Source of the DNA: Gammaproteobacteria bacterium
GTDB lineage: Bacteria; Pseudomonadota; Gammaproteobacteria; Ga0077536
Assembly (NCBI GenBank): GCA_021773835.1
Contig: JAJFJQ010000051.1
Span: forward strand, 124,001-188,000
Direction: 5' to 3'
Length of the DNA: 64,000 bases
Part shown: piece after piece, positions 1 through 64,000 of the stretch
Numbering within the stretch: the first letter of the stretch is position 1
Layout of the letters: every line of letters begins with the position of its first letter
Made by a program: the position numbers and the translations under genes
Notes under the pieces: generated by a model
Seen by the model: only the letters and a program-made list of their open reading frames with translations
The model's database searches: none
Told to the model about the DNA's origin: nothing

Positions 1-886
1 TGCCCGGCCCGGTGGGTTGGCTAACTTGGCCGAGTCGCGTTATTGAACTGTATTTCCCGAGCGCGAAGATCTCGACATCGCGCGGTTGATAGTGTGGGTT
101 GCCCGGCCAGTTGCCATATCGATGGCGGTCGTAGAGTTGCATGTCGAACGATTCGACGTGCGGGCGATCCGGTCGATTGAACAAGTTCGGCCACGTTTGA
201 CCATGTAAATACGGGACGTGGTAGACCTCCGATTGTGCATCGAGTGCGAGTTTCCAATTCGATCGCTGGAACGATTGGTAATGGTAGCGCTGTGGCAGGT
301 TGTGGAACGGGTAATCGCCAAGGTGCGAGGCGATTGGTCCGAGATAGGTTTCTAGGGATTCGTCGGGTTCTTTTTGCAAATTGATAAAGATAAATCCGGC
401 GCAGATCCCAAGCGCGACCGGCGGCAAATTCAGTTTGTGGCACAGCGGCTCTTTGAAATTCCCTTCTTCCGGCACAAATACGAGCTCGCCTTTGCCATCA
501 TAGACGAAGCCGTGGAAACGGCAGGGCCAGGCACAACCGCGCCGATGCCCTTTGAAGTCCCACACGAGTTTGTTGCCGCGATGCCGGCAGACGTTGTGGA
601 ACGCACGTACTTCGCCATCGCGGTCGCGAACAATAAGGATCGACGCGCCGGCAGCATGGATTTCGCGGACGATGTAGTCGCCCGGGTTCGGAATTTCATC
701 GACCGTACCGACGTTCAACCAACAGCGCTTGAAAATACCGTCGCGTTCCCATTCGAACCATTGTCGCGACACCATCGATTCGATTGGCACGGGACCCGTC
801 CCAATTTCTGGGAAGGTTTCGCGCCAGCGGCGACCGAGGTCGGCCGGTAATGGAGTGAGATCGGAGTGTATTGGATTTGTCGCCAT
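1..886 (-). CDS. Rieske non-heme iron oxygenase, alpha subunit (3' end missing)
   Basis: Catalytic subunit of an aromatic-ring-hydroxylating type oxygenase; it would activate O2 at a mononuclear iron fed by a [2Fe-2S] cluster. Reading inward from ATG at 886, the Rieske ligands are visible as CRH (C100, H102) and CRFH (C122, H125), followed by the iron-site motif EVYHVPYLH (E220, H223, H228). About 295 residues are present; the frame is open at the left edge, so the C-terminus is missing. It lies 99 nt downstream of the acyl-CoA synthetase on the same strand and is probably co-transcribed with it. The substrate cannot be read from the sequence. The family is certain, the substrate unknown. Confidence 0.9.
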   Translation of the reverse strand, partial: MATNPIHSDLTPLPADLGRRWRETFPEIGTGPVPIESMVSRQWFEWERDGIFKRCWLNVGTVDEIPNPGDYIVREIHAAGASILIVRDRDGEVRAFHNVCRHRGNKLVWDFKGHRRGCAWPCRFHGFVYDGKGELVFVPEEGNFKEPLCHKLNLPPVALGICAGFIFINLQKEPDESLETYLGPIASHLGDYPFHNLPQRYHYQSFQRSNWKLALDAQSEVYHVPYLHGQTWPNLFNRPDRPHVESFDMQLYDRHRYGNWPGNPHYQPRDVEIFALGKYSSITRLGQVSQPTGPG

Positions 887-985
887 ACGGCAGACGATGC
901 CTCTGCCCGCCGCCAGAGTCAACGGTTTTCGGGCTTGCGTCGAAAGTTGCGCTAGTTGCGCTGCACCATTTATCGGTGGGGCGGT

Positions 986-2491
986 TTAGTCGATTTCGTC
1001 CCGCAGAACACGCCGCAAGAGTTTACCGGTGGGATTCCGCGGTACCGAGTCCACGATCCGATATTCCTTCGGTACTTTGAAGTTCGATAATTCGGCGCGG
1101 CAGTGCGCCTCTAGCGCGACGATGTCGATATCACCCTTACCGACGACGAATGCCACAACGCGCTCGCCCCAATGTGCATCCGGTGCACCGACGACAACGG
1201 CCTCAGTGACACCGGGTAGTCGTTCGAGCACGGTCTCGACTTCCTTTGGGTAGATATTAACGCCGCCCGAGATGATCATGTCCTTTGCGCGTCCCTCGAT
1301 GTAGAGAAAGCCTTCCTCATCCTGACGACCGAGATCCCCCGCCGTTACCCAATCCTCGTGCCAGGCCGCGGCCGTTTCCTCGGGATGATTCCAGTACCCA
1401 TTGAATAGATAGGGAGAGCGCGAATAAACCACGCCTTTATCGCCGGCTGCGACCGGGCAACCGTCGTCGCCGAGGATGGCGATCTCGGTTAAGGGGAACG
1501 GCAGGCCAACGGAATCTCGCTTTCGCAGCACGTCCCCTGGTCGAATATTCGACACAATGCACGCTTCGGTTGATCCATAACACTCGAACAATCGTCCTTC
1601 GCCGAAATATGCAACGAGTTGTTCTTTAGCCGATTGCGGCAGCGGCGCCGCATTTGAAATCACCGTCTTTAGATGTGGGTAACGGTAGCGTGCGCGTGTT
1701 GAATCGGGCAGCGAAAATAGCGCGCTAACGTGGGTCGGTACGACGAACACGCTGGTAGCACAGGTAGCCTCGAGTTCACTGAGTAACTGCTCCGGATCGA
1801 AGCTCGATAGAATCGTACAACAGCCGCCCGAGAACAAAGGCGCAACGCCAAAGGCGAAACCCCCGCCGTGATACAAGGGTGCCACCGCGAGGCCGTGATC
1901 CTCAGGTCCATAGCAGCCATATTCGGCGGCCATACCGAGAAACGTCAGTATGCGCGAGCGATGCGAGAGCATGATCCCTTTTGGTTTACCGGTGGTGCCA
2001 GAGGTATACGAGATCGCAAAGGTTGAATCGTCAGCGACCATGGGTAACGGTAGGGCGTCATGATCCTTGTCCCGCCATTGGTCGTAGCTCGAACCTATAG
2101 ACAAAACCGGTCCACGAATTGACGCATCCGAGCTTGCAGCGACATCGGCGCACGCCGGATGCACAAACAGCGCACGCGAATCGCTGTCGGCGAGAATGGC
2201 ATTTAGCTCCACTGACGTCATGTGCGCATTCGCGGTAACGACGACGATCCCAACATCCGACAGACCAGCGACGATTTCGATGTATTCGAGGCAGTTTGGC
2301 GCGAGGAGTGTCACATTTGTGCCAGGGCCAAGCCTTGATGCGAGCGCGGCTTGCGCAACGCGAGAGATTCGCGCACTAAGCTCGGCGTAAGTCAATGCGA
2401 CGCCATCACAATGGAGCGCCGCTTTTGTCGGCGCACGGGCCGCGGTAATGCGGATACCGCGGCCAACGGTTAGCGACGCTGTGTTATCCAT
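986..2491 (-). CDS. Acyl-CoA synthetase (AMP-forming, ANL superfamily)
   Basis: Activates a carboxylic acid to its CoA thioester through an acyl-adenylate. The 501-residue length is standard for the family. Signature motifs are in order: the P-loop-like YTSGTTGKPKG at residues 162-172, ECYGSTE in the middle (A5), the TAGDLG and GRAKDMIISGG hinge region near residues 395-420, and the C-terminal catalytic lysine in PTGKLLRR. It is the first gene of a leftward pair with the Rieske oxygenase and is divergent from the amidohydrolase at 2627. This fits activation of an aromatic or aliphatic acid during catabolism. Substrate preference is not predictable by eye. Confidence 0.92.
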   Translation of the reverse strand: MDNTASLTVGRGIRITAARAPTKAALHCDGVALTYAELSARISRVAQAALASRLGPGTNVTLLAPNCLEYIEIVAGLSDVGIVVVTANAHMTSVELNAILADSDSRALFVHPACADVAASSDASIRGPVLSIGSSYDQWRDKDHDALPLPMVADDSTFAISYTSGTTGKPKGIMLSHRSRILTFLGMAAEYGCYGPEDHGLAVAPLYHGGGFAFGVAPLFSGGCCTILSSFDPEQLLSELEATCATSVFVVPTHVSALFSLPDSTRARYRYPHLKTVISNAAPLPQSAKEQLVAYFGEGRLFECYGSTEACIVSNIRPGDVLRKRDSVGLPFPLTEIAILGDDGCPVAAGDKGVVYSRSPYLFNGYWNHPEETAAAWHEDWVTAGDLGRQDEEGFLYIEGRAKDMIISGGVNIYPKEVETVLERLPGVTEAVVVGAPDAHWGERVVAFVVGKGDIDIVALEAHCRAELSNFKVPKEYRIVDSVPRNPTGKLLRRVLRDEID

Positions 2492-2504
2492 GGACCTCGA
2501 CTCG

Positions 2505-2536
2505 ATTTAGGGTGCGGTGAGGATTGTGCCCTAAAT
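2505..2536. promoter_or_regulatory. Inverted repeat in divergent promoter region
   Basis: ATTTAGGG at 2505-2512 is mirrored exactly by CCCTAAAT at 2529-2536, with a 16-nt spacer. It sits in the 135-bp gap between the leftward acyl-CoA synthetase/Rieske pair and the rightward amidohydrolase. The position suits an operator shared by both transcription units. No regulator gene for it is visible in the window. Confidence 0.35.
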
Positions 2537-2626
2537 GTAGAAAAACAGCGATTGACCCACACGTGCACCTGGCCGCCTTTCTAAATTCGCGCTAACGTAC
2601 CCGGCATTGAATAAGAAAGCGCCCCA

Positions 2627-3478
2627 ATGAAAGCCATCGACATCGTTTGCAACTTATTCACCCCACGCGAAGTTCGCGAAGGTCGCACTGGTATCGACGA
2701 TGCGTTTTTGGATCAAGTACGTTTCCCGGATGAGCTACGCCCTGGCGTTGAATTAGACGACTACATCGCGCGCATGGACGCGGCAGGTATTGAACGGTCG
2801 TTATTGATTGCGGTACGGGCTGGTGATCTGCGCATCCGTGGTTCGTTCGAAGTACCGTACGACTACGTCGATGCGGCCTGTCGCCAATTCCCCGATCGAT
2901 TTTCGGGCCTCGCCGGGATCGATCCGAGCCGGGGCATGCAGGGTCTACGTGATTTGGAATACGCGGTAAAAGAGCTCGGTTTTGTCGGCGCACATTTGTA
3001 TCCGCATTGGTTCGAACTTGCACCCGATCATGCGCGTTATTATCCGTACTACGCAAAATGTTGCGAACTCGATATCCCGATCATGATGCAAGTCGGGCAG
3101 AACCTGATCTATCAGCGCGATCGACGACTGCCCTCGGTAGCAAAACCGATAACGCTCGATCCCGTGGCGATCGATTTTCCCGAGCTAAAATTGCTCGGTA
3201 TCCACATTGGTATTCCATGGGCGGACGAAATGATTGCGATGGCATGGAAGCACGAGAATGTATTTATTGGCGTCGACGCCTATGCACCGCGCTACTGGCC
3301 GGCGTCTGTCGTGCATTACATGAATTCCTACGGTCGGGAGAAAGTCCTATTCGGTACAGATTGGCCGGTTATCGATCCCGTACGTGCGATACGTGAGATC
3401 GACGCGATCGACATTCGCCCCGAAACACGCGAATGCCTACTACGTAATAATGCCTTGCGTGTGTTTAAGCTACCGTGA
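2627..3478 (+). CDS. Amidohydrolase family 2 protein (ACMSD-like TIM barrel)
   Basis: A 283-residue member of the amidohydrolase_2 group, which contains decarboxylases and hydrolases acting on aromatic-pathway intermediates. The C-terminal signature LFGTDWPV with the metal-site aspartate is present, as are barrel histidines in GAHLYPHWF and LLGIHIGIPW. Odd feature: the N-terminal HxH metal motif expected right after strand 1 is absent; the protein begins MKAIDIVCNLFTP. It may therefore bind metal differently or bind none. It is transcribed toward the GrdB-like gene, 115 nt downstream, in a catabolic neighbourhood. Family call is firm; reaction unknown. Confidence 0.85.
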   Translation: MKAIDIVCNLFTPREVREGRTGIDDAFLDQVRFPDELRPGVELDDYIARMDAAGIERSLLIAVRAGDLRIRGSFEVPYDYVDAACRQFPDRFSGLAGIDPSRGMQGLRDLEYAVKELGFVGAHLYPHWFELAPDHARYYPYYAKCCELDIPIMMQVGQNLIYQRDRRLPSVAKPITLDPVAIDFPELKLLGIHIGIPWADEMIAMAWKHENVFIGVDAYAPRYWPASVVHYMNSYGREKVLFGTDWPVIDPVRAIREIDAIDIRPETRECLLRNNALRVFKLP

Positions 3479-3593
3479 GCTGAAGACGTGATTATGTTTT
3501 TGAGCTGGCCTTTTCTATGCCTTCGGAATCGAACTTTGCTAAAGTAGGCATTGGCGGACACGGTACAACGGTGCCGCACCCAAAGGAGTCACA

Positions 3594-4427
3594 ATGGAAC
3601 CGATCGATTACGTCACCGCGATAGACGACTATTATCAAAATCTTGGTTACCCGGCGTATGACTGGACGATCAACGACACTACACCATTTACCCCGCTAAA
3701 AAAGCCACTCGCCAAATGCCGAGTATCCATGCTCACGTCCGGCGGGATATCGCACCGCACTAGAGCACCGTTCAATCCGACGGCCAAGAACGATCTGCGT
3801 GTTGACGATGTGGACTATCAGTCGGATGACAAAGATTTTGAGATCAACGACGCATACTATGACACGCGAGATGCGATTGAAGATCTCAATGTCGTGTTTC
3901 CAATAGCACGTTTAAGGGAGCTTGCCGAACGTGGTGTGATTGGATCCGTGGCAGAACGCCTGTGGAGTGGTTTCATGGGTCGTACCTACAATCGCAGCGC
4001 CGTCATTGAAGAGGCTGCGCCCGCGTTGGTCGAGGAACTGAACAACGACGAAGTTGATTTACTGATCCTGGTACCCGCCTGACCCCTCGACCACCAGACC
4101 GTGGGTCTGGTATCGCGCGTTGTCGAAGAGGCCGGGATCCCGACTGTTTATGTCAGCACCGGCCGTGATTTAACCCTTCAAGTCTTGCCACCCCGATCGA
4201 TATTCCTGAACTTCCCGATGGGGAATCCATTTGGTCGTCCGCATGATACTGACATGCAGCGTGAGATACTCGTGCATGCATTGAATCATGCGGTTGCGGC
4301 GAAGGAGCCTGGCGAGTTAGTCGATTTGCCGTATGAGTGGGGCGAGCGGATCTTGACGATTATGGAACTGCAGTCGGGCTGGTCCGCAAGCCGGCCCGAT
4401 CCCGTCACTGGAAAACAACCGACCTGA
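3594..4427 (+). CDS. GrdB/PrdB-like reductase family selenoprotein (in-frame TGA read as Sec163)
   Basis: Similar to the selenoprotein B family of glycine/betaine/sarcosine/D-proline reductases, in the short form seen in proteobacteria. The frame starts at ATG 3594 behind AAAGGAG, runs 162 codons to a TGA at 4080-4082, and continues in the same frame to 4427, giving 277 residues. The TGA sits in LILVPA-U-PLDHQTVGLV, where relatives have CPxCHQTV; the residue three positions on, usually Cys, is Asp here. Family features continue past the TGA, for example GNPFGRPHD. A hairpin directly follows (separate entry). A plain nonsense mutation is the alternative, but it would not explain the hairpin or the second such gene at 62760. 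The reductant and substrate are unknown. Confidence 0.8.
4083..4115 (+). promoter_or_regulatory. Predicted bacterial SECIS element
   Basis: ACCAGACC (4093-4100) pairs perfectly with GGTCTGGT (4104-4111) around a GTG apical loop (4101-4103). CGA (4088-4090) can pair with TCG (4113-4115) to extend the foot of the stem. The loop starts 19 nt after the TGA at 4080-4082 and offers G and U at its first two positions, the nucleotides SelB is known to read in bacterial SECIS loops. The hairpin lies inside the coding frame. Confidence 0.75.
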
Positions 4428-4445
4428 CCTACTGACCGTATTGTT

Positions 4446-4465
4446 CGTCGCTGCCTGCGGCGACG
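4446..4465. terminator. Possible bidirectional terminator
   Basis: CGTCGC (4446-4451) pairs with GCGACG (4460-4465) across an 8-nt loop. It is flanked by short T- or A-rich stretches and lies between the convergent ends of the GrdB-like gene (4427) and the isochorismatase gene (4468). The U-tract is short, so the call is tentative. Confidence 0.35.
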
Positions 4466-4467
4466 AT

Positions 4468-5181
4468 TTAAGCCGTGGCGGCGCTTTCGCGGAGCATTTG
4501 CACGAGTGTGTCCGTGTCGTGCACGTCGCCCATACCCATCAGAAAAGCAGACAAGGTCGCGTCGTGCTCCGCTTGAGTACGGCCGGCATTACCATCCGCG
4601 ACCATGACTGTTTTAAAGGAAAGCATCGCCGCTTCGCGGGCCGTTGTCTCGCAACACATATTGGTTACGGTACCGGTTACCAGCAAGGTGTCGACGCCTC
4701 GTTCACGCAACAGTGATTCAAGACCTCCGTTACTACCGATAAACGCGCCGAAGCGATTCTTGCTGATCACTGGATCGGTTGCGCGCACGTCGAGCGGGTC
4801 ATAGATTTCGTGGCTGTCGCAGCCATCGATGAGCGCGCCGCGAAAGCGCGCCGCGGCTTCCTCGCTCATGACGTGGTCGAAAAACGTCGGCCAGTAGTCC
4901 TCGGGTCGTGGCCCATAAGTTGAAATGATCCAGACCACCGTGCCGCCAACATCGCGCAGCGTCTTAGCGAGACGGTTGATATTCGGCACGATGCCGCGCG
5001 CTGCGGCGGTCTCGATCGCGGCGCCTTCAGCAACGAAGGCGCGCTGCATGTCAACGACGATCAGGGCTGTTTTCGCCGGTTCCAGCGATTCGTAGATGTG
5101 TAAGCGGCCGCGTCGGCGCATGATGAAATCGACGGTCTGTTGTGCATATACAGTCGGCTTCATCATCACGTCAATCTCCAC
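4468..5181 (-). CDS. Isochorismatase-family cysteine hydrolase
   Basis: A 237-residue hydrolase of the isochorismatase/nicotinamidase fold, most members of which cleave C-N bonds through a cysteine nucleophile. The Asp-Lys-Cys triad can be placed at D44 (IVVDMQ), K141 (ISKNRFGAF) and C176 (TNMCCETTARE). It starts at ATG 5181, 29 nt after the molybdenum hydroxylase large subunit, so it is the last gene of that leftward operon. An amidase or carbamoylase step after ring hydroxylation is a reasonable inference, since such enzymes work in N-heterocycle pathways. The substrate is not shown. Confidence 0.88.
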   Translation of the reverse strand: MEIDVMMKPTVYAQQTVDFIMRRRGRLHIYESLEPAKTALIVVDMQRAFVAEGAAIETAAARGIVPNINRLAKTLRDVGGTVVWIISTYGPRPEDYWPTFFDHVMSEEAAARFRGALIDGCDSHEIYDPLDVRATDPVISKNRFGAFIGSNGGLESLLRERGVDTLLVTGTVTNMCCETTAREAAMLSFKTVMVADGNAGRTQAEHDATLSAFLMGMGDVHDTDTLVQMLRESAATA

Positions 5182-5210
5182 CGCCCGGACGGTTGTGTCG
5201 CTACGCTCGG

Positions 5211-7613
5211 TTAGGATTTACTCTCCTGGATCTTTCGCCAGACTGTGTTCGGACGTAGCGGTAATTCGGTAATTTCAATGCCGAATGGTGTCAGTGCATC
5301 GCAAACGGCATTCGTCAGCGCACCCGGCACCGAACTCGGCCGGCCTTCGCCGATACCGCGGGTACCGAGCGGCGTGTGCGGACATGGGGTCGATGAATAG
5401 GTGATTTCGAAATCCGGCACATCGGCCGCCGTCGCAAGCTTGTAATGCTCGAAATCCGCGCTCATCTGCTGTCCTAGCTCATCGTAGACGAATTCCTCGA
5501 ACATGGTGTTGGACAATCCCTGGACTAGTGCGCCGTGCATTTGTCCCTCGACAATCGTCGGATTTATCACGTTGCCGACGTCTTCCGATGTGACCCAGCG
5601 CGTGATGTTGAATGCCCCTGATTCCTCATTCACTTCAACCATGCAGCAATCTGCGTTGAAACAAATCATCGGTTTGTCAGCTTCAAAAAATGCGGTGGTC
5701 TCAAGACCGCCAACTTCGCCTTCGGGTAAGTTGATCGGCCACATGATGATACGCTCGACCATATCCTTGAACGCCTTGCGTTTTGTCGGATCGCCGAGGT
5801 AGACGATATCGCCGTTCTTGAATTCGAAGTGTTGTTTGTGCGCCTCGATTTGGAGATCGTGCGCCAGAATGCGCGTGATCTTGTCCTTAATTTCTTCGCA
5901 CGCTTTTGCTACCGCACTGACGTAATAGGAACCGAAACGCGCGCCGATTGAGCCGGACCCGAACGGTGTCGTGGTGGTATCGCCAGTCGTGACGACGATA
6001 TCGTCTGGATCGATGCCAAAGATGGCCGCGACGGCTTGTGCGGTTGCCGTCTCATGACCTTGGCCGCTCGGTGCGTCACCGCCGAAGACGTAGACCTTAC
6101 CCCGGGGTTCTAAACGTACCGATGCCGCACCATAACCCGGTTGATTTTCCATCGGCACCATCAAGTCCGAAGCGACACCGGAAAGCTCGACGCCGCAGCT
6201 AAAACCAATGCCTATGTAACGTCCTTCTTTGCGCGCCTCAGCTTGCTCCTTACGAAATGCTTCGAGGTCGATCTGTGCCATGAGATTGTCCCACACCCCA
6301 AGAAAATCACCGCTGTCATAGTACTCGCCGGTGATACTGGTGTAGGGCAGTTGCGGGATGATGTTCTTGCGTCGCAATTCGGCGGGCTCCATGCCGATTT
6401 TATGCGCGACGATGTCGATCGACCGTTCAATGGCGAAACGTGTGGGAAAATTGCCGAATGCTCGCGAAGGGGTTAGCGATGTCTTGTTCGTCGAAGCCAC
6501 ACGCAGTTTCACGTCACCCTTGGGCCAGGTGTAAGCATTGGGCATCTCGACAGCGCCGAGAAATGGCATGACAAAACCCCAGTACACACCGATGCAGCCA
6601 GCACCGTTGTTGCCAATGCCACGGTTGCGTAAGGCGAGCAATTCGCCATCTTTCGTCGCGGCGATTTCCATGTAGTTGATCTGGTCGCGTTCCTGACCAA
6701 TGTTCATTAGCGATTCGTAACGCGATTCAACCCAGCAGACCGGGCGGCCAAGTTCCATTGCGGCATGCGCAATGATGATATTCTCGCGATAAAATGGCGC
6801 TTTGATGCCGAAACCGCCACCCATGTCCCGCGGTGCTATCACGCGGACCTTTTCCGCGGGCAGTTCGAGTACGTCGACGAGTGCAAGTCGGTCGATGTGC
6901 GGGCGTTGGGTCGTGATGTAGGCGGTGAGGCCGTCGGATTCGTTCCACTCGCACAGCACACCGCGTGGTTCGAGCGGGGTGACCCCGGTGCGATGGACTT
7001 TGAACCGCTCGCTGACGACGACATCCGCTTCGGCGAAGATTTTTTCCACCTCGACGTCATTCGCCGCTTGTTCCTCCGGCGTTTCACCACCAGTGAAGGT
7101 CATTGCGAATATCTCATTGTCCTTCGAGTCATCGTGCACCCGCGGTGCCCCGTCTTCGAGTGCTGCCTCGGCGTCGATAACGACTGGCAGCTCATCGTAA
7201 TCAACGATCACGAGTTCGGATGCATCCTCGGCGACATACTTATCGCGCGCGATGACCAGCGCCACGGGTTCGCCGTGATAGCGTACTTTATCGACCGCTA
7301 GTGCATGATATTTTGGAAACTGTGCGGGGAGATTTGGGATCAACACGGGTATGTCGAGCGCTTTGAAGGCGTGCTCGATGTCAGCCCCGGTGTAGACGGC
7401 GACGACACCGGGCATCGCCACCGCTTCGCTTTTGTCGATGCCTTTGATCCGCGCGTGGGCATATTCGCTGCGTACGAATACAGCGTGCAACATTCCAGGC
7501 AGCACCATGTCTGACAGGAACTTCCCGCCTCCCGTCATAAGACGTAGATCTTCTTTACGTGGAAGCCGTGTGCCGACCCAGTCGGCGGTATCTTCGATCG
7601 GTTTGCTTGCCAT
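5211..7613 (-). CDS. Molybdenum hydroxylase large subunit (xanthine dehydrogenase/CoxL family)
   Basis: The 800-residue molybdopterin-binding subunit of a three-part hydroxylase that would insert water-derived oxygen into a substrate C-H bond. It shows the fused N-terminal hammerhead domain, the cofactor loop MGGGFGIKAPF, and the C-terminal active-site glutamate in GTRGIGEGRPSSVPGA. The segment matching the CO dehydrogenase active-site loop reads SRAFGNF, neither the AYxCSFR of form I CODH nor the AYRGAGR of form II, so CO oxidation is unlikely. It is the third gene of the leftward order FAD subunit, Fe-S subunit, Mo subunit, hydrolase. An N-heterocycle or aldehyde is a plausible substrate; this is not determined. 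Confidence 0.9.
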   Translation of the reverse strand: MASKPIEDTADWVGTRLPRKEDLRLMTGGGKFLSDMVLPGMLHAVFVRSEYAHARIKGIDKSEAVAMPGVVAVYTGADIEHAFKALDIPVLIPNLPAQFPKYHALAVDKVRYHGEPVALVIARDKYVAEDASELVIVDYDELPVVIDAEAALEDGAPRVHDDSKDNEIFAMTFTGGETPEEQAANDVEVEKIFAEADVVVSERFKVHRTGVTPLEPRGVLCEWNESDGLTAYITTQRPHIDRLALVDVLELPAEKVRVIAPRDMGGGFGIKAPFYRENIIIAHAAMELGRPVCWVESRYESLMNIGQERDQINYMEIAATKDGELLALRNRGIGNNGAGCIGVYWGFVMPFLGAVEMPNAYTWPKGDVKLRVASTNKTSLTPSRAFGNFPTRFAIERSIDIVAHKIGMEPAELRRKNIIPQLPYTSITGEYYDSGDFLGVWDNLMAQIDLEAFRKEQAEARKEGRYIGIGFSCGVELSGVASDLMVPMENQPGYGAASVRLEPRGKVYVFGGDAPSGQGHETATAQAVAAIFGIDPDDIVVTTGDTTTTPFGSGSIGARFGSYYVSAVAKACEEIKDKITRILAHDLQIEAHKQHFEFKNGDIVYLGDPTKRKAFKDMVERIIMWPINLPEGEVGGLETTAFFEADKPMICFNADCCMVEVNEESGAFNITRWVTSEDVGNVINPTIVEGQMHGALVQGLSNTMFEEFVYDELGQQMSADFEHYKLATAADVPDFEITYSSTPCPHTPLGTRGIGEGRPSSVPGALTNAVCDALTPFGIEITELPLRPNTVWRKIQESKS

Positions 7614-7634
7614 GGTCCTTTGTTCCTTATCGTT

Positions 7635-8102
7635 TTATCGCGTCGTCGACTGAGCCGCTTCGCGCACGGCTTTGACGATGTGGACATAGCCGGTGCAACG
7701 GCAAAGATTACCGACGAGACCGTGGCGGATCTCTTCGTCGGTCGGGTTCGGGTTTTTTTCGAGGAACTCCGTCATGTTCATGAGAATGCCCGGCGTGCAG
7801 AAACCGCATTGCAATGCGTGATTGGCCTTGAAAGCGGCTTGCAAAGGGGTCAGCGAACCGTCACGCAGTCCCTCGATTGTGGTGATGGCATGGCCATCGG
7901 CCTGCACCGCCAGCATCAGGCAGCTTTTTACGGCCTCGCCATCCAAGTGGATCGTGCAGGCGCCGCAGACACCCTCGTAAGTGCAGCCGATATGCGTGCC
8001 GGTTAAAGAGAGTCGTTCGCGCAGAAAATCCGACAGTAGCAAACGTTCCGGAACTGTTTCCTCGTAGCGTTCGCCGTTGACGGTAACGTTAATCGTGGGC
8101 AT
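7635..8102 (-). CDS. Molybdenum hydroxylase [2Fe-2S] subunit (CoxS-like)
   Basis: A 155-residue electron-transfer subunit. The plant-type ferredoxin cluster ligands are C40, C46, C49 and C61 (HIGCTYEGVCGAC and SCLML). The second, helical-domain cluster has C99 and C102 (QCGFCTPG) and C134 and C136 (LCRCTGY). The frame is open upstream to 8399, but ATG 8102 is preceded by AGGAGGAAGACCA and begins exactly where the family does, so the longer N-terminus is rejected. It lies between the FAD and molybdenum subunit genes with short gaps on both sides, as in cox-type operons. Confidence 0.93.
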   Translation of the reverse strand: MPTINVTVNGERYEETVPERLLLSDFLRERLSLTGTHIGCTYEGVCGACTIHLDGEAVKSCLMLAVQADGHAITTIEGLRDGSLTPLQAAFKANHALQCGFCTPGILMNMTEFLEKNPNPTDEEIRHGLVGNLCRCTGYVHIVKAVREAAQSTTR

Positions 8103-8124
8103 TGGTCTTCCTCCTAGAATTCGT

Positions 8125-9003
8125 TTAGGTCCGAGCGCGTGCAAATGCGCTAGCGGCAACTTCGCGGCCGAGGTTACGGATGAGTTGACGGCGGTAGTCT
8201 GCGTCGGCGGACATGTCGGAGTGCGTATCTGCCGCTTCAGCTGCGGCATCCATCGCTTTGGCAATCGCCGCGGTGCTACCGTCGGATCCAAGCAACGCGG
8301 TTTCCGCCGCCGGGGCACGTTCGCCGCCACCGGCGAGGCCCGAGATCGAAACCCGAGCGTCGCTGCACGTGCCATCGCCCCCCACGGAAACGCGTACACA
8401 AACCCCGACGACAGGTAATGCGTCGGTCACGAGGCCCCATTTTTTATATGCGCTGCCGGTCTTTGACACTGGTGCATCCCACGACACCGAGGTTAGAATT
8501 TCAGTGTCTTCGCGTGCGGTTTCGAGCGGACCCAAAAAGAAGTCATCTGCCGCAATACTGCGTTCGCCGCCGTTGGCGGCAGTCAAATTCATCGTCCCGT
8601 TCGTGCCGAGCACCACCGCCGGCATACACGACGCCATATAGTTCCAGCACACGCTACCGCCTATCGTGCCCCGGTTGCGCACTTGGCGGTCGCCAACCCG
8701 TGCTGCGGCATCGGCGAGTGCGGCAAAAGCACCGTTCAAGGCAGCGCTCTGTGCGATTTCGACGTAACGGGTCATGGCGCCAATGCGTAGGCCGCCGGCC
8801 GCCGCGTCGATACCTTTCAATTCGCTGATATTTTGCAGGTCAACGATACATTCCGGCCGCAGCATACGAGATTTGATTGCTTGCATGGCGCTCTGCCCGC
8901 CGGCGAGAAACATGGCGTCGCCTTCTTCGAACTCGCCAAGCGCCGCGAGCGCTTCGGCAATCGACTGCGGGCGAACGTACTTTTCTATTTTTGCTGGAAA
9001 CAT
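8125..9003 (-). CDS. Molybdenum hydroxylase FAD-binding subunit (CoxM-like)
   Basis: A 292-residue flavin subunit passing electrons from the Fe-S clusters to an acceptor. Two FAD-binding segments are visible: FLAGGQSAM near residue 32 (family pattern AGGxSxxPxMK) and RNRGTIGGSVCWN near residue 110 (family pattern TIGG). The C-terminal CO_deh_flav_C-like domain follows. It is the first gene of the leftward operon of FAD subunit, Fe-S subunit, Mo subunit and hydrolase. No cofactor-maturation genes are nearby. Confidence 0.92.
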   Translation of the reverse strand: MFPAKIEKYVRPQSIAEALAALGEFEEGDAMFLAGGQSAMQAIKSRMLRPECIVDLQNISELKGIDAAAGGLRIGAMTRYVEIAQSAALNGAFAALADAAARVGDRQVRNRGTIGGSVCWNYMASCMPAVVLGTNGTMNLTAANGGERSIAADDFFLGPLETAREDTEILTSVSWDAPVSKTGSAYKKWGLVTDALPVVGVCVRVSVGGDGTCSDARVSISGLAGGGERAPAAETALLGSDGSTAAIAKAMDAAAEAADTHSDMSADADYRRQLIRNLGREVAASAFARART

Positions 9004-9084
9004 CGATTATCCTCAGGCCATTTTGCTAATGAACTTATAGCATTGTTCCTTTGTGTTTGTCCGCTCTTCAGGGCCAAGCCACAA

Positions 9085-9384
9085 TCACGCGCGTGATATT
9101 CGTGATCGCCCGGTGCTGCCTGCGAACAGTTCACCACCGAGCACGGAAGCGCCACGGCCAGCGGCTCCCCGGATCCATGGTATGGCACGCTCGGAGCGAG
9201 TATAGAAGGCGCCGGCCGCGAGCACGAACAAGACCACTGTCAATAGTACGCCGGGGAAGAATGCCGCTAAAGCAATTGCCCCGGCAACCGAGCCATTGTG
9301 TTGATCGGCCTCAACGAGCGTTAGCAAGGGTGCGTTGCTGGTCACTCGGTGCAGAAGACGATAGCGATCGCCCCATGGGCCCAT
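9085..9384 (-). CDS. Hypothetical one-TM protein (doubtful)
   Basis: A 99-residue open frame from ATG 9384. A credible hydrophobic helix (GAIALAAFFPGVLLTVVLFV and onward) occupies roughly residues 34-60 and is followed by basic residues. I recognise no family. The C-terminal 30 residues are Gly/Arg/Ser-rich and look random, and no ribosome site is evident. It lies upstream of the hydroxylase operon on the same strand. It may be a small membrane protein, a remnant, or chance. Confidence 0.3.
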   Translation of the reverse strand: MGPWGDRYRLLHRVTSNAPLLTLVEADQHNGSVAGAIALAAFFPGVLLTVVLFVLAAGAFYTRSERAIPWIRGAAGRGASVLGGELFAGSTGRSRISRA

Positions 9385-9719
9385 GATACGGGCTGGTGCA
9401 TAGCGGCTTCGTAGACCTCTTTTTATCGGATCGGTGTCAACGCCAGACTATAGTAAGCCTCCCGTATTTATGCCGCACTTTACACCAGTCGGGTGTGCGC
9501 TCACAGGTTCATTGGTCTGGCCTATTTTAGAAAAATCGATGCGGACCGATGCCTGTAGCACCGAAAATTGGTCACACCAATTGCCAATCCTGCAATACCG
9601 GTTTACCGTCCCAGTGGTCGATGGAACGGTAATTGAGAAAACCGCCAAGCCCACCCCGCCGACGTCGGATACTGTCTGATTTCGCTGCGAGCAAACGGTC
9701 CGCAATTATAGGAGTCATT
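9385..9719. other. Intergenic region without a convincing gene
   Basis: This 335-bp stretch precedes the fumarylacetoacetase-fold gene. Open frames on both strands are short and have neither family resemblance nor ribosome sites. The only clear signal is the TAGGAGTC ribosome site directly before the start at 9720. Confidence 0.6.
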
Positions 9720-10607
9720 ATGAAAGTCGCCCGGTTTCGCTACGGTGAGGCAGACCATCTCGGGATGGTCGATATTGCGGATGCGACGATCACTCAGATC
9801 GAATCGGCAGAACCGCATCCTGACCAGATGATTGCCTTCATTGAGCGAGCGCTCGCCGGTACGGCGCCGGTGCCCGACGGTGAGGTGCTGCCCCTCGATG
9901 ATGTTCAGTTATTAGCGCCGATCGCGCGACCGAGTAAGAACGTTATTTGTGTCGGCAAGAACTATCGTGAACATGCACAGGAGTTTGCTCGCAGCGGATT
10001 TGACTCGTCCGCGGGGCGCGAGCAGCAAGCGATCCCCGACGCCCCGATTGTGTTTAGTAAAGCGCCGTGCTCACTCGCTGGCGCAAGCGACGACATCGTA
10101 GTGCCCGAAGCCTTGAGCGCGAGTGTTGATTATGAGGGTGAACTGGGTGTCGTTATCGGCCGGCGAGGGCGCGCGATCGCGGCCGTAAATGCCTATGAGC
10201 ACGTATTCGGCTACGCCGTGATCAACGACGCCACGGTGCGTGATCTTCAGGCTCGACATAAACAATGGCTACTCGGTAAGTCGCTCGATACGTTTTGCCC
10301 CATGGGGCCATGGATCGTGTCCGGCGACGAGCTCGATCCCGAGGATCTCGAACTTTCTTGTTGGGTTAATGGCGAACTACGTCAACAGGCCAATACGGGT
10401 GACCTGATATTCGACATTCCAACGATCATCGAAACCGTGTCCGCCAGTATGACGCTCGAACCCGGTGACATCATCGCGACGGGCACCCCAGCCGGAGTTG
10501 GCATCGGCTTCGAGCCGCCAAAATTTCTGCATAACGGTGATGTGGTCCGGGTCGCAATCGGCGGCATCGGCGAAATCGAAAACCGAATTGTTGTTGTCTC
10601 ATCATAA
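9720..10607 (+). CDS. Fumarylacetoacetate hydrolase family protein
   Basis: A 295-residue FAH-fold enzyme; members hydrolyse or decarboxylate 2-keto acids such as acylpyruvates and 2-hydroxy-hepta-2,4-diene-1,7-dioate. The family core is present: CVGKNYREHAQEF, the metal-binding VDYEGELGVVIGR, NDATVRDLQ, and near the end DIIATGTPAGVG. The start ATG 9720 follows TAGGAGTCATT; the frame is open upstream to 9633, but that part has no family sequence. As a single gene between the hydroxylase operon and an outer-membrane barrel, it fits a late step of an aromatic-ring pathway. Confidence 0.92.
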   Translation: MKVARFRYGEADHLGMVDIADATITQIESAEPHPDQMIAFIERALAGTAPVPDGEVLPLDDVQLLAPIARPSKNVICVGKNYREHAQEFARSGFDSSAGREQQAIPDAPIVFSKAPCSLAGASDDIVVPEALSASVDYEGELGVVIGRRGRAIAAVNAYEHVFGYAVINDATVRDLQARHKQWLLGKSLDTFCPMGPWIVSGDELDPEDLELSCWVNGELRQQANTGDLIFDIPTIIETVSASMTLEPGDIIATGTPAGVGIGFEPPKFLHNGDVVRVAIGGIGEIENRIVVVSS

Positions 10608-10669
10608 ATCGCCGGCGGACGAGTAACGACTATATTCCGAACGGTACTAAGCATTTGTGCTGCTAAGAT

Positions 10670-12121
10670 GTGCAGGTGACTATCCGCCAATTAGCCCGAA
10701 CCCGCCGCGGTAACGCAATCAGCATTCGACTATTCGTGGTGTACCTATTCGGCGCGGCGCTCATGTCGCCGTGCCTCGCTGACGGCCCTAAGAAACGTCA
10801 CGGCGCAGCCTTTCGCGCGATATTCGGCGATACCTTAGAGCGTGAACACAACATCGGCGTGCTTGGTTATGCGCATTTAACCGCCGCAAAATCGAATCAC
10901 GACATCGAAAAATCGCAATTGCCTCAGGGTCGCGGTCGAGGTGTGCAACCGCAGGGCGGTGCAGTCCAAGACGAGGGCTTCAATCTGCAGCATCTCGGTC
11001 TCATTGTGTGCAAAGGCGCGGCCTGCCCGCCGGGCCATATGTTCGAGCCAAACCGTAATGTCCTAAGCCGCGTAACACCGTTGCCGGGACCGCGTGGTGA
11101 TTCAGTTATCGTCGACTGGGCGGTGACCGCTCACTATGGCGAAGATGCTTTTTTTTGGACGACGAAAGGCTTTGACGATTGGGCGTGGAAGGCACGCGAC
11201 AAAAATCGCTTCGCGCTGACGGAGTGGTTCCTCGATATCTACCTGCCAATCGGTGCAGGGGCGTCGGTATTGTTAGGAAGTTTTCATTCGTCGCTCGCGC
11301 TTGAAATCGGGAAGGCTTTGGTGCCGCCTAATAATTTTTCGAGTCGCAGTTATGCATTCGTGGCGAGCCCTGCCAAACATGTCGGTTTGTTAACGCAGTT
11401 TAAGCTGCCGCTGGATCCCGCGTGGGGTCATGCGAGCGTCGGCTTCGGTCTCGTTGGTGATTGGAATAGTATCGATTTCGGATCGGGTGCTGGGGGCCCA
11501 ACGTTTATGTTTACCGGTCGCTGGCGCAGTCCGGATATGCGTACCTGGCTCGATATTGAAACGATCTACGGGAACGGTGAAGACGACTTTGGCGACTCGA
11601 AGGTAATCAACGGTGCGACGTTCCCACTTGGCGGCGGCAGCCAATATTTAGCCTTGAGTTCGAGCAATGAGTACCTTGACCGTTTCGTCGGTTATTTCAT
11701 TGCAACGCACGCTGCGAGTCCGCGCCTAAGCTTACAATTCGAATCGGTCTATGGATATCAACAAGGCGGCGAATTGCGACCATCGCCGATTGCAATAACT
11801 CGCGATTCTGCATTCTATGGTGCGAATGGCAGCTTTCGTTATCGCCTCGTCGACAGCGTCCACGTCGCCGCGCGCCTCGAATGGTTTGCCGACGAAAATG
11901 CCGCAAACGTATTGTGGAGTGGGGTCGGCGCGACCGGCGGCGATGTCTACGCATTCACCGCCAGTGTCGGTTGGGAACCGACGCCGCATTTATTGGTGCG
12001 GCCGGAACTGAAATTCGATACTTACGACGGCGGTGGTCATCTATTCGCCGCCGGTAGGAACGGTCTCGCTCGCAAAGACTCGCAGTTTCTCGGGGTGCTG
12101 AATCTTGAGTTTCGCTTTTAA
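10670..12121 (+). CDS. Outer-membrane beta-barrel protein
   Basis: A 483-residue exported protein starting at GTG 10670, with a long positively charged leader (RTRR) and a hydrophobic stretch ending in PCLADG, a likely signal-peptidase I site near residue 38. The rest alternates short amphipathic strands and turns rich in Gly, Asp and aromatic residues, and ends with FRF. A terminal phenylalanine is the usual barrel-assembly signal. It resembles uncharacterised barrels rather than a named porin. Its place beside catabolic genes would suit substrate uptake, which is inference. Later GTG or ATG starts are possible. Confidence 0.65.
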   Translation: MQVTIRQLARTRRGNAISIRLFVVYLFGAALMSPCLADGPKKRHGAAFRAIFGDTLEREHNIGVLGYAHLTAAKSNHDIEKSQLPQGRGRGVQPQGGAVQDEGFNLQHLGLIVCKGAACPPGHMFEPNRNVLSRVTPLPGPRGDSVIVDWAVTAHYGEDAFFWTTKGFDDWAWKARDKNRFALTEWFLDIYLPIGAGASVLLGSFHSSLALEIGKALVPPNNFSSRSYAFVASPAKHVGLLTQFKLPLDPAWGHASVGFGLVGDWNSIDFGSGAGGPTFMFTGRWRSPDMRTWLDIETIYGNGEDDFGDSKVINGATFPLGGGSQYLALSSSNEYLDRFVGYFIATHAASPRLSLQFESVYGYQQGGELRPSPIAITRDSAFYGANGSFRYRLVDSVHVAARLEWFADENAANVLWSGVGATGGDVYAFTASVGWEPTPHLLVRPELKFDTYDGGGHLFAAGRNGLARKDSQFLGVLNLEFRF

Positions 12122-12165
12122 GCGCGCATTACACCGAGAATGCGGCGCGTGGGCGCCACCTAAGC

Positions 12166-12480
12166 TTACTTATCCCAGATGATGTAGTCGCCTTCCCTAA
12201 TTGCTGATTTAAGCATGTTGAGAAGCGGCAGTGCCCGATGGGCCATGCTGACGCGTGGTTCTGGATCGTCGGAGTTTGCGTCATCACTATCGTTGTCGGG
12301 CGGTGGGACTTCGCGGCTAGCGAGTGCTTGTTCCAAACGCTGCAATGCAGCGGGTAGGCCTTCCTTTTGGATTGCGCCAGGAACCGTACCGCTGTGGCCC
12401 ATCGATTTGATCAACCCCAGCGCGATCGAATCGAACATTAAGATATCCGGTGCGTGTTTGCTTTTAAATGTGATGGGCAT
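12166..12480 (-). CDS. DUF1840 domain-containing protein
   Basis: A 104-residue cytosolic protein of unknown function with the DUF1840 layout: MPITFKSKHAPDILMF at the N-terminus, a central acidic low-complexity linker (DNDSDDANSDD), and the C-terminal RVSMAHRALPLLNML block. ATG 12480 was chosen because the family starts at this point; the frame is open to 12519, but the added residues are hydrophobic and not family-like. No strong ribosome site precedes either start. It is convergent with the barrel gene. Confidence 0.8.
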   Translation of the reverse strand: MPITFKSKHAPDILMFDSIALGLIKSMGHSGTVPGAIQKEGLPAALQRLEQALASREVPPPDNDSDDANSDDPEPRVSMAHRALPLLNMLKSAIREGDYIIWDK

Positions 12481-12586
12481 GACGAAGATTAGGATCGGGA
12501 TAATGACTCGCGGAGTCAAGTCAGAAAAAATGTAATTGCGACGACGTTTACACCCGCCATATTAGATATCGTCGGACGGATGATTA

Positions 12587-13015
12587 CTATCCGGGAGTTG
12601 GCTCGAACGTCGTATTCGGGTCCTTTGTTATCCGTATCGCCAATGCGCGGCAAGCATCACTTGTGCTGAAGATCCCTGCGAGCCGCCCATTCTCTGTCAC
12701 TAAAGCCGTTCCAATATGTTGTTTCGCTAGTGTATCGAGAACTGTGAGCAGCGACTCATTTATATCAACGATATACGGCTCTTCAAACATAATGTCTTGG
12801 ACAGTAATCACCCCAGAAGTTGGGTTACCCAAATTTGTGTCCAGTACTAGATTGATATCGCGATCGGTGATTAGTCCTTGTACTTCGTCGCCCTCCATTA
12901 CCGCAAGGTGGTGAATATTATGGAGCGCCATCAGTCTTCGCGCCTCGATGATCCTTTCGTGTATTCCGATATTGAACGGATGTGGTGTCATTATCGATTT
13001 TATTTTTTGATCCAC
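12587..13015 (-). CDS. CBS-pair domain protein
   Basis: A 142-residue protein made of two CBS motifs, the kind that bind adenine nucleotides and sense energy charge. Repeat 1 carries HHLAVMEGDEVQGLITDRDI; repeat 2 carries IGTALVTENGRLAGIFSTSD. The likely start is GTG 13015; the paralogue at 47296-47733 has an equivalent N-terminus, which supports it. It is one of four CBS-pair genes in the window. An FNR-like site (13089-13102) lies 74 nt upstream, suggesting oxygen-linked control. The partner protein is unknown. Confidence 0.88.
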   Translation of the reverse strand: MDQKIKSIMTPHPFNIGIHERIIEARRLMALHNIHHLAVMEGDEVQGLITDRDINLVLDTNLGNPTSGVITVQDIMFEEPYIVDINESLLTVLDTLAKQHIGTALVTENGRLAGIFSTSDACRALAIRITKDPNTTFEPTPG

Positions 13016-13088
13016 TGGTACGATCTGCCAACTCTATCGTTTACATCTAGGTCGTTACGGAAAGTAACAGCATACCTGCCGTAGATAT

Positions 13089-13102
13089 TTGACCCCGATC
13101 AA
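13089..13102. promoter_or_regulatory. FNR-like box, one mismatch
   Basis: TTGACCCCGATCAA differs at one of ten specified positions from TTGAT-N4-ATCAA. It lies in the divergent region between the CBS gene (start 13015) and the DUF6868 gene (start 13271). Confidence 0.5.
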
Positions 13103-13168
13103 CTGAGAGGTACGAAGCGTGCTTCTATTCGGTGATTGTATTCTGAGCTTCGAACGATCACGGGGTAT

Positions 13169-13182
13169 TTGATCACGGTCAA
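13169..13182. promoter_or_regulatory. FNR-like box, one mismatch
   Basis: TTGATCACGGTCAA, one position off TTGAT-N4-ATCAA. It is centred about 95 nt before the DUF6868 start and 80 nt from the preceding FNR-like site. Confidence 0.5.
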
Positions 13183-13270
13183 CTGTAATATCGGTGGTCG
13201 ATGCTAAGGTGCAACGACACCTTTAGAAACAACTTACGATCAAATATTTTCCACAGTAAGGAGTTGGAGG

Positions 13271-13513
13271 ATGCCCATTGAAACACTACGCGAATTTTTG
13301 GGGTGGAGCGCCGTAATTAACTTGGGGTTGCTCATTTGGTGGCTACTATTTTTAATCTTCGCGCATGATTGGGCCTACCGTTTGCACAGCAAATGGTTCG
13401 TGCTATCAATAGAGAAATTTGACGGCATTCATTATGCCGCTATCGCATTTTTCAAACTATCTGTATTGCTGTTTAACATTGTTCCGTATTTAGCACTACG
13501 CATTGTCACTTGA
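13271..13513 (+). CDS. DUF6868 family small membrane protein
   Basis: An 80-residue protein with two hydrophobic helices (about residues 12-33 and 55-77) separated by the amphipathic AHDWAYRLHSKWF segment typical of this uncharacterised family. GGAGTTGGAGG precedes ATG 13271. It lies downstream of two FNR-like boxes and 66 nt before the SpoIIAA-like gene, so joint expression is likely. Function unknown; location inner membrane by composition. Confidence 0.8.
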   Translation: MPIETLREFLGWSAVINLGLLIWWLLFLIFAHDWAYRLHSKWFVLSIEKFDGIHYAAIAFFKLSVLLFNIVPYLALRIVT

Positions 13514-13579
13514 CGTTGGATATCGAAAGATTTTGCGGCGCAGGCGGAAATCCAATGATTGATGCTGAAGGAGGCCAAT

Positions 13580-13960
13580 ATGAGTACCACCATCCACGGA
13601 TTATCGATTGGTATCGATCGCGTCGATGAACGTTATTTTCTGTTCCTAAAGGCCATCGGAAAACTTACCCATGAAGACTATGGTGTCATCACGCCAATGA
13701 TTGAGTCTGCGCTTGAAGGTGTGAGCGCGCCAAAAATGAGGGTTTTTGTTGATGGTTCTGAAATGGAAGGTTGGGAACCGCGGGCGGCTTGGGATGATTT
13801 CAAGCTGGGTCTGAAGCACCGCCGTGAATTCGAAAGAATTGCAATATTGGGTAACAAGCATTGGCAAGAGCTCGCGGCGAAGGTGAGTTCATGGTTCATA
13901 TCCGGCGAGGCGAAATACTTTGAGGACCAAGGGCAGGCGCTCACGTGGTTACAGGAGTGA
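13580..13960 (+). CDS. STAS/SpoIIAA-like protein (DUF3478)
   Basis: A 126-residue cytosolic protein of the SpoIIAA-like (STAS/SEC14-like) group, with the conserved core MRVFVDGSEMEGWEPRAAWDD and the C-terminal GEAKYFEDQGQALTWL. Members often accompany stress-response genes, and their role is unknown. The start ATG 13580 is preceded by AAGGAGGCCAAT; an upstream in-frame ATG at 13559 lacks such a site. It probably forms a unit with the DUF6868 gene. Confidence 0.85.
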   Translation: MSTTIHGLSIGIDRVDERYFLFLKAIGKLTHEDYGVITPMIESALEGVSAPKMRVFVDGSEMEGWEPRAAWDDFKLGLKHRREFERIAILGNKHWQELAAKVSSWFISGEAKYFEDQGQALTWLQE

Positions 13961-13970
13961 CCGATCTCCT

Positions 13971-14300
13971 TTAGTGGAGGTCCTTACATTTTATACAGGT
14001 TGCGGCGTAAGGAATCGCGTCGAGCCTGGCCAGTTCAACTTCGCCGCCGCATCTCGTGCACACGCCGAATTCACCGCATACTATTCGTTTAAGCGCGGCG
14101 TCAATTGCGCGTAGCTCGATCGATAGATTTTCATCCAGGGCAAATACGACATCGTCGTTTAGGCGTTCGATTGCCTGATCTGCGCTATCCGCACTCAATG
14201 GCTCGTCACGATGCTTAATGTGCTTTTCAACGCGCTCGAAGCGTTCGTTAAGTTGCTTGTGTAGATCCTTCAGTCGAATTTCGTACGCTGCGGTGTCCAT
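13971..14300 (-). CDS. TraR/DksA-type zinc-finger protein
   Basis: A 109-residue protein with an N-terminal helical hairpin and a C-terminal four-cysteine zinc finger, CTRCGGEVELARLDAIPYA then CIKC, as in DksA/TraR proteins that bind RNA polymerase. ATG 14300 follows AAGGAGCACCGT. It is shorter than classical DksA (about 150 residues), like the many small paralogues. It lies 17 nt after the CBS gene on the same strand and is probably co-transcribed with it. Confidence 0.88.
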   Translation of the reverse strand: MDTAAYEIRLKDLHKQLNERFERVEKHIKHRDEPLSADSADQAIERLNDDVVFALDENLSIELRAIDAALKRIVCGEFGVCTRCGGEVELARLDAIPYAATCIKCKDLH

Positions 14301-14317
14301 ACGGTGCTCCTTGAGCG

Positions 14318-14779
14318 TCATGCTTCGTTCGGCGTTGTGCTAACACGCCACTGTTTCGCCAATTGCCTGAAAACGTCTGATTCGGTGATTAGGCCAACGA
14401 GTCTTTTCGAGGCGTCCAAAACCGGTAGCCCGCCAATTTTATTATCAAGCATCAGTTCCGCTGCATATCCAAGATCATCCGATTGGTAAACAACGATCGG
14501 ATCTGGCGTCATCACGAGTTCAACGATCAGCTTATCTAGCTCAACGGCTAAATCTTTGAAAGATAGATAGCGCCCTACGGTGGCAGGTTTGAAGCGTAAG
14601 ATATCGCTTAGTGTGATGATCCCGACTAGCCGATCGCGATCGACGACGGGTATCCGTCGAATGTGATTTGTGGCCATCTTCTCGTACGCCTCGGCCACTG
14701 AGTCGTATTTGCCGAGTGTGATAAGAAACGGCGTCATGCAATCGACAATCTGCAATTTCGCTATTTTATCCTGCATCAT
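14318..14779 (-). CDS. CBS-pair domain protein
   Basis: A 153-residue two-CBS protein: repeat 1 has HIRRIPVVDRDRLVGIITLSD, written here only for orientation, and repeat 2 has GGLPVLDASKRLVGLITESD. Two adjacent ATGs (14779 and 14776) could both serve as start. It is followed closely by the DksA-like gene. An FNR-like site at 14830-14843 lies about 50 nt upstream of the start, so it is a candidate member of the FNR regulon. It presumably senses adenylates; its target is unknown. Confidence 0.88.
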   Translation of the reverse strand: MMQDKIAKLQIVDCMTPFLITLGKYDSVAEAYEKMATNHIRRIPVVDRDRLVGIITLSDILRFKPATVGRYLSFKDLAVELDKLIVELVMTPDPIVVYQSDDLGYAAELMLDNKIGGLPVLDASKRLVGLITESDVFRQLAKQWRVSTTPNEA

Positions 14780-14829
14780 ACTATTCCGTGTTTGTTGCTA
14801 TCATCCTACGACGCAGCTGGTTTCGCGCG

Positions 14830-14843
14830 TTGATCTATGTCAA
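14830..14843. promoter_or_regulatory. FNR-like box, one mismatch
   Basis: TTGATCTATGTCAA has one mismatch to TTGAT-N4-ATCAA. It is centred about 57 nt upstream of the CBS gene start at 14779. Confidence 0.55.
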
Positions 14844-14936
14844 CTAAGCAGGCGTATGGATGGGATCACGACATAGGATGAATCACCCGCGCCTAATGGA
14901 CATAGAAAACCAACGACGGGGCGATAGGTCGGGGGC

Positions 14937-15764
14937 CTAGGCTGCAGCCGTAATCACCAGGACGTCGGAATCAAGACGGTCGAGTGTCTGTTCGGCAGTG
15001 TTGCCCTTGATCTTGCTTTTCAGTCCGGTACGGGCCACGGTGCCAATCACAACCAAATCAGGGTCGATGACCTTTGCAAGGTCGATAATGGCGTCGTCCG
15101 CGGGACCGGACATGCAGTGCGCGCGACGTTCTTCGATTGCAAAGTACTCGGCTAGCTCAGACTGTGGAACGAACTTTTCGGAGCCGGTATAAGAACAAAT
15201 TGCGTGTAATTCGACATCTTCATTCATGTCCCTGAGCTTCTGGCTGACCGACAGGATCTTCTCGTTCAACAATCTGTGTTCCGAATCCTCCACGTACGGG
15301 TTCGCCGCAACGAGCACACTTTTCGCGGGGCCGGTCGATTCGCGCTTGAGTAAAAGCACTGGGCACTTGGCGTTTCGCAACACCTCCCAATCTGAGGTCC
15401 GCAAAACGTGCCGCGTTGGCATATGATGCTGATAGGCAGACTTAACGACTATGTCACAATCGCATTCGGACACCGCATCTCTCAATGCGTGGCGCCAGTC
15501 TTCATTCCATTCGACTTGTGTCGTGACGGTCACGCCATCGACATTCGCCACCTCGATCACGTTATCGAGCCACGCCGCGTGGCGGTCAATCTCTACACGC
15601 CGCAACGATTCAAAATTGTCCGTTTCTAAGTTGGAAAAACAGCACAGGTAGGCATGCAGCGTCGCTTCGCAACGTTGGGCTAGACTGATTGCACGCGCCA
15701 AGGCGCGTTGATTATCGGTCGTTGGGTCGATAACTGCGAAAACTTTCTTAATATCAAGTGCCAT
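14937..15764 (-). CDS. Tandem universal stress protein (UspE-like)
   Basis: A 275-residue protein with two Usp domains in one chain. Domain 1 begins KKVFAVIDPTTDNQRAL; domain 2 begins near residue 155 (KSVLVAANPYVEDSEHR) and ends with the nucleotide-site-like VVIGTVARTGLKSKIKGNTA. ATG 15764 follows GGGAGTTGATC; a TTG two codons upstream is less likely. A perfect FNR box lies 58 nt upstream. Usp proteins support survival under energy or oxygen limitation. Confidence 0.92.
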   Translation of the reverse strand: MALDIKKVFAVIDPTTDNQRALARAISLAQRCEATLHAYLCCFSNLETDNFESLRRVEIDRHAAWLDNVIEVANVDGVTVTTQVEWNEDWRHALRDAVSECDCDIVVKSAYQHHMPTRHVLRTSDWEVLRNAKCPVLLLKRESTGPAKSVLVAANPYVEDSEHRLLNEKILSVSQKLRDMNEDVELHAICSYTGSEKFVPQSELAEYFAIEERRAHCMSGPADDAIIDLAKVIDPDLVVIGTVARTGLKSKIKGNTAEQTLDRLDSDVLVITAAA

Positions 15765-15821
15765 GATCAACTCCCAGTGTTTAATGATGAGTTGAGCCTA
15801 CTCGGTCCCGGCAACAACGTT

Positions 15822-15835
15822 TTGATCGGGATCAA
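15822..15835. promoter_or_regulatory. Perfect FNR box
   Basis: TTGATCGGGATCAA matches TTGAT-N4-ATCAA at all ten positions. It lies 58 nt before the universal stress protein start at 15764, a usual activator distance once a short leader is allowed for. Confidence 0.75.
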
Positions 15836-15910
15836 ATAATCCAGCACCGATTCGAATTCAATATACGATTGAACTATCAATTGCGAAAACTTCGCCTCCT
15901 GAAGTTTGCG

Positions 15911-16450
15911 TCAACGCTCCAGCGCATCGGCGATCAAGGAAAACGCGGTATCCACCTTATCGCCGAAAAGTGGATCCAAGGTGTCGCGGTCCGGTAGCGG
16001 AATCTCTATCGCACGCTTTGCTTCCAATAGGTTTTCCACTTCCTTTAGCAAACGACCTTCCTCTTTATCGATGTGATCACGTTGCACCCGAATGTACTCG
16101 GTGAGATCCTTCACCACTGCCTCGCGCGGAACCATATGACCGGTGCGGATGCCCTGGAGAAACATTGACATTTCATTACCGAGCGTAGCTTGTGCTTCAT
16201 GCTCGGTCTGCAGCTCATCTATGAGGCTACGCAGTGAGGGATTTTCAATTCCGATCCATTCGAATAGCTTGTCTTCGTAAGGATGATGGAAGTGGGTTGG
16301 ATAATGATTGAAATAATCGACGATATCGGACATTACGCTGTAGTCATGGTCGCTGCCCGAGGCTAAATCCTTAACTTCGCTTTCGAGAATTTCGAGCAGT
16401 TGGATCATATTCCGGTGATCTTGATGAATATGATCTAGAACCCTGCTCAT
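15911..16450 (-). CDS. Hemerythrin HHE domain protein
   Basis: A 179-residue four-helix protein with the diiron-site pattern of hemerythrin-like proteins: HIHQDHRNM at the N-terminus, HFHHPYEDKLF (HHxxE) near residue 60, TEHEAQ and HIDKEEGRLL further on. Such proteins bind O2 or NO or help repair Fe-S clusters. ATG 16450 was chosen over an upstream in-frame start because the family begins here. It lies 11 nt downstream of the FNR-type regulator gene on the same strand, a two-gene unit linking oxygen or NO handling with its regulator. Confidence 0.88.
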   Translation of the reverse strand: MSRVLDHIHQDHRNMIQLLEILESEVKDLASGSDHDYSVMSDIVDYFNHYPTHFHHPYEDKLFEWIGIENPSLRSLIDELQTEHEAQATLGNEMSMFLQGIRTGHMVPREAVVKDLTEYIRVQRDHIDKEEGRLLKEVENLLEAKRAIEIPLPDRDTLDPLFGDKVDTAFSLIADALER

Positions 16451-16461
16451 CGATTGAACCC

Positions 16462-17205
16462 TTATCCGCAAGAAGCGTGAGCTTCGTGGTCCTCTTGTGC
16501 CATTTCCTTAAGTGCTCCGACGTCTGTGATCCGCACAAACCGCCGATCAACCTCGATAACACCTTTGTGTTGGAAGTCGCCAATAAGTCGACTCAAGGTT
16601 TCAACCGCCATTGAAAGGTAGTTGGCAATGTCCTGTCGCGACATACTCAGGTTGAATTCACGGCCGGAACAACCGCGGCTTGCGTATTTTCCGGAGAGAT
16701 AACAGAGGAAGGTGGCGAATCGCGCATGGACCGATTTTTGCCCGAGGAGTAAACCGTAGTTCTGCTTCTCTGCGATCTCCACGGCGACCGTTCGAATCAC
16801 CTCATCCCACAGATTGGTATTATTAATCGACACGCTTTTTAACTTTGCCAGCGGGATGCAGCACACGCCGGACGATTCAAGCATGATCGTCGAACTTTGG
16901 TGGCGCCCACTAGTGATACCGTCGAACCCAATGACATCTCCGGGAAAATGGAAGGTCACGATCTGCTCAGCGCCTGCGCGAGTGCTGATAATCGTTTTAG
17001 CCGATCCCGAGCGCAGAAAATAGAGGCAATCGAGCGGGTCACCTTGGCGAAACAACGGAGATCCGCTGCGGTGGGCTACACTGCGCCCGGCGTCGCTCGC
17101 TGTATGCTTGGCACTACCCAATCCACAGTTGACACAACAGTCCGACCATTCGCAATCGCCGCAAGATCGGGTAACTGCCGGGAAGTCGATGATATTGTCT
17201 CGCAT
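16462..17205 (-). CDS. fnr: FNR-type transcriptional regulator with N-terminal cysteine cluster
   Basis: A 247-residue Crp/Fnr-family regulator. N-terminal cysteines C15, C18, C23, C24 and C27 plus a later CC pair correspond to the [4Fe-4S] ligands of FNR, so oxygen sensing is expected. The cyclic-nucleotide-like domain is followed by an HTH with VETLSRLIGDFQHKG, whose E..SR pattern is the FNR reading head for TTGAT half sites. Such sites occur repeatedly in this window. ATG 17205 follows CAGGGGACCAGATC. It is divergent from the FixL-like kinase at 17386. This gene is the likely local controller of the surrounding island. Confidence 0.92.
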   Translation of the reverse strand: MRDNIIDFPAVTRSCGDCEWSDCCVNCGLGSAKHTASDAGRSVAHRSGSPLFRQGDPLDCLYFLRSGSAKTIISTRAGAEQIVTFHFPGDVIGFDGITSGRHQSSTIMLESSGVCCIPLAKLKSVSINNTNLWDEVIRTVAVEIAEKQNYGLLLGQKSVHARFATFLCYLSGKYASRGCSGREFNLSMSRQDIANYLSMAVETLSRLIGDFQHKGVIEVDRRFVRITDVGALKEMAQEDHEAHASCG

Positions 17206-17385
17206 GATCTGGTCCCCTGGTAAGTTCCGCATTAGTTCGATTTATACGTAATCGCGGCCAGAACAAAAATTCGAGGATATGCGTAGTAGATTAGGGGAAC
17301 TACGTATCGGTGGAGTCGTGCGTTCGAGGTATGCTGCTGCCCAGGTTTATTTGCGAAATCGACCGAGCCCTATCCGAACAGTAAA
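17206..17385. promoter_or_regulatory. Divergent promoter region with two TACGTA elements
   Basis: The 180-bp gap between fnr and the kinase gene holds TACGTA at 17245-17250 and at 17301-17306 (CTACGTATCGG), plus a related GCGTAGTAG at 17281. Repeated TACGTA-like elements upstream of an fnr/fixK-type gene recall FixJ-type binding sites. This is suggestive only. Confidence 0.3.
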
Positions 17386-18933
17386 ATGTACCTGACAGAT
17401 TATTCACACAACGTAGCAACGTTGAGTTTCAGCATGACAAATCGGCTCGATAACATTAATCACCTTGACGCGCTCGTCCATAAGTTGCCCGGCATGGCCT
17501 ATCGCGGTATCTACGCACCACAGCGCCCAATTGAATTCGCAAGCGCGGGGTGTCAACAGTTGTCAGGTTATCCGAGGTCCGATTTCGAGGATCAACGCAT
17601 CTTTTGGGCTGATTTGATTCACCCGGATGATCGCGATGATGCGTGGCGGATAGTTAGTGCTGCAGTCAACACAGATAAAGAATTTAAGGCTGAATATCGG
17701 ATTGTCACGCAAGGCGGCGGTGAGCGTTGGGTATGGGACCGTGGGCGAGCCGTTTTTAGTGCGGGCAGCGACATGATTCACCTTGAGGGATTGCTTAGCG
17801 ATATTACCGAACGCAAGCAGACCGAAAGTGAACTGTACGAGACGCGTGCATTCTCCGAGGCAGTGGTCGACACGGCTGCTGAAGCGGTGATCACGATCAA
17901 TGTGGATGGCTGTATCGAAACGTTCAATCGGGCGGCGCAGTTTATGTTCGGATATTCGTTAGATGAGTTGCGAGGGAAAAACATTAAGGTATTGATGCCT
18001 GAGCCCGACCATACGGGCCACGACGAATATTTGAAACGTTACGTCCAGACGGATGAAGCGCGAATTATCGGCACTGGCCGCGAAGTTCTCGCGCGGCGTA
18101 AAGACGGTTCGGTATTTCCTATTCACTTGTCGGTCAGCGAAGTGCAGTCTCATTTGGGGCGACGATTTGTTGGGTTGATCCGTGATATTTCATTGCAACG
18201 GGAGGCGGAGACCACCGCCCGACATCACCTCGAAGAATTGGCGCATGTGGATCGCCTAAATATGCTCGGCGAGATGGCGGCGGGTATCGCCCATGAGATC
18301 AACCAACCGTTGACGGCCATTTCACTATTTTCTCAAGCGGGAAAGCGCCTCTTACACGGGGGTGATGTCGATAGACTTCCCGATATTTTCGATAAACTTA
18401 GTCAGCACGCACTACGCGCCGGCGACATCATTGAACGTATGCAGTCAATGGCTCGCCATAGCGAAAGCGCGAGAGAGAGTGCCGACTGTAATGTCCTAAT
18501 CGAACAAGTTGCTAAACTCGCAGAAACCGAAGCCCGTTTGCGCGATATTTCTATTGAGGTGAAGGCGGGTCCTGAGTTGCCCTCCGTGGTCGTCGATACG
18601 GTGCAGATCCAACAGGTTGTCCTAAACTTACTGCGCAATGGAATGGAGGCAATGCAATCTATCGATTGCCGCTACGGTAATGTCATTACCGTAGAGACGA
18701 AACTACGTGATGACTGCGAGATTGAGGTAGTCGTCGTTGATAGTGGTTGCGGTGTTACAGAAGCAGTTGCCGAGAAGATTTTCACACCATTTTCGACGAC
18801 CAAGGACACCGGAATGGGAATGGGATTATCACTATCTCGTAATATCATCATCGCGCATGGCGGACAACTTGCGTTTCACAACAATCGATCCGGTGGTGCA
18901 ACATTCTATTTCACATTGCCGGTTGAAAAGTAA
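17386..18933 (+). CDS. PAS-domain sensor histidine kinase (FixL-like)
   Basis: A 515-residue soluble kinase: PAS/PAC 1 at about residues 35-145, PAS 2 at about 155-270, HisKA with the phospho-histidine H303 in IAHEINQPLT, and HATPase with NLLRNGMEAMQ, DSGCGV and a G2 box in TGMGMGLSLSR. Overall it closely resembles FixL. However, the position of the FixL heme-ligand histidine is R226 in DEARIIGTGREV, so heme-based oxygen sensing is doubtful. It lacks membrane helices. The cognate FixJ-like regulator begins 10 nt downstream, so the two are co-translated. Confidence 0.92.
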   Translation: MYLTDYSHNVATLSFSMTNRLDNINHLDALVHKLPGMAYRGIYAPQRPIEFASAGCQQLSGYPRSDFEDQRIFWADLIHPDDRDDAWRIVSAAVNTDKEFKAEYRIVTQGGGERWVWDRGRAVFSAGSDMIHLEGLLSDITERKQTESELYETRAFSEAVVDTAAEAVITINVDGCIETFNRAAQFMFGYSLDELRGKNIKVLMPEPDHTGHDEYLKRYVQTDEARIIGTGREVLARRKDGSVFPIHLSVSEVQSHLGRRFVGLIRDISLQREAETTARHHLEELAHVDRLNMLGEMAAGIAHEINQPLTAISLFSQAGKRLLHGGDVDRLPDIFDKLSQHALRAGDIIERMQSMARHSESARESADCNVLIEQVAKLAETEARLRDISIEVKAGPELPSVVVDTVQIQQVVLNLLRNGMEAMQSIDCRYGNVITVETKLRDDCEIEVVVVDSGCGVTEAVAEKIFTPFSTTKDTGMGMGLSLSRNIIIAHGGQLAFHNNRSGGATFYFTLPVEK

Positions 18934-18943
18934 ATAGGTAGCC

Positions 18944-19570
18944 ATGGATATAAAACCAACAGTATTTATTGTTGATGACGATGAAGGGATCCGTGAAGGT
19001 CTAAGTCTGTTGTTGGAAACCGTGGGCCAGGCGTGTGAAACGTATAGTTCTGCCATTGAATTTTTAGATAGCTATGATTCGGGCAAAAGCGGTTGCTTGG
19101 TGCTGGACATTCGAATGCCGCGAATGACGGGTTTGGACTTGCAAGAAAAACTCAACGCGAGTGGATCCACGTTACCGATCATTTTTATTACTGGGCATGG
19201 TGATGTGCCGATGGCCGTTGAAGCCATGCGGCGCGGTGCTCTAGATTTCATTCGTAAACCGTTTCGTGAACAAGAACTGCTCGATCGAGTCAACGAGGCG
19301 CTCGAAGTTGACGCTGGAGCGCGAAAATTGCAGGTCGATCGACAAGTGTTGCTGGATCAAATTGGGTCATTGTCACCGCGCGAAAAGGAGGTGTTTCATT
19401 ATGTCGCCGAAGGCAAGATGAACAAGGTGATCGCAGCAGACCTTGGGATCAGTGAGCGAACGGTTGAGGTGCACCGTTCGCAAGTCATGAAGAAGTTGGG
19501 CGTTCGAACATTGGCGCAACTCGTGCGGGTCAAGATCAAATCGGAGATGCCCGTTTCCGGCGAAAGGTGA
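18944..19570 (+). CDS. FixJ/NarL-family response regulator
   Basis: A 208-residue two-domain regulator. The receiver has the acid pocket D11/D12, phospho-acceptor D55 (LVLDIRMP), and K105 (IRKPF); the LuxR-type HTH (SPREKEVFHYVAEGKMNK, then SERTVEVHRSQVMKKLG) fills residues 140-205. It is the partner of the PAS kinase just upstream. By analogy with FixLJ it could activate the divergent fnr gene, whose promoter has TACGTA elements; that link is inference. Confidence 0.93.
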   Translation: MDIKPTVFIVDDDEGIREGLSLLLETVGQACETYSSAIEFLDSYDSGKSGCLVLDIRMPRMTGLDLQEKLNASGSTLPIIFITGHGDVPMAVEAMRRGALDFIRKPFREQELLDRVNEALEVDAGARKLQVDRQVLLDQIGSLSPREKEVFHYVAEGKMNKVIAADLGISERTVEVHRSQVMKKLGVRTLAQLVRVKIKSEMPVSGER

Positions 19571-19682
19571 ATCAGGAAGGCGGCGACCGTCTCATCACTA
19601 GACTACGGGATATACCTAATACCAGGATGTTGTCGAGCGGACCATACTGCGACCCAAGTGCATCAAACAAGGTTGATCTTGG

Positions 19683-20084
19683 GTGCAATCCGATACTGTC
19701 GTGCATATCGTCGACCCTGATGAGGCAATCGTCGAAGCGCTGAGCACACTACTTGGCACCTACGCAATAGGCGTACGAGCTTACCCGGATGCGGAGACCT
19801 TTCTCCCGGCACGGCTGTCGTGGGATACGGCGAATGGGTGTGTCATGATAGAGCCCAGTCTACCGGGCTTAGACGGTTTATGGCTTTTGCGGTGGCTTCG
19901 CGCGCAGGGATTCTCGTCACCCGTGCTGATGTTCACCAACCGATACAACGACGACATCCAGCGCCAAGCGTTAGCGTTTGGTGCGACCGACACCATTGAA
20001 AAGCCGTTCATCAATACCTTCTTGACAGAGCGACTATTTGAAATTCTACCGAATGGCTTTCCCGCAAACCCTCTCGATGACTGA
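19683..20084 (+). CDS. Stand-alone degenerate receiver protein (Asp to Glu at phospho-site)
   Basis: A 133-residue receiver domain without output domain, starting at GTG 19683. Alignment with the neighbouring FixJ-like receiver places E57 (CVMIEPSLPG) where the phospho-acceptor aspartate should be. The acidic pair is D11/D13, the switch threonine T85 and the lysine K107 (IEKPF), so the rest of the site is kept. An Asp-to-Glu change can mimic phosphorylation in some receivers. It follows the two-component pair by 112 nt. A role as decoy or constitutive partner of the kinase is speculative. Confidence 0.75.
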   Translation: MQSDTVVHIVDPDEAIVEALSTLLGTYAIGVRAYPDAETFLPARLSWDTANGCVMIEPSLPGLDGLWLLRWLRAQGFSSPVLMFTNRYNDDIQRQALAFGATDTIEKPFINTFLTERLFEILPNGFPANPLDD

Positions 20085-20233
20085 ATCAATAATGCACGTC
20101 ACACGGCACTTCGAATCGCTAAAACCGAATAGTAGACAGCGTTCGCCTTATACTCAAGTGACCGGATTCATTTGAATATAACGAAAAATAAACATTCGAT
20201 ACGCGGCGCGAATTATTGCGCAGGAGGAACCTC

Positions 20234-20950
20234 ATGTCCGATTACCGCTTGTCGTCCACATCACTATTGCTCATGGGCTTAGCCTCATTGCTCATCGTGC
20301 CCGCTATCTGGGCACAAGAACTCCGTCACGATCCAGATCAGACCGAGCATGGTGCGGCGCATGAACGTCATTTCAGCGACATCGAGAAGTCCGTGCAGAT
20401 GTTCGAGGGCGCACCGCGTGACGCTTGGCAAAAACCGGACGAAGTCGTTAAGTACCTGCGATTGCGTCCCGGTGACGTCGTTGCCGATATCGGTGCGGGC
20501 ACGGGCTATTTTACGCGTCGTTTTGCGGCCGTTGTCGGAGAGCAGGGAAGGGCGATCGGATTGGACATTGAGCCTTCTATGGTGACCTATATTAACGCCG
20601 AGGCAATAAAACAAGGGATCACGAATCTCAGTGCGCGCCAAGTGCCCGCGGACGATCCACTGCTCGCAGCCAGATCCGTGGACGTCGTGTTTATCTGTGA
20701 TACGTACCATCATATGCAAGCGCGCGTAGCCTACGCTCGTCTCTTAGCGCGCGCTTTGAAGCCGGGCGGACGCGTGGTTGTTATTGATTTCCACAAGCGT
20801 CCACTCCCGCTCGGTCCACCGATGAAATGGAAGCTCACACCAGAGGCGGTAGTTGGAGAGTTCCGGCAAGCGGGGTTTCAATTAGCCCAATCGGCGGACT
20901 TTCTTCCCTACCAATATCTATTGGAGTTCGAAGTGTCTCCGACAGACTAA
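20234..20950 (+). CDS. Exported class I SAM-dependent methyltransferase-like protein
   Basis: A 238-residue protein with a Rossmann methyltransferase domain: motif I VVADIGAGTGYFTRRF, then IGLDIEPSM, and the RALKPGGRVVVIDF motif. Unusually, the chain begins with a clear signal peptide (hydrophobic residues about 10-30, ending AIWA before QE), which would place it in the periplasm, where SAM is not normally available. ATG 20234 follows AGGAGGAACCTC. Similar exported predicted methyltransferases occur in proteobacteria without known function. It is convergent with the pump genes. Confidence 0.82.
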   Translation: MSDYRLSSTSLLLMGLASLLIVPAIWAQELRHDPDQTEHGAAHERHFSDIEKSVQMFEGAPRDAWQKPDEVVKYLRLRPGDVVADIGAGTGYFTRRFAAVVGEQGRAIGLDIEPSMVTYINAEAIKQGITNLSARQVPADDPLLAARSVDVVFICDTYHHMQARVAYARLLARALKPGGRVVVIDFHKRPLPLGPPMKWKLTPEAVVGEFRQAGFQLAQSADFLPYQYLLEFEVSPTD

Positions 20951-21115
20951 ATGAGCGGTAGATAATCTACTGTGCGAGAAAGTCACTGGTCGGTTGCGCA
21001 AAGAACGCGTCAATACCTATCGCTTAGCGCTAGTCTGACGGTAGTAAAGATGTCCGACAGACGCGCGCTAGTGTTTTATGGTTCGCGAACAGTTGCGGGT
21101 CCCGTAGCTTACGCC

Positions 21116-22177
21116 TCAATCTGGCACCAACACCTGATCGCCGGGTTCGAGTCCGCTTAAAATTTCAACTCGGTTATCCCGCCCGCGGTATCCTGAACGC
21201 ACGTAGCGGCGAACTGGGCCACGCTCGCTGTTGGCGATCACAAATTCAAGTTGTCCCATTCGGCTGACCGCTGCGGCCGGTACATAGTAGCGCTCGGCTT
21301 CGGTACTCGGGATCCGTAGGCGCCCGAACATGCCCGGATACATCGATTCGTTTTCAGGTAATGTGACTTTGACCAGAAAGGAGCGCGACCCGGGATCGGC
21401 AGACGGTACGATTTCTTCCACCGTTCCCAGGAGGTCCTGACCGAGGGCGTCGATGCGGACCAGAAGTTCCATTCCAGTTACCAACTTCGTCGCCAGCGTT
21501 TCCCTTACGTTCGCCTCAAGCCGCAGAAGGCGGGGGTTATACAAACGTAGCAGCGGTGTCCCTGGCGTCGCGGTATCCCCTGGGTCGGCGTAGCGGTCGA
21601 TCACGGTACCGCTGATCGGTGCATCGATATTCGCGTAACTCGATGTCGTCTGGGCTTCTTCGACGGCACGTCGGGCGCGACGGATTTCCGCTTCTGCTGC
21701 ACGCAGTGCTGCTACCGCGGCATCGACATCGGCACGCGAGACGGCTTCCGGCGTCGTGTTAAAAATATTTTGCATGCGATCGTGATCGCTACGCGCCCGC
21801 GCTAGGCGCGCTTGGGCGGCGGAAACAACCTGCTGCCGTTGCGCTAGGCGCGAGGTGGACTCCCGCGCGTCGAGTTCGATCAGCGGATCGCCGAGAGTTA
21901 CTTCGTCGCCAGCTCGAACGATGACTTTGGCGATCGTCGCCGTAACCCGGGCCGATATCACGGTTTCATCTTTGGCCTGCACAGTACCGGCCGATTCTTC
22001 GAACACCGGTTCGCGCACGGCTTCGACCATTACCATCCGTCCATCAGGCGCGGGTAACACTGCAGTCACCGCGTCCGGATCGATCTTGGGATGGAAGAAC
22101 CCGGCAAGGTACGCCAGTACGAGGCCAAGCACGGTCATGGCCGCGAGGATTGCTCCAAAGCGGGTCAGCTTGTTCAT
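21116..22177 (-). CDS. RND efflux periplasmic adaptor (HlyD/MFP family)
   Basis: A 353-residue membrane-fusion protein: one N-terminal anchor helix (about residues 7-26), lipoyl half-motifs (GTVQAKDETVISARV and SYANIDAPISGTVIDRYADPG) around a coiled-coil hairpin, then beta-barrel and membrane-proximal domains. ATG 22177 overlaps the stop of the transporter gene as ATGA, indicating translational coupling. The frame is open upstream to 22747, but that part overlaps the transporter antiphase and is not real. No outer-membrane channel gene follows. Confidence 0.92.
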   Translation of the reverse strand: MNKLTRFGAILAAMTVLGLVLAYLAGFFHPKIDPDAVTAVLPAPDGRMVMVEAVREPVFEESAGTVQAKDETVISARVTATIAKVIVRAGDEVTLGDPLIELDARESTSRLAQRQQVVSAAQARLARARSDHDRMQNIFNTTPEAVSRADVDAAVAALRAAEAEIRRARRAVEEAQTTSSYANIDAPISGTVIDRYADPGDTATPGTPLLRLYNPRLLRLEANVRETLATKLVTGMELLVRIDALGQDLLGTVEEIVPSADPGSRSFLVKVTLPENESMYPGMFGRLRIPSTEAERYYVPAAAVSRMGQLEFVIANSERGPVRRYVRSGYRGRDNRVEILSGLEPGDQVLVPD

Positions 22178-25100
22178 GTCGATGTTTCCTGTTGCGGTAA
22201 CCCGTGTCCAGGTGTCCGCTCGTAGACGAGATAATAGACGATGGGAATAACCGCGAGCGTAAACAGCGTGGACGCCGCAATACCGAAGATGATCGCCCAC
22301 GCCAGCCCGTTGAAAATCGGATCTAGGGTTATCACGATGTTGCCGAGTACCGTCGTTCCCGCGGTAAGGAACACGGGACGCATGCGTATCGCACCGGCCT
22401 GTACGAGTGCTTCTGTAAATACCATGCCCTGTTTTAAGGCTAGGTGGACGAACTCGATCAAGACGAGCGAATTTCGTACAACGATTCCGGCGAGCGCGAT
22501 CATGCCGATCATCGCCGTCGCGGTGAACAGTACCGGATCCGGGTAGCCCTCGACGATGCGCTCGCCGAACTGATTCAGCAACCAGAACCCCGGCATGATG
22601 CCGATCATCGACAGCGGAATCGCGAGCATGATGATCCCAGCGATAGACGCCAGCCCGGTCTGAACGTAGAGCACAATGAATATGCCTACGAGCGCAACGC
22701 CGAATGCGATGCCAAGGTCGCGGAATACGCGTAAGGTTATGTCCCATTCGCCTTCACCGTTCCACACGACCGTGATGTCATCGGGAAGCCGCCACGCGTC
22801 GTTACCACCGTTACTAAGATACGTCCGCGCGGCCAATGGCCGCAGCGCGCTGCTCTCGGCACCGTGATCAGCACCAACATCGAGGATAATTTCCGCCGGC
22901 ATGCGTCCGGCGCCTTCCGCCATCACGTAAGCAACCCGTTTCAGATTCTTGTGAAATATTGGTTGGTCCTGCACCGTCTCGGTAAAGTGCCCAAGTTCCC
23001 CGAGTTCGACCAGCGGGGTCGGTGCGTCGCGTACCCCGCCGGCGTCGCGGATCTTGGTGATTCCAGGGCGGCCCTTGACGTGAAAGGCGGACAGGTTGTC
23101 GATGGAGTTGCGCTGTTCCATTGGCAAGCGCAGGCGGATCGGTAACGGTCCTACCTCGGTCGGTATCTGCAGGTACCCGGCGACCATACCGGCAGTGCCC
23201 ATGGCGATTGTTTTTGCGATGTCCTCGGTCGCGATCCCAGACAGCGCGGCCTTCTCCTTGTCGGTCTCAAATACAATCCGCCTCTGTTCGGCCTGCACAG
23301 ATGAATCGACGTCGACCACAAAAGGCTCTCGCTTGAGCCGTTCCGCCACCGTCCTGGCGGCATTTTGCAGGTCCGTATACGGCGTAGTTTCTTCGCCATA
23401 GACTTCGGCGGCGATCGTCGCGATCACGGGCGGACCCGGCGGTACCTCAACGAGCGCAACATCAGCGCCATGGGCGCGTCCGATCGCCTCGAGTTCGGAT
23501 CGCAATCGCAATAGCACGGCATGCGATTGTTGTTTGCGCGCATGGCGATCGGCTAGTGTCACGCGCAAGTCTGCCATATGGGCGCCGGTGCGTAGATAGT
23601 ACTGGCGCACCATACCGTTGAAGTCCATCGGTGAGGGTGTGCCGACGAACGCCGAGATATCCTTGACCTCGGGGACCGTGCGTAGATACTCGGCGAAATC
23701 CCTTGCGACATTCTCGGTCGTCTCCAGGGTCGTCCCTTCCGGCATATTGATCACGATCTGGAATTCGTTTTTGTTGTCGTACGGCAATAGTTTCAGCGGC
23801 ACGAGGCGAAACATCGGCATTGCCGCGGAGCCAAAAAACAAAACCGCGACGAATCCAAGAAAGAGCCACGCCCGTGTACGATTCGCCAACATTGGGCGCA
23901 GGATCCGGTTGTATAAACGGTAGGTGAAAGTCGTCGTAACATCGTACGGTTCGTTGCCAGGTGTGCGGCGCAGGATCTTAAACGCAAGCCACGGCGTGAC
24001 GACGAAGGCCACGACCGTGCTGGCGATAACGGCCAGCGGCACATTGAACGCCATGGGTGCCATGTACGGCCCCATCATGCCGGTAATGAAAAACAGCGGC
24101 GCGAACGCAAGGATGATCGCGATCGTCGACATGATCAGCGCTTCGCGGATCTCGGACATCGCCGCTATAACTGCGGCGCGTGGTTTGCGCCCGCCGATGC
24201 GGAAGAAGCGTTCGATGTTGTCGACACCCGTTATCGGGTCGTCGACGAGCAGGCCGAGCGCGAGGATCAAAGCGAATAAGGTGACCCGATTGATCGTATA
24301 ACCGCCGAGCAGGTCGAGTCCAAGCGCGACCCCGTAACATATCGGCACCGCGAGACCGATCACCAGCGCCGGGCGCCAGCCGAGAAATACCCCGATAAAG
24401 ATGACCACGGTTAAGACTGCGACGCCGAGGCTGCTGACAAGGTCGTCAACTTTTTGATCGGCGGTCTGTCCGTAGTCGCGAATGATGCGCACGTGAACAC
24501 CCGGCGGAAAGACACGGTGTTCGAGTTCCGCTAGACGTTGCAATACGTCACGGGCGACCCACACCGCATTAGATCCCTTTTGCTTCGCGACCGAGATGTA
24601 CACGGCGGGATACACATCATCGCGTTCTTGTTCATTCGCATCCGCGGGACCGAAGCCAATCCACGTGTAGTCCACAGGGCCGCCTGGACCGTCGATTACT
24701 TGTGCGACCTCGCTGAGGTGTACAGGCACGCCGTCGACAACATTGACGACCATCGAGCGCAGATCGTCGGCGTCGCCAAAAAATGTCCCTGCCTCGATCA
24801 CGATGGCTTGGTTACGCTGCTGGATCTCGCCGGCCGGGATCTGTTGATTCGAGACCTGGATCGCCCACGCGACGTCGAGTGCGGCGGTGCGGCGTGCGGC
24901 GAGGGCCTCGGCGTCGAGTTCGATTCTTATCTGGCGCGGCCGTCCGCCCGTTACGTAAACGCGGTTTGTCGCCGTAATCGATTGCAGCTCCTGTTCAATT
25001 TCCTCAGCTAGGCGGCGTAATTCGTGATCACCAAATCGTTCCGGATCGTCACTCCACAACGCGGCCACGACGATGGGAACATCGTCTACTTCGTTCGGTT

Positions 25101-25530
25101 TTACGACCCACGAGGTAACGGCGTCGGGAATTTGATCGGAATTCGAAAAGACCTTGTTATAGATTTTAAACAGAGATTCTTCGCGGTCTTCGCCAACGTA
25201 GTAGCGCACCGTAACGACACAGCCGCCGTTGCGCGAGACGGAGTAGACATATTCGACCCCATCAATCTGGTGCAGTAGTTTTTCCAACGGTACCGCGATC
25301 TGGCGTTCGACCTGCTGCGCGCTCAGGCCCGGCGCATTGACGATAACATCGGCGATAGGCACGACAATCTGGGGTTCTTCCTCGCGCGGGGTTAACCACA
25401 GCGCCACTGCCCCGCTCAACAGCGCTAGCAGTATCAGCATCGCCGGCATCGGGCTGTCCATTACGCGGCCGATGAAGCCGCCGCCCGCGGAAGAAGAGTT
25501 CTCCGACTTGTCGAGTTCAGATCCAGCCAT
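22174..25530 (-). CDS. RND-family efflux transporter permease
   Basis: An 1118-residue inner-membrane proton-driven pump with the classical 12-helix plan: TM1 near residues 30-46, a large periplasmic loop, the central helix block around residues 340-540 including ILALGLLVDDPITGVDN (the proton-relay aspartates), a second loop and a second helix block at about residues 885-1100. It resembles the HAE/uncharacterised efflux RND type rather than the metal-specific CusA. It forms an operon with the adaptor downstream through a 4-nt overlap. Cargo unknown. Confidence 0.93.
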   Translation of the reverse strand: MAGSELDKSENSSSAGGGFIGRVMDSPMPAMLILLALLSGAVALWLTPREEEPQIVVPIADVIVNAPGLSAQQVERQIAVPLEKLLHQIDGVEYVYSVSRNGGCVVTVRYYVGEDREESLFKIYNKVFSNSDQIPDAVTSWVVKPNEVDDVPIVVAALWSDDPERFGDHELRRLAEEIEQELQSITATNRVYVTGGRPRQIRIELDAEALAARRTAALDVAWAIQVSNQQIPAGEIQQRNQAIVIEAGTFFGDADDLRSMVVNVVDGVPVHLSEVAQVIDGPGGPVDYTWIGFGPADANEQERDDVYPAVYISVAKQKGSNAVWVARDVLQRLAELEHRVFPPGVHVRIIRDYGQTADQKVDDLVSSLGVAVLTVVIFIGVFLGWRPALVIGLAVPICYGVALGLDLLGGYTINRVTLFALILALGLLVDDPITGVDNIERFFRIGGRKPRAAVIAAMSEIREALIMSTIAIILAFAPLFFITGMMGPYMAPMAFNVPLAVIASTVVAFVVTPWLAFKILRRTPGNEPYDVTTTFTYRLYNRILRPMLANRTRAWLFLGFVAVLFFGSAAMPMFRLVPLKLLPYDNKNEFQIVINMPEGTTLETTENVARDFAEYLRTVPEVKDISAFVGTPSPMDFNGMVRQYYLRTGAHMADLRVTLADRHARKQQSHAVLLRLRSELEAIGRAHGADVALVEVPPGPPVIATIAAEVYGEETTPYTDLQNAARTVAERLKREPFVVDVDSSVQAEQRRIVFETDKEKAALSGIATEDIAKTIAMGTAGMVAGYLQIPTEVGPLPIRLRLPMEQRNSIDNLSAFHVKGRPGITKIRDAGGVRDAPTPLVELGELGHFTETVQDQPIFHKNLKRVAYVMAEGAGRMPAEIILDVGADHGAESSALRPLAARTYLSNGGNDAWRLPDDITVVWNGEGEWDITLRVFRDLGIAFGVALVGIFIVLYVQTGLASIAGIIMLAIPLSMIGIMPGFWLLNQFGERIVEGYPDPVLFTATAMIGMIALAGIVVRNSLVLIEFVHLALKQGMVFTEALVQAGAIRMRPVFLTAGTTVLGNIVITLDPIFNGLAWAIIFGIAASTLFTLAVIPIVYYLVYERTPGHGLPQQETST

Positions 25531-25966
25531 TTCAAATCCCTACAAGCGAACTGCTAGCTTGAGTGGTGATGATCGCATCTCCACGTCGTTTTCTTGACAC
25601 GTATAAATGTTAACGCACAAATCGCGATTGATATCGGCGATCGGCTTGTTGACAACATAATGTGTTAGCCGCCCCAGCGCATTTTTGGAAGCTGCATAGC
25701 ATAATTTGATACTACGAGGGAACTTTGATCTAGGGCAATTAGATCACTGATTTCCAATCCGCATAGTAGTCGGTTAAGTCTGAGGAACTCTGAGCGTTAG
25801 TGGTTAGCCACAAATTGCTACGTGGAACAGCGGATTCTAAACCCGGCGGCAGGCCAATACCCTAACTGCAAGACACGAAGATGGTCGTGTGCCTAACGGC
25901 AGGTCACACCGTGCGCCTCCATCGGCGACGGTGATTTTTATTTTTCGGACTAAGAGAGGTGAGTGA
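25531..25966. other. Intergenic region, divergent promoters
   Basis: 436 bp between the leftward pump operon and the rightward MBL-fold gene. It holds no credible gene. TTGATCTAGGGCAA at 25725-25738 is a weak FNR-like site (two mismatches), 228 nt before the MBL start. No other strong signal was seen. Confidence 0.6.
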
Positions 25967-26830
25967 ATGAAATCCAAAATAGAAGCGTTCTTCGATCCGG
26001 CGACTTATACGATCACATACGTTGTGTCTGACCCGAACGGTTCGAACTGCGCCATAATTGATTCTGTCTTGGACTATGACCCAAAATCGGGCCGCACCAG
26101 CACGGCGTCCGCTGACCAAGTAATAGCCTATATTGGCGCCCATGGTCTCTCTGTCGATTGGATCCTCGAAACTCACGCCCACGCAGACCATTTGACCGCC
26201 GCGCCGTATTTAAAAGAACAGCTTGGCGGCACCGTCGCGATTGGTGCGCACATCACCGAAGTTCAAACCATATTCAAAGGCGTGTTTAATGCCGAGACGG
26301 ATTTCGCCATCGATGGTTCTCAATTCGACCATTTGTTTGAAGATGGTGAAACGTTTCAGGTTGGCACGCTTACTGGTCGGGTGATGCATACGCCGGGCCA
26401 TACACCGGCATGTCTTACCTATGTTATTGGCGACGCGGCGTTTATTGGCGACACGCTATTTATGCCCGACTATGGGACCGCGCGTGCGGATTTTCCCGGC
26501 GGTGATGCGGCGACGCTATATCGATCAATCCAAAAAGTGCTTGCGCTTCCGCCAGCAACCCGGTTGTTCATGTGTCACGATTACTTAGCGCCCGGCCGTG
26601 ATGATTACGCTTGGGAGACGACGGTTGCAGAGGAAGCCAGGACAAACATTCATGTGGGTGCCGGCGTTCCTCAAGACGATTTTGTTACCATGCGAGCTGC
26701 GCGTGATAAGGCGCTCGACCCGCCAACGTTGCTCCTACCCTCCGTACAAGTAAATATTCGTGCCGGTCACCTCCCGCCTCCGGAGGACAATGGCGTGTCT
26801 TATCTCAAGATTCCTGTAAGCGCAGCTTGA
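25967..26830 (+). CDS. MBL-fold persulfide/sulfur dioxygenase-like hydrolase
   Basis: A 287-residue metallo-beta-lactamase-fold protein closest to the ETHE1/Blh sulfur dioxygenase branch, which oxidises glutathione persulfide to sulfite. The metal motif ETHAHADHLTAA, the second-site MHTPGHTPACLTYV, FIGDTLFMPDYGTARADFPGG and FMCHDY are all present. The opening DYDPKSGRTSTASADQVI is typical of the Blh subgroup. TAAGAGAGGTGAGTGA precedes ATG 25967. A sulfide-detoxifying role fits its place among redox-stress genes; the exact thiol substrate is inferred from the family. Confidence 0.88.
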   Translation: MKSKIEAFFDPATYTITYVVSDPNGSNCAIIDSVLDYDPKSGRTSTASADQVIAYIGAHGLSVDWILETHAHADHLTAAPYLKEQLGGTVAIGAHITEVQTIFKGVFNAETDFAIDGSQFDHLFEDGETFQVGTLTGRVMHTPGHTPACLTYVIGDAAFIGDTLFMPDYGTARADFPGGDAATLYRSIQKVLALPPATRLFMCHDYLAPGRDDYAWETTVAEEARTNIHVGAGVPQDDFVTMRAARDKALDPPTLLLPSVQVNIRAGHLPPPEDNGVSYLKIPVSAA

Positions 26831-26880
26831 ATAATTTTTGACGATCCAGAACATAGAAGCTGAAGTTTCGCAATCACGTC

Positions 26881-27945
26881 CTACGATCGAAAAGGTAAAC
26901 TACCTACAGTTTGCGTATGATTACGTAAGCCAACCAAATCGTCTGCATTCAGCGTTTCCTTTTGCAGTAGCAACTCCGCACCCCGATTTAGTTCGTCGCG
27001 ACGTTCATTCAGAATTGAAGTTGCACGCTCGAATGCCACCGTGACGATCGCTTTGACTGCGGCGTCGATCGCTTGCGCGGTCGCTTCGCTGTAATTCCGT
27101 GCGCTTGGGTCCGGGTTGAAGCTTTCACCCAGGAAACTTGTTTTCGCTTGCTCATAGACGACTTGCCCGATCTTGTCGTTCATGCCAAAGCGCATCACCA
27201 TCTGTCGCGCTATATCGGTGATTTTGTCGAGGTCGTCGGTCGCGCCGACGAACATTTCAACAAATTCCGATCCCGAAATGGAAAAGAACGGTACCCGTGC
27301 CTGCCCTGCTACCGCCCGTGCGAGCAAGGTTTTGCCGGTACCTGGTGGTCCAACCAGCAGCACGCCGCTCGGTATGCGTGCACCGAGCCGACCGTATTGT
27401 TCCGGCTGCTGGAGAAAATCGATGACCTCTTTTAGCTCGGCTTTCGCCTCGTCGACCCCCGCCACGTCAGCGAATGTCACGCCAGTTGAGGTCTCTACAT
27501 AAACTTTCGCATGCGATTTCCCGACCGACATAAGACCGCCGAAGCCTTGTTTCTCCGACATTCGCCGAATGAAAAACATCCATATAGCAACAAAGAAGAA
27601 TACCGGCAGGATCCACGACAAAATATCGCGCACGACTGTTGAGTCGATCACCCCGGTAAATTTCACATCATATTGTGCGAGGTGTGCGGCAAACTCGGGG
27701 TCGACACGCGTTGTGATGATGAATTCTTGACCGTCCGGTTGGGGGTATTTTAACGTGCCTTCAATATATTGATTCCGGATCCTTATCGCATCGAGCTCGC
27801 CGCGCTTCAGCATCTCATCGAACCGGCTATATGGGACGGTTTCGACTCGATGCTGATTAGCCCGCCACGATTGGAATGCCAGCATTAAGACGATGGCAAG
27901 CATTGCATAGGTTAGGTTTATTTGGTGCCTGTGCTCATTCATCAA
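26881..27945 (-). CDS. ftsH: FtsH-like AAA protease with internal in-frame deletion
   Basis: A 354-residue open frame that is the two ends of FtsH (normally about 640 residues). Present: TM1 (residues about 11-27), the periplasmic domain, TM2 (about 108-127), the AAA start with Walker A GPPGTGKT, and FVEMFVGA of the pore region. The chain then jumps straight to [16 protein letters not shown], which belongs to the C-terminal protease domain. Walker B, the arginine-finger region and the HExxH zinc site are all missing, about 200-250 residues. It cannot be an active protease. It is either a decayed gene, an adaptor-like remnant, or an assembly collapse. Confidence 0.8.
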
Positions 27946-28016
27946 GTTAGACTGTGATACTCGGCTCGATATTTACGATTTGATCTTGCATACGACCGAC
28001 TGATCATGATCTTTGC

Positions 28017-28349
28017 TTATGCTTCGTCCGTGAGTTGTTGTAACTGACGTTCAAGCGCTTGTGCCCGTTCTCGCATTTGGTCAAGGTCGTCAAGCAAATC
28101 CAGTGCGAGCGCTATACCGGAGAGGTTGATATCCAAGTCACGCCGTAGACGTTGTGCCTTCCGCAGCCGAATGATCGATCGTACACCGAATCGCCAACCC
28201 GCCGGCGCAGATCCGGATGGTTCGAGGATCCCGGCTTCCACCATCTCCACAACAAGCTCAGCGCGCACCGCGCACATCTCACACAGTTCGCGCATTTCAT
28301 ACGGAGTCGAATCGTCAGCAAGCTCAATTTCCACTGACTTATCGTTCAC
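28017..28349 (-). CDS. cbpM: CbpM-type chaperone modulator
   Basis: A 110-residue MerR-HTH-like protein of the CbpM family, which binds and restrains the J-protein CbpA. It begins at GTG 28349, overlapping the stop of cbpA by a few bases, as in typical cbpAM operons. Features include [20 protein letters not shown] and [22 protein letters not shown], then a helical C-terminus with [10 protein letters not shown]. Function is assigned from family and operon order. Confidence 0.9.
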
Positions 28350-29311
28350 CCTGAGATCTCCATCTCCGCGCGCGGATCAAAAGACATCTGCTCCTGCATC
28401 TTTCGGACAAGCTCGCGGTCTTCTTCCGAGTGCGCTTGCGGCACGACGATCCTTAGCACGACGTACTGATCACCTGCCGGTTTTCCGGGTAGGCCCTTGC
28501 CTTTCAACCGTAGCTTCTGGCCGGCATTTGCGGCGGCGGGGATCGTCAGCTTAACGCGCCCTCCGAGGGTCGGGACATCTAGGGTCGCCCCCAGAATGGC
28601 TTCCCATGGAGAGATTGGTAGCACGAGCGTGACGTCACGCCCGTCGACTGAGAATCGTGGATCGTGCACGAGCGCTACTTCGAGGAATAGATCACCATTC
28701 TCACCGCCGCCAATCCCTGCTTGGCCTTGCCCGCGAAGACGGATCTTTTGTCCGTTGATAACGCCAGCAGGTATGGTTGCTTTCAGCGTTATAAGCTCCG
28801 GGGTAGGAATACCGTTGTCGTCTAGGCGATTGATCTGTAGCGAAAAAGTACGTGTTGTACCGCTATATGCCTCAGCTAAGCCGATAGAAATCCGGGCATT
28901 GACGTCTTCGCCGCGGAAGGCGAAGCCCCGACTTCGTGGTCCGCCCGCTTGTGTACCGACGCCACCGCGCCGACCGTACATGGCCTCAAAGAATTCACTG
29001 AATTGCCTTGGATCGACTTCTGTATAGCCGCCTTCTGAAAATTCTGCGCGCGACTGCCAGTCGGGCGGCGGGGAAAACTGTTCGCCTGCGAACGCGCCGT
29101 ATTTCCTTAAGGTGTCGTACTCATCTCGCTTGTCTGGATCTTTGAGAACCTCGTAGGCCTCACCCAAGGCTTTGAATTTTTCCTCTGCACCCGGCGCAGA
29201 GCTGACGTCTGGGTGATACTTGCGGGCAAGGCGTCGATACGCCTTCTTTATATCGTCTGCAGATGCGTCCTCAGCAACGCCCATTACCTCGTAGTAGTCG
29301 ACGGTTTTCAT
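28346..29311 (-). CDS. cbpA: CbpA/DnaJ-type co-chaperone
   Basis: A 321-residue J-protein. The N-terminal J domain (residues about 3-68) contains the HPD tripeptide in RKYHPDVSS; a Gly/Phe-rich linker with YGRRGGVG follows; two CTD substrate-binding beta-domains complete it. There is no zinc-finger domain, which distinguishes it from DnaJ. It would stimulate DnaK under stress. ATG 29311 is the family-like start; a TTG two codons earlier is an alternative. Translationally coupled to cbpM. An FNR-like site at 29447-29460 lies in the upstream divergent region. Confidence 0.92.
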
Positions 29312-29446
29312 ACGCAAATTCTATAGCGGAGCACGCGGATCGAAATTGCGCCGGATCAAAAATGACGCATGTCTGCCCGGACTGACAGTGGCAATCGGGA
29401 ATGATTGCTCACCCGACTTTTAAGCAAGTGCGATTCGACGCCTTAA

Positions 29447-29460
29447 TTGATCTAGATCAG
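29447..29460. promoter_or_regulatory. FNR-like box, one mismatch
   Basis: TTGATCTAGATCAG matches TTGAT-N4-ATCAA except at the last base. It lies between cbpA (start 29311) and the CBS gene (start 29565) and could serve either. Confidence 0.5.
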
Positions 29461-29564
29461 GGGGCAATTTACTCCGCGTCGCTACAATTTATACAAGATG
29501 GTTCGTGCGAACGGGCACGAAAGATAGTCGCACTTCGAGGCTCCCTCGATCTAGGAGGTAGGTG

Positions 29565-30032
29565 ATGAGTATGTCTGTCGGCCAGATTTGCAAACGCAAT
29601 CCCGTAACTTGCGCGCGCGACGCTGAGATCCGAGAGGTGGTTGGTTTAATGCGTGAACGCGGCGTCGGGAGTGTGATCGTCGTGCAGGAGTTGACCGGCG
29701 AGATGCGCCCCTACGGAATCATTACCGATCGCGATCTGGTTGTGCGGGCTATTTCGGCGGGTGAGGATATTAACTCGTTAACGATTGGCGATGTTGCCAC
29801 GACAGATGTTCGCGTAGCCCGCGAGCATGACAGCATTGGCGAGGCGATTCATATCATGCGTGAGGCTGGAATCAAAAGGCTACCAGTAGTCGACGCATTA
29901 GGGATTTTGATCGGAATCGTCAGTGGCGACGACCTACTACTCCATCTGGCCAACGAGGTGCAGGAGCTGGCCGCATTATTCGCACGCAACGTGACAGAAA
30001 CAACGCCAGATCCGATCCCAATACCCGTCTAG
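29565..30032 (+). CDS. CBS-pair domain protein
   Basis: A 155-residue two-CBS protein. Repeat 1 contains RPYGIITDRDLVVRAIS and repeat 2 contains GIKRLPVVDALGILIGIVSG. ATG 29565 is placed by AGGAGGTAGGTG. It belongs to the signal-transduction CBS type and differs from the other three CBS proteins here in having a longer linker. It precedes the hsp20 gene by about 90 nt on the same strand. Likely an energy or redox sensor; its partner is unknown. Confidence 0.88.
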   Translation: MSMSVGQICKRNPVTCARDAEIREVVGLMRERGVGSVIVVQELTGEMRPYGIITDRDLVVRAISAGEDINSLTIGDVATTDVRVAREHDSIGEAIHIMREAGIKRLPVVDALGILIGIVSGDDLLLHLANEVQELAALFARNVTETTPDPIPIPV

Positions 30033-30125
30033 GCGGTGTTTTGCGTTCGCACGAAGAAATTTGGGTCATCTAGAAGGATCTTGGCGAAACTTGGACAGCA
30101 ATAACAGAGATGTAAAAGGAGATGG

Positions 30126-30572
30126 ATGATGGATTTAACAACTTTCAACGCCCCGCTATCCGCGCGCCGTTGGGGCGATGAATTTAACAAAATGTTAACC
30201 CGGAGGCCGGCCTTTGCGGACCAAGAGGCCAATGTTATTAACAGCGACTGGACCCCGGCAGTCGATGTGAAGGAAGAAGATAAGCGATTTCTCATCACGG
30301 CGGATGTGCCCGGTGTCGACCCGGCCGATGTCGATGTAACGATGCATAACGGTATGCTCATTATCAAAGGCGAACGTAACGAAGAAACGAAAGAAGAAAA
30401 CGACGGGTTTCATCGAGTTGAGCGCGCGAGTGGCTCCTTCTACCGCCGCTTCATGATGCCTGATTCGGCCGACCCAGATAAAATCGAGGCGCATGCCAAA
30501 AATGGTGTTCTCGAAATCGCGATTCGTAAGACCGAAAAAATGCACGCGAAGAAGATCAAAGTGCAATCATAA
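30126..30572 (+). CDS. Hsp20/alpha-crystallin small heat-shock protein
   Basis: A 148-residue holdase chaperone. The alpha-crystallin domain spans about residues 40-135, with ITADVPGVDPADVDVTMHNG and the closing AHAKNGVLEIAIRKTE. AAAGGAG precedes two adjacent ATGs (30126 and 30129); either may be used. It prevents aggregation of unfolding proteins in the cytoplasm and probably works with the CbpA/DnaK system encoded next door. Confidence 0.93.
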   Translation: MMDLTTFNAPLSARRWGDEFNKMLTRRPAFADQEANVINSDWTPAVDVKEEDKRFLITADVPGVDPADVDVTMHNGMLIIKGERNEETKEENDGFHRVERASGSFYRRFMMPDSADPDKIEAHAKNGVLEIAIRKTEKMHAKKIKVQS

Positions 30573-30601
30573 TCCCCGTGGGTTAACGACCGTCGCTTTA
30601 A

Positions 30602-30644
30602 TCGCGCATGCTTTGTGCCTCCAGGCGCACGCGCGACTTCTTTT
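30602..30644. terminator. Probable bidirectional terminator
   Basis: A long hairpin between convergent hsp20 and the permease gene: TCGCGC (30602-30607) pairs with GCGCGA (30631-30636), and inside it TGTGCCT (30614-30620) pairs with AGGCGCA (30623-30629) with one wobble. CTTCTTTT follows on the + strand. Confidence 0.5.
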
Positions 30645-31840
30645 CAAATCATTTGCGCAGCGATCAGTAGCAAACAAAGCACAATGCCAATCACCGGTAC
30701 GAAGGCTGGGTAGCTGATGAGGCGGGAAGGCGTCAGTTCGCTACGTTTTAATTTCCATAACGCAGCATTGACGGCGGCAAAGATAAATAGTGTCACCAGG
30801 CTTGTTAGCGAGGCGAGTTCCAAGGTTCCCAGCGACAACGCAAATGACAAGACAAGTGCTGTTACAACAGTCGTTGCTAGCAATGGCGTATTAGTAATCG
30901 CGGAGACGCGTCCGAAGGCGGTTGGGGCGTCCCCCAGATTGGCCATACCGTACAAGATCCGGGCTGATTTTATAATCTGAATGAGTGCGCCATTTGTGAT
31001 CGCTACCAGCGCGATAATGCCGATAAATTCCGCCGACAAGCCATGCGCGCTGGCAACGGTAGAAAGCGGGGCTGAGCTAGTGGACAAGGTCGCTATTGGT
31101 ACCGAAGCTACCGCTGTAATCCCAACTAAGAGGTATAGCAAGGTCGAAATAACGAGTGCGATGACAATGGCCCGTGGCAAATTGCGGCTGGGATCGCGTA
31201 CCTCTTCGGCCACGTTGACCATATCCTCGAACCCGAGAAACGCATAAAAGGCGAGAAAGGCGCCGGCGCCAATTCCGCGCCAATCGCCGAGTTCCCTTGG
31301 GATGAATGGTTGGTAATCAAACGCACCTGCGTCTATAAACGACTTACCTGCGAGGACGACAATAAGGACAAGACCGCCGCTCTCAATGAGAGTCATTAGG
31401 GTCGCTGCCCACGCAGATACACCTATACCAATCGCGCTGACGACTCCAAGTCCGAGTACAACTGCAGCGATGGAGAGATGCGGAGCAAGGGAGAAAAACA
31501 ATTGTAAATAACCCGCGAAGCCACTCGCGATAGTCGCTGCCGAAATAATACCGACAGCAACAGAGGCGTAACCAACCGTTAGTGTCAACCAGCGGCGACC
31601 GAAAGCTGTGTCGACGTAGACGGCCTCCCCAGCGCTGCGAGGTAGCCGGGCAACCAACTCAGCGTAGCTGAACGCGGTAAATCCAGCGATAAGCGCGGCT
31701 AGTAGGAACGAAATTGGCAAGAAATATCCAGCGCTCGCGCTAACCGACCCTAACAATACGTAAATCCCAGCGCCGAGTATCGTCCCAAGCCCGTAGAATG
31801 TGACTAGGGGTAATGACAAAGTGCGTTTTAATTGCGGCAT
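30644..31840 (-). CDS. APC-family amino acid/polyamine permease
   Basis: A 398-residue inner-membrane transporter, about 11-12 hydrophobic helices. The family signature in TM1, GLGTILGAGIYVLLG, is present, as is AFYAFLGFEDMVNVAEEVRDP in the TM6-loop region. It is slightly shorter than many APC carriers (430-480), but no helix is obviously missing. It starts at ATG 31840, 82 nt downstream of the zinc-ribbon gene, and runs convergently with hsp20. Substrate cannot be assigned. Confidence 0.88.
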   Translation of the reverse strand: MPQLKRTLSLPLVTFYGLGTILGAGIYVLLGSVSASAGYFLPISFLLAALIAGFTAFSYAELVARLPRSAGEAVYVDTAFGRRWLTLTVGYASVAVGIISAATIASGFAGYLQLFFSLAPHLSIAAVVLGLGVVSAIGIGVSAWAATLMTLIESGGLVLIVVLAGKSFIDAGAFDYQPFIPRELGDWRGIGAGAFLAFYAFLGFEDMVNVAEEVRDPSRNLPRAIVIALVISTLLYLLVGITAVASVPIATLSTSSAPLSTVASAHGLSAEFIGIIALVAITNGALIQIIKSARILYGMANLGDAPTAFGRVSAITNTPLLATTVVTALVLSFALSLGTLELASLTSLVTLFIFAAVNAALWKLKRSELTPSRLISYPAFVPVIGIVLCLLLIAAQMI

Positions 31841-31922
31841 TGGGGAATCAAGCCAGTGGTCGGGCTGTTCTAGTTGGTGGTTGGGGTTCTGTAGAAGGAC
31901 ACCTTATCGACGCTCGTATCCG

Positions 31923-32456
31923 TCAGCCAAGCTCGTGCTCACGGATGAACACGGTATGTTTGCACTTCGGACAGGGCGGAATGTGCCCAGTTTTGTGGAA
32001 ATACAGAAGTTGATTGCAAATTTTGCAATGCAAGGTTCCTGGGCCGACAATTTCTCCGGTTTTCCAACCGATCGAATCCGCTCTCACCGCGAATTCGTTG
32101 AGTGTCGCGCGCGTGTGGTCCACCATCGTGCTGAGCACGTCGGCGATGCGTTGTTCGAGTAGCTGGATGTCGAACCGCAACCAATCTGATAACTCTTGTC
32201 GATAAGTTTCAACGTACTCGGCGGCGTGCCCAAGGTCGCGACGGATGTAGCCCATCACTTTATTCGCCTCGTCCCGGGTCAGATCACCGGTTGCGACGAC
32301 TTCGTCACGCGCCGCTTTTAGCAGATGCTTGATACTCGGGGCGCTATCGTTGCGTGCCCGGTCTAGCGCTAACGAGGCATGCTCCATCATCTGGTCGTAC
32401 GCGTTTGCGAGACGGTCAGGGAGTTCGTGGCGCTTGTCGTGATTCTTTATCGCCAT
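31923..32456 (-). CDS. Zinc-ribbon protein, DUF1451 (YbeL-like)
   Basis: A 177-residue cytosolic protein. The N-terminal two thirds are helical and charged (residues about 10-125), and the C-terminus holds a zinc ribbon with CKIC and CPKC, each in LHCKICNQLL and IPPCPKCKHTVF. This matches the DUF1451/YbeL family of unknown function. ATG 32456 is the likely start. Two loose FNR-like motifs (32521-32534 and 32550-32563) lie upstream. Confidence 0.82.
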   Translation of the reverse strand: MAIKNHDKRHELPDRLANAYDQMMEHASLALDRARNDSAPSIKHLLKAARDEVVATGDLTRDEANKVMGYIRRDLGHAAEYVETYRQELSDWLRFDIQLLEQRIADVLSTMVDHTRATLNEFAVRADSIGWKTGEIVGPGTLHCKICNQLLYFHKTGHIPPCPKCKHTVFIREHELG

Positions 32457-32675
32457 GACGAATGTCCTATACGAATAATTCGACTTGTCGAATGGTCAGC
32501 ATCTAATCGAGCTGTCTTTGTAAATCTAAATCAAATTTACGCTCGCGATCTGATTGAAATCATATTTTAAGACGGAATGCCCCCCTGCCCAGGAATATCC
32601 CAGGCGCGCAAGGAAGAATCTATTACCTGAACTTAAAGATTGGTCCTGATATTGTCATCGATCTTTGAACCGCGT

Positions 32676-32689
32676 TTGATCCAAATCAT
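32676..32689. promoter_or_regulatory. FNR-like box, one mismatch
   Basis: TTGATCCAAATCAT departs from TTGAT-N4-ATCAA only at the last base. It lies 33 nt before the start of the nitric oxide reductase remnant, a natural place for FNR/DNR control of NO reduction. Confidence 0.5.
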
Positions 32690-32721
32690 GGGCATGGAAT
32701 GCGTTTCGCGACAAAGTTGCA

Positions 32722-33833
32722 ATGGATTACGAATGGGTTGTCACGCCTGGAGATATCGTATTGCATACTTATCGTACGACCTTCTCGATCAAAAGGCTCT
32801 GGTTGATATTGATCGTTTGTATGATTGTCATGTTCTCTGTATTGGGGTATTTCGGCGGACAGATCTACCAACAAGTTCCACCGATCCCCGAGCGGGTGGA
32901 AACATTGACTGGAGAAATTCTGTACACCCGAGCGGCGATTGAACAAGGGCAGAACGTCTGGCAATCAATAGGTGGCATGCAGCAAGGGTCAATTTGGGGA
33001 CACGGCAGCTATCTGGCTCCCGACTGGAGTGCAGATTGGTTGCACCGTGAGGCCGAAGCGTTGTTAAAACTCACAACTGCGGAAGAACCTGCCACGGTTG
33101 AGATGCCGGCGGTGCAACGCGCGGCGGTTGCAGCCATTTCTATGCGTTCCCAATTGCGTACCAACACTTTCGATTTGGACCGCTGCGTCATCGTAGTCAG
33201 TCGGCAGCGTGCCCGGGCGATGGCCACAGTTGCCGAGCACTACCGGCAACTGTTTACGGCTAGCGATAAATCTGCACGTCAGCTGCGTGTAGCGTACGCA
33301 TTCCCAGTAAACGCCGTGTTAGATAACGACCAAGCGCATGCGCTTGGGGCATTTTTTTTCTGGTCGGCTTGGAGTGCGGTGACCAATCGGCCTGGGAATG
33401 ATATCTCCTATACTAGCAACTGGCCGCACGACCCATTAATACGACGGCCAACCACGGGCACGCGGCGTTGTTTGGAGTTTACGGAATGTTAGGTCTGGGT
33501 TTGATGCTGTACTGCCTGCGGGGCTTGACCGATATTACGCGATGGCACCAGGGATTGTTGAAAACAGCGTTTTGGGGCCTGAATATTGGCCTCGCGATGA
33601 TGACGCTGATGTCCATGCTGCCGCAAGGGCTATGGCAAACTTATGCGAGCGTCAAACATTACTATGCATTCGCGCGCTCCGCGGAATTTGTCCGTAGTCC
33701 GGTGATGGAAGGATTCGTATGGGCGCGCGTACCTGGCGATGTAGTTTTCAGTATCGGGGTATTTGCGTTCGCGATATTCGTGTGCTTGGCGTTTAAAAAC
33801 CATGAGGTTCATAGTGGGAATACCAACTTCTGA
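32722..33833 (+). pseudogene. norZ: Quinol nitric oxide reductase (qNOR) with internal deletion and frameshift
   Basis: Two frames make up the ends of a qNOR, normally about 750 residues. The first (32722-33492) has the N-terminal helix, the periplasmic domain with IERGQ-like EQGQNVWQSIGGMQ, SIWGHGSYLAPDWSADW, and the NRPGNDISYTSNWPHDPLI segment. Near 33450 the reading shifts: NHGHAALFGVYGML continues in another frame to 33833 and ends with the last helices (RVPGDVVFSIGVFAFAIF). Roughly 390 residues carrying the heme and FeB histidines are gone, so NO cannot be reduced. Strong similarity of both ends suggests a recent event or an assembly error. Confidence 0.82.
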
Positions 33834-33843
33834 AGAACTCGAC

Positions 33844-34083
33844 ATGGCGTTGACGGAGGCTACGCGCTTACACGAGCTAGGGGTCGATGACCATTTCCTT
33901 GGTAAGGTGCTGCTCGATCTAAATTTCCGAATGAAATTCATGGAAGACCTGCTGGCGAAGGCGAGCCTGTACCTGCACTCAGGTGGCGGGGCACATGAGC
34001 ATGCCGAACTGGTGCGTGCAATTGAACGGGCACAGGAGGCGCGCTCAAGCCCCGGCGACGACGTGGAAATCCATCCTTGGTAA
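33844..34083 (+). CDS. Hypothetical protein
   Basis: A 79-residue, mostly helical, His- and Glu-rich protein (LHELGVDDHFLGKVLLDLN, LHSGGGAHEHAEL). I do not recognise a family. The frame is open from 33763 and an earlier ATG at 33802 overlaps the qNOR end; ATG 33844 lies 10 nt after the qNOR stop and is preceded by GAAGAA. It probably belonged to the qNOR transcription unit. The His-rich C-terminal half might bind metal, which is a guess. Confidence 0.55.
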   Translation: MALTEATRLHELGVDDHFLGKVLLDLNFRMKFMEDLLAKASLYLHSGGGAHEHAELVRAIERAQEARSSPGDDVEIHPW

Positions 34084-34126
34084 AGCGGCGATGACAAGAT
34101 GTCAGCTCGACGAATAAATGAGTAAG

Positions 34127-35764
34127 CTAGTGCTGTAATTTGTTCCACTCGGCGAGTGCCGATAGCAGGTTTTTGCCGGCATGGTGAATTTCACGAATGA
34201 CATTCAACAGCGTGGACCGGTCTAGGTCACTCGATTCATGCAGTAATTCTGCGCGATAAATTTCATCTGTACAGCGATGCTGGTACTCGTTGTTTCGCTG
34301 TTTGAGGAGGACATGTTGCTCCTCAATGTAGACGGGGTCGTGCGCACCAAACAATAGCGGCAGCCAGTTGCGATAAAGATGTAACTGGTTTTCTAGGTGC
34401 GATTTGTACAATTGCATGCCGAGCTGACTTTGGTCGTGCCGCAATGTGGCTAAATGTTCGCGGCTGTCCTTGAGTCCTTTACAGGCATATACGACTAATC
34501 GGCTCGTGCTTAGCAGGCGACTTAATTCGCGCGCCTGGTCGGCATTTAGTTCGTGTTGCTGCATATCCAGAGCAAACTCGGTGATTGCATTTTCTTGTTG
34601 CTTGATTTGTTCGTACCGTTGCTCGAAGGGTAGGGCTTCGCGATAACTTGACGCCAATCTTCGCGCTAATTCGCCGCTTAAATGGAGTTGTTCCGGGGAC
34701 GCTCGGAAATTGTGTAGGTTAAGCGCAATCGCATCAATGGTCAGGGCTTGTAGAGCCAGAGCCTGGGCCGCGAGTGCTGCCTCCGGTACATTTGCCGGCA
34801 CATCGCTCAATTGCGGACGCAGGCGTGACTGTTGGAAAAAGCCGCCAATCCAGTTCGCATAGTTGCTGAGGAATGGTAGAAAGATCAGTAGACCGAAAAG
34901 GTTGAACAATGAATGAAAGGCGACGAGGCCGTAGAGCGGGTCAGAAAGATGCAGCGCGCCGAGTATCCGTGGCAATTCCGGCAACAACAACGCGAAGGCA
35001 GAAATGTCGACGCTGACGTTGAACACCACATGAGACAACGCCAATTGCCTTTTGATTGCGTGGCCGCGAAGTGAACCCAGGATCGTGGTGCTGGTAGTGC
35101 CGAGGTCTGCCCCAATCACCAGGGCGGCAGCGGCCGACAAACCCAGCACGCCAGAATGTAGGGCGGTTATGGCGATCATCATTGTCGCGGAACTAGACTG
35201 CACCACCGCGCTGATACCTACCCCTGCGAGTAGATAAACCCATGCGGCACGACCCTGTAAAGCACTGATATCCAGTTTCTCGGGGAGGTCTTCAACGGTG
35301 CTCTTCATGATGTCCAAGCCGAACAACAATAAGCCCAGGCCCAACAAAAAGAATCCTATCCCACGCAGCCGGGTACGTTCCGGAAAGATGACTTGGATGA
35401 TGCCGCCAAACCCAACCAACGGTATCGTCAATGCGTCTAGTTTGAGCTTGAACCCGAGTGTGGCGACTACCCAACCGGTAAACGTCGTGCCAAGATTTGC
35501 ACCCAAAAGTACTCCGATTGCGTTGAATAAGGGAATGGCGCCGGCGCTCGCGAAGGCGAGTACCAACAAGCTCACAAGCGAAGAGCTTTGCAATACAGCG
35601 GTCACACCAATACCGACACCGACACTTCCCAATCGGTTGTTGGTGTACTGCATGATCCAATGTTTCAGTCGACGATGGCCAAGCTGACGAATGCCAATCT
35701 CCATCTGCTGCATGCCATATAAGAATATGGCCAAACCAAGGAACAGTTGCCACAATGTCAACAT
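34127..35764 (-). CDS. Na/phosphate cotransporter family protein with PhoU-like domain
   Basis: A 545-residue membrane protein of the NptA/PNaS family. Two inverted repeats bear the hallmark QSSS motifs (VLQSSSLVSLLVLAF near residue 58 and VVQSSSATMMIAI near residue 190). About eight helices fill residues 1-310; the soluble C-terminal half is helical and PhoU-like (residues about 350-545). It would import phosphate or a related anion with sodium. It stands alone on the - strand, next to the CHAD (polyphosphate-binding) gene, a pairing that hints at phosphate storage. Confidence 0.9.
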   Translation of the reverse strand: MLTLWQLFLGLAIFLYGMQQMEIGIRQLGHRRLKHWIMQYTNNRLGSVGVGIGVTAVLQSSSLVSLLVLAFASAGAIPLFNAIGVLLGANLGTTFTGWVVATLGFKLKLDALTIPLVGFGGIIQVIFPERTRLRGIGFFLLGLGLLLFGLDIMKSTVEDLPEKLDISALQGRAAWVYLLAGVGISAVVQSSSATMMIAITALHSGVLGLSAAAALVIGADLGTTSTTILGSLRGHAIKRQLALSHVVFNVSVDISAFALLLPELPRILGALHLSDPLYGLVAFHSLFNLFGLLIFLPFLSNYANWIGGFFQQSRLRPQLSDVPANVPEAALAAQALALQALTIDAIALNLHNFRASPEQLHLSGELARRLASSYREALPFEQRYEQIKQQENAITEFALDMQQHELNADQARELSRLLSTSRLVVYACKGLKDSREHLATLRHDQSQLGMQLYKSHLENQLHLYRNWLPLLFGAHDPVYIEEQHVLLKQRNNEYQHRCTDEIYRAELLHESSDLDRSTLLNVIREIHHAGKNLLSALAEWNKLQH

Positions 35765-36064
35765 CAGGATGATCGCCTTCCGATCATGCCTCGACTCTCG
35801 CGATTTTCTGATAGATTCCCAAATTCACAATTCCCACGCCAGAGACCAAGTATGCGCCACGCTACTATCGCCCAAGTATTTCTTCCACCATTAATTGGCC
35901 CTGCTGCGTACACTGCTGTTGACCTGATCCAGGTCAGGTCGCCGCATGGAATTTCGAATTACGCTGGGAACGACGCCTGATAGAGAGCAGTCGATCGCAA
36001 TAAATTTCGATCGCCAAATTATGACCAAAGCGGCACCAGCATTCAGGGTCATTGACACACTCGG
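35765..36064. other. Intergenic region with a short palindrome
   Basis: 300 bp between the divergent phosphate transporter and CHAD genes. TGACCTGATCCAGGTCA at 35920-35936 is a perfect 7-bp inverted repeat around ATC, a possible operator. I see no gene in this stretch. Confidence 0.5.
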
Positions 36065-37120
36065 TTGTTATCATGCTGTGAGAGTTACCCGTTATTACAT
36101 AATCCATCGGAACCCACTCATGTGGGTACTGTAAGTCCCGTGATTGCACGATCTACCCGAATCAAAAAATCAAAACGGGCCGATGCCGTATTTCTGGGGT
36201 TGCTTCGCCAGTTACTCGATACGTTCGAGGACCAAGAGGAAGGTGTCCGTAAAAGCTTGGATAGCGAATACCTTCATGATTTACGCATAGCAGTTCGGCG
36301 CACTCGTACCCTGCTCGCGCATGCGAACAAAACGTTGCCCGCGCATGAGGTGAAATATTTTGCTAAAGAATTTCGCTGGCTAAGTGACGTAACCGGCTCG
36401 GCGCGTGATATTGATGTTCAGCTACTTCATTTCGATGAGCTGGTGCAGCGCCTACCAAAAACCCAACATGACGATCTTGTGCCATTGCACAATTATATCT
36501 GTGAGCGCCAACGCGCTGAGTACCGAACATTGAACGAAATAATGAACTCGATACGTTACCGTCAATTGATCTGCAAGTGGCGCGCGTTCTCAACAATGAC
36601 GCCGCGCACCTCTCACAAACGGTCGAACGCAATGCGAGCAATCGGCGACATCGCCCCGACCTATGTCGCTGAGGTTTGGGGAAAAACTGAGAAACAAGGT
36701 CGCAAACTGAAACCATACGCCGCGGATAATGCGTTCCACGACTTGCGTAAAACCGGTAAAAAACTGCGTTACCTGCTCGAATTTTTCAAGGACGTAATTC
36801 CGAAAATTTCAGTAAAAAAAATAATGCGAGACCTGAAACATTTACTTGAACGTCTCGGAAGCTATCAGGATTATGTCGTACAAAAAGACTTTCTCGTACG
36901 GTGCCGCGCCGACATAGTCGCATCGCAAACCGATACGACACCGCTTGACCGAGCGCTGAAACAATTGATCGCCGAGTCGGTAGGCGACGAAGTTAGATTG
37001 AAAAGGGATTGCATAATTGCGTGGCAGCAGTTTAGCGCCTATGCGGAACGAAAATGCATCAAGAAATTATTGCGAACGTCACAACACCATAGACCCAAGA
37101 AAATTCGACTTCAAAAATAG
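36065..37120 (+). CDS. CHAD domain protein
   Basis: A helical, strongly basic protein with the CHAD fold, known to bind inorganic polyphosphate. Conserved blocks are LHDLRIAVRRTRTLL (residues about 68-82), RWLSDVTGSARDIDVQL, and FHDLRKTGKKLRYLLEF in the second half, mirroring the two four-helix repeats. The frame opens at ATG 36065, but the first 25 residues are not family-like; GTG 36122 or 36140 is a likelier start. It neighbours a phosphate transporter. No triphosphatase (CYTH) domain is fused. Confidence 0.88.
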   Translation: MLSCCESYPLLHNPSEPTHVGTVSPVIARSTRIKKSKRADAVFLGLLRQLLDTFEDQEEGVRKSLDSEYLHDLRIAVRRTRTLLAHANKTLPAHEVKYFAKEFRWLSDVTGSARDIDVQLLHFDELVQRLPKTQHDDLVPLHNYICERQRAEYRTLNEIMNSIRYRQLICKWRAFSTMTPRTSHKRSNAMRAIGDIAPTYVAEVWGKTEKQGRKLKPYAADNAFHDLRKTGKKLRYLLEFFKDVIPKISVKKIMRDLKHLLERLGSYQDYVVQKDFLVRCRADIVASQTDTTPLDRALKQLIAESVGDEVRLKRDCIIAWQQFSAYAERKCIKKLLRTSQHHRPKKIRLQK

Positions 37121-37175
37121 CGGGTACGAACCAGATGCGGATACGTCTATAGATTAATGGTTAAGAAAAATGTCG

Positions 37176-37799
37176 CTAATTGGACGACTCTACTTCTGTG
37201 AATTCTGAACCCTCCGAGAAGCTCTCTGTCTGATAGCGGTACGCCTTAAAATTCGGAGACCAATGATCCGGAAGCATACCCGCTTTGGTCTTTAATGCGG
37301 TTAAAAACGCCTGTGGGTCGGGCAGCTGTTCCCATACTTTCGGTAGAAAGGTCGCGTGAAGATGATCATCTTCGATTGTTAGTCCATCCACTTGCGGTCT
37401 TAATTTGGAAAGTAGATCCGCCTCAGTATCTACAGGTATTGCCTGCGCCGGCGTTAGTACCGCTATTTCGACCATAACCGCTGTAAGTTCCTCCGCTGAT
37501 ACCGCAGGAAAGCGCGGGTCTCGAAATGCCGAGTTGAATGCGTTGCGCGCCACATCGACCGGCAACGGATCTCTTGCGGCAGCTGATCCAATGCAGCCGC
37601 GCAGCTCGCCGTTTTTGGTTAGTGTTACAAAACTATTACACGGCCGCGCTAACTTAACGTTTGTCATTGCTGGTTTGATACGGTTGGCGTTTTGTACAAA
37701 CTCCGTTTGAGTGCAGCCGCGAATAATGGCGTCGCGTGCGATGCGCAATAGCAGTCTGCGCTCATCCGAGGAGAAGTTATCGCAGTGCAAAGGCGCCAT
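37176..37799 (-). CDS. amrA: AmmeMemoRadiSam system protein A (AMMECR1 domain)
   Basis: A 207-residue AMMECR1-fold protein with the signature GELRGCIGS and the cysteine it contains, NAFNSAFRDPRFPAVSAEEL, and EIAVLTPAQAI. It starts at ATG 37799 and overlaps the end of the MEMO gene by 23 nt; the frame extends to 37862 but without family sequence. Together with MEMO and the divergent radical SAM gene it makes the complete three-part AmmeMemoRadiSam set. The biochemical role of the system is not established. Confidence 0.92.
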   Translation of the reverse strand: MAPLHCDNFSSDERRLLLRIARDAIIRGCTQTEFVQNANRIKPAMTNVKLARPCNSFVTLTKNGELRGCIGSAAARDPLPVDVARNAFNSAFRDPRFPAVSAEELTAVMVEIAVLTPAQAIPVDTEADLLSKLRPQVDGLTIEDDHLHATFLPKVWEQLPDPQAFLTALKTKAGMLPDHWSPNFKAYRYQTESFSEGSEFTEVESSN

Positions 37800-38589
37800 A
37801 ACCGACCACGCGAGAACGATCTCCGGCGGTGTCACCGGAATTACGAACGTCCAATGCTTCAACGGTCAATTCCTTTTGGTGCGCGATAACCATCAAACCG
37901 TTAATTGCGTGAGCGCCGCACGCCTCAGCGCTATCTAAGTGTATCGACCGGTTCACGATAGAACTCGAGGTGCGTCGATCGATTTCACATGCTGTAGTGT
38001 AAGGCAGGTAATGCGAAAGATCGGAGCTCACGACAATCAGGGTTTCTGACCCCCCCCAGAGGCGGTCCAATACCGCAGCGACCTGTAAACTTGGGCACGT
38101 GCCGACGACGAATGGGGTCAATTCGAATTCGCCTAGCACTTCGTTCAAGAACGGTAACTGAACTTCCAGACAATGCTCTGCGGCATGTGCCTCATTTGAA
38201 ACTCGCACTCCCGGCATCTGTCTGATGGCTGTTAAGGCAGATAGATCCAGAGGTATGGTTCCGCCCGGAAAGTCGAACGCTTTGGCGTCCGGGATCGCCA
38301 TTCCTTCGACGTAAACCCGGTGTGCCGGACCAAGCAGTATGACGCGGGAGATGCCGTTATTGGACTCTGACAGCAAGCGATAAGCCGTCGCAGCAATTGA
38401 GCCTGAATACTGATAACCCGCATGGGGGACGATTAATGCCTTAATTGGCCCACGTTGATGCTGCTCGTGGGCGGTCGGGTTACTCGTATCGAGATAATCG
38501 CGAACGGCTACGGCAAGAGAGGCCGGCTCAGCCGGATAAAACATGCCTGCAACCGCAGGTGGGCGAGTCAACATAGAATTACCATTCAA
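37777..38589 (-). CDS. amrB: AmmeMemoRadiSam system protein B (MEMO1 family)
   Basis: A 270-residue MEMO1-like protein related in fold to extradiol dioxygenases. Visible are RPPAVAGMFYPAEP at the N-terminus, VPHAGYQYSGSIAATAY, LLGPAHRVYVEG, AAEHCLEVQLPFL and VVSSDLSHYLPY, which carry the conserved metal-type histidines. AAGGAAATAATTGA precedes ATG 38589. An eight-C run at 38050-38057 lies within the gene (as G8 on the coding strand) without breaking the frame. It overlaps amrA and is divergent from the radical SAM member 40 nt away. Confidence 0.92.
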   Translation of the reverse strand: MNGNSMLTRPPAVAGMFYPAEPASLAVAVRDYLDTSNPTAHEQHQRGPIKALIVPHAGYQYSGSIAATAYRLLSESNNGISRVILLGPAHRVYVEGMAIPDAKAFDFPGGTIPLDLSALTAIRQMPGVRVSNEAHAAEHCLEVQLPFLNEVLGEFELTPFVVGTCPSLQVAAVLDRLWGGSETLIVVSSDLSHYLPYTTACEIDRRTSSSIVNRSIHLDSAEACGAHAINGLMVIAHQKELTVEALDVRNSGDTAGDRSRVVGYGAFALR

Positions 38590-38629
38590 TTATTTCCTTA
38601 TACTTGTCAAATGGGTCGTAGCACCCTAT

Positions 38630-39721
38630 ATGTCAAGTATGGACGATACGGTTGTTTCAACGAAATACTGGCACCAGCTTGATAATGGTCAAATCCAATG
38701 TGACGTTTGTCCGCGACATTGCCGCCTAAGAGAAGGCCAACGCGGTCTGTGTTACGTGCGGCAGCGCCTCGACGACGAAGTAAAACTCGTTAGCTATGGC
38801 CGATCATCCGGCTTTTGTATCGATCCCATCGAAAAGAAACCGCTGAACCACTTCTATCCCGGTAGCAGTGTCCTGTCATTCGGTACGGCGGGTTGCAACC
38901 TCGCGTGCAAATTCTGTCAGAACTGGGACATGAGTAAATCACGTGAAATGGATACGTTGGCGGACCGGGCGAGCCCTCAGCATCTGGCCGATGCAGCGAT
39001 AACGAGCGGATGTAAAAGCGTTGCGTTCACGTATAACGATCCCATTATTTTTCTTGAATATGCAATTGACGTAGCAACCGCCTGCCGGGAAGTTGGGGTT
39101 AGCACCGTCGCGGTAACTGCAGGATATGTCGACCCGAAACCCCGGGCGCAATTTTTTAGCGAAATGGATGCGGCGAACGTCGATCTTAAGGCCTTCAGTG
39201 AACGGTTCTACCACAAGATATGTGGCGGTCATCTTGCTTCGGTATTGGAAACACTGCAATACATCAAGCACGAAACTGACACTTGGCTCGAAATTACGAC
39301 CTTACTTATTCCCGAAGAAAACGATTCGGATAAAGAACTGCATGCGATGTGTGACTGGGTAGTCAATCACCTCGGTACCGAAGTGCCAATGCACTTCACC
39401 GCGTTTCATCCAGATTGGAAGATGCGCGATATCCCGAGTACGTCAGCGACCACACTCAGACGCGCTCGGAAAATTGCGATTGAGCACGGCGTGCGTTTTC
39501 CGTACACGGGGAACGTGCATGATGTGACGGGTTCGAGTACTTACTGCCATCGGTGTAGTGCCCTGTTAATTGAGCGTGATTGGTATCAATTAGGACGCTG
39601 GGGCCTCACAGATGCAGGACGCTGCGCATCTTGTGAGGCACTAATTGCTGGCCATTTTGATGCTGCGCCGGGAACATTTGGGCCCACTCGCATTCCGATT
39701 CAAATGCAGAATTTTCGCTGA
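38630..39721 (+). CDS. amrS: AmmeMemoRadiSam system radical SAM enzyme
   Basis: A 363-residue radical SAM protein with the [4Fe-4S]-binding CNLACKFC (C89, C93, C96). An N-terminal cysteine set (CDVCPRHCRLREGQRGLC) and a C-terminal pair of CxxC motifs (YCHRC, RCASC) suggest extra metal sites. It resembles pyruvate formate-lyase activases. ATG 38630 gives a start free of overlap with MEMO; the frame is open back to 38543, and ATG 38639 is also possible. Third member of the triad with amrA and amrB. Confidence 0.92.
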   Translation: MSSMDDTVVSTKYWHQLDNGQIQCDVCPRHCRLREGQRGLCYVRQRLDDEVKLVSYGRSSGFCIDPIEKKPLNHFYPGSSVLSFGTAGCNLACKFCQNWDMSKSREMDTLADRASPQHLADAAITSGCKSVAFTYNDPIIFLEYAIDVATACREVGVSTVAVTAGYVDPKPRAQFFSEMDAANVDLKAFSERFYHKICGGHLASVLETLQYIKHETDTWLEITTLLIPEENDSDKELHAMCDWVVNHLGTEVPMHFTAFHPDWKMRDIPSTSATTLRRARKIAIEHGVRFPYTGNVHDVTGSSTYCHRCSALLIERDWYQLGRWGLTDAGRCASCEALIAGHFDAAPGTFGPTRIPIQMQNFR

Positions 39722-39848
39722 ACGACAATCTAAACCGTATGGACTTGGGACGCTACCGTGGGCTTCGTAACGACAATTTCAGTAAGTATCGGATCGCGGC
39801 GTTCATCAGGATCCTCGGAGACAGACATGCTGAATCAACGTATCAGTG

Positions 39849-40568
39849 TTACTGCCGATCAGACCCGCTCGACGATTTTCTCCCAGGAAAAAACCGTTGG
39901 TTGGCGATGATGAAATGGTGAATCCAACGTTCCAGAAACGATTCGCTACCTGCAGTACTCAGGTAACCGTACCCGAGTATTGATATCGTCAACGCACCGA
40001 GGCCATCGACAATCAGATCCCACATCGTATCGACCAGCCCACTCTTCTGCATCGTCGTGCCGAAGGTCTGGTCGATAGCGAATTCTAAAATTTCCCATAA
40101 AGCACCCATCCCAAGCGCAAACATGAAAGCAAACAACGCGACGAACGATGGCTTCATAGACAAATGTAGGTCTTCTTTTTCATTCATGACATGGACCAGT
40201 ACGAAGCCGAATATGCCGAGCAATAGTCCAGAGCCTGTATGTAGAAGTGAGTCCCACCACCAATATTTGACATAGTAGCCGCGTACTTCACCGAGGAACA
40301 AGGATGCATAAACGAACACGACGGCCAACAATTCGAATTCTGGTGGAATACGCACGTCGAAAGTTTGACCGAGCACTACCGGGAGAAAGGTGACGATGAC
40401 GACCCCAAACGTAGCGGCGGCAGTCAGCCAATTTCCCTGTAGCGCTTCGAGCGCCGCCCCGGTTATCAGGATCACTTTCAACAACAATGTCAATCGACGA
40501 TTGAATCGGTCCGACATCCGAATCGAGTGTTCCGTTGAACCATTAGGTCTACTAGGCGGTGTGGGCAT
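39849..40568 (-). CDS. DUF2238/YjdF-like membrane protein
   Basis: A 239-residue inner-membrane protein with six or so hydrophobic helices. The conserved WWWDSLLHTGSGLLLGIFGF and MGALWEILEFAIDQTFGT blocks, with GLVDTMWDLIVDGLGAL, match the DUF2238/YjdF group. Histidine and acidic residues inside the helices recur in the family, but the function is unknown. It lies alone on the - strand between the radical SAM gene and the gene at 40722. The start at 40568 is followed by a charged leader; M18 is an alternative. Confidence 0.85.
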   Translation of the reverse strand: MPTPPSRPNGSTEHSIRMSDRFNRRLTLLLKVILITGAALEALQGNWLTAAATFGVVIVTFLPVVLGQTFDVRIPPEFELLAVVFVYASLFLGEVRGYYVKYWWWDSLLHTGSGLLLGIFGFVLVHVMNEKEDLHLSMKPSFVALFAFMFALGMGALWEILEFAIDQTFGTTMQKSGLVDTMWDLIVDGLGALTISILGYGYLSTAGSESFLERWIHHFIIANQRFFPGRKSSSGSDRQ

Positions 40569-40721
40569 TGGAAATCATCACTGTCGTATGCGCCGGGGTA
40601 CCTAGCTTATTATGGTCCGCATTACATCTCAAAACTGATGTTAGTAACCAAGTGTCGATGGATGCAAAGCTACTATTTCTCCAGCGTTGGATAATTCTCG
40701 TGCGAAAAACGGTGAAACCAA

Positions 40722-41309
40722 ATGGCAAACGAAAGAGTAAGAAACCTCTTGGCTCAAATCAGCGAACTGGAAGAGGAGCTTTACACTGCAATTCACGAAC
40801 AGCAGATCTCGCTGCTTTATCGGATTGAAGGAACTAAAGTAAAGTTTGAAAACAGTATTCGCGAGGCGCAAACCAAGCTGAAAACGGGTTTGGTTAGATG
40901 GGTACGGGAAAGCGAGCTGCGTAATATTGTCACCGCACCTATCATCTATTCTATGATCGTGCCATTTGGCGTGCTCGATATTTCACTCACAATTTATCAA
41001 ACTCTTTGCTTTCCTTTATATCGCGTTCGCAAAGTGCGTCGTGCGAACTACATCGTGATCGATCGGTATCATCTTTCATATCTGAATTTTGTCGAAAAGC
41101 TCAATTGTGTCTATTGCGGTTATGTCGCGGGAGTGATCGGGTACGCACGAGAGATCGCCGCTCGCACGGAACAGTATTGGTGCCCCATCAAACACGCGCG
41201 GAAGGTGCTCGATCCGAACCGTAGATATGCGCGCTATGCTGATTTTGGCGATGCGGAGTCGTACCATGCAACGCATGCCCAAATGCGGGCTGAACTCGCC
41301 GCCGAATAA
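40722..41309 (+). CDS. Conserved hypothetical protein with CxxC and YWCPIKHA motifs
   Basis: A 195-residue protein of a conserved but uncharacterised proteobacterial family. The first 50 residues are a charged coiled coil; a hydrophobic segment (VTAPIIYSMIVPFGVLDISL) follows. The C-terminal half carries NCVYCGYVAGVIGYAREIA and TEQYWCPIKHARK, whose three cysteines and histidine could hold a metal or Fe-S centre. ATG 40722 is the natural start. No operon partner is evident. The metal idea is inference from the residue pattern only. Confidence 0.8.
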   Translation: MANERVRNLLAQISELEEELYTAIHEQQISLLYRIEGTKVKFENSIREAQTKLKTGLVRWVRESELRNIVTAPIIYSMIVPFGVLDISLTIYQTLCFPLYRVRKVRRANYIVIDRYHLSYLNFVEKLNCVYCGYVAGVIGYAREIAARTEQYWCPIKHARKVLDPNRRYARYADFGDAESYHATHAQMRAELAAE

Positions 41310-41377
41310 TTGCCAGAGATGAATGGAAATGGGTTTGTTTCTTCGCTTGCCTTAGAATCAATCTATCGGTTTAGGGT

Positions 41378-42103
41378 ATGCGGTTTCGGCTAATTACATA
41401 CAACATACATAAAGGCATCGGGGGCGTTGATCGTCGTTATCGGCCAGAACGTATTATAGAAACTTTGGCGCGTTACAATGCCGACGTCGTCTTGCTTCAG
41501 GAAGTTGATGACGGCGTGCCGCGCTCGCGCCACGATCGCCAGGTAGATACGCTCGGCGATGCGCTCGGTATGTCGCACCGCGCGTTTCAGCGAAACGTAT
41601 CGTTGACGAACGGGTATTACGGTAACGCGATCCTCAGCCGGCATCCATTGCATGATGTGCATCACGTCGATTTGACGGTCCCATTAAAGAAGCGCAGGCG
41701 TGCGCTCGTAGCGCGATGTGTGATTCGTGAACAATACCAGCGAACGATCCAACTCGTGAATTGTCATCTTGGGCTAGCCGGTTTTGAAAGGGCGATACAG
41801 CTACGAAAAATCCTCGACTCCAAAGCTTTACGCCAACTTCATCATCAGACGCCGACGATTGTCGGTGGCGATTACAACGACCTTTGGGGTTCACTTGGGA
41901 AGCGGCTAATGGAGCCGGCCGGTTATTTTGCGGCGTGCAAAGCAGCGCGAACGTTCCCGGCGATTATGCCGGTACGGTCACTTGATCGGATTTATTTCAA
42001 AGGTGACCTTCGATTTGAGCACAGTTTTCCAGCGCGCACCGAGATCGCGAGACAGGCATCTGATCATTTACCGATAGTCGCCGACTTCGAGCTGCAGCCA
42101 TAG
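41378..42103 (+). CDS. Endonuclease/exonuclease/phosphatase family protein
   Basis: A 241-residue EEP-fold metal-dependent phosphoesterase. The order of active-site blocks is complete: TYNIHKGIGG, LLQEVDDG (catalytic Glu), VNCHLGLAG, VGGDYND, SLDRIYFKG, and the final ASDHLPIVADF. Substrates in this family range from DNA to lipids, so the function is open. It starts at ATG 41378 and ends 7 nt before the small membrane gene at 42111; the two are likely co-transcribed. Confidence 0.9.
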   Translation: MRFRLITYNIHKGIGGVDRRYRPERIIETLARYNADVVLLQEVDDGVPRSRHDRQVDTLGDALGMSHRAFQRNVSLTNGYYGNAILSRHPLHDVHHVDLTVPLKKRRRALVARCVIREQYQRTIQLVNCHLGLAGFERAIQLRKILDSKALRQLHHQTPTIVGGDYNDLWGSLGKRLMEPAGYFAACKAARTFPAIMPVRSLDRIYFKGDLRFEHSFPARTEIARQASDHLPIVADFELQP

Positions 42104-42110
42104 CGATTCG

Positions 42111-42518
42111 ATGTTTAGCTGGCTACTCGGAAATGAAGAACTCATGTGGCAGCTGGCCGCGGTTTCGGCCTCAGCGTTCTTTGCAACGCTACTATTGGTG
42201 CCGATGATCGTGATCCGCTTACCTAGCGACTATTTTTCATATCGACGACGTAAATCAGGCACTCGGTTCCGACATCCAGCACTAGCGGCGCTGTTGGTGA
42301 CGGTTAAAAATCTATTAGGACTGTTCTTCTGTGTCGCCGGTACCGTTATGTTGGTATTTCCTGGTCAGGGGATACTAACGATCCTCGTGGGTATGATACT
42401 GCTCGACTTTCCTGGCAAATATCGAGTAGAGCGCTGGTTGGTAGGACACGCTTCTGTGCTCCGCTCGATAAATTGGATCCGTACCAAGGCGCACAAACCT
42501 CCAATTACGATCGAATAA
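42111..42518 (+). CDS. Small membrane protein (PGPGW-type)
   Basis: A 135-residue inner-membrane protein with three hydrophobic stretches (about residues 12-34, 58-82 and 84-98) and the conserved VFPGQGILTILVGMILLDF, matching the putative transmembrane PGPGW family of unknown function. It follows the phosphoesterase gene by 7 nt. Function unknown. Confidence 0.75.
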   Translation: MFSWLLGNEELMWQLAAVSASAFFATLLLVPMIVIRLPSDYFSYRRRKSGTRFRHPALAALLVTVKNLLGLFFCVAGTVMLVFPGQGILTILVGMILLDFPGKYRVERWLVGHASVLRSINWIRTKAHKPPITIE

Positions 42519-42592
42519 AACAGAACTCCTCAGTACCGAGCTTGTCCCATGTGGCAACCCGCAAGCCGAAAGTATTCTTCCGCAATAGACTC

Positions 42593-43747
42593 CTATCGGC
42601 CGATTAACGTACTAAGTTCGGACATATCTATAAGCGTTTGCGTGGTACTTTCGGCCGCAAGTTGGTCTTCATGGACATACCCGTATTCCTCGAGCAACGC
42701 ATAGGATTCGAGCGCGTGCGGACCGTCGGGATCTGCCTTGATCGACGAAGCCAATAACAACTCCATCTCAGGTACGGCCGATTTCGGCTCCAGTGTCCGC
42801 AACGCGATCACACCAAGGATGTAGTAGGCCTCGCCCAAGACCTCTGCGCGGCGCGTTGTCCCGACAGCAAGGTAGCGGCGGATAATGCTCGCGGCCGTAA
42901 TATCGTGTACCGCACGCACCCGGTTTCCGGGGCCTCGGCTCAATGCATCCGCTGCGTAAAATATAGCCTTGGCCGCCTCAATGCTTGGTTCGGCGGCCAT
43001 ATCATCGGAGAATTCATCAAGTGCGGTGAGCCAGAATTCGATTCGGCGTTTAAGATAAAAAGGAACGTCACCGCGTGCGAGATACCGGCGCAAAAAGCCT
43101 TCAGCCGTAGCGGGTGACCGCTTCGCAGTAATTGCGATATGCAGGTGATCAACCATAAGGCTGCCATAGTCGGCCTCTATCGGATGCAGGTTTTGGTCCA
43201 TTAGCATCGTCTCGATAGACTTCAACGCAGTATCAAATTGACGCGTCGCGATATGAATTTTCACCACATCCGCCGGCGGCAGCTCGCGCAGATCCATGCG
43301 CGCCATTAGGCGCTGGCCGAACAACTGCGACGAGGGCGCCGCCACGCGTGAGTGGCAGGCGACGCAGTGCTGTACGAGGCCCATCATCGAGAAATAGGCG
43401 AATTCAGGCCATTCGTTTGAAAATGCCTTATACAAATCCCCGCTCAATTCATCGAACGACCGCGCTAGGTGCCGAAATTCCCATTCCTGCGCGGCCGTAT
43501 GTTGTTTGAGCGTTTTCGACGCCTTTTTCAAGGTCTGCAATTTGTCGTCAATTAGACTTCGGTCCCAAACTGTGCTGTGTGTCGGGTCGCGCAGGCTGAG
43601 TGGCAGAAGGTAGGCGATCGCATCGTAGACTTGATGCATTATCGATGCCGTGGTTTGTTCGGCCGCTGCGCTGCGTGTTTGAATTGACACGACCATCACA
43701 AAGACGATCACTTGGACGATCCTGTGTGTAGGCAACCGCATCATCAT
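42593..43747 (-). CDS. Periplasmic monoheme cytochrome c with a large helical domain
   Basis: A 384-residue exported protein. The signal peptide (residues 1-29, ending SAAAE) is followed by a helical domain and one heme site, HCVACH (C128, C131, H132). The remaining 250 residues are alpha-helical and TPR-like in appearance, without another CxxCH. I do not recognise a specific family. ACAGGAAGAA precedes ATG 43747. It lies 27 nt downstream of the Usp gene on the same strand. It may carry electrons or scaffold a redox complex in the periplasm. Confidence 0.8.
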   Translation of the reverse strand: MMMRLPTHRIVQVIVFVMVVSIQTRSAAAEQTTASIMHQVYDAIAYLLPLSLRDPTHSTVWDRSLIDDKLQTLKKASKTLKQHTAAQEWEFRHLARSFDELSGDLYKAFSNEWPEFAYFSMMGLVQHCVACHSRVAAPSSQLFGQRLMARMDLRELPPADVVKIHIATRQFDTALKSIETMLMDQNLHPIEADYGSLMVDHLHIAITAKRSPATAEGFLRRYLARGDVPFYLKRRIEFWLTALDEFSDDMAAEPSIEAAKAIFYAADALSRGPGNRVRAVHDITAASIIRRYLAVGTTRRAEVLGEAYYILGVIALRTLEPKSAVPEMELLLASSIKADPDGPHALESYALLEEYGYVHEDQLAAESTTQTLIDMSELSTLIGR

Positions 43748-43774
43748 TTCTTCCTGTGTAGATAGCCTTGGTGA

Positions 43775-44245
43775 TCAGTGAACAATGGTCACCGGACACG
43801 GCGAGTGATGAGCGACCTGGGTGCTGATACTGCCTAGCATTAGGCGCGCAAATCCGGAACGACCCCGCGATCCGATAACGATGAGGTCGATGTCATGCTT
43901 ACTGGCGTAGTCACAGATTGCTTCTGCCGTGTGGCCCCAGATCTGATCGACCTTTACATGCTCTAGATCGCCGAGAGCGGCTTTGGTATCGGCAAGTGTG
44001 GTTTCGAGGGATCTTTTTTCCGTTGCTGCTTTAATCTCCTCGATATCAAACGACGCGTCCGGAACTGCGGCCGGCCATACAGCGGGTCCCATGGCATGAA
44101 CCATCAGAATGTCATCGTCGTGGACAGTCAAGACCGTGACGGCGGCACCTAAAGGCTTAGCGATACCGGCGGTGAACCGTGCGGCCCGTATGGAACCTTC
44201 GGAGCCATCGGTGGCAAGTAGAATCTTGGCAACGGAACCAGTCAT
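43775..44245 (-). CDS. Universal stress protein (single domain)
   Basis: A 156-residue UspA-fold protein with the ATP-type motif near the C-terminus, VIGSRGRSGFARLMLGSIS, and the opening KILLATDGSEGSIRAARF. The GxxGRSG pattern indicates an ATP-binding Usp, unlike the tandem protein at 14937. GGAGGACACCCATC precedes ATG 44245. It is followed by the cytochrome gene at 42593 and preceded by another cytochrome c gene, so all three may form one leftward unit under the perfect FNR box at 44858. Confidence 0.92.
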   Translation of the reverse strand: MTGSVAKILLATDGSEGSIRAARFTAGIAKPLGAAVTVLTVHDDDILMVHAMGPAVWPAAVPDASFDIEEIKAATEKRSLETTLADTKAALGDLEHVKVDQIWGHTAEAICDYASKHDIDLIVIGSRGRSGFARLMLGSISTQVAHHSPCPVTIVH

Positions 44246-44306
44246 GATGGGTGTCCTCCACGGATGGTACTCCGGTCTGGAGTAGAGAAAAGATAGACAA
44301 TTTGGT

Positions 44307-44789
44307 TCATGGTACGTACATGTAGCCTTGGTACTCCGGCGAATACATTTCGTAATGCGAATGGAGAAACGCCGCGAGATCGATCAGTTGCGTTACGGTG
44401 ATCACATCGTTGAATACCGGCATCGGTGATTGCGCGTCTTTGCGCTCCTTCGGGTCGAGTGTGATCCGGTATTTCGGCGACACGGTGTGGTTGGGGTTGA
44501 CAATAGAGGTCAGCAACTCGCCATAAGTTTTCACTCTGCGGACCTTTCCACCGAGCTCGATGTCAAATAGCGGCGCCTGTTCCAGCGGTGGCAAATCCAA
44601 GGCGGCGACCGTGTGACAGCTACGACAGCCGACCGACGCGAAGACTTCTTGACCATTTTCGATATTCCCTTCCGGCAATACGAAACCTTTTACAGGTGGT
44701 TGTCCTTCACTACACGCACTTAGGACGCCTGTATAGACTATAACGGCAAAACATAACTTGACGTCTCGAGATAGATTCATTTTTATCAT
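44307..44789 (-). CDS. Monoheme cytochrome c lipoprotein
   Basis: A 160-residue c-type cytochrome. A lipobox LSAC (C26) predicts membrane anchoring by lipid, and one heme motif CRSCH (C55, C58, H59) follows; M123 in SPMPVFND is a fitting distal ligand. AGGAG lies 9 nt before ATG 44789, which selects this over ATG 44780. The perfect FNR box 69 nt upstream indicates induction at low oxygen. Probably passes electrons between a periplasmic donor and a terminal oxidase. Confidence 0.88.
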   Translation of the reverse strand: MIKMNLSRDVKLCFAVIVYTGVLSACSEGQPPVKGFVLPEGNIENGQEVFASVGCRSCHTVAALDLPPLEQAPLFDIELGGKVRRVKTYGELLTSIVNPNHTVSPKYRITLDPKERKDAQSPMPVFNDVITVTQLIDLAAFLHSHYEMYSPEYQGYMYVP

Positions 44790-44857
44790 CGTGAACCGCT
44801 CCTAAATGCTACGACAATACCGACGGTTCCAAGCTAGCTCATTTCACCCTTACGCCC

Positions 44858-44871
44858 TTGATATATATCAA
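44858..44871. promoter_or_regulatory. Perfect FNR box
   Basis: TTGATATATATCAA is a full match and a complete palindrome. It lies 69 nt upstream of the leftward cytochrome c gene (start 44789). Confidence 0.75.
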
Positions 44872-44901
44872 TAAGGAGGCGAAAAACAATTAGGCACGGA
44901 T

Positions 44902-44915
44902 TTGATATGAATCAA
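44902..44915. promoter_or_regulatory. Perfect FNR box
   Basis: TTGATATGAATCAA matches all ten positions of TTGAT-N4-ATCAA. It lies 62 nt before the rightward gene at 44978 and 30 nt from the other perfect box, so each divergent gene has its own site. Confidence 0.75.
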
Positions 44916-44977
44916 CCGAAATCCCAATACGCAGTATTAACATATCCACCGAATTCAATCGCAACAAAGGAAATACA

Positions 44978-45280
44978 ATGACGGCAGATAGGGTCAGAAG
45001 TATTAAGGTTGAAATATCAGAGGCTTTAGACAAGCTCAAGTACGAAAGAGATGAACTCGAATTACAAATGCATCTCGCGAAGGCGGAAGCGCGAGATGAG
45101 TGGGAGCGGCTGGAGAAAAAATGGAACCATTTTCAGAGCAAGGCGGCGAGTGTCAGCGATGCGGCATCAGAAGCTTCGAAAGACGTTGCCACCGCGACCC
45201 ATGTACTTGCTGATGAGCTAAAGCATGGTTACCAGCGCATTCGTGAAGCGATCGCGCACGAGTCGGGAACATTGATCTGA
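44978..45280 (+). CDS. Hypothetical coiled-coil protein
   Basis: A 100-residue soluble protein, highly charged and helical through residues 5-90 (LKYERDELELQMHLAKAEAR), with a heptad-like pattern. No family is recognised. ACAAAGGAAATACA precedes ATG 44978. It is the first gene after a perfect FNR box and is followed 27 nt later by a cytochrome c gene, so it is probably oxygen-regulated together with that gene. Confidence 0.7.
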   Translation: MTADRVRSIKVEISEALDKLKYERDELELQMHLAKAEARDEWERLEKKWNHFQSKAASVSDAASEASKDVATATHVLADELKHGYQRIREAIAHESGTLI

Positions 45281-45307
45281 TCGATCGGAAATGGAGCAGT
45301 ATCGGCA

Positions 45308-45724
45308 GTGCGGTATGTGATCCCAATCGTAGCGCTGTTTTGCGCATTGGCAGCACCGCGCGTGATGACACAAGGCACGGAGGTGAACTCCGCGCTTGAA
45401 TTAGGCAAAAATAGGTTCGAAAGAAACTGTGGGATCTGCCATGGGGTTGACGCTAAAGGCGGCGGCGCCTTTGCGGTATTACTGAAAGTCACGCCGCCTG
45501 ATCTTACCGTGCTGACGAAGAACAATAACGGGAGTTTCCCTTTCGCTGAAGTGTACAACGCAATCGATGGTCGCAATACACCATTGGCGCATGGACGTGA
45601 GGGGATGCCAATATGGGGGGATCGCTATAAACAAGTGGTTGAAGACGGTAGCGAAACATTGGTCCGCGGACGAATACTTGAGCTGATTATCTACCTTGAT
45701 TCTTTACAAACAATCTACCCGTGA
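45308..45724 (+). CDS. Periplasmic monoheme cytochrome c
   Basis: A 138-residue class I cytochrome c starting at GTG 45308, with a signal peptide (residues 1-21) and heme motif CGICH (C41, C44, H45); the methionine in GMPIWG is the expected sixth ligand. It is clearly paralogous to the cytochrome at 47963: both carry PPDLTVL, the AIDGR block and the MPxWG ligand loop. It follows the coiled-coil gene and shares its FNR box. A likely electron donor to the cbb3 oxidase nearby, by inference. Confidence 0.88.
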   Translation: MRYVIPIVALFCALAAPRVMTQGTEVNSALELGKNRFERNCGICHGVDAKGGGAFAVLLKVTPPDLTVLTKNNNGSFPFAEVYNAIDGRNTPLAHGREGMPIWGDRYKQVVEDGSETLVRGRILELIIYLDSLQTIYP

Positions 45725-45744
45725 GGCGATCTCGGATAGGAATA

Positions 45745-47283
45745 CTAGTGCGTGTTAAGCCGTGCGGCGATCGCCGGAATATCGACCTCACGAGCGGTGC
45801 CCACATGAATTGTACGCTCACCCGGACCAGGCTCCTCAAATTTATTGAACTGGTTCTCCACGACCGCAGTCGTCGCTTCCGATGGATCGTCGCCATCGGT
45901 AAGCCGTTGGATCACACGTTGACGTAGTACATCAGGCGGTGCTTCGCATAGCACCACGCAGCATCTGGAATCATGCATTGCGGCCAAGGATTCAAACGCG
46001 GCACGATCGGTACGGGACAAAAATGTCGCGTCGACGATCACATTTTCACCCGCGGTGACCAATTCTTCTGTGAGTTCGAGTAATCGTGCATAGACGGTCT
46101 TGCTGATTTCTGGCTTATAGATCCCGCCACTGAGCTTGGATCCAGAGCATTGTGTACGATCGAGCCCGGCGAGTTGACGGCGAACGATATCCGACCGGAT
46201 CCGGATCCCCGGGAGTTCGGCTACTAGCTGGGCTGCCAGCCACGATTTACCCGATCCCGACACCCCACACATGAGGGTGATCGTTCCGACCCCTTGTTCG
46301 ACGATATTACTAGCCCATTTAATATGCTTATCGAGGCGAGCAGTCGCGTCTTCGTCGAACGACTGGTTCAATTGCAATGCGGCGACTTTCGCTCGAACAA
46401 GCGATCGATAAACGGCATAAAACCGAAGTAGCTGCGCGCCCGAGTAATCTCCCGTCGCTTCTAGGTAACCGTCGACGAATGCATATGCGAGGTCTTGCCG
46501 GTCACGCACGGCACAGTCCATAAATAGAAACGCGATGTCGCTAATTGCATCGATTCGGCGCAAGTCCGCACTAAATTCAATGCAGTCAAATGCCCGAATG
46601 CCGTCATCGGTAAGCACTAAATTACTGAGATGGAGGTCGCCATGACGCTCCCGGATCCAGCCGTCGCGTGCACGATCGATAAACCCGGCTTGCAATTGCT
46701 CGTAGGTATCTACGCTCCAAGTGCGCAGTCGGTCTATCGTTGCACGGTAGTCTTGCGTAGATGGTGACGCCACGAGGGTGCGAAAATTTTCACACAGTGG
46801 ATGGATGATCCGATCTCGTTGATTGACCGCGACATCATCAGTAAGCGCTGGTAGGTCGTGATAGACGGCAGCAATATCGGTAGCAAAACGCCGCAGCATT
46901 TGAGCGTCGAGTTGGTTGCGTTCGAGCAGGTGGTCTAGTTGGTTGGCGTCATCGAACTGCCGCATTTTGACTGCAAATTCGACAACATCGCTGTCGTCAC
47001 CAACATGGAAGCGTCCCCCTGGATCGACTGAAATGCAGACCACACCGCAGTAAAGCTCTGGGGCGAAATTCGAATTGCAGCGGCACTCTTCCTCGCAGTA
47101 AAAACGACGTTTGGGTAAGGTGCTGAAGTCGAGAAACCCAAAATCGACCGGCTTTTTTACCTTATAGGCAAATTCTCCGGTTAAAAATACCCATGAAATA
47201 TGTGTTTCAAATAATCGGATCTCGTCGCAGGGGTGTGGGTATGCGTCCGGCTTGCGCAATGCATCGACCAAAGCCTGTCCCAC
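45745..47283 (-). CDS. Bifunctional aminoglycoside phosphotransferase-like/AAA kinase-like protein
   Basis: A 512-residue fusion: residues about 1-335 form an APH/choline-kinase-like domain, with the catalytic-loop RHGDLHLSNLVL and metal aspartate IRAFDCIEF; residues about 340-512 form a P-loop kinase-like domain with GVSGSGKSWLA. This two-domain type is common in proteobacteria and its substrate is unknown; antibiotic resistance should not be assumed from the name. It starts at ATG 47283, 12 nt after the CBS gene on the same strand, so the two are likely co-transcribed. Confidence 0.88.
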   Translation of the reverse strand: MGQALVDALRKPDAYPHPCDEIRLFETHISWVFLTGEFAYKVKKPVDFGFLDFSTLPKRRFYCEEECRCNSNFAPELYCGVVCISVDPGGRFHVGDDSDVVEFAVKMRQFDDANQLDHLLERNQLDAQMLRRFATDIAAVYHDLPALTDDVAVNQRDRIIHPLCENFRTLVASPSTQDYRATIDRLRTWSVDTYEQLQAGFIDRARDGWIRERHGDLHLSNLVLTDDGIRAFDCIEFSADLRRIDAISDIAFLFMDCAVRDRQDLAYAFVDGYLEATGDYSGAQLLRFYAVYRSLVRAKVAALQLNQSFDEDATARLDKHIKWASNIVEQGVGTITLMCGVSGSGKSWLAAQLVAELPGIRIRSDIVRRQLAGLDRTQCSGSKLSGGIYKPEISKTVYARLLELTEELVTAGENVIVDATFLSRTDRAAFESLAAMHDSRCCVVLCEAPPDVLRQRVIQRLTDGDDPSEATTAVVENQFNKFEEPGPGERTIHVGTAREVDIPAIAARLNTH

Positions 47284-47295
47284 GGTGGTTCGCCT

Positions 47296-47733
47296 TTAAG
47301 CAGCATCGGAGCCGCCCGACGAATCGGGAAACTCTCTTTTTAGCTGTTTAGAAAGCTCACGGCACGCGTCACTGGCGCTGAAGATCCCCGCTACACGATC
47401 GCCTTTCATGACCAGTGCCGCGCCGATATGGCGCTCGGCTAGTTCGTCCAAGACTGTGATAAGTGACGTTTCGATGTCGACGACGTAGGGGTCTTCGACC
47501 ATGGCATCTTCGACCGTTAGCTCTTTGGGATCCGGATAGTCGAACTCGGGACCCAAGATCAATTTAATGTCGCGGTCGCTGATCATTCCCTTTAATTTGT
47601 GATCCGCGACGACCGGAAGGTGACGGATCCGGTGTCTCATCATCATTCTGCGCGCGTTGCCGATGGATTCGTGAACACCAATTTCGTACGGAAACGGGGT
47701 CATGACTGTTTTTATCTTGGGAATTTTGCTCAT
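47296..47733 (-). CDS. CBS-pair domain protein
   Basis: A 145-residue two-CBS protein and close paralogue of the one at 12587: both have the MTPxPxxIGxHExI opening, the ISDRDI/ITDRDI motif, DPYVVDIETSLITVLDEL, and the closing AGIFSASDACREL. An FNR-like box lies 92 nt upstream (47825-47838). It leads the leftward unit that includes the APH/AAA fusion protein. Confidence 0.9.
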   Translation of the reverse strand: MSKIPKIKTVMTPFPYEIGVHESIGNARRMMMRHRIRHLPVVADHKLKGMISDRDIKLILGPEFDYPDPKELTVEDAMVEDPYVVDIETSLITVLDELAERHIGAALVMKGDRVAGIFSASDACRELSKQLKREFPDSSGGSDAA

Positions 47734-47824
47734 CTCAAGCCCATGTGCGATCTATAGAAAGCCAACATTGATTTCCGCCCCGGTAGATAGGGTATTTAAA
47801 TATCATGTCGCTATCGGAGCTACA

Positions 47825-47838
47825 TTGATTTAGGTCAA
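47825..47838. promoter_or_regulatory. FNR-like box, one mismatch
   Basis: TTGATTTAGGTCAA has one mismatch to TTGAT-N4-ATCAA. A weaker copy, ATGACTTAGATCAA, follows at 47861-47874. The pair lies between the divergent CBS gene (47733) and cytochrome c gene (47963). Confidence 0.5.
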
Positions 47839-47962
47839 TTCGTGTCCATCCGCGTACTACATGACTTAGATCAAAAGATTGTTTCAATGGTTGTATAAAT
47901 ATGCAGCTGTGGGTAGTTGGTTTACATTTAAAATTGGACTTATGCCCTGTGAGGTGGTGAAA

Positions 47963-48388
47963 ATGAAAATCAATGATTGTGTTGTAGCCAACGTTCTCAG
48001 CGTAGCCGCTATATTATCGGTGATCGGTATCCCGGGTGTTGCTGCCAGCGATGCGGGACTCACAGAGAATGGGCGCGCACTGTACCATGACGATTGCGGA
48101 GGATGTCACGGCGCCTCTGGAAACGGCGACGGCACGGTGGCGAAGGCTTTAAAGATACCGCCGTCGGATTTGACCGTTCTGTCGAAGGACAATAGCGGGC
48201 AGTTTCCCGAAGATTACGTGCGTCGAGCCATCGACGGCAGAGACCTACCACCATTTGCTCACGGGGAAATCGCGATGCCGGTATGGGGCCGTCACTACCG
48301 AAAAAGTTTAGTCGCTTATTCGGAAGAAACGGTTCAGCGAAAGCTCGATGCGCTTGTTGCGTACTTAAAATCTATTCAAGTCGAATAG
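47963..48388 (+). CDS. Periplasmic monoheme cytochrome c
   Basis: A 141-residue class I cytochrome c with a signal peptide (residues 1-28, ending GVAAS), heme motif CGGCH (C45, C48, H49), and the ligand methionine in AMPVWG. ATG 47963 follows GAGGTGGTGAAA; the open frame extends upstream to 47879, but the signal peptide defines this start. Paralogue of 45308-45724. It is convergent with the cbb3 operon and downstream of two FNR-like motifs, which suits an electron carrier for low-oxygen respiration. Confidence 0.88.
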   Translation: MKINDCVVANVLSVAAILSVIGIPGVAASDAGLTENGRALYHDDCGGCHGASGNGDGTVAKALKIPPSDLTVLSKDNSGQFPEDYVRRAIDGRDLPPFAHGEIAMPVWGRHYRKSLVAYSEETVQRKLDALVAYLKSIQVE

Positions 48389-48429
48389 CGCCACAATCAG
48401 TCGAGATATGTAAGGACGCTTTCGTCGAA

Positions 48430-49323
48430 CTATGGTCCGTTGGCGTCTCGAGATAACAGCATAACGAGTAGCCGGATCTGCGTGTCGTCGAGCCGTTCAC
48501 CGAATGCCGGCATCTCACCCGTTCGACCATTCGCGATAGTGTGCCGCAGTGCCGCATCGTCGTTACCGTAGAGCCAAACATCATCGATGAGGTTTGGCGC
48601 GCCAAGCACGGCATTGCCGCCGCCGTCGGCGCCGTGGCAGGCGATACAAAACTGATTGTATTGCGATTGCGCCGGATGCCCGTCGGCACCACCGCGGCCT
48701 AATTTTTTTACGTAGTCCGCCATTTGGACTACACCCTTGTCGCCAAGCACAGCGGCCCAGCCAACCATCGCCGCTTTTCTACCGCCTCGGATCGATTGCT
48801 CGATTTGCTCTGGCGTACCGCCCCACTGCCAGTCTGCGTCGGTTAGGTCTGGAAAGTTAGCCGCCTGTCCTGCGGCGTCGTAGCCGTGACAGGCGGCGCA
48901 GTTACGGTCGAATATCCGCTCGGCAGACGTAACAAGCGAAGCGTCCTCACGCAAGGTGTTGAGTTGCCCTTCGGCGACAAGCTTGCGGATGCCGCCGAAT
49001 TCAGATTCGTAGTCGGCGAAACTGTCAATCAAGCGGCCGCCTTGTGACCATTTCAACGCGCCGGCATAGCTGCCGAGTCCTGGGTAAAGCATCATGTAGA
49101 TTACCGAGAACACCATTAAAGCCAGGATCAACCAAAACCACCACATGGGTGCGGGGTTCGATCCTTCGTGCAGATCCTCGTCCCACACCGGCGGATCTGT
49201 CGCTTCTGGTTCACCGTCATCAGAGAAGTAGATGCTGAACACGAACCAAGCAAGCCCGATAAAACTTACGATTGTGAGGGTAGCGATCCACCCGGACCAG
49301 AAGTCTGTCGGCATGTCAGCCAT
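48430..49323 (-). CDS. ccoP: cbb3-type cytochrome c oxidase subunit III (CcoP)
   Basis: A 297-residue diheme subunit. Two membrane helices lie at about residues 13-32 and 61-80, followed by two cytochrome c domains with CAACH (C142, C145, H146) and CIACH (C226, C229, H230). It carries electrons from soluble cytochromes to subunit CcoO/CcoN. ATG 49323 overlaps the ccoQ stop by 8 nt. Last gene of ccoNOQP. Assembly genes (ccoGHIS) are not in the window. Confidence 0.95.
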   Translation of the reverse strand: MADMPTDFWSGWIATLTIVSFIGLAWFVFSIYFSDDGEPEATDPPVWDEDLHEGSNPAPMWWFWLILALMVFSVIYMMLYPGLGSYAGALKWSQGGRLIDSFADYESEFGGIRKLVAEGQLNTLREDASLVTSAERIFDRNCAACHGYDAAGQAANFPDLTDADWQWGGTPEQIEQSIRGGRKAAMVGWAAVLGDKGVVQMADYVKKLGRGGADGHPAQSQYNQFCIACHGADGGGNAVLGAPNLIDDVWLYGNDDAALRHTIANGRTGEMPAFGERLDDTQIRLLVMLLSRDANGP

Positions 49324-49459
49324 CAGTTTTCTCGTCCTCTAGGGGAATGTTGGCGGACTTGGTGATCGTCTCGTCCGAGGAGGCCCAGAAAACCCAACCG
49401 ACAACGACGACCATAAACAGCATGACCAACATATCGCCGGCGAATATAAAAAAGGTCAT
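49316..49459 (-). CDS. ccoQ: cbb3 oxidase subunit CcoQ
   Basis: A 47-residue membrane peptide between ccoO and ccoP. ATG 49459 overlaps the ccoO stop as ATGA; AGGAGATTCGCC is its ribosome site. One hydrophobic helix (about residues 10-26) with GWVFWASS is followed by a charged tail ending EDEKTDG, the usual CcoQ form. It stabilises the oxidase complex. Too short for ordinary gene finding, but its position, size and coupling on both sides make the call secure. Confidence 0.9.
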   Translation of the reverse strand: MTFFIFAGDMLVMLFMVVVVGWVFWASSDETITKSANIPLEDEKTDG

Positions 49460-50085
49460 GGCGAATCTCCTGTGCTCTCGCGTACGCCTAATACCTGCAA
49501 ATAGGCGATCAAGGCATCGAGGTCGGTTAAGCCCGCTATTAGTGTTGGAGCTTCGTCGATCTCATCATCCGTATACGGGTGCCCGAGCGTTTGTAGTGCC
49601 CGCATCTTGAGCTGAATATCGTTGTCGGCATTTACTGCACGCTTATCTAGCCACGGGTATGCCGGCATGATGGAGTTTGCGACCACCGATCGAGGATCAA
49701 GTAAGTGTAAGCGGTGCCATACGTCGGAATATTTACCCCCGATCCGTTGTAGATCCGGTCCCGTGCGCTTGGAGCCCCATAGGAATGGTCGATCGTAGAC
49801 TGACTCATCCGCACGTGAGTAAGGCCCATAGCGCTTTACTTCTGCGAGCAGTGGCCGAATTTGCTGGGAGTGACAAACGTTACAACCTTCTCGAATATAG
49901 ATATCCCTGCCGGCCAACTCCACCGCGCCATATGGTTTCGTATTGTCGCTGGCTGTCGTCAACGACTCTTGAAAAATACTCGGCAAGACCTGAACGAGAC
50001 CGCCGAGTGCAGAGACAAACAGGATCCCGAATATCAACAAAAAGGCGTTTTCTTCTAGCTTTTTGTGTAAGCCAAGGCCGTTCAT
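49456..50085 (-). CDS. ccoO: cbb3-type cytochrome c oxidase subunit II (CcoO)
   Basis: A 209-residue monoheme subunit with an N-terminal anchor helix (about residues 14-34) and heme motif CNVCH (C68, C71, H72) in REGCNVCHSQQIRP. The family-typical KRTGPDLQRIGGKYSD and SIMPAYPWL, with its ligand methionine, follow. ATG 50085 overlaps the ccoN stop at 50082. It forms the electron-entry part of the oxidase with CcoP. Confidence 0.95.
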   Translation of the reverse strand: MNGLGLHKKLEENAFLLIFGILFVSALGGLVQVLPSIFQESLTTASDNTKPYGAVELAGRDIYIREGCNVCHSQQIRPLLAEVKRYGPYSRADESVYDRPFLWGSKRTGPDLQRIGGKYSDVWHRLHLLDPRSVVANSIMPAYPWLDKRAVNADNDIQLKMRALQTLGHPYTDDEIDEAPTLIAGLTDLDALIAYLQVLGVRESTGDSP

Positions 50086-51530
50086 TTAACCGCCCATTCC
50101 TCACTTACGATCGGCGGTTCAACCTGTATGGTCGGACGACCGATAATGGTCATGAACAAATTAAAGGTCATCAACATCGTGCCAAATAGGAAAACGAGAC
50201 CCGCAACGAGTCGCAGTGCGTAGAACGGTGGCATGCTCGCCATGATGTCTTTGAAACTGAAGCTCAACTCGCCGATTGCATCGAGACTAAGCCATAGCAA
50301 TCCCTGTGATACACCAGCGCCCCACATAGATAGAACGTAGAGCATGGTGCCGGCGAGGGCGAGCCAGAAGTGGATGTTTGCGAGCTTAACGCTGTAGAGC
50401 TTCGCACCGACGAGTCGCGGCACGAGAAAATAGAACGTGCCGTAAGTGATCATCGCGTTCCATCCGAGGGCGCCCGAATGCACATGTCCGATGGTCCAAT
50501 CGGTAAAATGGCTCACCACGTTTACACTTCGGATCGCCATCATTGGCCCTTCGAACGTCGCAAGGCCATAAAACGCGAGCGATAGCACAATGAATTTCAG
50601 CGCGGGATCGGTCTTCAGTTTTTCCGAAGCACTGGATACCGTCATGATGCCATTGATCATTGTTGCCCAAGACGGCGCGAGTAATACGAGACTCATGCCG
50701 ACGCCTAAGAACTGCACCCACTCGGGAACTGCGTTGTAGTGCAAATGATGGGGTCCGGCCCAAATGTAGCTATAGGTGAAGGCCCAAAAGGCGACGATGG
50801 ATAAACGGTAGCTCCAAATTGGGCGCTCGGCCTGTTTCGGCAAGAAGTAATACATCATGCCGAGAAATCCACCGGTCAGCAGAAAACCGACGGCGTTGTG
50901 GCCATACCACCATTGCACGATGGCGTCCGGCGCACCTGAGAATAAGGAATAGGACTTAGACATGGTGACCGGGATCGCGAGATTGTTGACGATGTGCAGC
51001 ATCGCGATGACGATAATTAAGCCACCGTAGAACCAGTTTGAAATGTAGATCGGTTTGATTCTTCGCTTGGCAATCGTGCCGAAAAACACGATGCCGAAGC
51101 ACACCCAGAGGATGGTGATTGCGATGTCGAACGGCCACTCGAGCTCAGCGTACTCCTTCGAGGATGTCCAGCCAGCGAGGAGCGACATACCACCAAGTAG
51201 CACGCAGATTTGCCAACCGAAACAACAAACCCACGCGAGTTTGGGCGCAAACAACGGTACATGACTTGTGCGCTGCACGCTGTAGAAAGCCGTGCCCATG
51301 AGTGCCGATACACCGAAACCGAAGATCACTCCGTTCGTGTGTAGGGGTCGCAGCCTGCCGAAGGACAGCCATGGCATCCCCAGGTCTAGACTTGGCCAGA
51401 TGAGCTCGGCCGCAATGTAGACGCCGACCGACATCGCAACGACCGCCCACAACATTGAAAACATTACCAGCGCCGTCACGACCTCATCGAAATAAAACTC
51501 CTTTTCGTTTGATAGCTCGGTGTCGGACAC
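50082..51530 (-). CDS. ccoN: cbb3-type cytochrome c oxidase subunit I (CcoN)
   Basis: The catalytic heme-copper subunit, 482 residues with 12 helices. Ligand regions are all present: RPLHTNGVIFGFG (low-spin heme), WWYGHNAVGFLL and GPHHLHY (CuB), and IGHVHSGALGWN (both hemes). The start is taken as GTG 51530, directly after the TAG of the Yip1 gene at 51533; an earlier GTG at 51569 would overlap that gene. The enzyme is a high-affinity terminal oxidase for microaerobic growth. No FNR box was found upstream of the operon. Confidence 0.94.
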   Translation of the reverse strand: MSDTELSNEKEFYFDEVVTALVMFSMLWAVVAMSVGVYIAAELIWPSLDLGMPWLSFGRLRPLHTNGVIFGFGVSALMGTAFYSVQRTSHVPLFAPKLAWVCCFGWQICVLLGGMSLLAGWTSSKEYAELEWPFDIAITILWVCFGIVFFGTIAKRRIKPIYISNWFYGGLIIVIAMLHIVNNLAIPVTMSKSYSLFSGAPDAIVQWWYGHNAVGFLLTGGFLGMMYYFLPKQAERPIWSYRLSIVAFWAFTYSYIWAGPHHLHYNAVPEWVQFLGVGMSLVLLAPSWATMINGIMTVSSASEKLKTDPALKFIVLSLAFYGLATFEGPMMAIRSVNVVSHFTDWTIGHVHSGALGWNAMITYGTFYFLVPRLVGAKLYSVKLANIHFWLALAGTMLYVLSMWGAGVSQGLLWLSLDAIGELSFSFKDIMASMPPFYALRLVAGLVFLFGTMLMTFNLFMTIIGRPTIQVEPPIVSEEWAVK

Positions 51531-51532
51531 GA

Positions 51533-52147
51533 CTAAATACCGATCGACGGCCCAATGCCGCGGCCCCACAAGGCGACCGTGAGACCGAGTAAGCTCACAG
51601 CGCCGACGAGTAGGTAACCAATCAATGCCGACGCCATTAACATCCCCCGTTCCGGGCTGATGTCGAGTACGATCGGTAAGCCTTTATATAAGAGATACAT
51701 ACTCCAGATCAGGGGCGGGATCAGTCCTACGACGTTGAGAAAGACGTGCGGAAATAAATGCATGACGCTGCCGGCGACAAGCGGGGCGGCAATAATCGCG
51801 ATAAGCGCGAAATGGATGCCTAGTGCGTGTCGAGCACCGTAGGTCGATGCCATCCATTGAGCGACGATAGCGGCGCTAACAAAGCCGAATAGCAGTGCGA
51901 AGAAGTAGGCAATACTAATTAGGACTAGGTCATTGGATGGTACGATTAAGGGCTGTTCTGCGCCGAGGCGCCAGCCAAATTTAGATGCCCCGATATAGGC
52001 AAACACAGGAGGGACGATAGCCAACCACAGCACATACTTCAAAAAGATAAGGTGTGCTTGTGGCTCCGCGTTCGATAATTCTTCAAACACGCTCGTCGGG
52101 TTAAACAACACGCGAAACAATAGCCACGATGAGACAACGTCTTTCAT
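51533..52147 (-). CDS. Yip1-family membrane protein
   Basis: A 204-residue inner-membrane protein with five hydrophobic helices and a short N-terminal amphipathic segment (VLFNPTSVFEEL) typical of bacterial Yip1-domain proteins, whose role is unclear. ATG 52147 starts the unit; its stop at 51533 almost abuts ccoN, so it is likely the first gene of the cco operon. It may assist membrane assembly of the oxidase, but that is only association. Confidence 0.8.
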   Translation of the reverse strand: MKDVVSSWLLFRVLFNPTSVFEELSNAEPQAHLIFLKYVLWLAIVPPVFAYIGASKFGWRLGAEQPLIVPSNDLVLISIAYFFALLFGFVSAAIVAQWMASTYGARHALGIHFALIAIIAAPLVAGSVMHLFPHVFLNVVGLIPPLIWSMYLLYKGLPIVLDISPERGMLMASALIGYLLVGAVSLLGLTVALWGRGIGPSIGI

Positions 52148-52368
52148 CTGTCAATTCTTATAATCTATTTGCGGGTGTAGGCTGCTGGAAAAAAGTTAGT
52201 GCTGTGCTATTGCGTTCTAGTGTAAGCCCGTCAATCGAACGTCGACATCCGTACTACTACCTAGTGTAGTTCGGAGATCCGGTATTGTATGCCTGGGAGA
52301 TCGCAAGAAACGGCATTCGTTCGGCGTTGTAATTCGTTAAACTTAGCTCGTTCTCGGGCAACACGGTA

Positions 52369-55300
52369 ATGGAGGAGTTTGTCATTAGCGATCCCGATGT
52401 GAAGTCCTCGATGTTCGGTGACACAGTTAATCAAGCCTATTTGGCCGATGAAGTTGAGTCAGTCGAACGATTGATGACGCTTGCGCGCGTTCCCGCTAAT
52501 ACAAACCAACGCATCCGTGCCACGGCGGAAGAGATTATTGCGACGATCCGCGAAGCGAATCGCGACACCGGGGGGCTCCAAGCGTTTCTACAACACTATG
52601 ATCTATCGTCGAATGAGGGCGTCGTGCTGATGTGTCTTGCCGAAGCATTGTTGCGGATCCCCGACAGCGCGACCGTAGACGCCTTCATTGCGGATAAGTT
52701 GACGAGCGCCGATTGGCAACAGCATTTGGGGGAAAGCGAGTCCTTGTTTGTCAATGCCTCGACCTGGGCGCTGATGTTGACTGGGCGGGTTTTGAACTTT
52801 GAGCAGACGCCCGTAAACGATCCACTTGATCTACTCGGTAAGTTGGTCGCGCGTCTTGAAGAGCCCGTGTTGCGGGCATCGCTGAAATCGGCGATGGAGA
52901 TCATGGCGGCCGAGTTTGTGATGGGACGCACGATTGAGGAAGCGCTAAAACGTGCACGTTCGGAGCCGTTTAGTCGCTACCGCTTTTCTTATGACATGTT
53001 GGGCGAAGCCGCGCTAACGGAATCTGACGCCAAGGTATACCAGCAAGCGTATTTGTCCGCGATTGTCGCGGTCGGTGGGGGCGTCAATCGTGGCGATACT
53101 CATCCGGGCGTCTCGGTCAAGCTCTCTGCACTTTACCCTCGCTTCGAGCCGGATCACAATGCGCGCGCCGTGCCAATTCTCACTGAACGGGTGCTTGAGC
53201 TTGCGCTAGCTGCATCGAACGCCGGTGTGCAATTAACGATTGATGCAGAGGAAGCGGATCGATTGCAGATGACCTTGAAGGTGTTTGAGCAGGTCTATCA
53301 CTCGCTAACCGGTACGCCCGAGACTGGTTTCGGATTAGCCGTACAGGCCTATCAAAAACGGGCGCTCGATGTCCTCAAATGGCTAAACGAGTTAAGTCGA
53401 AAAACTCAGCGAACAATTGCAGTGCGTCTAGTAAAAGGCGCCTATTGGGACACTGAAATAAAGCGCGCACAAGAACAAGGTCTGCGCGAGTATCCCGTGT
53501 TCACGCTTAAGCGCAACACGGATCTATCGTACCTGGCTTGCGCCCGCTACATTTTATCCGATTGCCCCTATTTATTTGGTCAGTTCGCCACACACAACGC
53601 ACATACGGTAAGTTACGTTTATCACCACGCAGGCAAGCGACCGTTCGAGTTCCAACGCCTACATGGCATGGGCGAAGAGCTTTATGGCATGGTCACCAAG
53701 GCAGACGGACTCAACGCCCCGTGCCGAGTTTATGCTCCAGTCGGTGCGCATGAAGACCTGCTCCCGTATCTCGTTCGCAGGTTGCTGGAGAACGGAGCAA
53801 ATACGTCGTTCGTTAACCGGATCAATCAAAGCGATACACCGATCTCAACATTGGTTGCGGATCCTGTAGCTTTAATCGACGATACGCCGAATCTTAGGCG
53901 TCACCAAAACATCGCGCTACCGAGCGCGTTGTTCCAACCTGAGCGAATAAACTCCAGCGGAATAAATTTCGCGGACGCTAGCGAAGTCGCGCCACTGCTA
54001 AGCGCTATCGCTAGCGATCGGCGTGGTGAGTGGGTCGCAACGCCGTTTATTAACGGAAAGGTTCTAGATGGACGTTCGCGATCGATCCGCAATCCGGCCA
54101 AGCTTTCCCAAATTATAGGTGAGGTTGCCGACGGCGACGCACAGGCGGCGGCGCACGCGGTCGACGTAGCTAGCGGTGCATTTAACGATTGGTGTCAATC
54201 GCCGGCGAGTTGGCGTGCTGACATGTTGGACCGTGCCGCTGATCTATTCGAGGAAAATCGCGCAGAACTCGTGGGTCTCTGCGCGATTGAAGCCGGTAAG
54301 ACATTGCGCGACGGCACCGACGATGTGCGCGAAGCGGTCGATTTCCTCCGGTACTACGCAGCGCAAAGTCGTACGCTGTTTTCCCAGGGCCTCGACTTGC
54401 CGGGCGCAACGGGTGAATCAAATGAGTTGTACTGGCGCGGCCGTGGAGTGTTTATCTGTATCAGCCCGTGGAACTTTCCAGCCGCAATTTTCGTCGGGCA
54501 GATTGCAGCGGCCTTGGCGGCAGGCAATACGGTAGTTGCGAAACCCGCAGAGCAAACATCGCTCATTGCTTGGCGATTATGCGAGTTGTTGTACGCGGCC
54601 GGCGTACCCAAAGCGGCGCTTGCATTTTTGCCTGGCGATGGCGCTACCCTCGGCAATGTATTGCTAAGCGATACTCGCGTTGCGGGCGTGGCATTCACTG
54701 GATCGGTCGAAACTGCGCGGACTATCAATCGTACGCTCGCGGAGCGCGATTGCGCACTACCTACGCTGATTGCGGAGACCGGCGGCATCAATGTCATGGT
54801 CGTGGATAGCTCGGCGTTACCGGAGCATGTGGTACGCGATGCTGTGACCTCAGCGTTTAATAGTGCAGGCCAACGTTGCAGTGCGTTGCGCCTTTTGTGT
54901 CTTCAAGAGGAGATCGCGCCGCGCGTGCTGGAGTTGCTCACTGGCTTTATGGATACCTGGGCTATTGCTGATCCAGCAGCGCTCGATAGTGATATGGGCC
55001 CAGTTATCGATAAGGATGCATATGAAGGGTTGGAAGCGTACGTCGCACGGATGACCGACGAGCGCACGCTACGGTATCGGGGATCCTTACCTCTCGACGC
55101 CGGCGATGGCTACTTTGTCGCGCCCGCCATCATCGAAGTAGACGCAGTTAGTGATCTGCGCGCTGAGGTATTCGGTCCAATACTGCACGTGCTGCGATAC
55201 CGTGCGAGTGATCTTTCACAACTGCTCGAACAGATTAATGATCTTGGCTACGGCCTCACGTTGGGTATACAAAGCCGCATCGGACACCGTGCCAGAGAAA

Positions 55301-55539
55301 TACGAGATCGGATCAGAGTGGGTAATGTCTATGTGAATCGCAATATGATTGGCGCGGTCGTTGGGGCGCAACCCTTCGGTGGTACCGGGCTATCGGGCAC
55401 CGGCCCGAAGGCAGGTGGGCCACACTATTTATTACGCTTTGCGACCGAGCAGACCTATACCGTCAATACCGCAGCGATCGGCGGTAACGCATCGCTACTA
55501 AGTATCGATCCACACGGTGATCTGAGCCTGGACGAGTAG
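52369..55539 (+). CDS. putA: Bifunctional proline dehydrogenase/glutamate-semialdehyde dehydrogenase (PutA)
   Basis: A 1056-residue enzyme oxidising proline to glutamate. The N-terminal proline dehydrogenase barrel (about residues 70-470) includes the FAD region with RLVKGAYWDTEIKRAQ and the HNAHTVSYV segment; the aldehyde dehydrogenase half (about 530-1040) has ISPWNFPAAIF, ETGGINVMVVD and the catalytic cysteine C837 in GQRCSALR. Unlike E. coli PutA (about 1320), it has no N-terminal ribbon-helix-helix DNA-binding domain, so it cannot self-repress. It is single, with no proline permease nearby. Confidence 0.95.
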   Translation: MEEFVISDPDVKSSMFGDTVNQAYLADEVESVERLMTLARVPANTNQRIRATAEEIIATIREANRDTGGLQAFLQHYDLSSNEGVVLMCLAEALLRIPDSATVDAFIADKLTSADWQQHLGESESLFVNASTWALMLTGRVLNFEQTPVNDPLDLLGKLVARLEEPVLRASLKSAMEIMAAEFVMGRTIEEALKRARSEPFSRYRFSYDMLGEAALTESDAKVYQQAYLSAIVAVGGGVNRGDTHPGVSVKLSALYPRFEPDHNARAVPILTERVLELALAASNAGVQLTIDAEEADRLQMTLKVFEQVYHSLTGTPETGFGLAVQAYQKRALDVLKWLNELSRKTQRTIAVRLVKGAYWDTEIKRAQEQGLREYPVFTLKRNTDLSYLACARYILSDCPYLFGQFATHNAHTVSYVYHHAGKRPFEFQRLHGMGEELYGMVTKADGLNAPCRVYAPVGAHEDLLPYLVRRLLENGANTSFVNRINQSDTPISTLVADPVALIDDTPNLRRHQNIALPSALFQPERINSSGINFADASEVAPLLSAIASDRRGEWVATPFINGKVLDGRSRSIRNPAKLSQIIGEVADGDAQAAAHAVDVASGAFNDWCQSPASWRADMLDRAADLFEENRAELVGLCAIEAGKTLRDGTDDVREAVDFLRYYAAQSRTLFSQGLDLPGATGESNELYWRGRGVFICISPWNFPAAIFVGQIAAALAAGNTVVAKPAEQTSLIAWRLCELLYAAGVPKAALAFLPGDGATLGNVLLSDTRVAGVAFTGSVETARTINRTLAERDCALPTLIAETGGINVMVVDSSALPEHVVRDAVTSAFNSAGQRCSALRLLCLQEEIAPRVLELLTGFMDTWAIADPAALDSDMGPVIDKDAYEGLEAYVARMTDERTLRYRGSLPLDAGDGYFVAPAIIEVDAVSDLRAEVFGPILHVLRYRASDLSQLLEQINDLGYGLTLGIQSRIGHRAREIRDRIRVGNVYVNRNMIGAVVGAQPFGGTGLSGTGPKAGGPHYLLRFATEQTYTVNTAAIGGNASLLSIDPHGDLSLDE

Positions 55540-55680
55540 ATCCAGCGGATTGCAGCTCGTTGCACGCTAAGTTAATTCCAAAATCCGCTAGCCGTCTGGC
55601 TTGTTATTCCAAGATCGCCTGATCTTCTTCTCAGACAGACTATCCTTATAGATAAGGGTGGGATTTTGGAGGAATTAACA

Positions 55681-56187
55681 ATGACAATTGCCAATACGCT
55701 CAGTGACTTCTTGATCGATTGCGATATTGATTACCATGTTTTTCCCCATGACTATAGCGAAAGCGCTGAAGGGTCGGCGCGTGCTGCACACATTGACCCT
55801 GCACGCGTCGCCAAGGCGGTCGTACTTGCAACCATAGGGCGAAAGCACCGCAAATATCGCGTAGCCGTACTACCGGCTACCCGTGATGTCGATCTTGAAC
55901 GTCTCAACGAGTTGACCGATGAACCAATGGAGATCGCGAAAGAATATGAATTGACTGTGCTGTTTCCAGACTGCGCAGTCGGGGCCGTGCCGGCACTCGG
56001 ATCCGCGTATGGTTTGCCTACGTTTGTCGATGAGTCATTCAAGGCCCGGTGGGATGAAATTTATTTTGAAGCCGGCGATCACGAGGAACTCATTCGGGTC
56101 AGCTCGGATCAATTTCGGCGCCTTACGGCCGACGCGCAGTGGATTGCGTTCAGCCAGTTCGCAGGCAGCAAGCTCAGAGCACATTAG
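55681..56187 (+). CDS. YbaK/ProX-type aminoacyl-tRNA deacylase domain protein
   Basis: A 168-residue YbaK/EbsC-fold protein; members hydrolyse mischarged tRNAs such as Cys-tRNA(Pro) in trans. The core has the family lysine in RVAKAVVLAT, VAVLPATRDVD, and the closing loop GAVPALGSAYGLPTFVDESF. ATG 55681 follows TTGGAGGAATTAACA; an upstream TTG at 55666 is inside that ribosome site. It follows putA by about 140 nt. Confidence 0.88.
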   Translation: MTIANTLSDFLIDCDIDYHVFPHDYSESAEGSARAAHIDPARVAKAVVLATIGRKHRKYRVAVLPATRDVDLERLNELTDEPMEIAKEYELTVLFPDCAVGAVPALGSAYGLPTFVDESFKARWDEIYFEAGDHEELIRVSSDQFRRLTADAQWIAFSQFAGSKLRAH

Positions 56188-56199
56188 CGCCTGCACCAC

Positions 56200-56236
56200 G
56201 TTGGCGGAGACTTTCCATTTGCTTCACTCCGCCAAC
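56200..56236. other. Strong inverted repeat between convergent genes
   Basis: GTTGGCGGAG (56200-56209) and CTCCGCCAAC (56227-56236) form a perfect 10-bp stem around a 17-nt loop. It lies just after the YbaK-type gene and before the end of the DUF748 gene. No T-tract follows, so a factor-independent terminator is uncertain. Confidence 0.4.
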
Positions 56237-56339
56237 TGCGCCTAAACGGGGAGCGTTGCCGGCGGTATAAGGTTCGGCTTAGGTGACACCAAGATTTTGC
56301 TGCAAAGCGGATGCGCGCGCAGTGGGTCGCAATTTTGGG

Positions 56340-59300
56340 CTAGTCTGTTGAGGTCTCTTCAGCGGCGTCGGTCGATTCAATCTCCCGCTTCGCCGCTGCG
56401 ACTTCCGCGTCATTACCGAACCACCGGTACTTTAAATTACCAATCAGTCCCGAAATGGGACGCGTTAATCCACCTTTTACGGTTCCATCGCCTGCACGTT
56501 GAATAATTTCCGCCAGGTTCGATTCGGTCGCTGCCGCCGACCCCCAAACCTTAAATTCGGGTCCTTTCCAATAACCGAATCTATCTTGCTCTTGTTCTAG
56601 CAAATCCATGCTGTAGAGGATAGCAGCACCTTTGCCGACCATATTGAGATTCGCGACGACATCAAGTGGACTGTCGATAATGTCTTTACCTGGGATGTGC
56701 TTTATAGATCCCGACGCCGCCATACGGATATTCGGACTGAGCATGTCGAATCGTTCGATCGCTAGATCAAGCGAGGTATCTCGTTTAATCCTTACTTCAA
56801 CGGAGTCGTATTCAATTTCCGCGATATAATTGACCAGCCGCGAGATCGCACCTGCGCCAAACCCGCCTGTTGGGATATACGACAACCCTTCGCCGATGAT
56901 TCCCAATGTATCCGTAGCGCCAACCATCAGTGCGCTGTCGGGCGGTAAGGGTCGGAACAGGCCGTCGCGGCTAGTCATTTTGAGGTCTAACAATAAACGG
57001 TTGCGAAATTCCGCGGCATTCGGTGAGCTACCCGCTACTGCGACGTCGACACCGAACAATCCTTCGATACGGGATGTTTGTGTTGGTGTAAGTTCAGTAA
57101 AAAACTGATTAAGGTCGAAATCTTGAATCTTCCCGACGAATTCAGCAGTGTAGGGGTCCGAAGCGTCCTCATTAGCGTCAAAACTTAACCCACCATCGAA
57201 TGTGATCGGACTTTCATGGAAATGCGCAGAGAAGCCGTTTAGTGCTAGCGTTTTGTCATCGATGTCAATCTGCCCATTAATACCATTGAATGCGACGTAG
57301 TCGCTGTAGAAAACCTGTTTAAATTCGAAATCGACCTGGGTGCTATACGGCAATACATCCCAAAATGCTGAGCTATCTGGTTTCTCGTCAATGAGTACCG
57401 AGTCTTGCGCTGAGTCGTCGATTGTATCGGGAGTTTCTTTGTTAGATGTTATTCCCGTTATCGTCGCGAGAATATCGTTCAAGTAGAACAGTTCGCTCAA
57501 TATTTGTACGTGCAACGATGCTGGTTGGCCTGGCACAGGGACATATTCACCAATAGCAGACGCATTGCTTATGCCAGATGTTCCTGTGCCGATGAGAGGC
57601 ATTTTGAAGTCGAATCCTTTTCCATCGTCTCGCATATTACCTAGCAAGGGCATTTCAATCGTGTGAATTGAAAGCGGTTCTGAGGACGCTAGCTGGTTTA
57701 ATTTCGTATCTGCTGAAATATTACCGTTCGGATCAACGGTGATTGTCGTGCTTAACCGTCCACTCGTTAGCGCATGGTCGGGTAGAGCGATCGGCTGATT
57801 TAGTAATTGGGGTAACACACCGTTAAACTCGGCGTGTAGGCGTCTCAGTGGTATTTGGTGATCGGGTTCGATAGTGGCGGTGAATTTGCCGCCTAGTGCC
57901 GTCGTGGATGCGTTGCGAAAATTCACCGAGAGTTCTTCCATCGCCACGTCGAATGATTGACCAATGGCAGTGACACTCCCGGCACTCTTGATGTCGAAGG
58001 GGTGCAGTAAAGGGTTTCGATCTGCATCAATGAGGCGCACGGTTTTCACGACGAGCGGTTCAACCGCGCTGGCAGAAAGACGCTCACCATCAGAACTTAA
58101 ACGCAACACCCCATTGATAGTGTCGAAGTCTAGAGTGCCGCTCGGTAGCACGTCAGCAAGGATTGCGGCGCTTAAGTCGTCGATCCGTAGTTCAACCTCT
58201 CCTACGGCGTGCTGCGCCAAGCTTTCTTCGGGGCCCAAGGTTTGCTTAAGCGTTACGCCGTGAGTGGTTGTGATATCGATGAACGAGGTTTTGTTGTGCA
58301 AGAGTCTGAGGTCTAGTGAATCTATCTTGGTGACCGCATTTGCATGCGATAATTGATACTGTACATCGGTGGATATCGGAGTCGTAAAATTATCCGTCGG
58401 CAAAGCGGCCGCGATAACGGGTTGGGTCGCGATATTATTGAGCGTGACGCGGAGTTGCCCGGCAGCGCCAATTGTCGTTGCCGTATTATCGCCGTGAGTT
58501 AGGCTTACGCTGCCGTTGCCACCAATAAGGTGCTGTTTCCCAGCCGATATACGGAGTGCGTCGTAAGTGATCTGTGTTGCGTCGGCGGCGTACTCGATCT
58601 TGGGTTGTATGCTCAACCAGAGGTTATCAATGAGTCGGGACTCGCCGTCGCTCACGTTCAACGCCGAGATCTCCAAAGGCGTGTCAGGCGTCAAGCCATA
58701 TTTTCCGTCAGCTGCGGTGTGTAAGGTAAAATTCGCACGCTTTAGCGTTCCGTCCAAAGCGTATGGCGTGACAAAAGTATTCAGCCAAGCGAGGTCGATA
58801 TTACGGATCCCGATTGTTGCGATGCCGCTGTCGGCGCTTTTGATTTGCTGACCGGACCCAGAGATAAACAGGGTCAACGGTTGCTTGGATTGTAATTCGA
58901 GCAGCTTCTCTTTTTCAGGGTGTAACAGCTCTGCCTTTAAGTGATCGAATCGAATTCGATCTTCTTGCTGAACGAGTGCGCTTTCGAAATGCAGCGATAA
59001 GGATTTAGGTAATGATAACGTAGAAAAATAGTCTTTTACCGCCGGCTGCGCGAAGACAGGGTCAATGTAAACGTCACCGCTCAGCTTGATATGAATCGAA
59101 GCGCTGTCATTCTCGTTTGTTGGAGACCGGCCTTGAATTTGAGCGGTAGCAAGTACCGCGTCATCGACCAGTATCGTGAAATCCGGAATATCTAGGGTAG
59201 TTTGGTCGGCGCTGTGCTCGAACCGCGGTGTGAGTTGGATCTTGGCGTTTTCGATAAGTGGTAGACCGCCATGCTCTACGCGGATATCGTTTAATTCAAT

Positions 59301-60716
59301 CGATTGACGGGGCGCAATAACAAGTTTGCCTTGTTCGTCGTTGCTCACTTCGAAATTGCCGTTTATCGAGCCGCTAACGATCTCGTAGTCCGGCAGCATA
59401 GCGTTAAACCACGCCAGCAAAATACCGCCGAAGTCGAGTTGCAATAAAGTTTGCGCGTGAGAGAGCGCGGCTGCTGGATTGGCAAGTTCGACGGTGAAGG
59501 GCTGCGGTAATGCGGAGCTTAATACTGTTTGTGAGTCTTCATCCTGCAACTGTATTGCCATTTTTTCTATTACGGCGTTATCCGGAGTAAAGGACAAGCC
59601 GATGTGCTGCAACAACGAGAGTTCAGTAGGCACATTTGGGTCGACGCCAAGGATGCGGTGCAATTCAGTGAAATTTATCCTGCCGTCCATGGTGATCTCG
59701 CCCGCGAGTCGCTCGAGATTGATACTCAGTACGCCGCTCGCAGACTGATTAAAACGTGGTAGCGTTAATTCCCCGAGATATGGTTTAGCGACGCGATCGT
59801 TGCTATTGAGTGTGTATTCGCCTGAAAACGTGCCGGTCCTGCCGTCGTACAGCGCGTTTACGCCGACGACCGCGCGTACGTTCTTATCTACATCTTGCTG
59901 CTCAAGCGTTAATTGGACCTTATCTGGTAGAGGCTCGAAATAAGTGCCGCCATCGGTGGTTTCGAATTCTTGCCATGGTGGGTTCGAGGTCGGTGTAATC
60001 GCCGCGACAATACTCAAATGTTCCGGTTGAGGCAGCAACGGAGAAGTAGCATGCGCGCGCATGCCGACGAGGATTGACTTGAAGTGGCCGCGGGTAAGTT
60101 GATCGAGCTCGATGTCGCCATCGAATTTGACTGAGTCGTTAGTGCCGGTTTCGAATTTGCCGGTGAAGTTTAGTACGCCCAAAACATTGGGTCCTATGTC
60201 CCCACCGTGCAAATTTAGTTCGACACGTTGGTGCTCGCTCAATTGAACGACGGCGTCGAGCTCCGCTTTCGGTAGCTCGAAATCGAAACCGGTATCGAGC
60301 GAAGAGAACACACCCGGAAACGGTCCCTTGGATGTAGATTTAGGAGGCGTGAAGCCGCGAAGGTCGAATCGTCCGCCGCTTAGTCGTAACTCGTTCACGG
60401 TGATTGTTCGGACCAACAACGACGGCGTAGAAAAATGCAGCAGCAACCTATCGACCGCAAACTCGCCACCGAACACGCGGACCTTCAGATCAGTTATATG
60501 CACGGACCACGGCAAAATATGCAAATGATCAAATCTGAGTTGTTGGACGGACGGCGCCACGTATTTAAGGACAAGTCGCTTCTGCACGTGGGGATGAAAC
60601 AGGGCGCCAATAACCAGCACGATTAAGCAAAGTGCACCAAGCGTGGCCCACTCACGCGCTCTCAAATTAGCGATCCGTAACGGAATACGGCGCAAAAACT
60701 TTTTAAGGTAATTCAC
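56340..60716 (-). CDS. Giant AsmA-like DUF748 protein
   Basis: A 1458-residue envelope protein: one N-terminal membrane helix (about residues 27-47, LGALCLIVLVIGALF), then a very long run of beta-strand-rich repeats, as in the AsmA/TamB-like DUF748 family. Such proteins are thought to form periplasm-spanning grooves for lipid movement between membranes. The C-terminal region has RDTSLDLAIERFDMLSPNI and then a short helical tail. It is a single gene starting at ATG 60716. The family role is partly established for AsmA relatives; for this member it is inference. Confidence 0.85.
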   Translation of the reverse strand: MNYLKKFLRRIPLRIANLRAREWATLGALCLIVLVIGALFHPHVQKRLVLKYVAPSVQQLRFDHLHILPWSVHITDLKVRVFGGEFAVDRLLLHFSTPSLLVRTITVNELRLSGGRFDLRGFTPPKSTSKGPFPGVFSSLDTGFDFELPKAELDAVVQLSEHQRVELNLHGGDIGPNVLGVLNFTGKFETGTNDSVKFDGDIELDQLTRGHFKSILVGMRAHATSPLLPQPEHLSIVAAITPTSNPPWQEFETTDGGTYFEPLPDKVQLTLEQQDVDKNVRAVVGVNALYDGRTGTFSGEYTLNSNDRVAKPYLGELTLPRFNQSASGVLSINLERLAGEITMDGRINFTELHRILGVDPNVPTELSLLQHIGLSFTPDNAVIEKMAIQLQDEDSQTVLSSALPQPFTVELANPAAALSHAQTLLQLDFGGILLAWFNAMLPDYEIVSGSINGNFEVSNDEQGKLVIAPRQSIELNDIRVEHGGLPLIENAKIQLTPRFEHSADQTTLDIPDFTILVDDAVLATAQIQGRSPTNENDSASIHIKLSGDVYIDPVFAQPAVKDYFSTLSLPKSLSLHFESALVQQEDRIRFDHLKAELLHPEKEKLLELQSKQPLTLFISGSGQQIKSADSGIATIGIRNIDLAWLNTFVTPYALDGTLKRANFTLHTAADGKYGLTPDTPLEISALNVSDGESRLIDNLWLSIQPKIEYAADATQITYDALRISAGKQHLIGGNGSVSLTHGDNTATTIGAAGQLRVTLNNIATQPVIAAALPTDNFTTPISTDVQYQLSHANAVTKIDSLDLRLLHNKTSFIDITTTHGVTLKQTLGPEESLAQHAVGEVELRIDDLSAAILADVLPSGTLDFDTINGVLRLSSDGERLSASAVEPLVVKTVRLIDADRNPLLHPFDIKSAGSVTAIGQSFDVAMEELSVNFRNASTTALGGKFTATIEPDHQIPLRRLHAEFNGVLPQLLNQPIALPDHALTSGRLSTTITVDPNGNISADTKLNQLASSEPLSIHTIEMPLLGNMRDDGKGFDFKMPLIGTGTSGISNASAIGEYVPVPGQPASLHVQILSELFYLNDILATITGITSNKETPDTIDDSAQDSVLIDEKPDSSAFWDVLPYSTQVDFEFKQVFYSDYVAFNGINGQIDIDDKTLALNGFSAHFHESPITFDGGLSFDANEDASDPYTAEFVGKIQDFDLNQFFTELTPTQTSRIEGLFGVDVAVAGSSPNAAEFRNRLLLDLKMTSRDGLFRPLPPDSALMVGATDTLGIIGEGLSYIPTGGFGAGAISRLVNYIAEIEYDSVEVRIKRDTSLDLAIERFDMLSPNIRMAASGSIKHIPGKDIIDSPLDVVANLNMVGKGAAILYSMDLLEQEQDRFGYWKGPEFKVWGSAAATESNLAEIIQRAGDGTVKGGLTRPISGLIGNLKYRWFGNDAEVAAAKREIESTDAAEETSTD

Positions 60717-61076
60717 AAAGTTCGATGAAGTGCGGTATGTGCTCGACTGTTATTGTCTTGTCTTGGTGTCGTTATTATTGCTGCAGTATCGGACCCTGCC
60801 GACTTGAATCTCTAGCTCCATACGAATGACGTTAATCTCGCTTAAATTGAATCCGCCTATGAGGGTTCGGCTATTTCAATTTGGACAATGGAATGAAGAA
60901 GGTTTAGCGGATCCTATTGTTAACATCTCATTGGACCAGATCCTGCCGTATAGTTCCTAGTCACTGGCTGGCAGAAACTTAAGCTTGCTCAGTTGGCCGT
61001 ACGGCGACAGTAGGATTGACCTCATGATTAGGCGGCAGCATCTCTAAGTGAGTATGAGGATCGCTAGCGGCTTTAT
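60717..61076. other. Intergenic region without a recognisable feature
   Basis: 360 bp between two leftward genes, upstream of the DUF748 gene and downstream of the antiporter. No credible open frame or strong hairpin was seen. It should contain the DUF748 promoter, but no clear -35/-10 pair stands out. Confidence 0.6.
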
Positions 61077-62756
61077 CTACCGTTTTTTCCGTAACTCATT
61101 AATTTGCCGATTGATCTCATTCTCTTCGAGCCCTAAAAACGCCAATACTTGGGTGCTGATCAGTAGGCTGGCCTCGAGCATTTCCGGAATTACCCGGTCC
61201 GCGCCTAAGGATATCAGCTCGTCAAAATCGATATCCTCGTAGCAACGGACAATGATCGGTGTACCTGTGCCATTGGCGCGGATCTCTTCAATCGTGCGTT
61301 TCGCTCCAGTTGCTGAACGGAAGGTAAGGATCGCGAGACGGCTCGAAGCGATATGGCATTGGTCAAGGATCTGCGTATGCGCGCAGTCGCCGAAGATAAC
61401 ATTTTTGCCATTGAGTCGTTGGGTACGAATTACCTCCGGATCACTATCGATGGCGATGTAGGGAATGCCATTAGTGCTTAATAGTCCGGCGATGGTCTGA
61501 CCAACCCGGCCGAAACCGCCAATGATCACGTGATTCTCGGCATGTAGTGACGCGGGCAGCATGGCATCGTTTTGCCGGTCGTTGGATTCAGGCCAGTAAA
61601 CGAGTAGCCAGTCCGATATACCGTGCACGTGACGAATGAACAGGGGGCTAACCAGCATGCTCAGCACCGCGATCGTGATGATGAAGGAACCTTGGTCGGT
61701 AGGAATAACGCCGTTTATTTGCGCTACAACGAGTAGCGCCAATCCGAATTCACCGGCCTGAGCTAAGGTGATGCCGACTCTGAGTGCATCAGCTTTGCGT
61801 TCCCCAAGTTTGTGCGCTATTACGGTCAGAATCGAAATGTTTACGGCGATTAATGCGACAGTAAACAGGACAATGCGGAGCCAGTGCGCAGCAACAACGT
61901 CGAGGTCGATATTCATTCCAATTGTGACAAAGAACAATCCCAACAGGACGTCTTTGAACGGCCGGATCTCGACGTCGATCTTGTGCTTGAACGGTCCCTC
62001 TCCAAGCATCATTCCAATGATGAAACTGCCGAGTGCCATCGATAGCCCCACGCTATGGGTCAACCAGGCGGCCAGCAAGGCGATGACAAGTGTTGTGAGT
62101 AAAAAAACCTCATCGGAACGGGTGCCGGCGACCTCGTGATAGATCTTTGGCAACAGCCATTTGCCGATACTCATCAACACTGTGAGCAACAGGACTCCGC
62201 GCAACAATGCGGAGCCCAGCTCAGCGGTAATGTTCGTACTTTCCTGTCCGGCGAAAACGGGGACAAGAATCAAAAAGACGATCGCTACCAAGTCCTGGAA
62301 CAGTAGCACTGCGACTGCCAATTGCGCATATCGAGAATCGAGCTGCTGGGAAACGGCAAGTTCGCGGGTCACTACCGCTGTTGACGATAAGGCGAGCGCA
62401 CCGGCAATAACAATTGCCGCTTCAATTGTCGTGCCCCATAGGTAGACAGCAAGCGCGAATATTCCAGTCGTAACGAATACTTGCGCACCGCCGAGACCGA
62501 AAACCGGGCCTTTCAAGGTCAACATACGAGGTAAGGAAAATTCTAGGCCCAGCGAAAATAGCAAAAACACGACACCGAATTCCGCAATCAAGGCAAAACC
62601 CTGTGGGTCGACCCAAGCTAGCAAATGCGGTCCGATGACAACCCCGGCGACCATATACGCGATGATGGATGGCAGGCGAACGCGCGAAAAAATTATCGCG
62701 ACCACGAGCGCAGCGCTGAATATCGTCGTTAGATCTTCGAAAAACTCAAATTCCAC
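61077..62756 (-). CDS. CPA2-family cation/proton antiporter with TrkA-N domain (KefB-like)
   Basis: A 559-residue potassium/proton-type antiporter: about 12 helices over residues 1-385, including GLEFSLPRML and SMALGSFIIGMMLGEG, then a cytosolic Rossmann RCK/TrkA-N domain with VIIGGFGRVGQTIAGLL (about residue 412 on) for NAD(H) or nucleotide sensing. It probably exports K+ under electrophile or pH stress. Its start at 62756 lies only 3 nt from the start of the divergent CMD-like gene, so their promoters must lie within each other's coding regions or further off. Confidence 0.92.
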   Translation of the reverse strand: MEFEFFEDLTTIFSAALVVAIIFSRVRLPSIIAYMVAGVVIGPHLLAWVDPQGFALIAEFGVVFLLFSLGLEFSLPRMLTLKGPVFGLGGAQVFVTTGIFALAVYLWGTTIEAAIVIAGALALSSTAVVTRELAVSQQLDSRYAQLAVAVLLFQDLVAIVFLILVPVFAGQESTNITAELGSALLRGVLLLTVLMSIGKWLLPKIYHEVAGTRSDEVFLLTTLVIALLAAWLTHSVGLSMALGSFIIGMMLGEGPFKHKIDVEIRPFKDVLLGLFFVTIGMNIDLDVVAAHWLRIVLFTVALIAVNISILTVIAHKLGERKADALRVGITLAQAGEFGLALLVVAQINGVIPTDQGSFIITIAVLSMLVSPLFIRHVHGISDWLLVYWPESNDRQNDAMLPASLHAENHVIIGGFGRVGQTIAGLLSTNGIPYIAIDSDPEVIRTQRLNGKNVIFGDCAHTQILDQCHIASSRLAILTFRSATGAKRTIEEIRANGTGTPIIVRCYEDIDFDELISLGADRVIPEMLEASLLISTQVLAFLGLEENEINRQINELRKKR

Positions 62757-62759
62757 CAG

Positions 62760-63251
62760 ATGTCGCCTGTAGAGATACCAGATTCATGCGGGATTCCATG
62801 GCTGTATTCTAAGGCAGCCCACAGCTTGTCGCACGGCAGGGTGCAATTTGAATTGGAAACGCGAGGCGCCGTGAATACGAAGATCACGGAACTCGCGTGT
62901 CTGATGGTTGCGCAGAAAAATAACTGCCGCCTCTGAATGCAAGCTCGCCTTGCGGTCGCAAGGGAAGAAGGTCTGACCGAAGCAGAGATTGCAGAGATCC
63001 CGAATTACCAAACCAGCACGCTGCTGTCGCCACGCGAAAAAACCGCGATCCAGTTCGCTGAAGTACTGGCAGGCGATGTTAATTCGGCGTCCGATGCACT
63101 GTTTGATGAGTTACGAGTGCATTTTACCGAGCCGGAGATCGCCGATCTCGGTTGGCGCATCGTGAGCTTCGTTGGCTATGGCAGATTGGTTAAAGTGTTA
63201 GGTCTCGAGATTGGCCAGACCTGCCCGCTGCCGCACACGTCGGCCGGGTAA
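62760..63251 (+). CDS. Carboxymuconolactone decarboxylase/AhpD-like selenoprotein (in-frame TGA read as Sec59)
   Basis: A CMD/AhpD-fold protein of 163 residues if the TGA at 62934-62936 is read through. The first 58 codons from ATG 62760 include KITELACLMVAQKNNCRL; then TGA; then MQARLAVAREEGLTEAEI and the rest of the domain (LSPREKTAIQFAE, LGWRIVSFVGYGRLV). The family has an NxCxxC redox pair here, and the TGA falls on the second Cys, giving CRL-U. A hairpin follows at once (separate entry). If TGA were a true stop, translation from ATG 62937 would yield a helix-truncated protein lacking its active site. GTG 62841 or 62871 are alternative starts; no strong ribosome site is visible. Confidence 0.78.
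62937..62965 (+). promoter_or_regulatory. Predicted bacterial SECIS element
   Basis: CCTTGC (62948-62953) pairs perfectly with GCAAGG (62958-62963) around the tetraloop GGTC (62954-62957). The loop begins 18 nt after the TGA at 62934-62936, nearly the same spacing as at 4080. GGUC is also the apical loop sequence of the E. coli fdhF SECIS, in which the G and U contact SelB. Confidence 0.75.
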
Positions 63252-63297
63252 GCTTGAGCTCAGCGATCGCATCACCGCGGTTTCATTAGTGCTAGGA

Positions 63298-64000
63298 TTA
63301 AATAGCACTGAACTCTGCCGGGGTTGCACTATGTACGTTCCGCCCCGCAATGCGCCCAAAGGTGAGCGCCGGGCCCAGCGTCGCGCCGCCACCCCAGTAG
63401 CCCGGGCCGGTTGGCGATGCCACGCAATTTCCAGCGCCGTATAGGCCGGGAATTGGCTGCCCGGCATTGTCCAACACCCGTGCCTGCGTATCAGTTTGTG
63501 GTCCACCTTTCGTGTCTAGCGTTCCGGGCGCCATCAATATTGCATAGTACGGCCCGGTATCCGAGATCGGGTGCATGGTGAGATTCGGCATTGGATTGGT
63601 GACGGCGCGTGGCCCATATTGGTGGAAATAGGTATCGATTGGAAAACTACCGCGGCCGAACTCTTCATCCTCTCCACTGCGCGCGAAACCATTAAAGCGT
63701 GTGATGCTTTCACGTAAATTGGACACAAAGTCCGCGTCGAGACCTAGCGCCCCGATATGTTCTTTCAACGTCGCGAACCTCTTGCCGATAGTTTTGGCTA
63801 GCCCTTCGAGGGTGTCGGCGCGCATCGCATAATTCGGCGCGGTACCCGCGGGCGGTATCGGCGGAAATCCGGCGTACTCCCGAGCCGTACGCTCGTCGTA
63901 GACCAGAATCGAAATTAAATTTGGGTAGGTGCCGGTTACCGCATCCCACTCGAAGTGCGCCTGGGTACGTTCGTTGTACACAAACTTCTCATCGAAGAAG
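63298..64000 (-). CDS. FAD-binding dehydrogenase, C-terminal part (5' end missing)
   Basis: C-terminal 233 residues of a flavoprotein of the fumarate reductase/3-ketosteroid dehydrogenase-like group. The FAD-binding end GLYGAGNCVASPTGPGYWGG and ATLGPALTFGRIAGRN is clear, preceded by TNPMPNLTMHPISDTGPYY of the capping region. The frame is open through the right edge, so the N-terminal GxGxxG dinucleotide site is outside the window. It is convergent with the CMD-like gene, ending 46 nt from it. The substrate is unknown; a steroid or other alicyclic compound is possible. Confidence 0.85.
   Translation of the reverse strand, partial: FFDEKFVYNERTQAHFEWDAVTGTYPNLISILVYDERTAREYAGFPPIPPAGTAPNYAMRADTLEGLAKTIGKRFATLKEHIGALGLDADFVSNLRESITRFNGFARSGEDEEFGRGSFPIDTYFHQYGPRAVTNPMPNLTMHPISDTGPYYAILMAPGTLDTKGGPQTDTQARVLDNAGQPIPGLYGAGNCVASPTGPGYWGGGATLGPALTFGRIAGRNVHSATPAEFSAI

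Follow-up and report, generated by a model that had tools for sequence, protein, structure and literature searches.

In the reductases of D-proline and of glycine or sarcosine, a subunit of the PrdA/GrdE type (PF09338) serves as partner. Selenoproteins resembling PrdB have also been collected from sea water: 42 sequences from the Sargasso Sea, with UXXC as the PrdB motif (PMC1088965), and 235 from GOS, where PrdB is again listed as UxxC (PMC2398784). Table 1 of a 2026 review gives UxxC for both PrdB and GrdB (PMC13188914). In the wider GrdB family, farB of fluoroacetate-reducing Synergistota has a GrdE-like partner, and Sec is the proposed nucleophile, which would attack the C-F bond; the roles of GrdE are discussed in the same source (PMC10838667). 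The PrdB-like UxxC family has been known since 2005, while a conserved UxxD branch, to which the gene reported here belongs, is apparently undescribed. UxxD is absent from the available parts of PMC2398784 and PMC13188914, and no description of a UxxD or UPLD branch was found in the open-licence literature, which does not prove its absence from print. What that literature holds under 'GrdB-like' or 'PrdB-like' concerns rumen Synergistota. The available part of the deep-Sep work PMC12013277 mentions neither PrdB nor GrdB, and a paper on a methyltransferase cluster was set aside, the part available having no bearing on the UPLD family (PMC10418091).

The gene lies in a window of 64,000 nucleotides, that is, the whole stretch of DNA analysed (G000:C47:124001-188000), taken from a 6.14 Mb assembly that is 98% complete. 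Its product shares with the marine UxxC proteins the homology to PF07355 and PrdB, a Sec predicted at a UGA codon, and an origin in sea-water bacteria; its own genome even contains two UPVCH members of the marine kind, with hairpins. It differs from them by the motif UPLDH, with Asp at the third position after Sec (Sec+3), and by a tighter hairpin, of 8 bp with a 3-nt loop. PrdB of Peptoclostridium acidaminophilum (TIGR04483) can be aligned with it over residues 32-249, and Sec and the following His then share columns (U-x-x-C-H and U-P-L-D-H), whereas the Cys before that His is Asp here. GrdB (TIGR01918) and farB are related to it distantly, via the C-terminal part of a 431-residue model; in contrast to these, the UPLD protein is a single short domain without UxxC, and no GrdE-type partner was found in the carrier genomes searched. 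Members with CPVCH or CPICH, such as those of Roseomonas called 'glycine/sarcosine/betaine reductase selenoprotein B family protein', have the same domain, at about 34% identity, but carry Cys for Sec and Cys at Sec+3.

The UGA codon, its decoding and its conservation

The features of the gene are as follows.

3594-4427, + strand: UPLD-type PrdB-like selenoprotein gene; 277 aa with Sec as residue 163; matches to PF07355 and TIGR04483
4080-4082, + strand: in-frame UGA, very probably read as selenocysteine (U163 in VPA-U-PLDHQTVGL)
4089-4091, + strand: GAC codon for Asp166, where UxxC has its second Cys
4093-4111, + strand: SECIS-like hairpin; 8-bp stem 4093-4100/4104-4111, GUG loop 4101-4103

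The first-pass annotation of this stretch had proposed a selenoprotein gene with UGA at the catalytic position, followed by a perfect 8-bp stem with a GTG loop; re-reading the sequence bore out the position of every one of these elements, and the spacing between them. The gene is a single open reading frame, in which the only internal TGA is codon 163 and the terminal TGA is at 4425-4427. Readthrough of the internal TGA gives 277 residues, and without readthrough the product has 162. The start codon is ATG, and AAAGGAG stands just 5' of it (3582-3588). No sigma-70-like site was returned by a promoter scan; one terminator-like site was seen at 3725-3706 on the minus strand, which is no more than chance.

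A search for selA, selB, selC and selD found all four in the genome, the first three on the contig of the window and selD on another.

C47:431451-432824: selA; 599 bits (cut-off 268)
C47:432851-434740: selB; 421 bits (cut-off 242)
C47:434844-434935: tRNA-Sec (selC); 63.4 bits (cut-off 47); tRNA-SeC with anticodon TCA by ARAGORN
C55:135839-136750: selD (L040); 294.8 bits (cut-off 125)

A second tRNA-Sec match above the cut-off, on C26, was discarded, being tRNA-Ser according to ARAGORN. The selD match is near the end of a long ORF (about 798 aa), so that SelD of this genome is probably fused to a further domain. Among the other carrier genomes searched (that of L020 lay outside the search), selB was above cut-off in 24 of 25; the exception is the L009 MAG, where selB appears only as pieces under the cut-off.

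Scanning a collection of 84,980 species genomes yielded 22 relatives with 44-77% identity. All 22 have TGA at the same column, within U-P-L-D-H-Q-(T/S)-V-G-L. The taxonomic family of the genome added two more TGA orthologues (G009 and G001), and two with TGC at the Sec column (G010 and G017); 15 weaker paralogue places found at this level were left out of the reading. Both TGC orthologues belong to the sister genus g8, and their hairpin is broken, a stem pair and the GTG loop being lost. At the order level, the branch was present in 5 of 36 genomes, three with TGA and two with Cys. In a phylum sample of 398 genomes, with up to six candidates scored per genome, the genome of the window alone had a member of the UPLD branch, and the remaining matches read C/U-P-V/I-C-H. 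An alignment of the joined 277-residue protein with its homologues thus has Sec (UGA) in the near relatives and Cys in some members. The expectation of the first-pass annotation, that relatives have Cys at this column, is correct for the two TGC orthologues and for distant CPxCH members, but not for the nearest relatives, which carry UGA.

The named carriers are labelled Alphaproteobacteria or plain Proteobacteria, Deltaproteobacteria (Myxococcota in the taxonomy used) and, for L009, Acidobacteria. Since L009 is 77% identical to the window protein, it may represent horizontal transfer or misbinning. Viral contigs gave 52 pattern matches, with no relative among them; 24 plasmid records matched, all below 60% identity, and the motif was read in two.

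Purifying selection extends beyond the TGA. Identity is 80% after the TGA and 76% before it in the comparison with L009, and 76% and 72%, respectively, with the G009 orthologue. The corrected ratio of nonsynonymous to synonymous changes after the TGA is 0.093 for the first pair and 0.123 for the second; these are rough values, because synonymous sites are near saturation.

The hairpin in the family

Bacterial SECIS elements are hairpins located just 3' of the UGA, with a G in the apical loop, within a characteristic geometric range. The hairpin of the window has eight Watson-Crick pairs; its start and its loop G are 11 and 19 nt past the TGA, respectively. Taken alone, it is only moderately unusual: z is -1.0, and when the 43-nt stretch was shuffled 200 times with dinucleotides preserved, 28 of the products folded as well or better. 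Under a null model of synonymous codons, 4.6% of draws had eight pairs at this position and 1.2% had eight Watson-Crick pairs, and the local folding energy was matched in 0.4%. As a single hairpin is not striking against shuffles, proof has to be comparative. An Rfam search of 3900-4400 gave no credible family match; its one match, Alpha_RBS on the minus strand (E 4.2), was put down to chance.

The 25 Sec members with UPLD, without exception, have all eight stem pairs and a loop that begins with G. For the UPVC Sec members, the loop G was present in all 42 and the complete stem of eight pairs in none. The UPVC(H) hairpins lack the loop-closing eighth pair and therefore have a loop of five bases, compared to three in UPLD; SECIS geometry goes with the subfamily, as can be seen for instance in the UPVCH members L052-L075. 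Two other Sec forms were encountered, UPDCC (L045), with eight of eight pairs, and UPFCTR (L101), with five of eight in the usual register.

Covariation was analysed on 24 of the 25 UPLD Sec members (L051 was left out), which correspond to 18 distinct rows. Every cell of the alignment pairs (100%), and three of the eight pairs have two-sided changes, a level reached by 1 of 500 shuffles. These two-sided changes come from two sequences only: L023, with one pair (G-C to A-U), and L029, with two (A-U to U-A and C-G to U-A).

The Cys forms have lost this pairing. In the two CPLD forms (G010 and G017), seven of eight pairs remain and GCC replaces the GTG loop; these two are sisters, so that one loss event is counted and not two. 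The 17 other Cys members all lack a complete set of the first seven pairs, and three of them have the loop G. Given that Sec and Cys forms code for nearly the same peptide, the loss of pairing points to selection acting on the RNA and not on the protein.

We conclude from this comparative evidence, with a probability of about 0.85, that 3594-4427 is a functional selenoprotein gene, belonging to a conserved PrdB-like subfamily with Asp at Sec+3. The TGA at 4080-4082 very probably encodes selenocysteine: the Sec machinery is present, the codon and the hairpin are conserved, and selection persists downstream. That the TGA would have arisen by nonsense mutation or by an error of sequencing or assembly, or would be a true stop giving a 162-residue protein, is scarcely credible, for although the mechanical ORF listing ends at this codon and one hairpin alone is not improbable, the identical TGA recurs in separate records of all 22 relatives, purifying selection continues past it, Cys occupies the same column in two orthologues, and the genome has the full machinery. 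Genes of this type are cut into two by ORF callers that stop at UGA, as happens here in the mechanical listing.

The UPLD branch and its predicted fold

The window protein matches PF07355 (GRDB) with 33.9 bits, above the gathering cut-off of 22. The equivalog model of D-proline reductase PrdB (TIGR04483) gave 139 bits, under its cut-off of 300, and the model of the glycine/sarcosine/betaine selenoprotein B (TIGR01918) gave 44.5 bits, under 65.45; the NCBIfam PrdB, GrdB and broader selenoprotein-B models were all matched under cut-off. By these profile matches, the product is a distant homologue of PrdB and of the GrdB C-terminal half.

Of 103 profile matches, those identical over 210 nt around the codon were merged and those without the Sec column were discarded, which left a family table of 88 members. 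The tree set has 85 rows, three short ones being omitted. For the 68-row alignment, 18 of the 85 were removed manually, most of them near-copies and one the partial L027, and the window protein took the place of its copy L042. All 68 members match TIGR04483 at E <= 0.001. The residue at Sec+3 divides this alignment without exception: Asp in the 25 PLD rows (23 with Sec and two with Cys), and Cys in the 43 others. The U-P-L-D motif, which the first-pass annotation had called unusual, is therefore present as read; it is not a single odd change, but the invariant signature of a whole clade. Because Asp invariably replaces the resolving Cys of UPxCH, no Se-S bond is possible within the motif.

In the tree, UPLD and CPLD members group together, apart from UPVC and CPVC. 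The support of this grouping is 92/73 when the long-branch L029 is included, which is below the mark of the tree tool for firm support, and 95/99 without L029. The divergent UPDCC paralogue, whose branch is very long, falls on the UPLD side with uncertain placement. With a conserved UxxD branch and a natural Sec-to-Cys swap in one bacterial family, what selenium does can be told apart from what the resolving cysteine does, and either role becomes open to test.

The AlphaFold model is a confident single domain (pLDDT 90.6), in which strand 156-160 is followed by Sec163 and then by helix 164-179; the product is predicted to be a single-domain, Rossmann-like alpha/beta protein. A sequence profile search of the PDB gave no match, and Foldseek none at E <= 0.001. 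The best VIA fold match (Z 8.4, 157 residues, 3.7 A rmsd) corresponds to a common Rossmann-like arrangement.

Surroundings and possible chemistry

The gene had been described as sitting among aerobic-type oxygenases and hydroxylases, and these surroundings are real.

2-922: Rieske oxygenase fragment
2627-3478, + strand (that of the UPLD gene): amidohydrolase gene, upstream flank
4468-5181, convergent to the UPLD gene: isochorismatase-family gene, downstream flank
5211-9003: three genes of a molybdenum hydroxylase (large, 2Fe-2S and FAD subunits)

An AMP-dependent ligase gene is also near. The molybdenum hydroxylase cluster, the isochorismatase-family gene and a nearby FAA hydrolase gene likely form an oxidative catabolic island.

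Neighbours vary by lineage and point to no particular substrate. A luciferase-like flavin monooxygenase (LLM) gene lies within 3 kb in at least 8 of 27 loci, and a TauD-type dioxygenase gene next door in at least 7 of 27, both being raw counts without a genome-wide baseline; one or the other is found in at least 15 of the 27, while the window locus has neither adjacent to the UPLD gene. The loci have unequal spans, so that these counts are lower bounds. Each of the two search profiles derives from six proteins encoded in these same loci; Pfam confirms the assignment for four LLM and two TauD genes. Close similarity unites six of the eight LLM genes, which lie upstream on the same strand and probably represent one inherited arrangement, so that the counts are not independent. 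In four loci (L010, L014, L015 and L030), a UPVCH selenoprotein gene is found some 4-6 kb from the UPLD gene. Pfam also identifies acyl-CoA dehydrogenase, AAA/VWA and DUF2817 genes in the L014 stretch, and clusters of similar ORFs occur in L010 and L030, which suggests a selenoprotein neighbourhood in common.

SelB, carrying Sec-tRNA(UCA), would bind the hairpin 4093-4111 and have the UGA decoded as Sec, as the conserved machinery and the comparative evidence indicate. For the enzyme itself, the following mechanism is proposed tentatively, at somewhat less than even odds. The selenolate, placed at the N-terminus of the helix that starts at residue 164, would act alone as nucleophile and attack a small polar catabolic intermediate, with Asp166 and His167 serving as acid-base or binding groups. 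An external thiol, for example glutathione, would then reset the enzyme, and the pyruvoyl partner of the proline and glycine reductases would not be used. Asp166 and His167, beside Sec, are invariant in the branch, and the motif is without Cys. That one genus has Cys for Sec is consistent with a role as nucleophile. A more specific version is speculative and rather doubtful: the UPLDH branch would be a stand-alone selenoenzyme of oxygen-using bacteria, in which the lone selenolate and the Asp-His pair cleave a C-N, C-S or C-halogen bond of a metabolite derived from flavin or Fe(II) oxygenases. If true, this would be an amino-acid-reductase fold stripped of both the resolving cysteine and the pyruvoyl partner.

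Three other chemistries were weighed. The motif without a partner Cys, together with the flavin monooxygenase or TauD neighbours, would also suit a 1-Sec reductase of peroxide or selenenic-acid type, similar to 1-Cys peroxidases, which glutathione would reset and which would guard oxygenase pathways. This is possible but not favoured, as family and fold searches gave no peroxiredoxin or glutathione peroxidase match and the family is that of the amino-acid reductases. Alternatively, Cys42 could resolve the oxidised Sec, in which case the protein would be an ordinary two-residue selenol/thiol enzyme carrying out a dithiol-type reduction. Cys42 is present in 24 of the 25 PLD rows (the exception, L029, has Cys43) compared to 7 of the 43 others, and the window protein contains exactly one Cys, this one, and one Sec. 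The predicted model, however, puts Cys42 before strand 43-48 and Sec at the start of helix 164-179, positions that would usually be at opposite ends of a parallel alpha/beta sheet; we consider this explanation unlikely.

Least probable of the three, and very improbable in itself, is that the protein acts together with a PrdA/GrdE-type partner as part of a reductase for D-proline, glycine, sarcosine or betaine. It does have homology to PrdB and GrdB, with about 32-34% identity to the Peptoclostridium PrdB and U-G-T-C-H at the same place in the latter. But the PrdB score is less than half the equivalog cut-off, the Cys at Sec+3 is lost, and the pyruvoyl partner (PF09338) was found in none of the 16 carrier genomes searched (of 26), including that of the window. 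In the control, the Peptoclostridium acidaminophilum plasmid, the same profile gave three matches, one of them directly upstream of prdB. Several to many of the carriers searched are incomplete MAGs, so that single absences are weak. For GrdA (PF04723), there was no match in the genome of the window, and the control genomes had none either. The name 'GrdB/PrdB-like' given by the first-pass annotation thus stands as a statement of distant homology, and an actual GrdB or PrdB enzyme is unlikely. The absence of PF09338 from the 16 carriers suggests that amino-acid reduction is not the task of every PrdB-like selenoprotein in Alphaproteobacteria and Myxococcota.

The genome of the window has five members of the family in all: besides the UPLD gene, these are a UPDCC form, two UPVCH Sec forms and a CPVCH Cys form.

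C47:287745-288458: UPDCC paralogue (L045, L096, L105), with Sec in U-P-D-C-C-R and its own 8-bp hairpin
C7:51858, C25:24821 and C25:49487: further members, two UPVCH (with hairpins) and one CPVCH

The UPDCC paralogue follows a gene for a luciferase-like flavin monooxygenase and begins 12 nt past it, a spacing at which the two are probably in one operon. A divergent fragment of the family with U-P-F-C-T-R (L101, G001:C299:11149-11541) is located about 10 kb from the UPLD orthologue of that genome, on the same contig.
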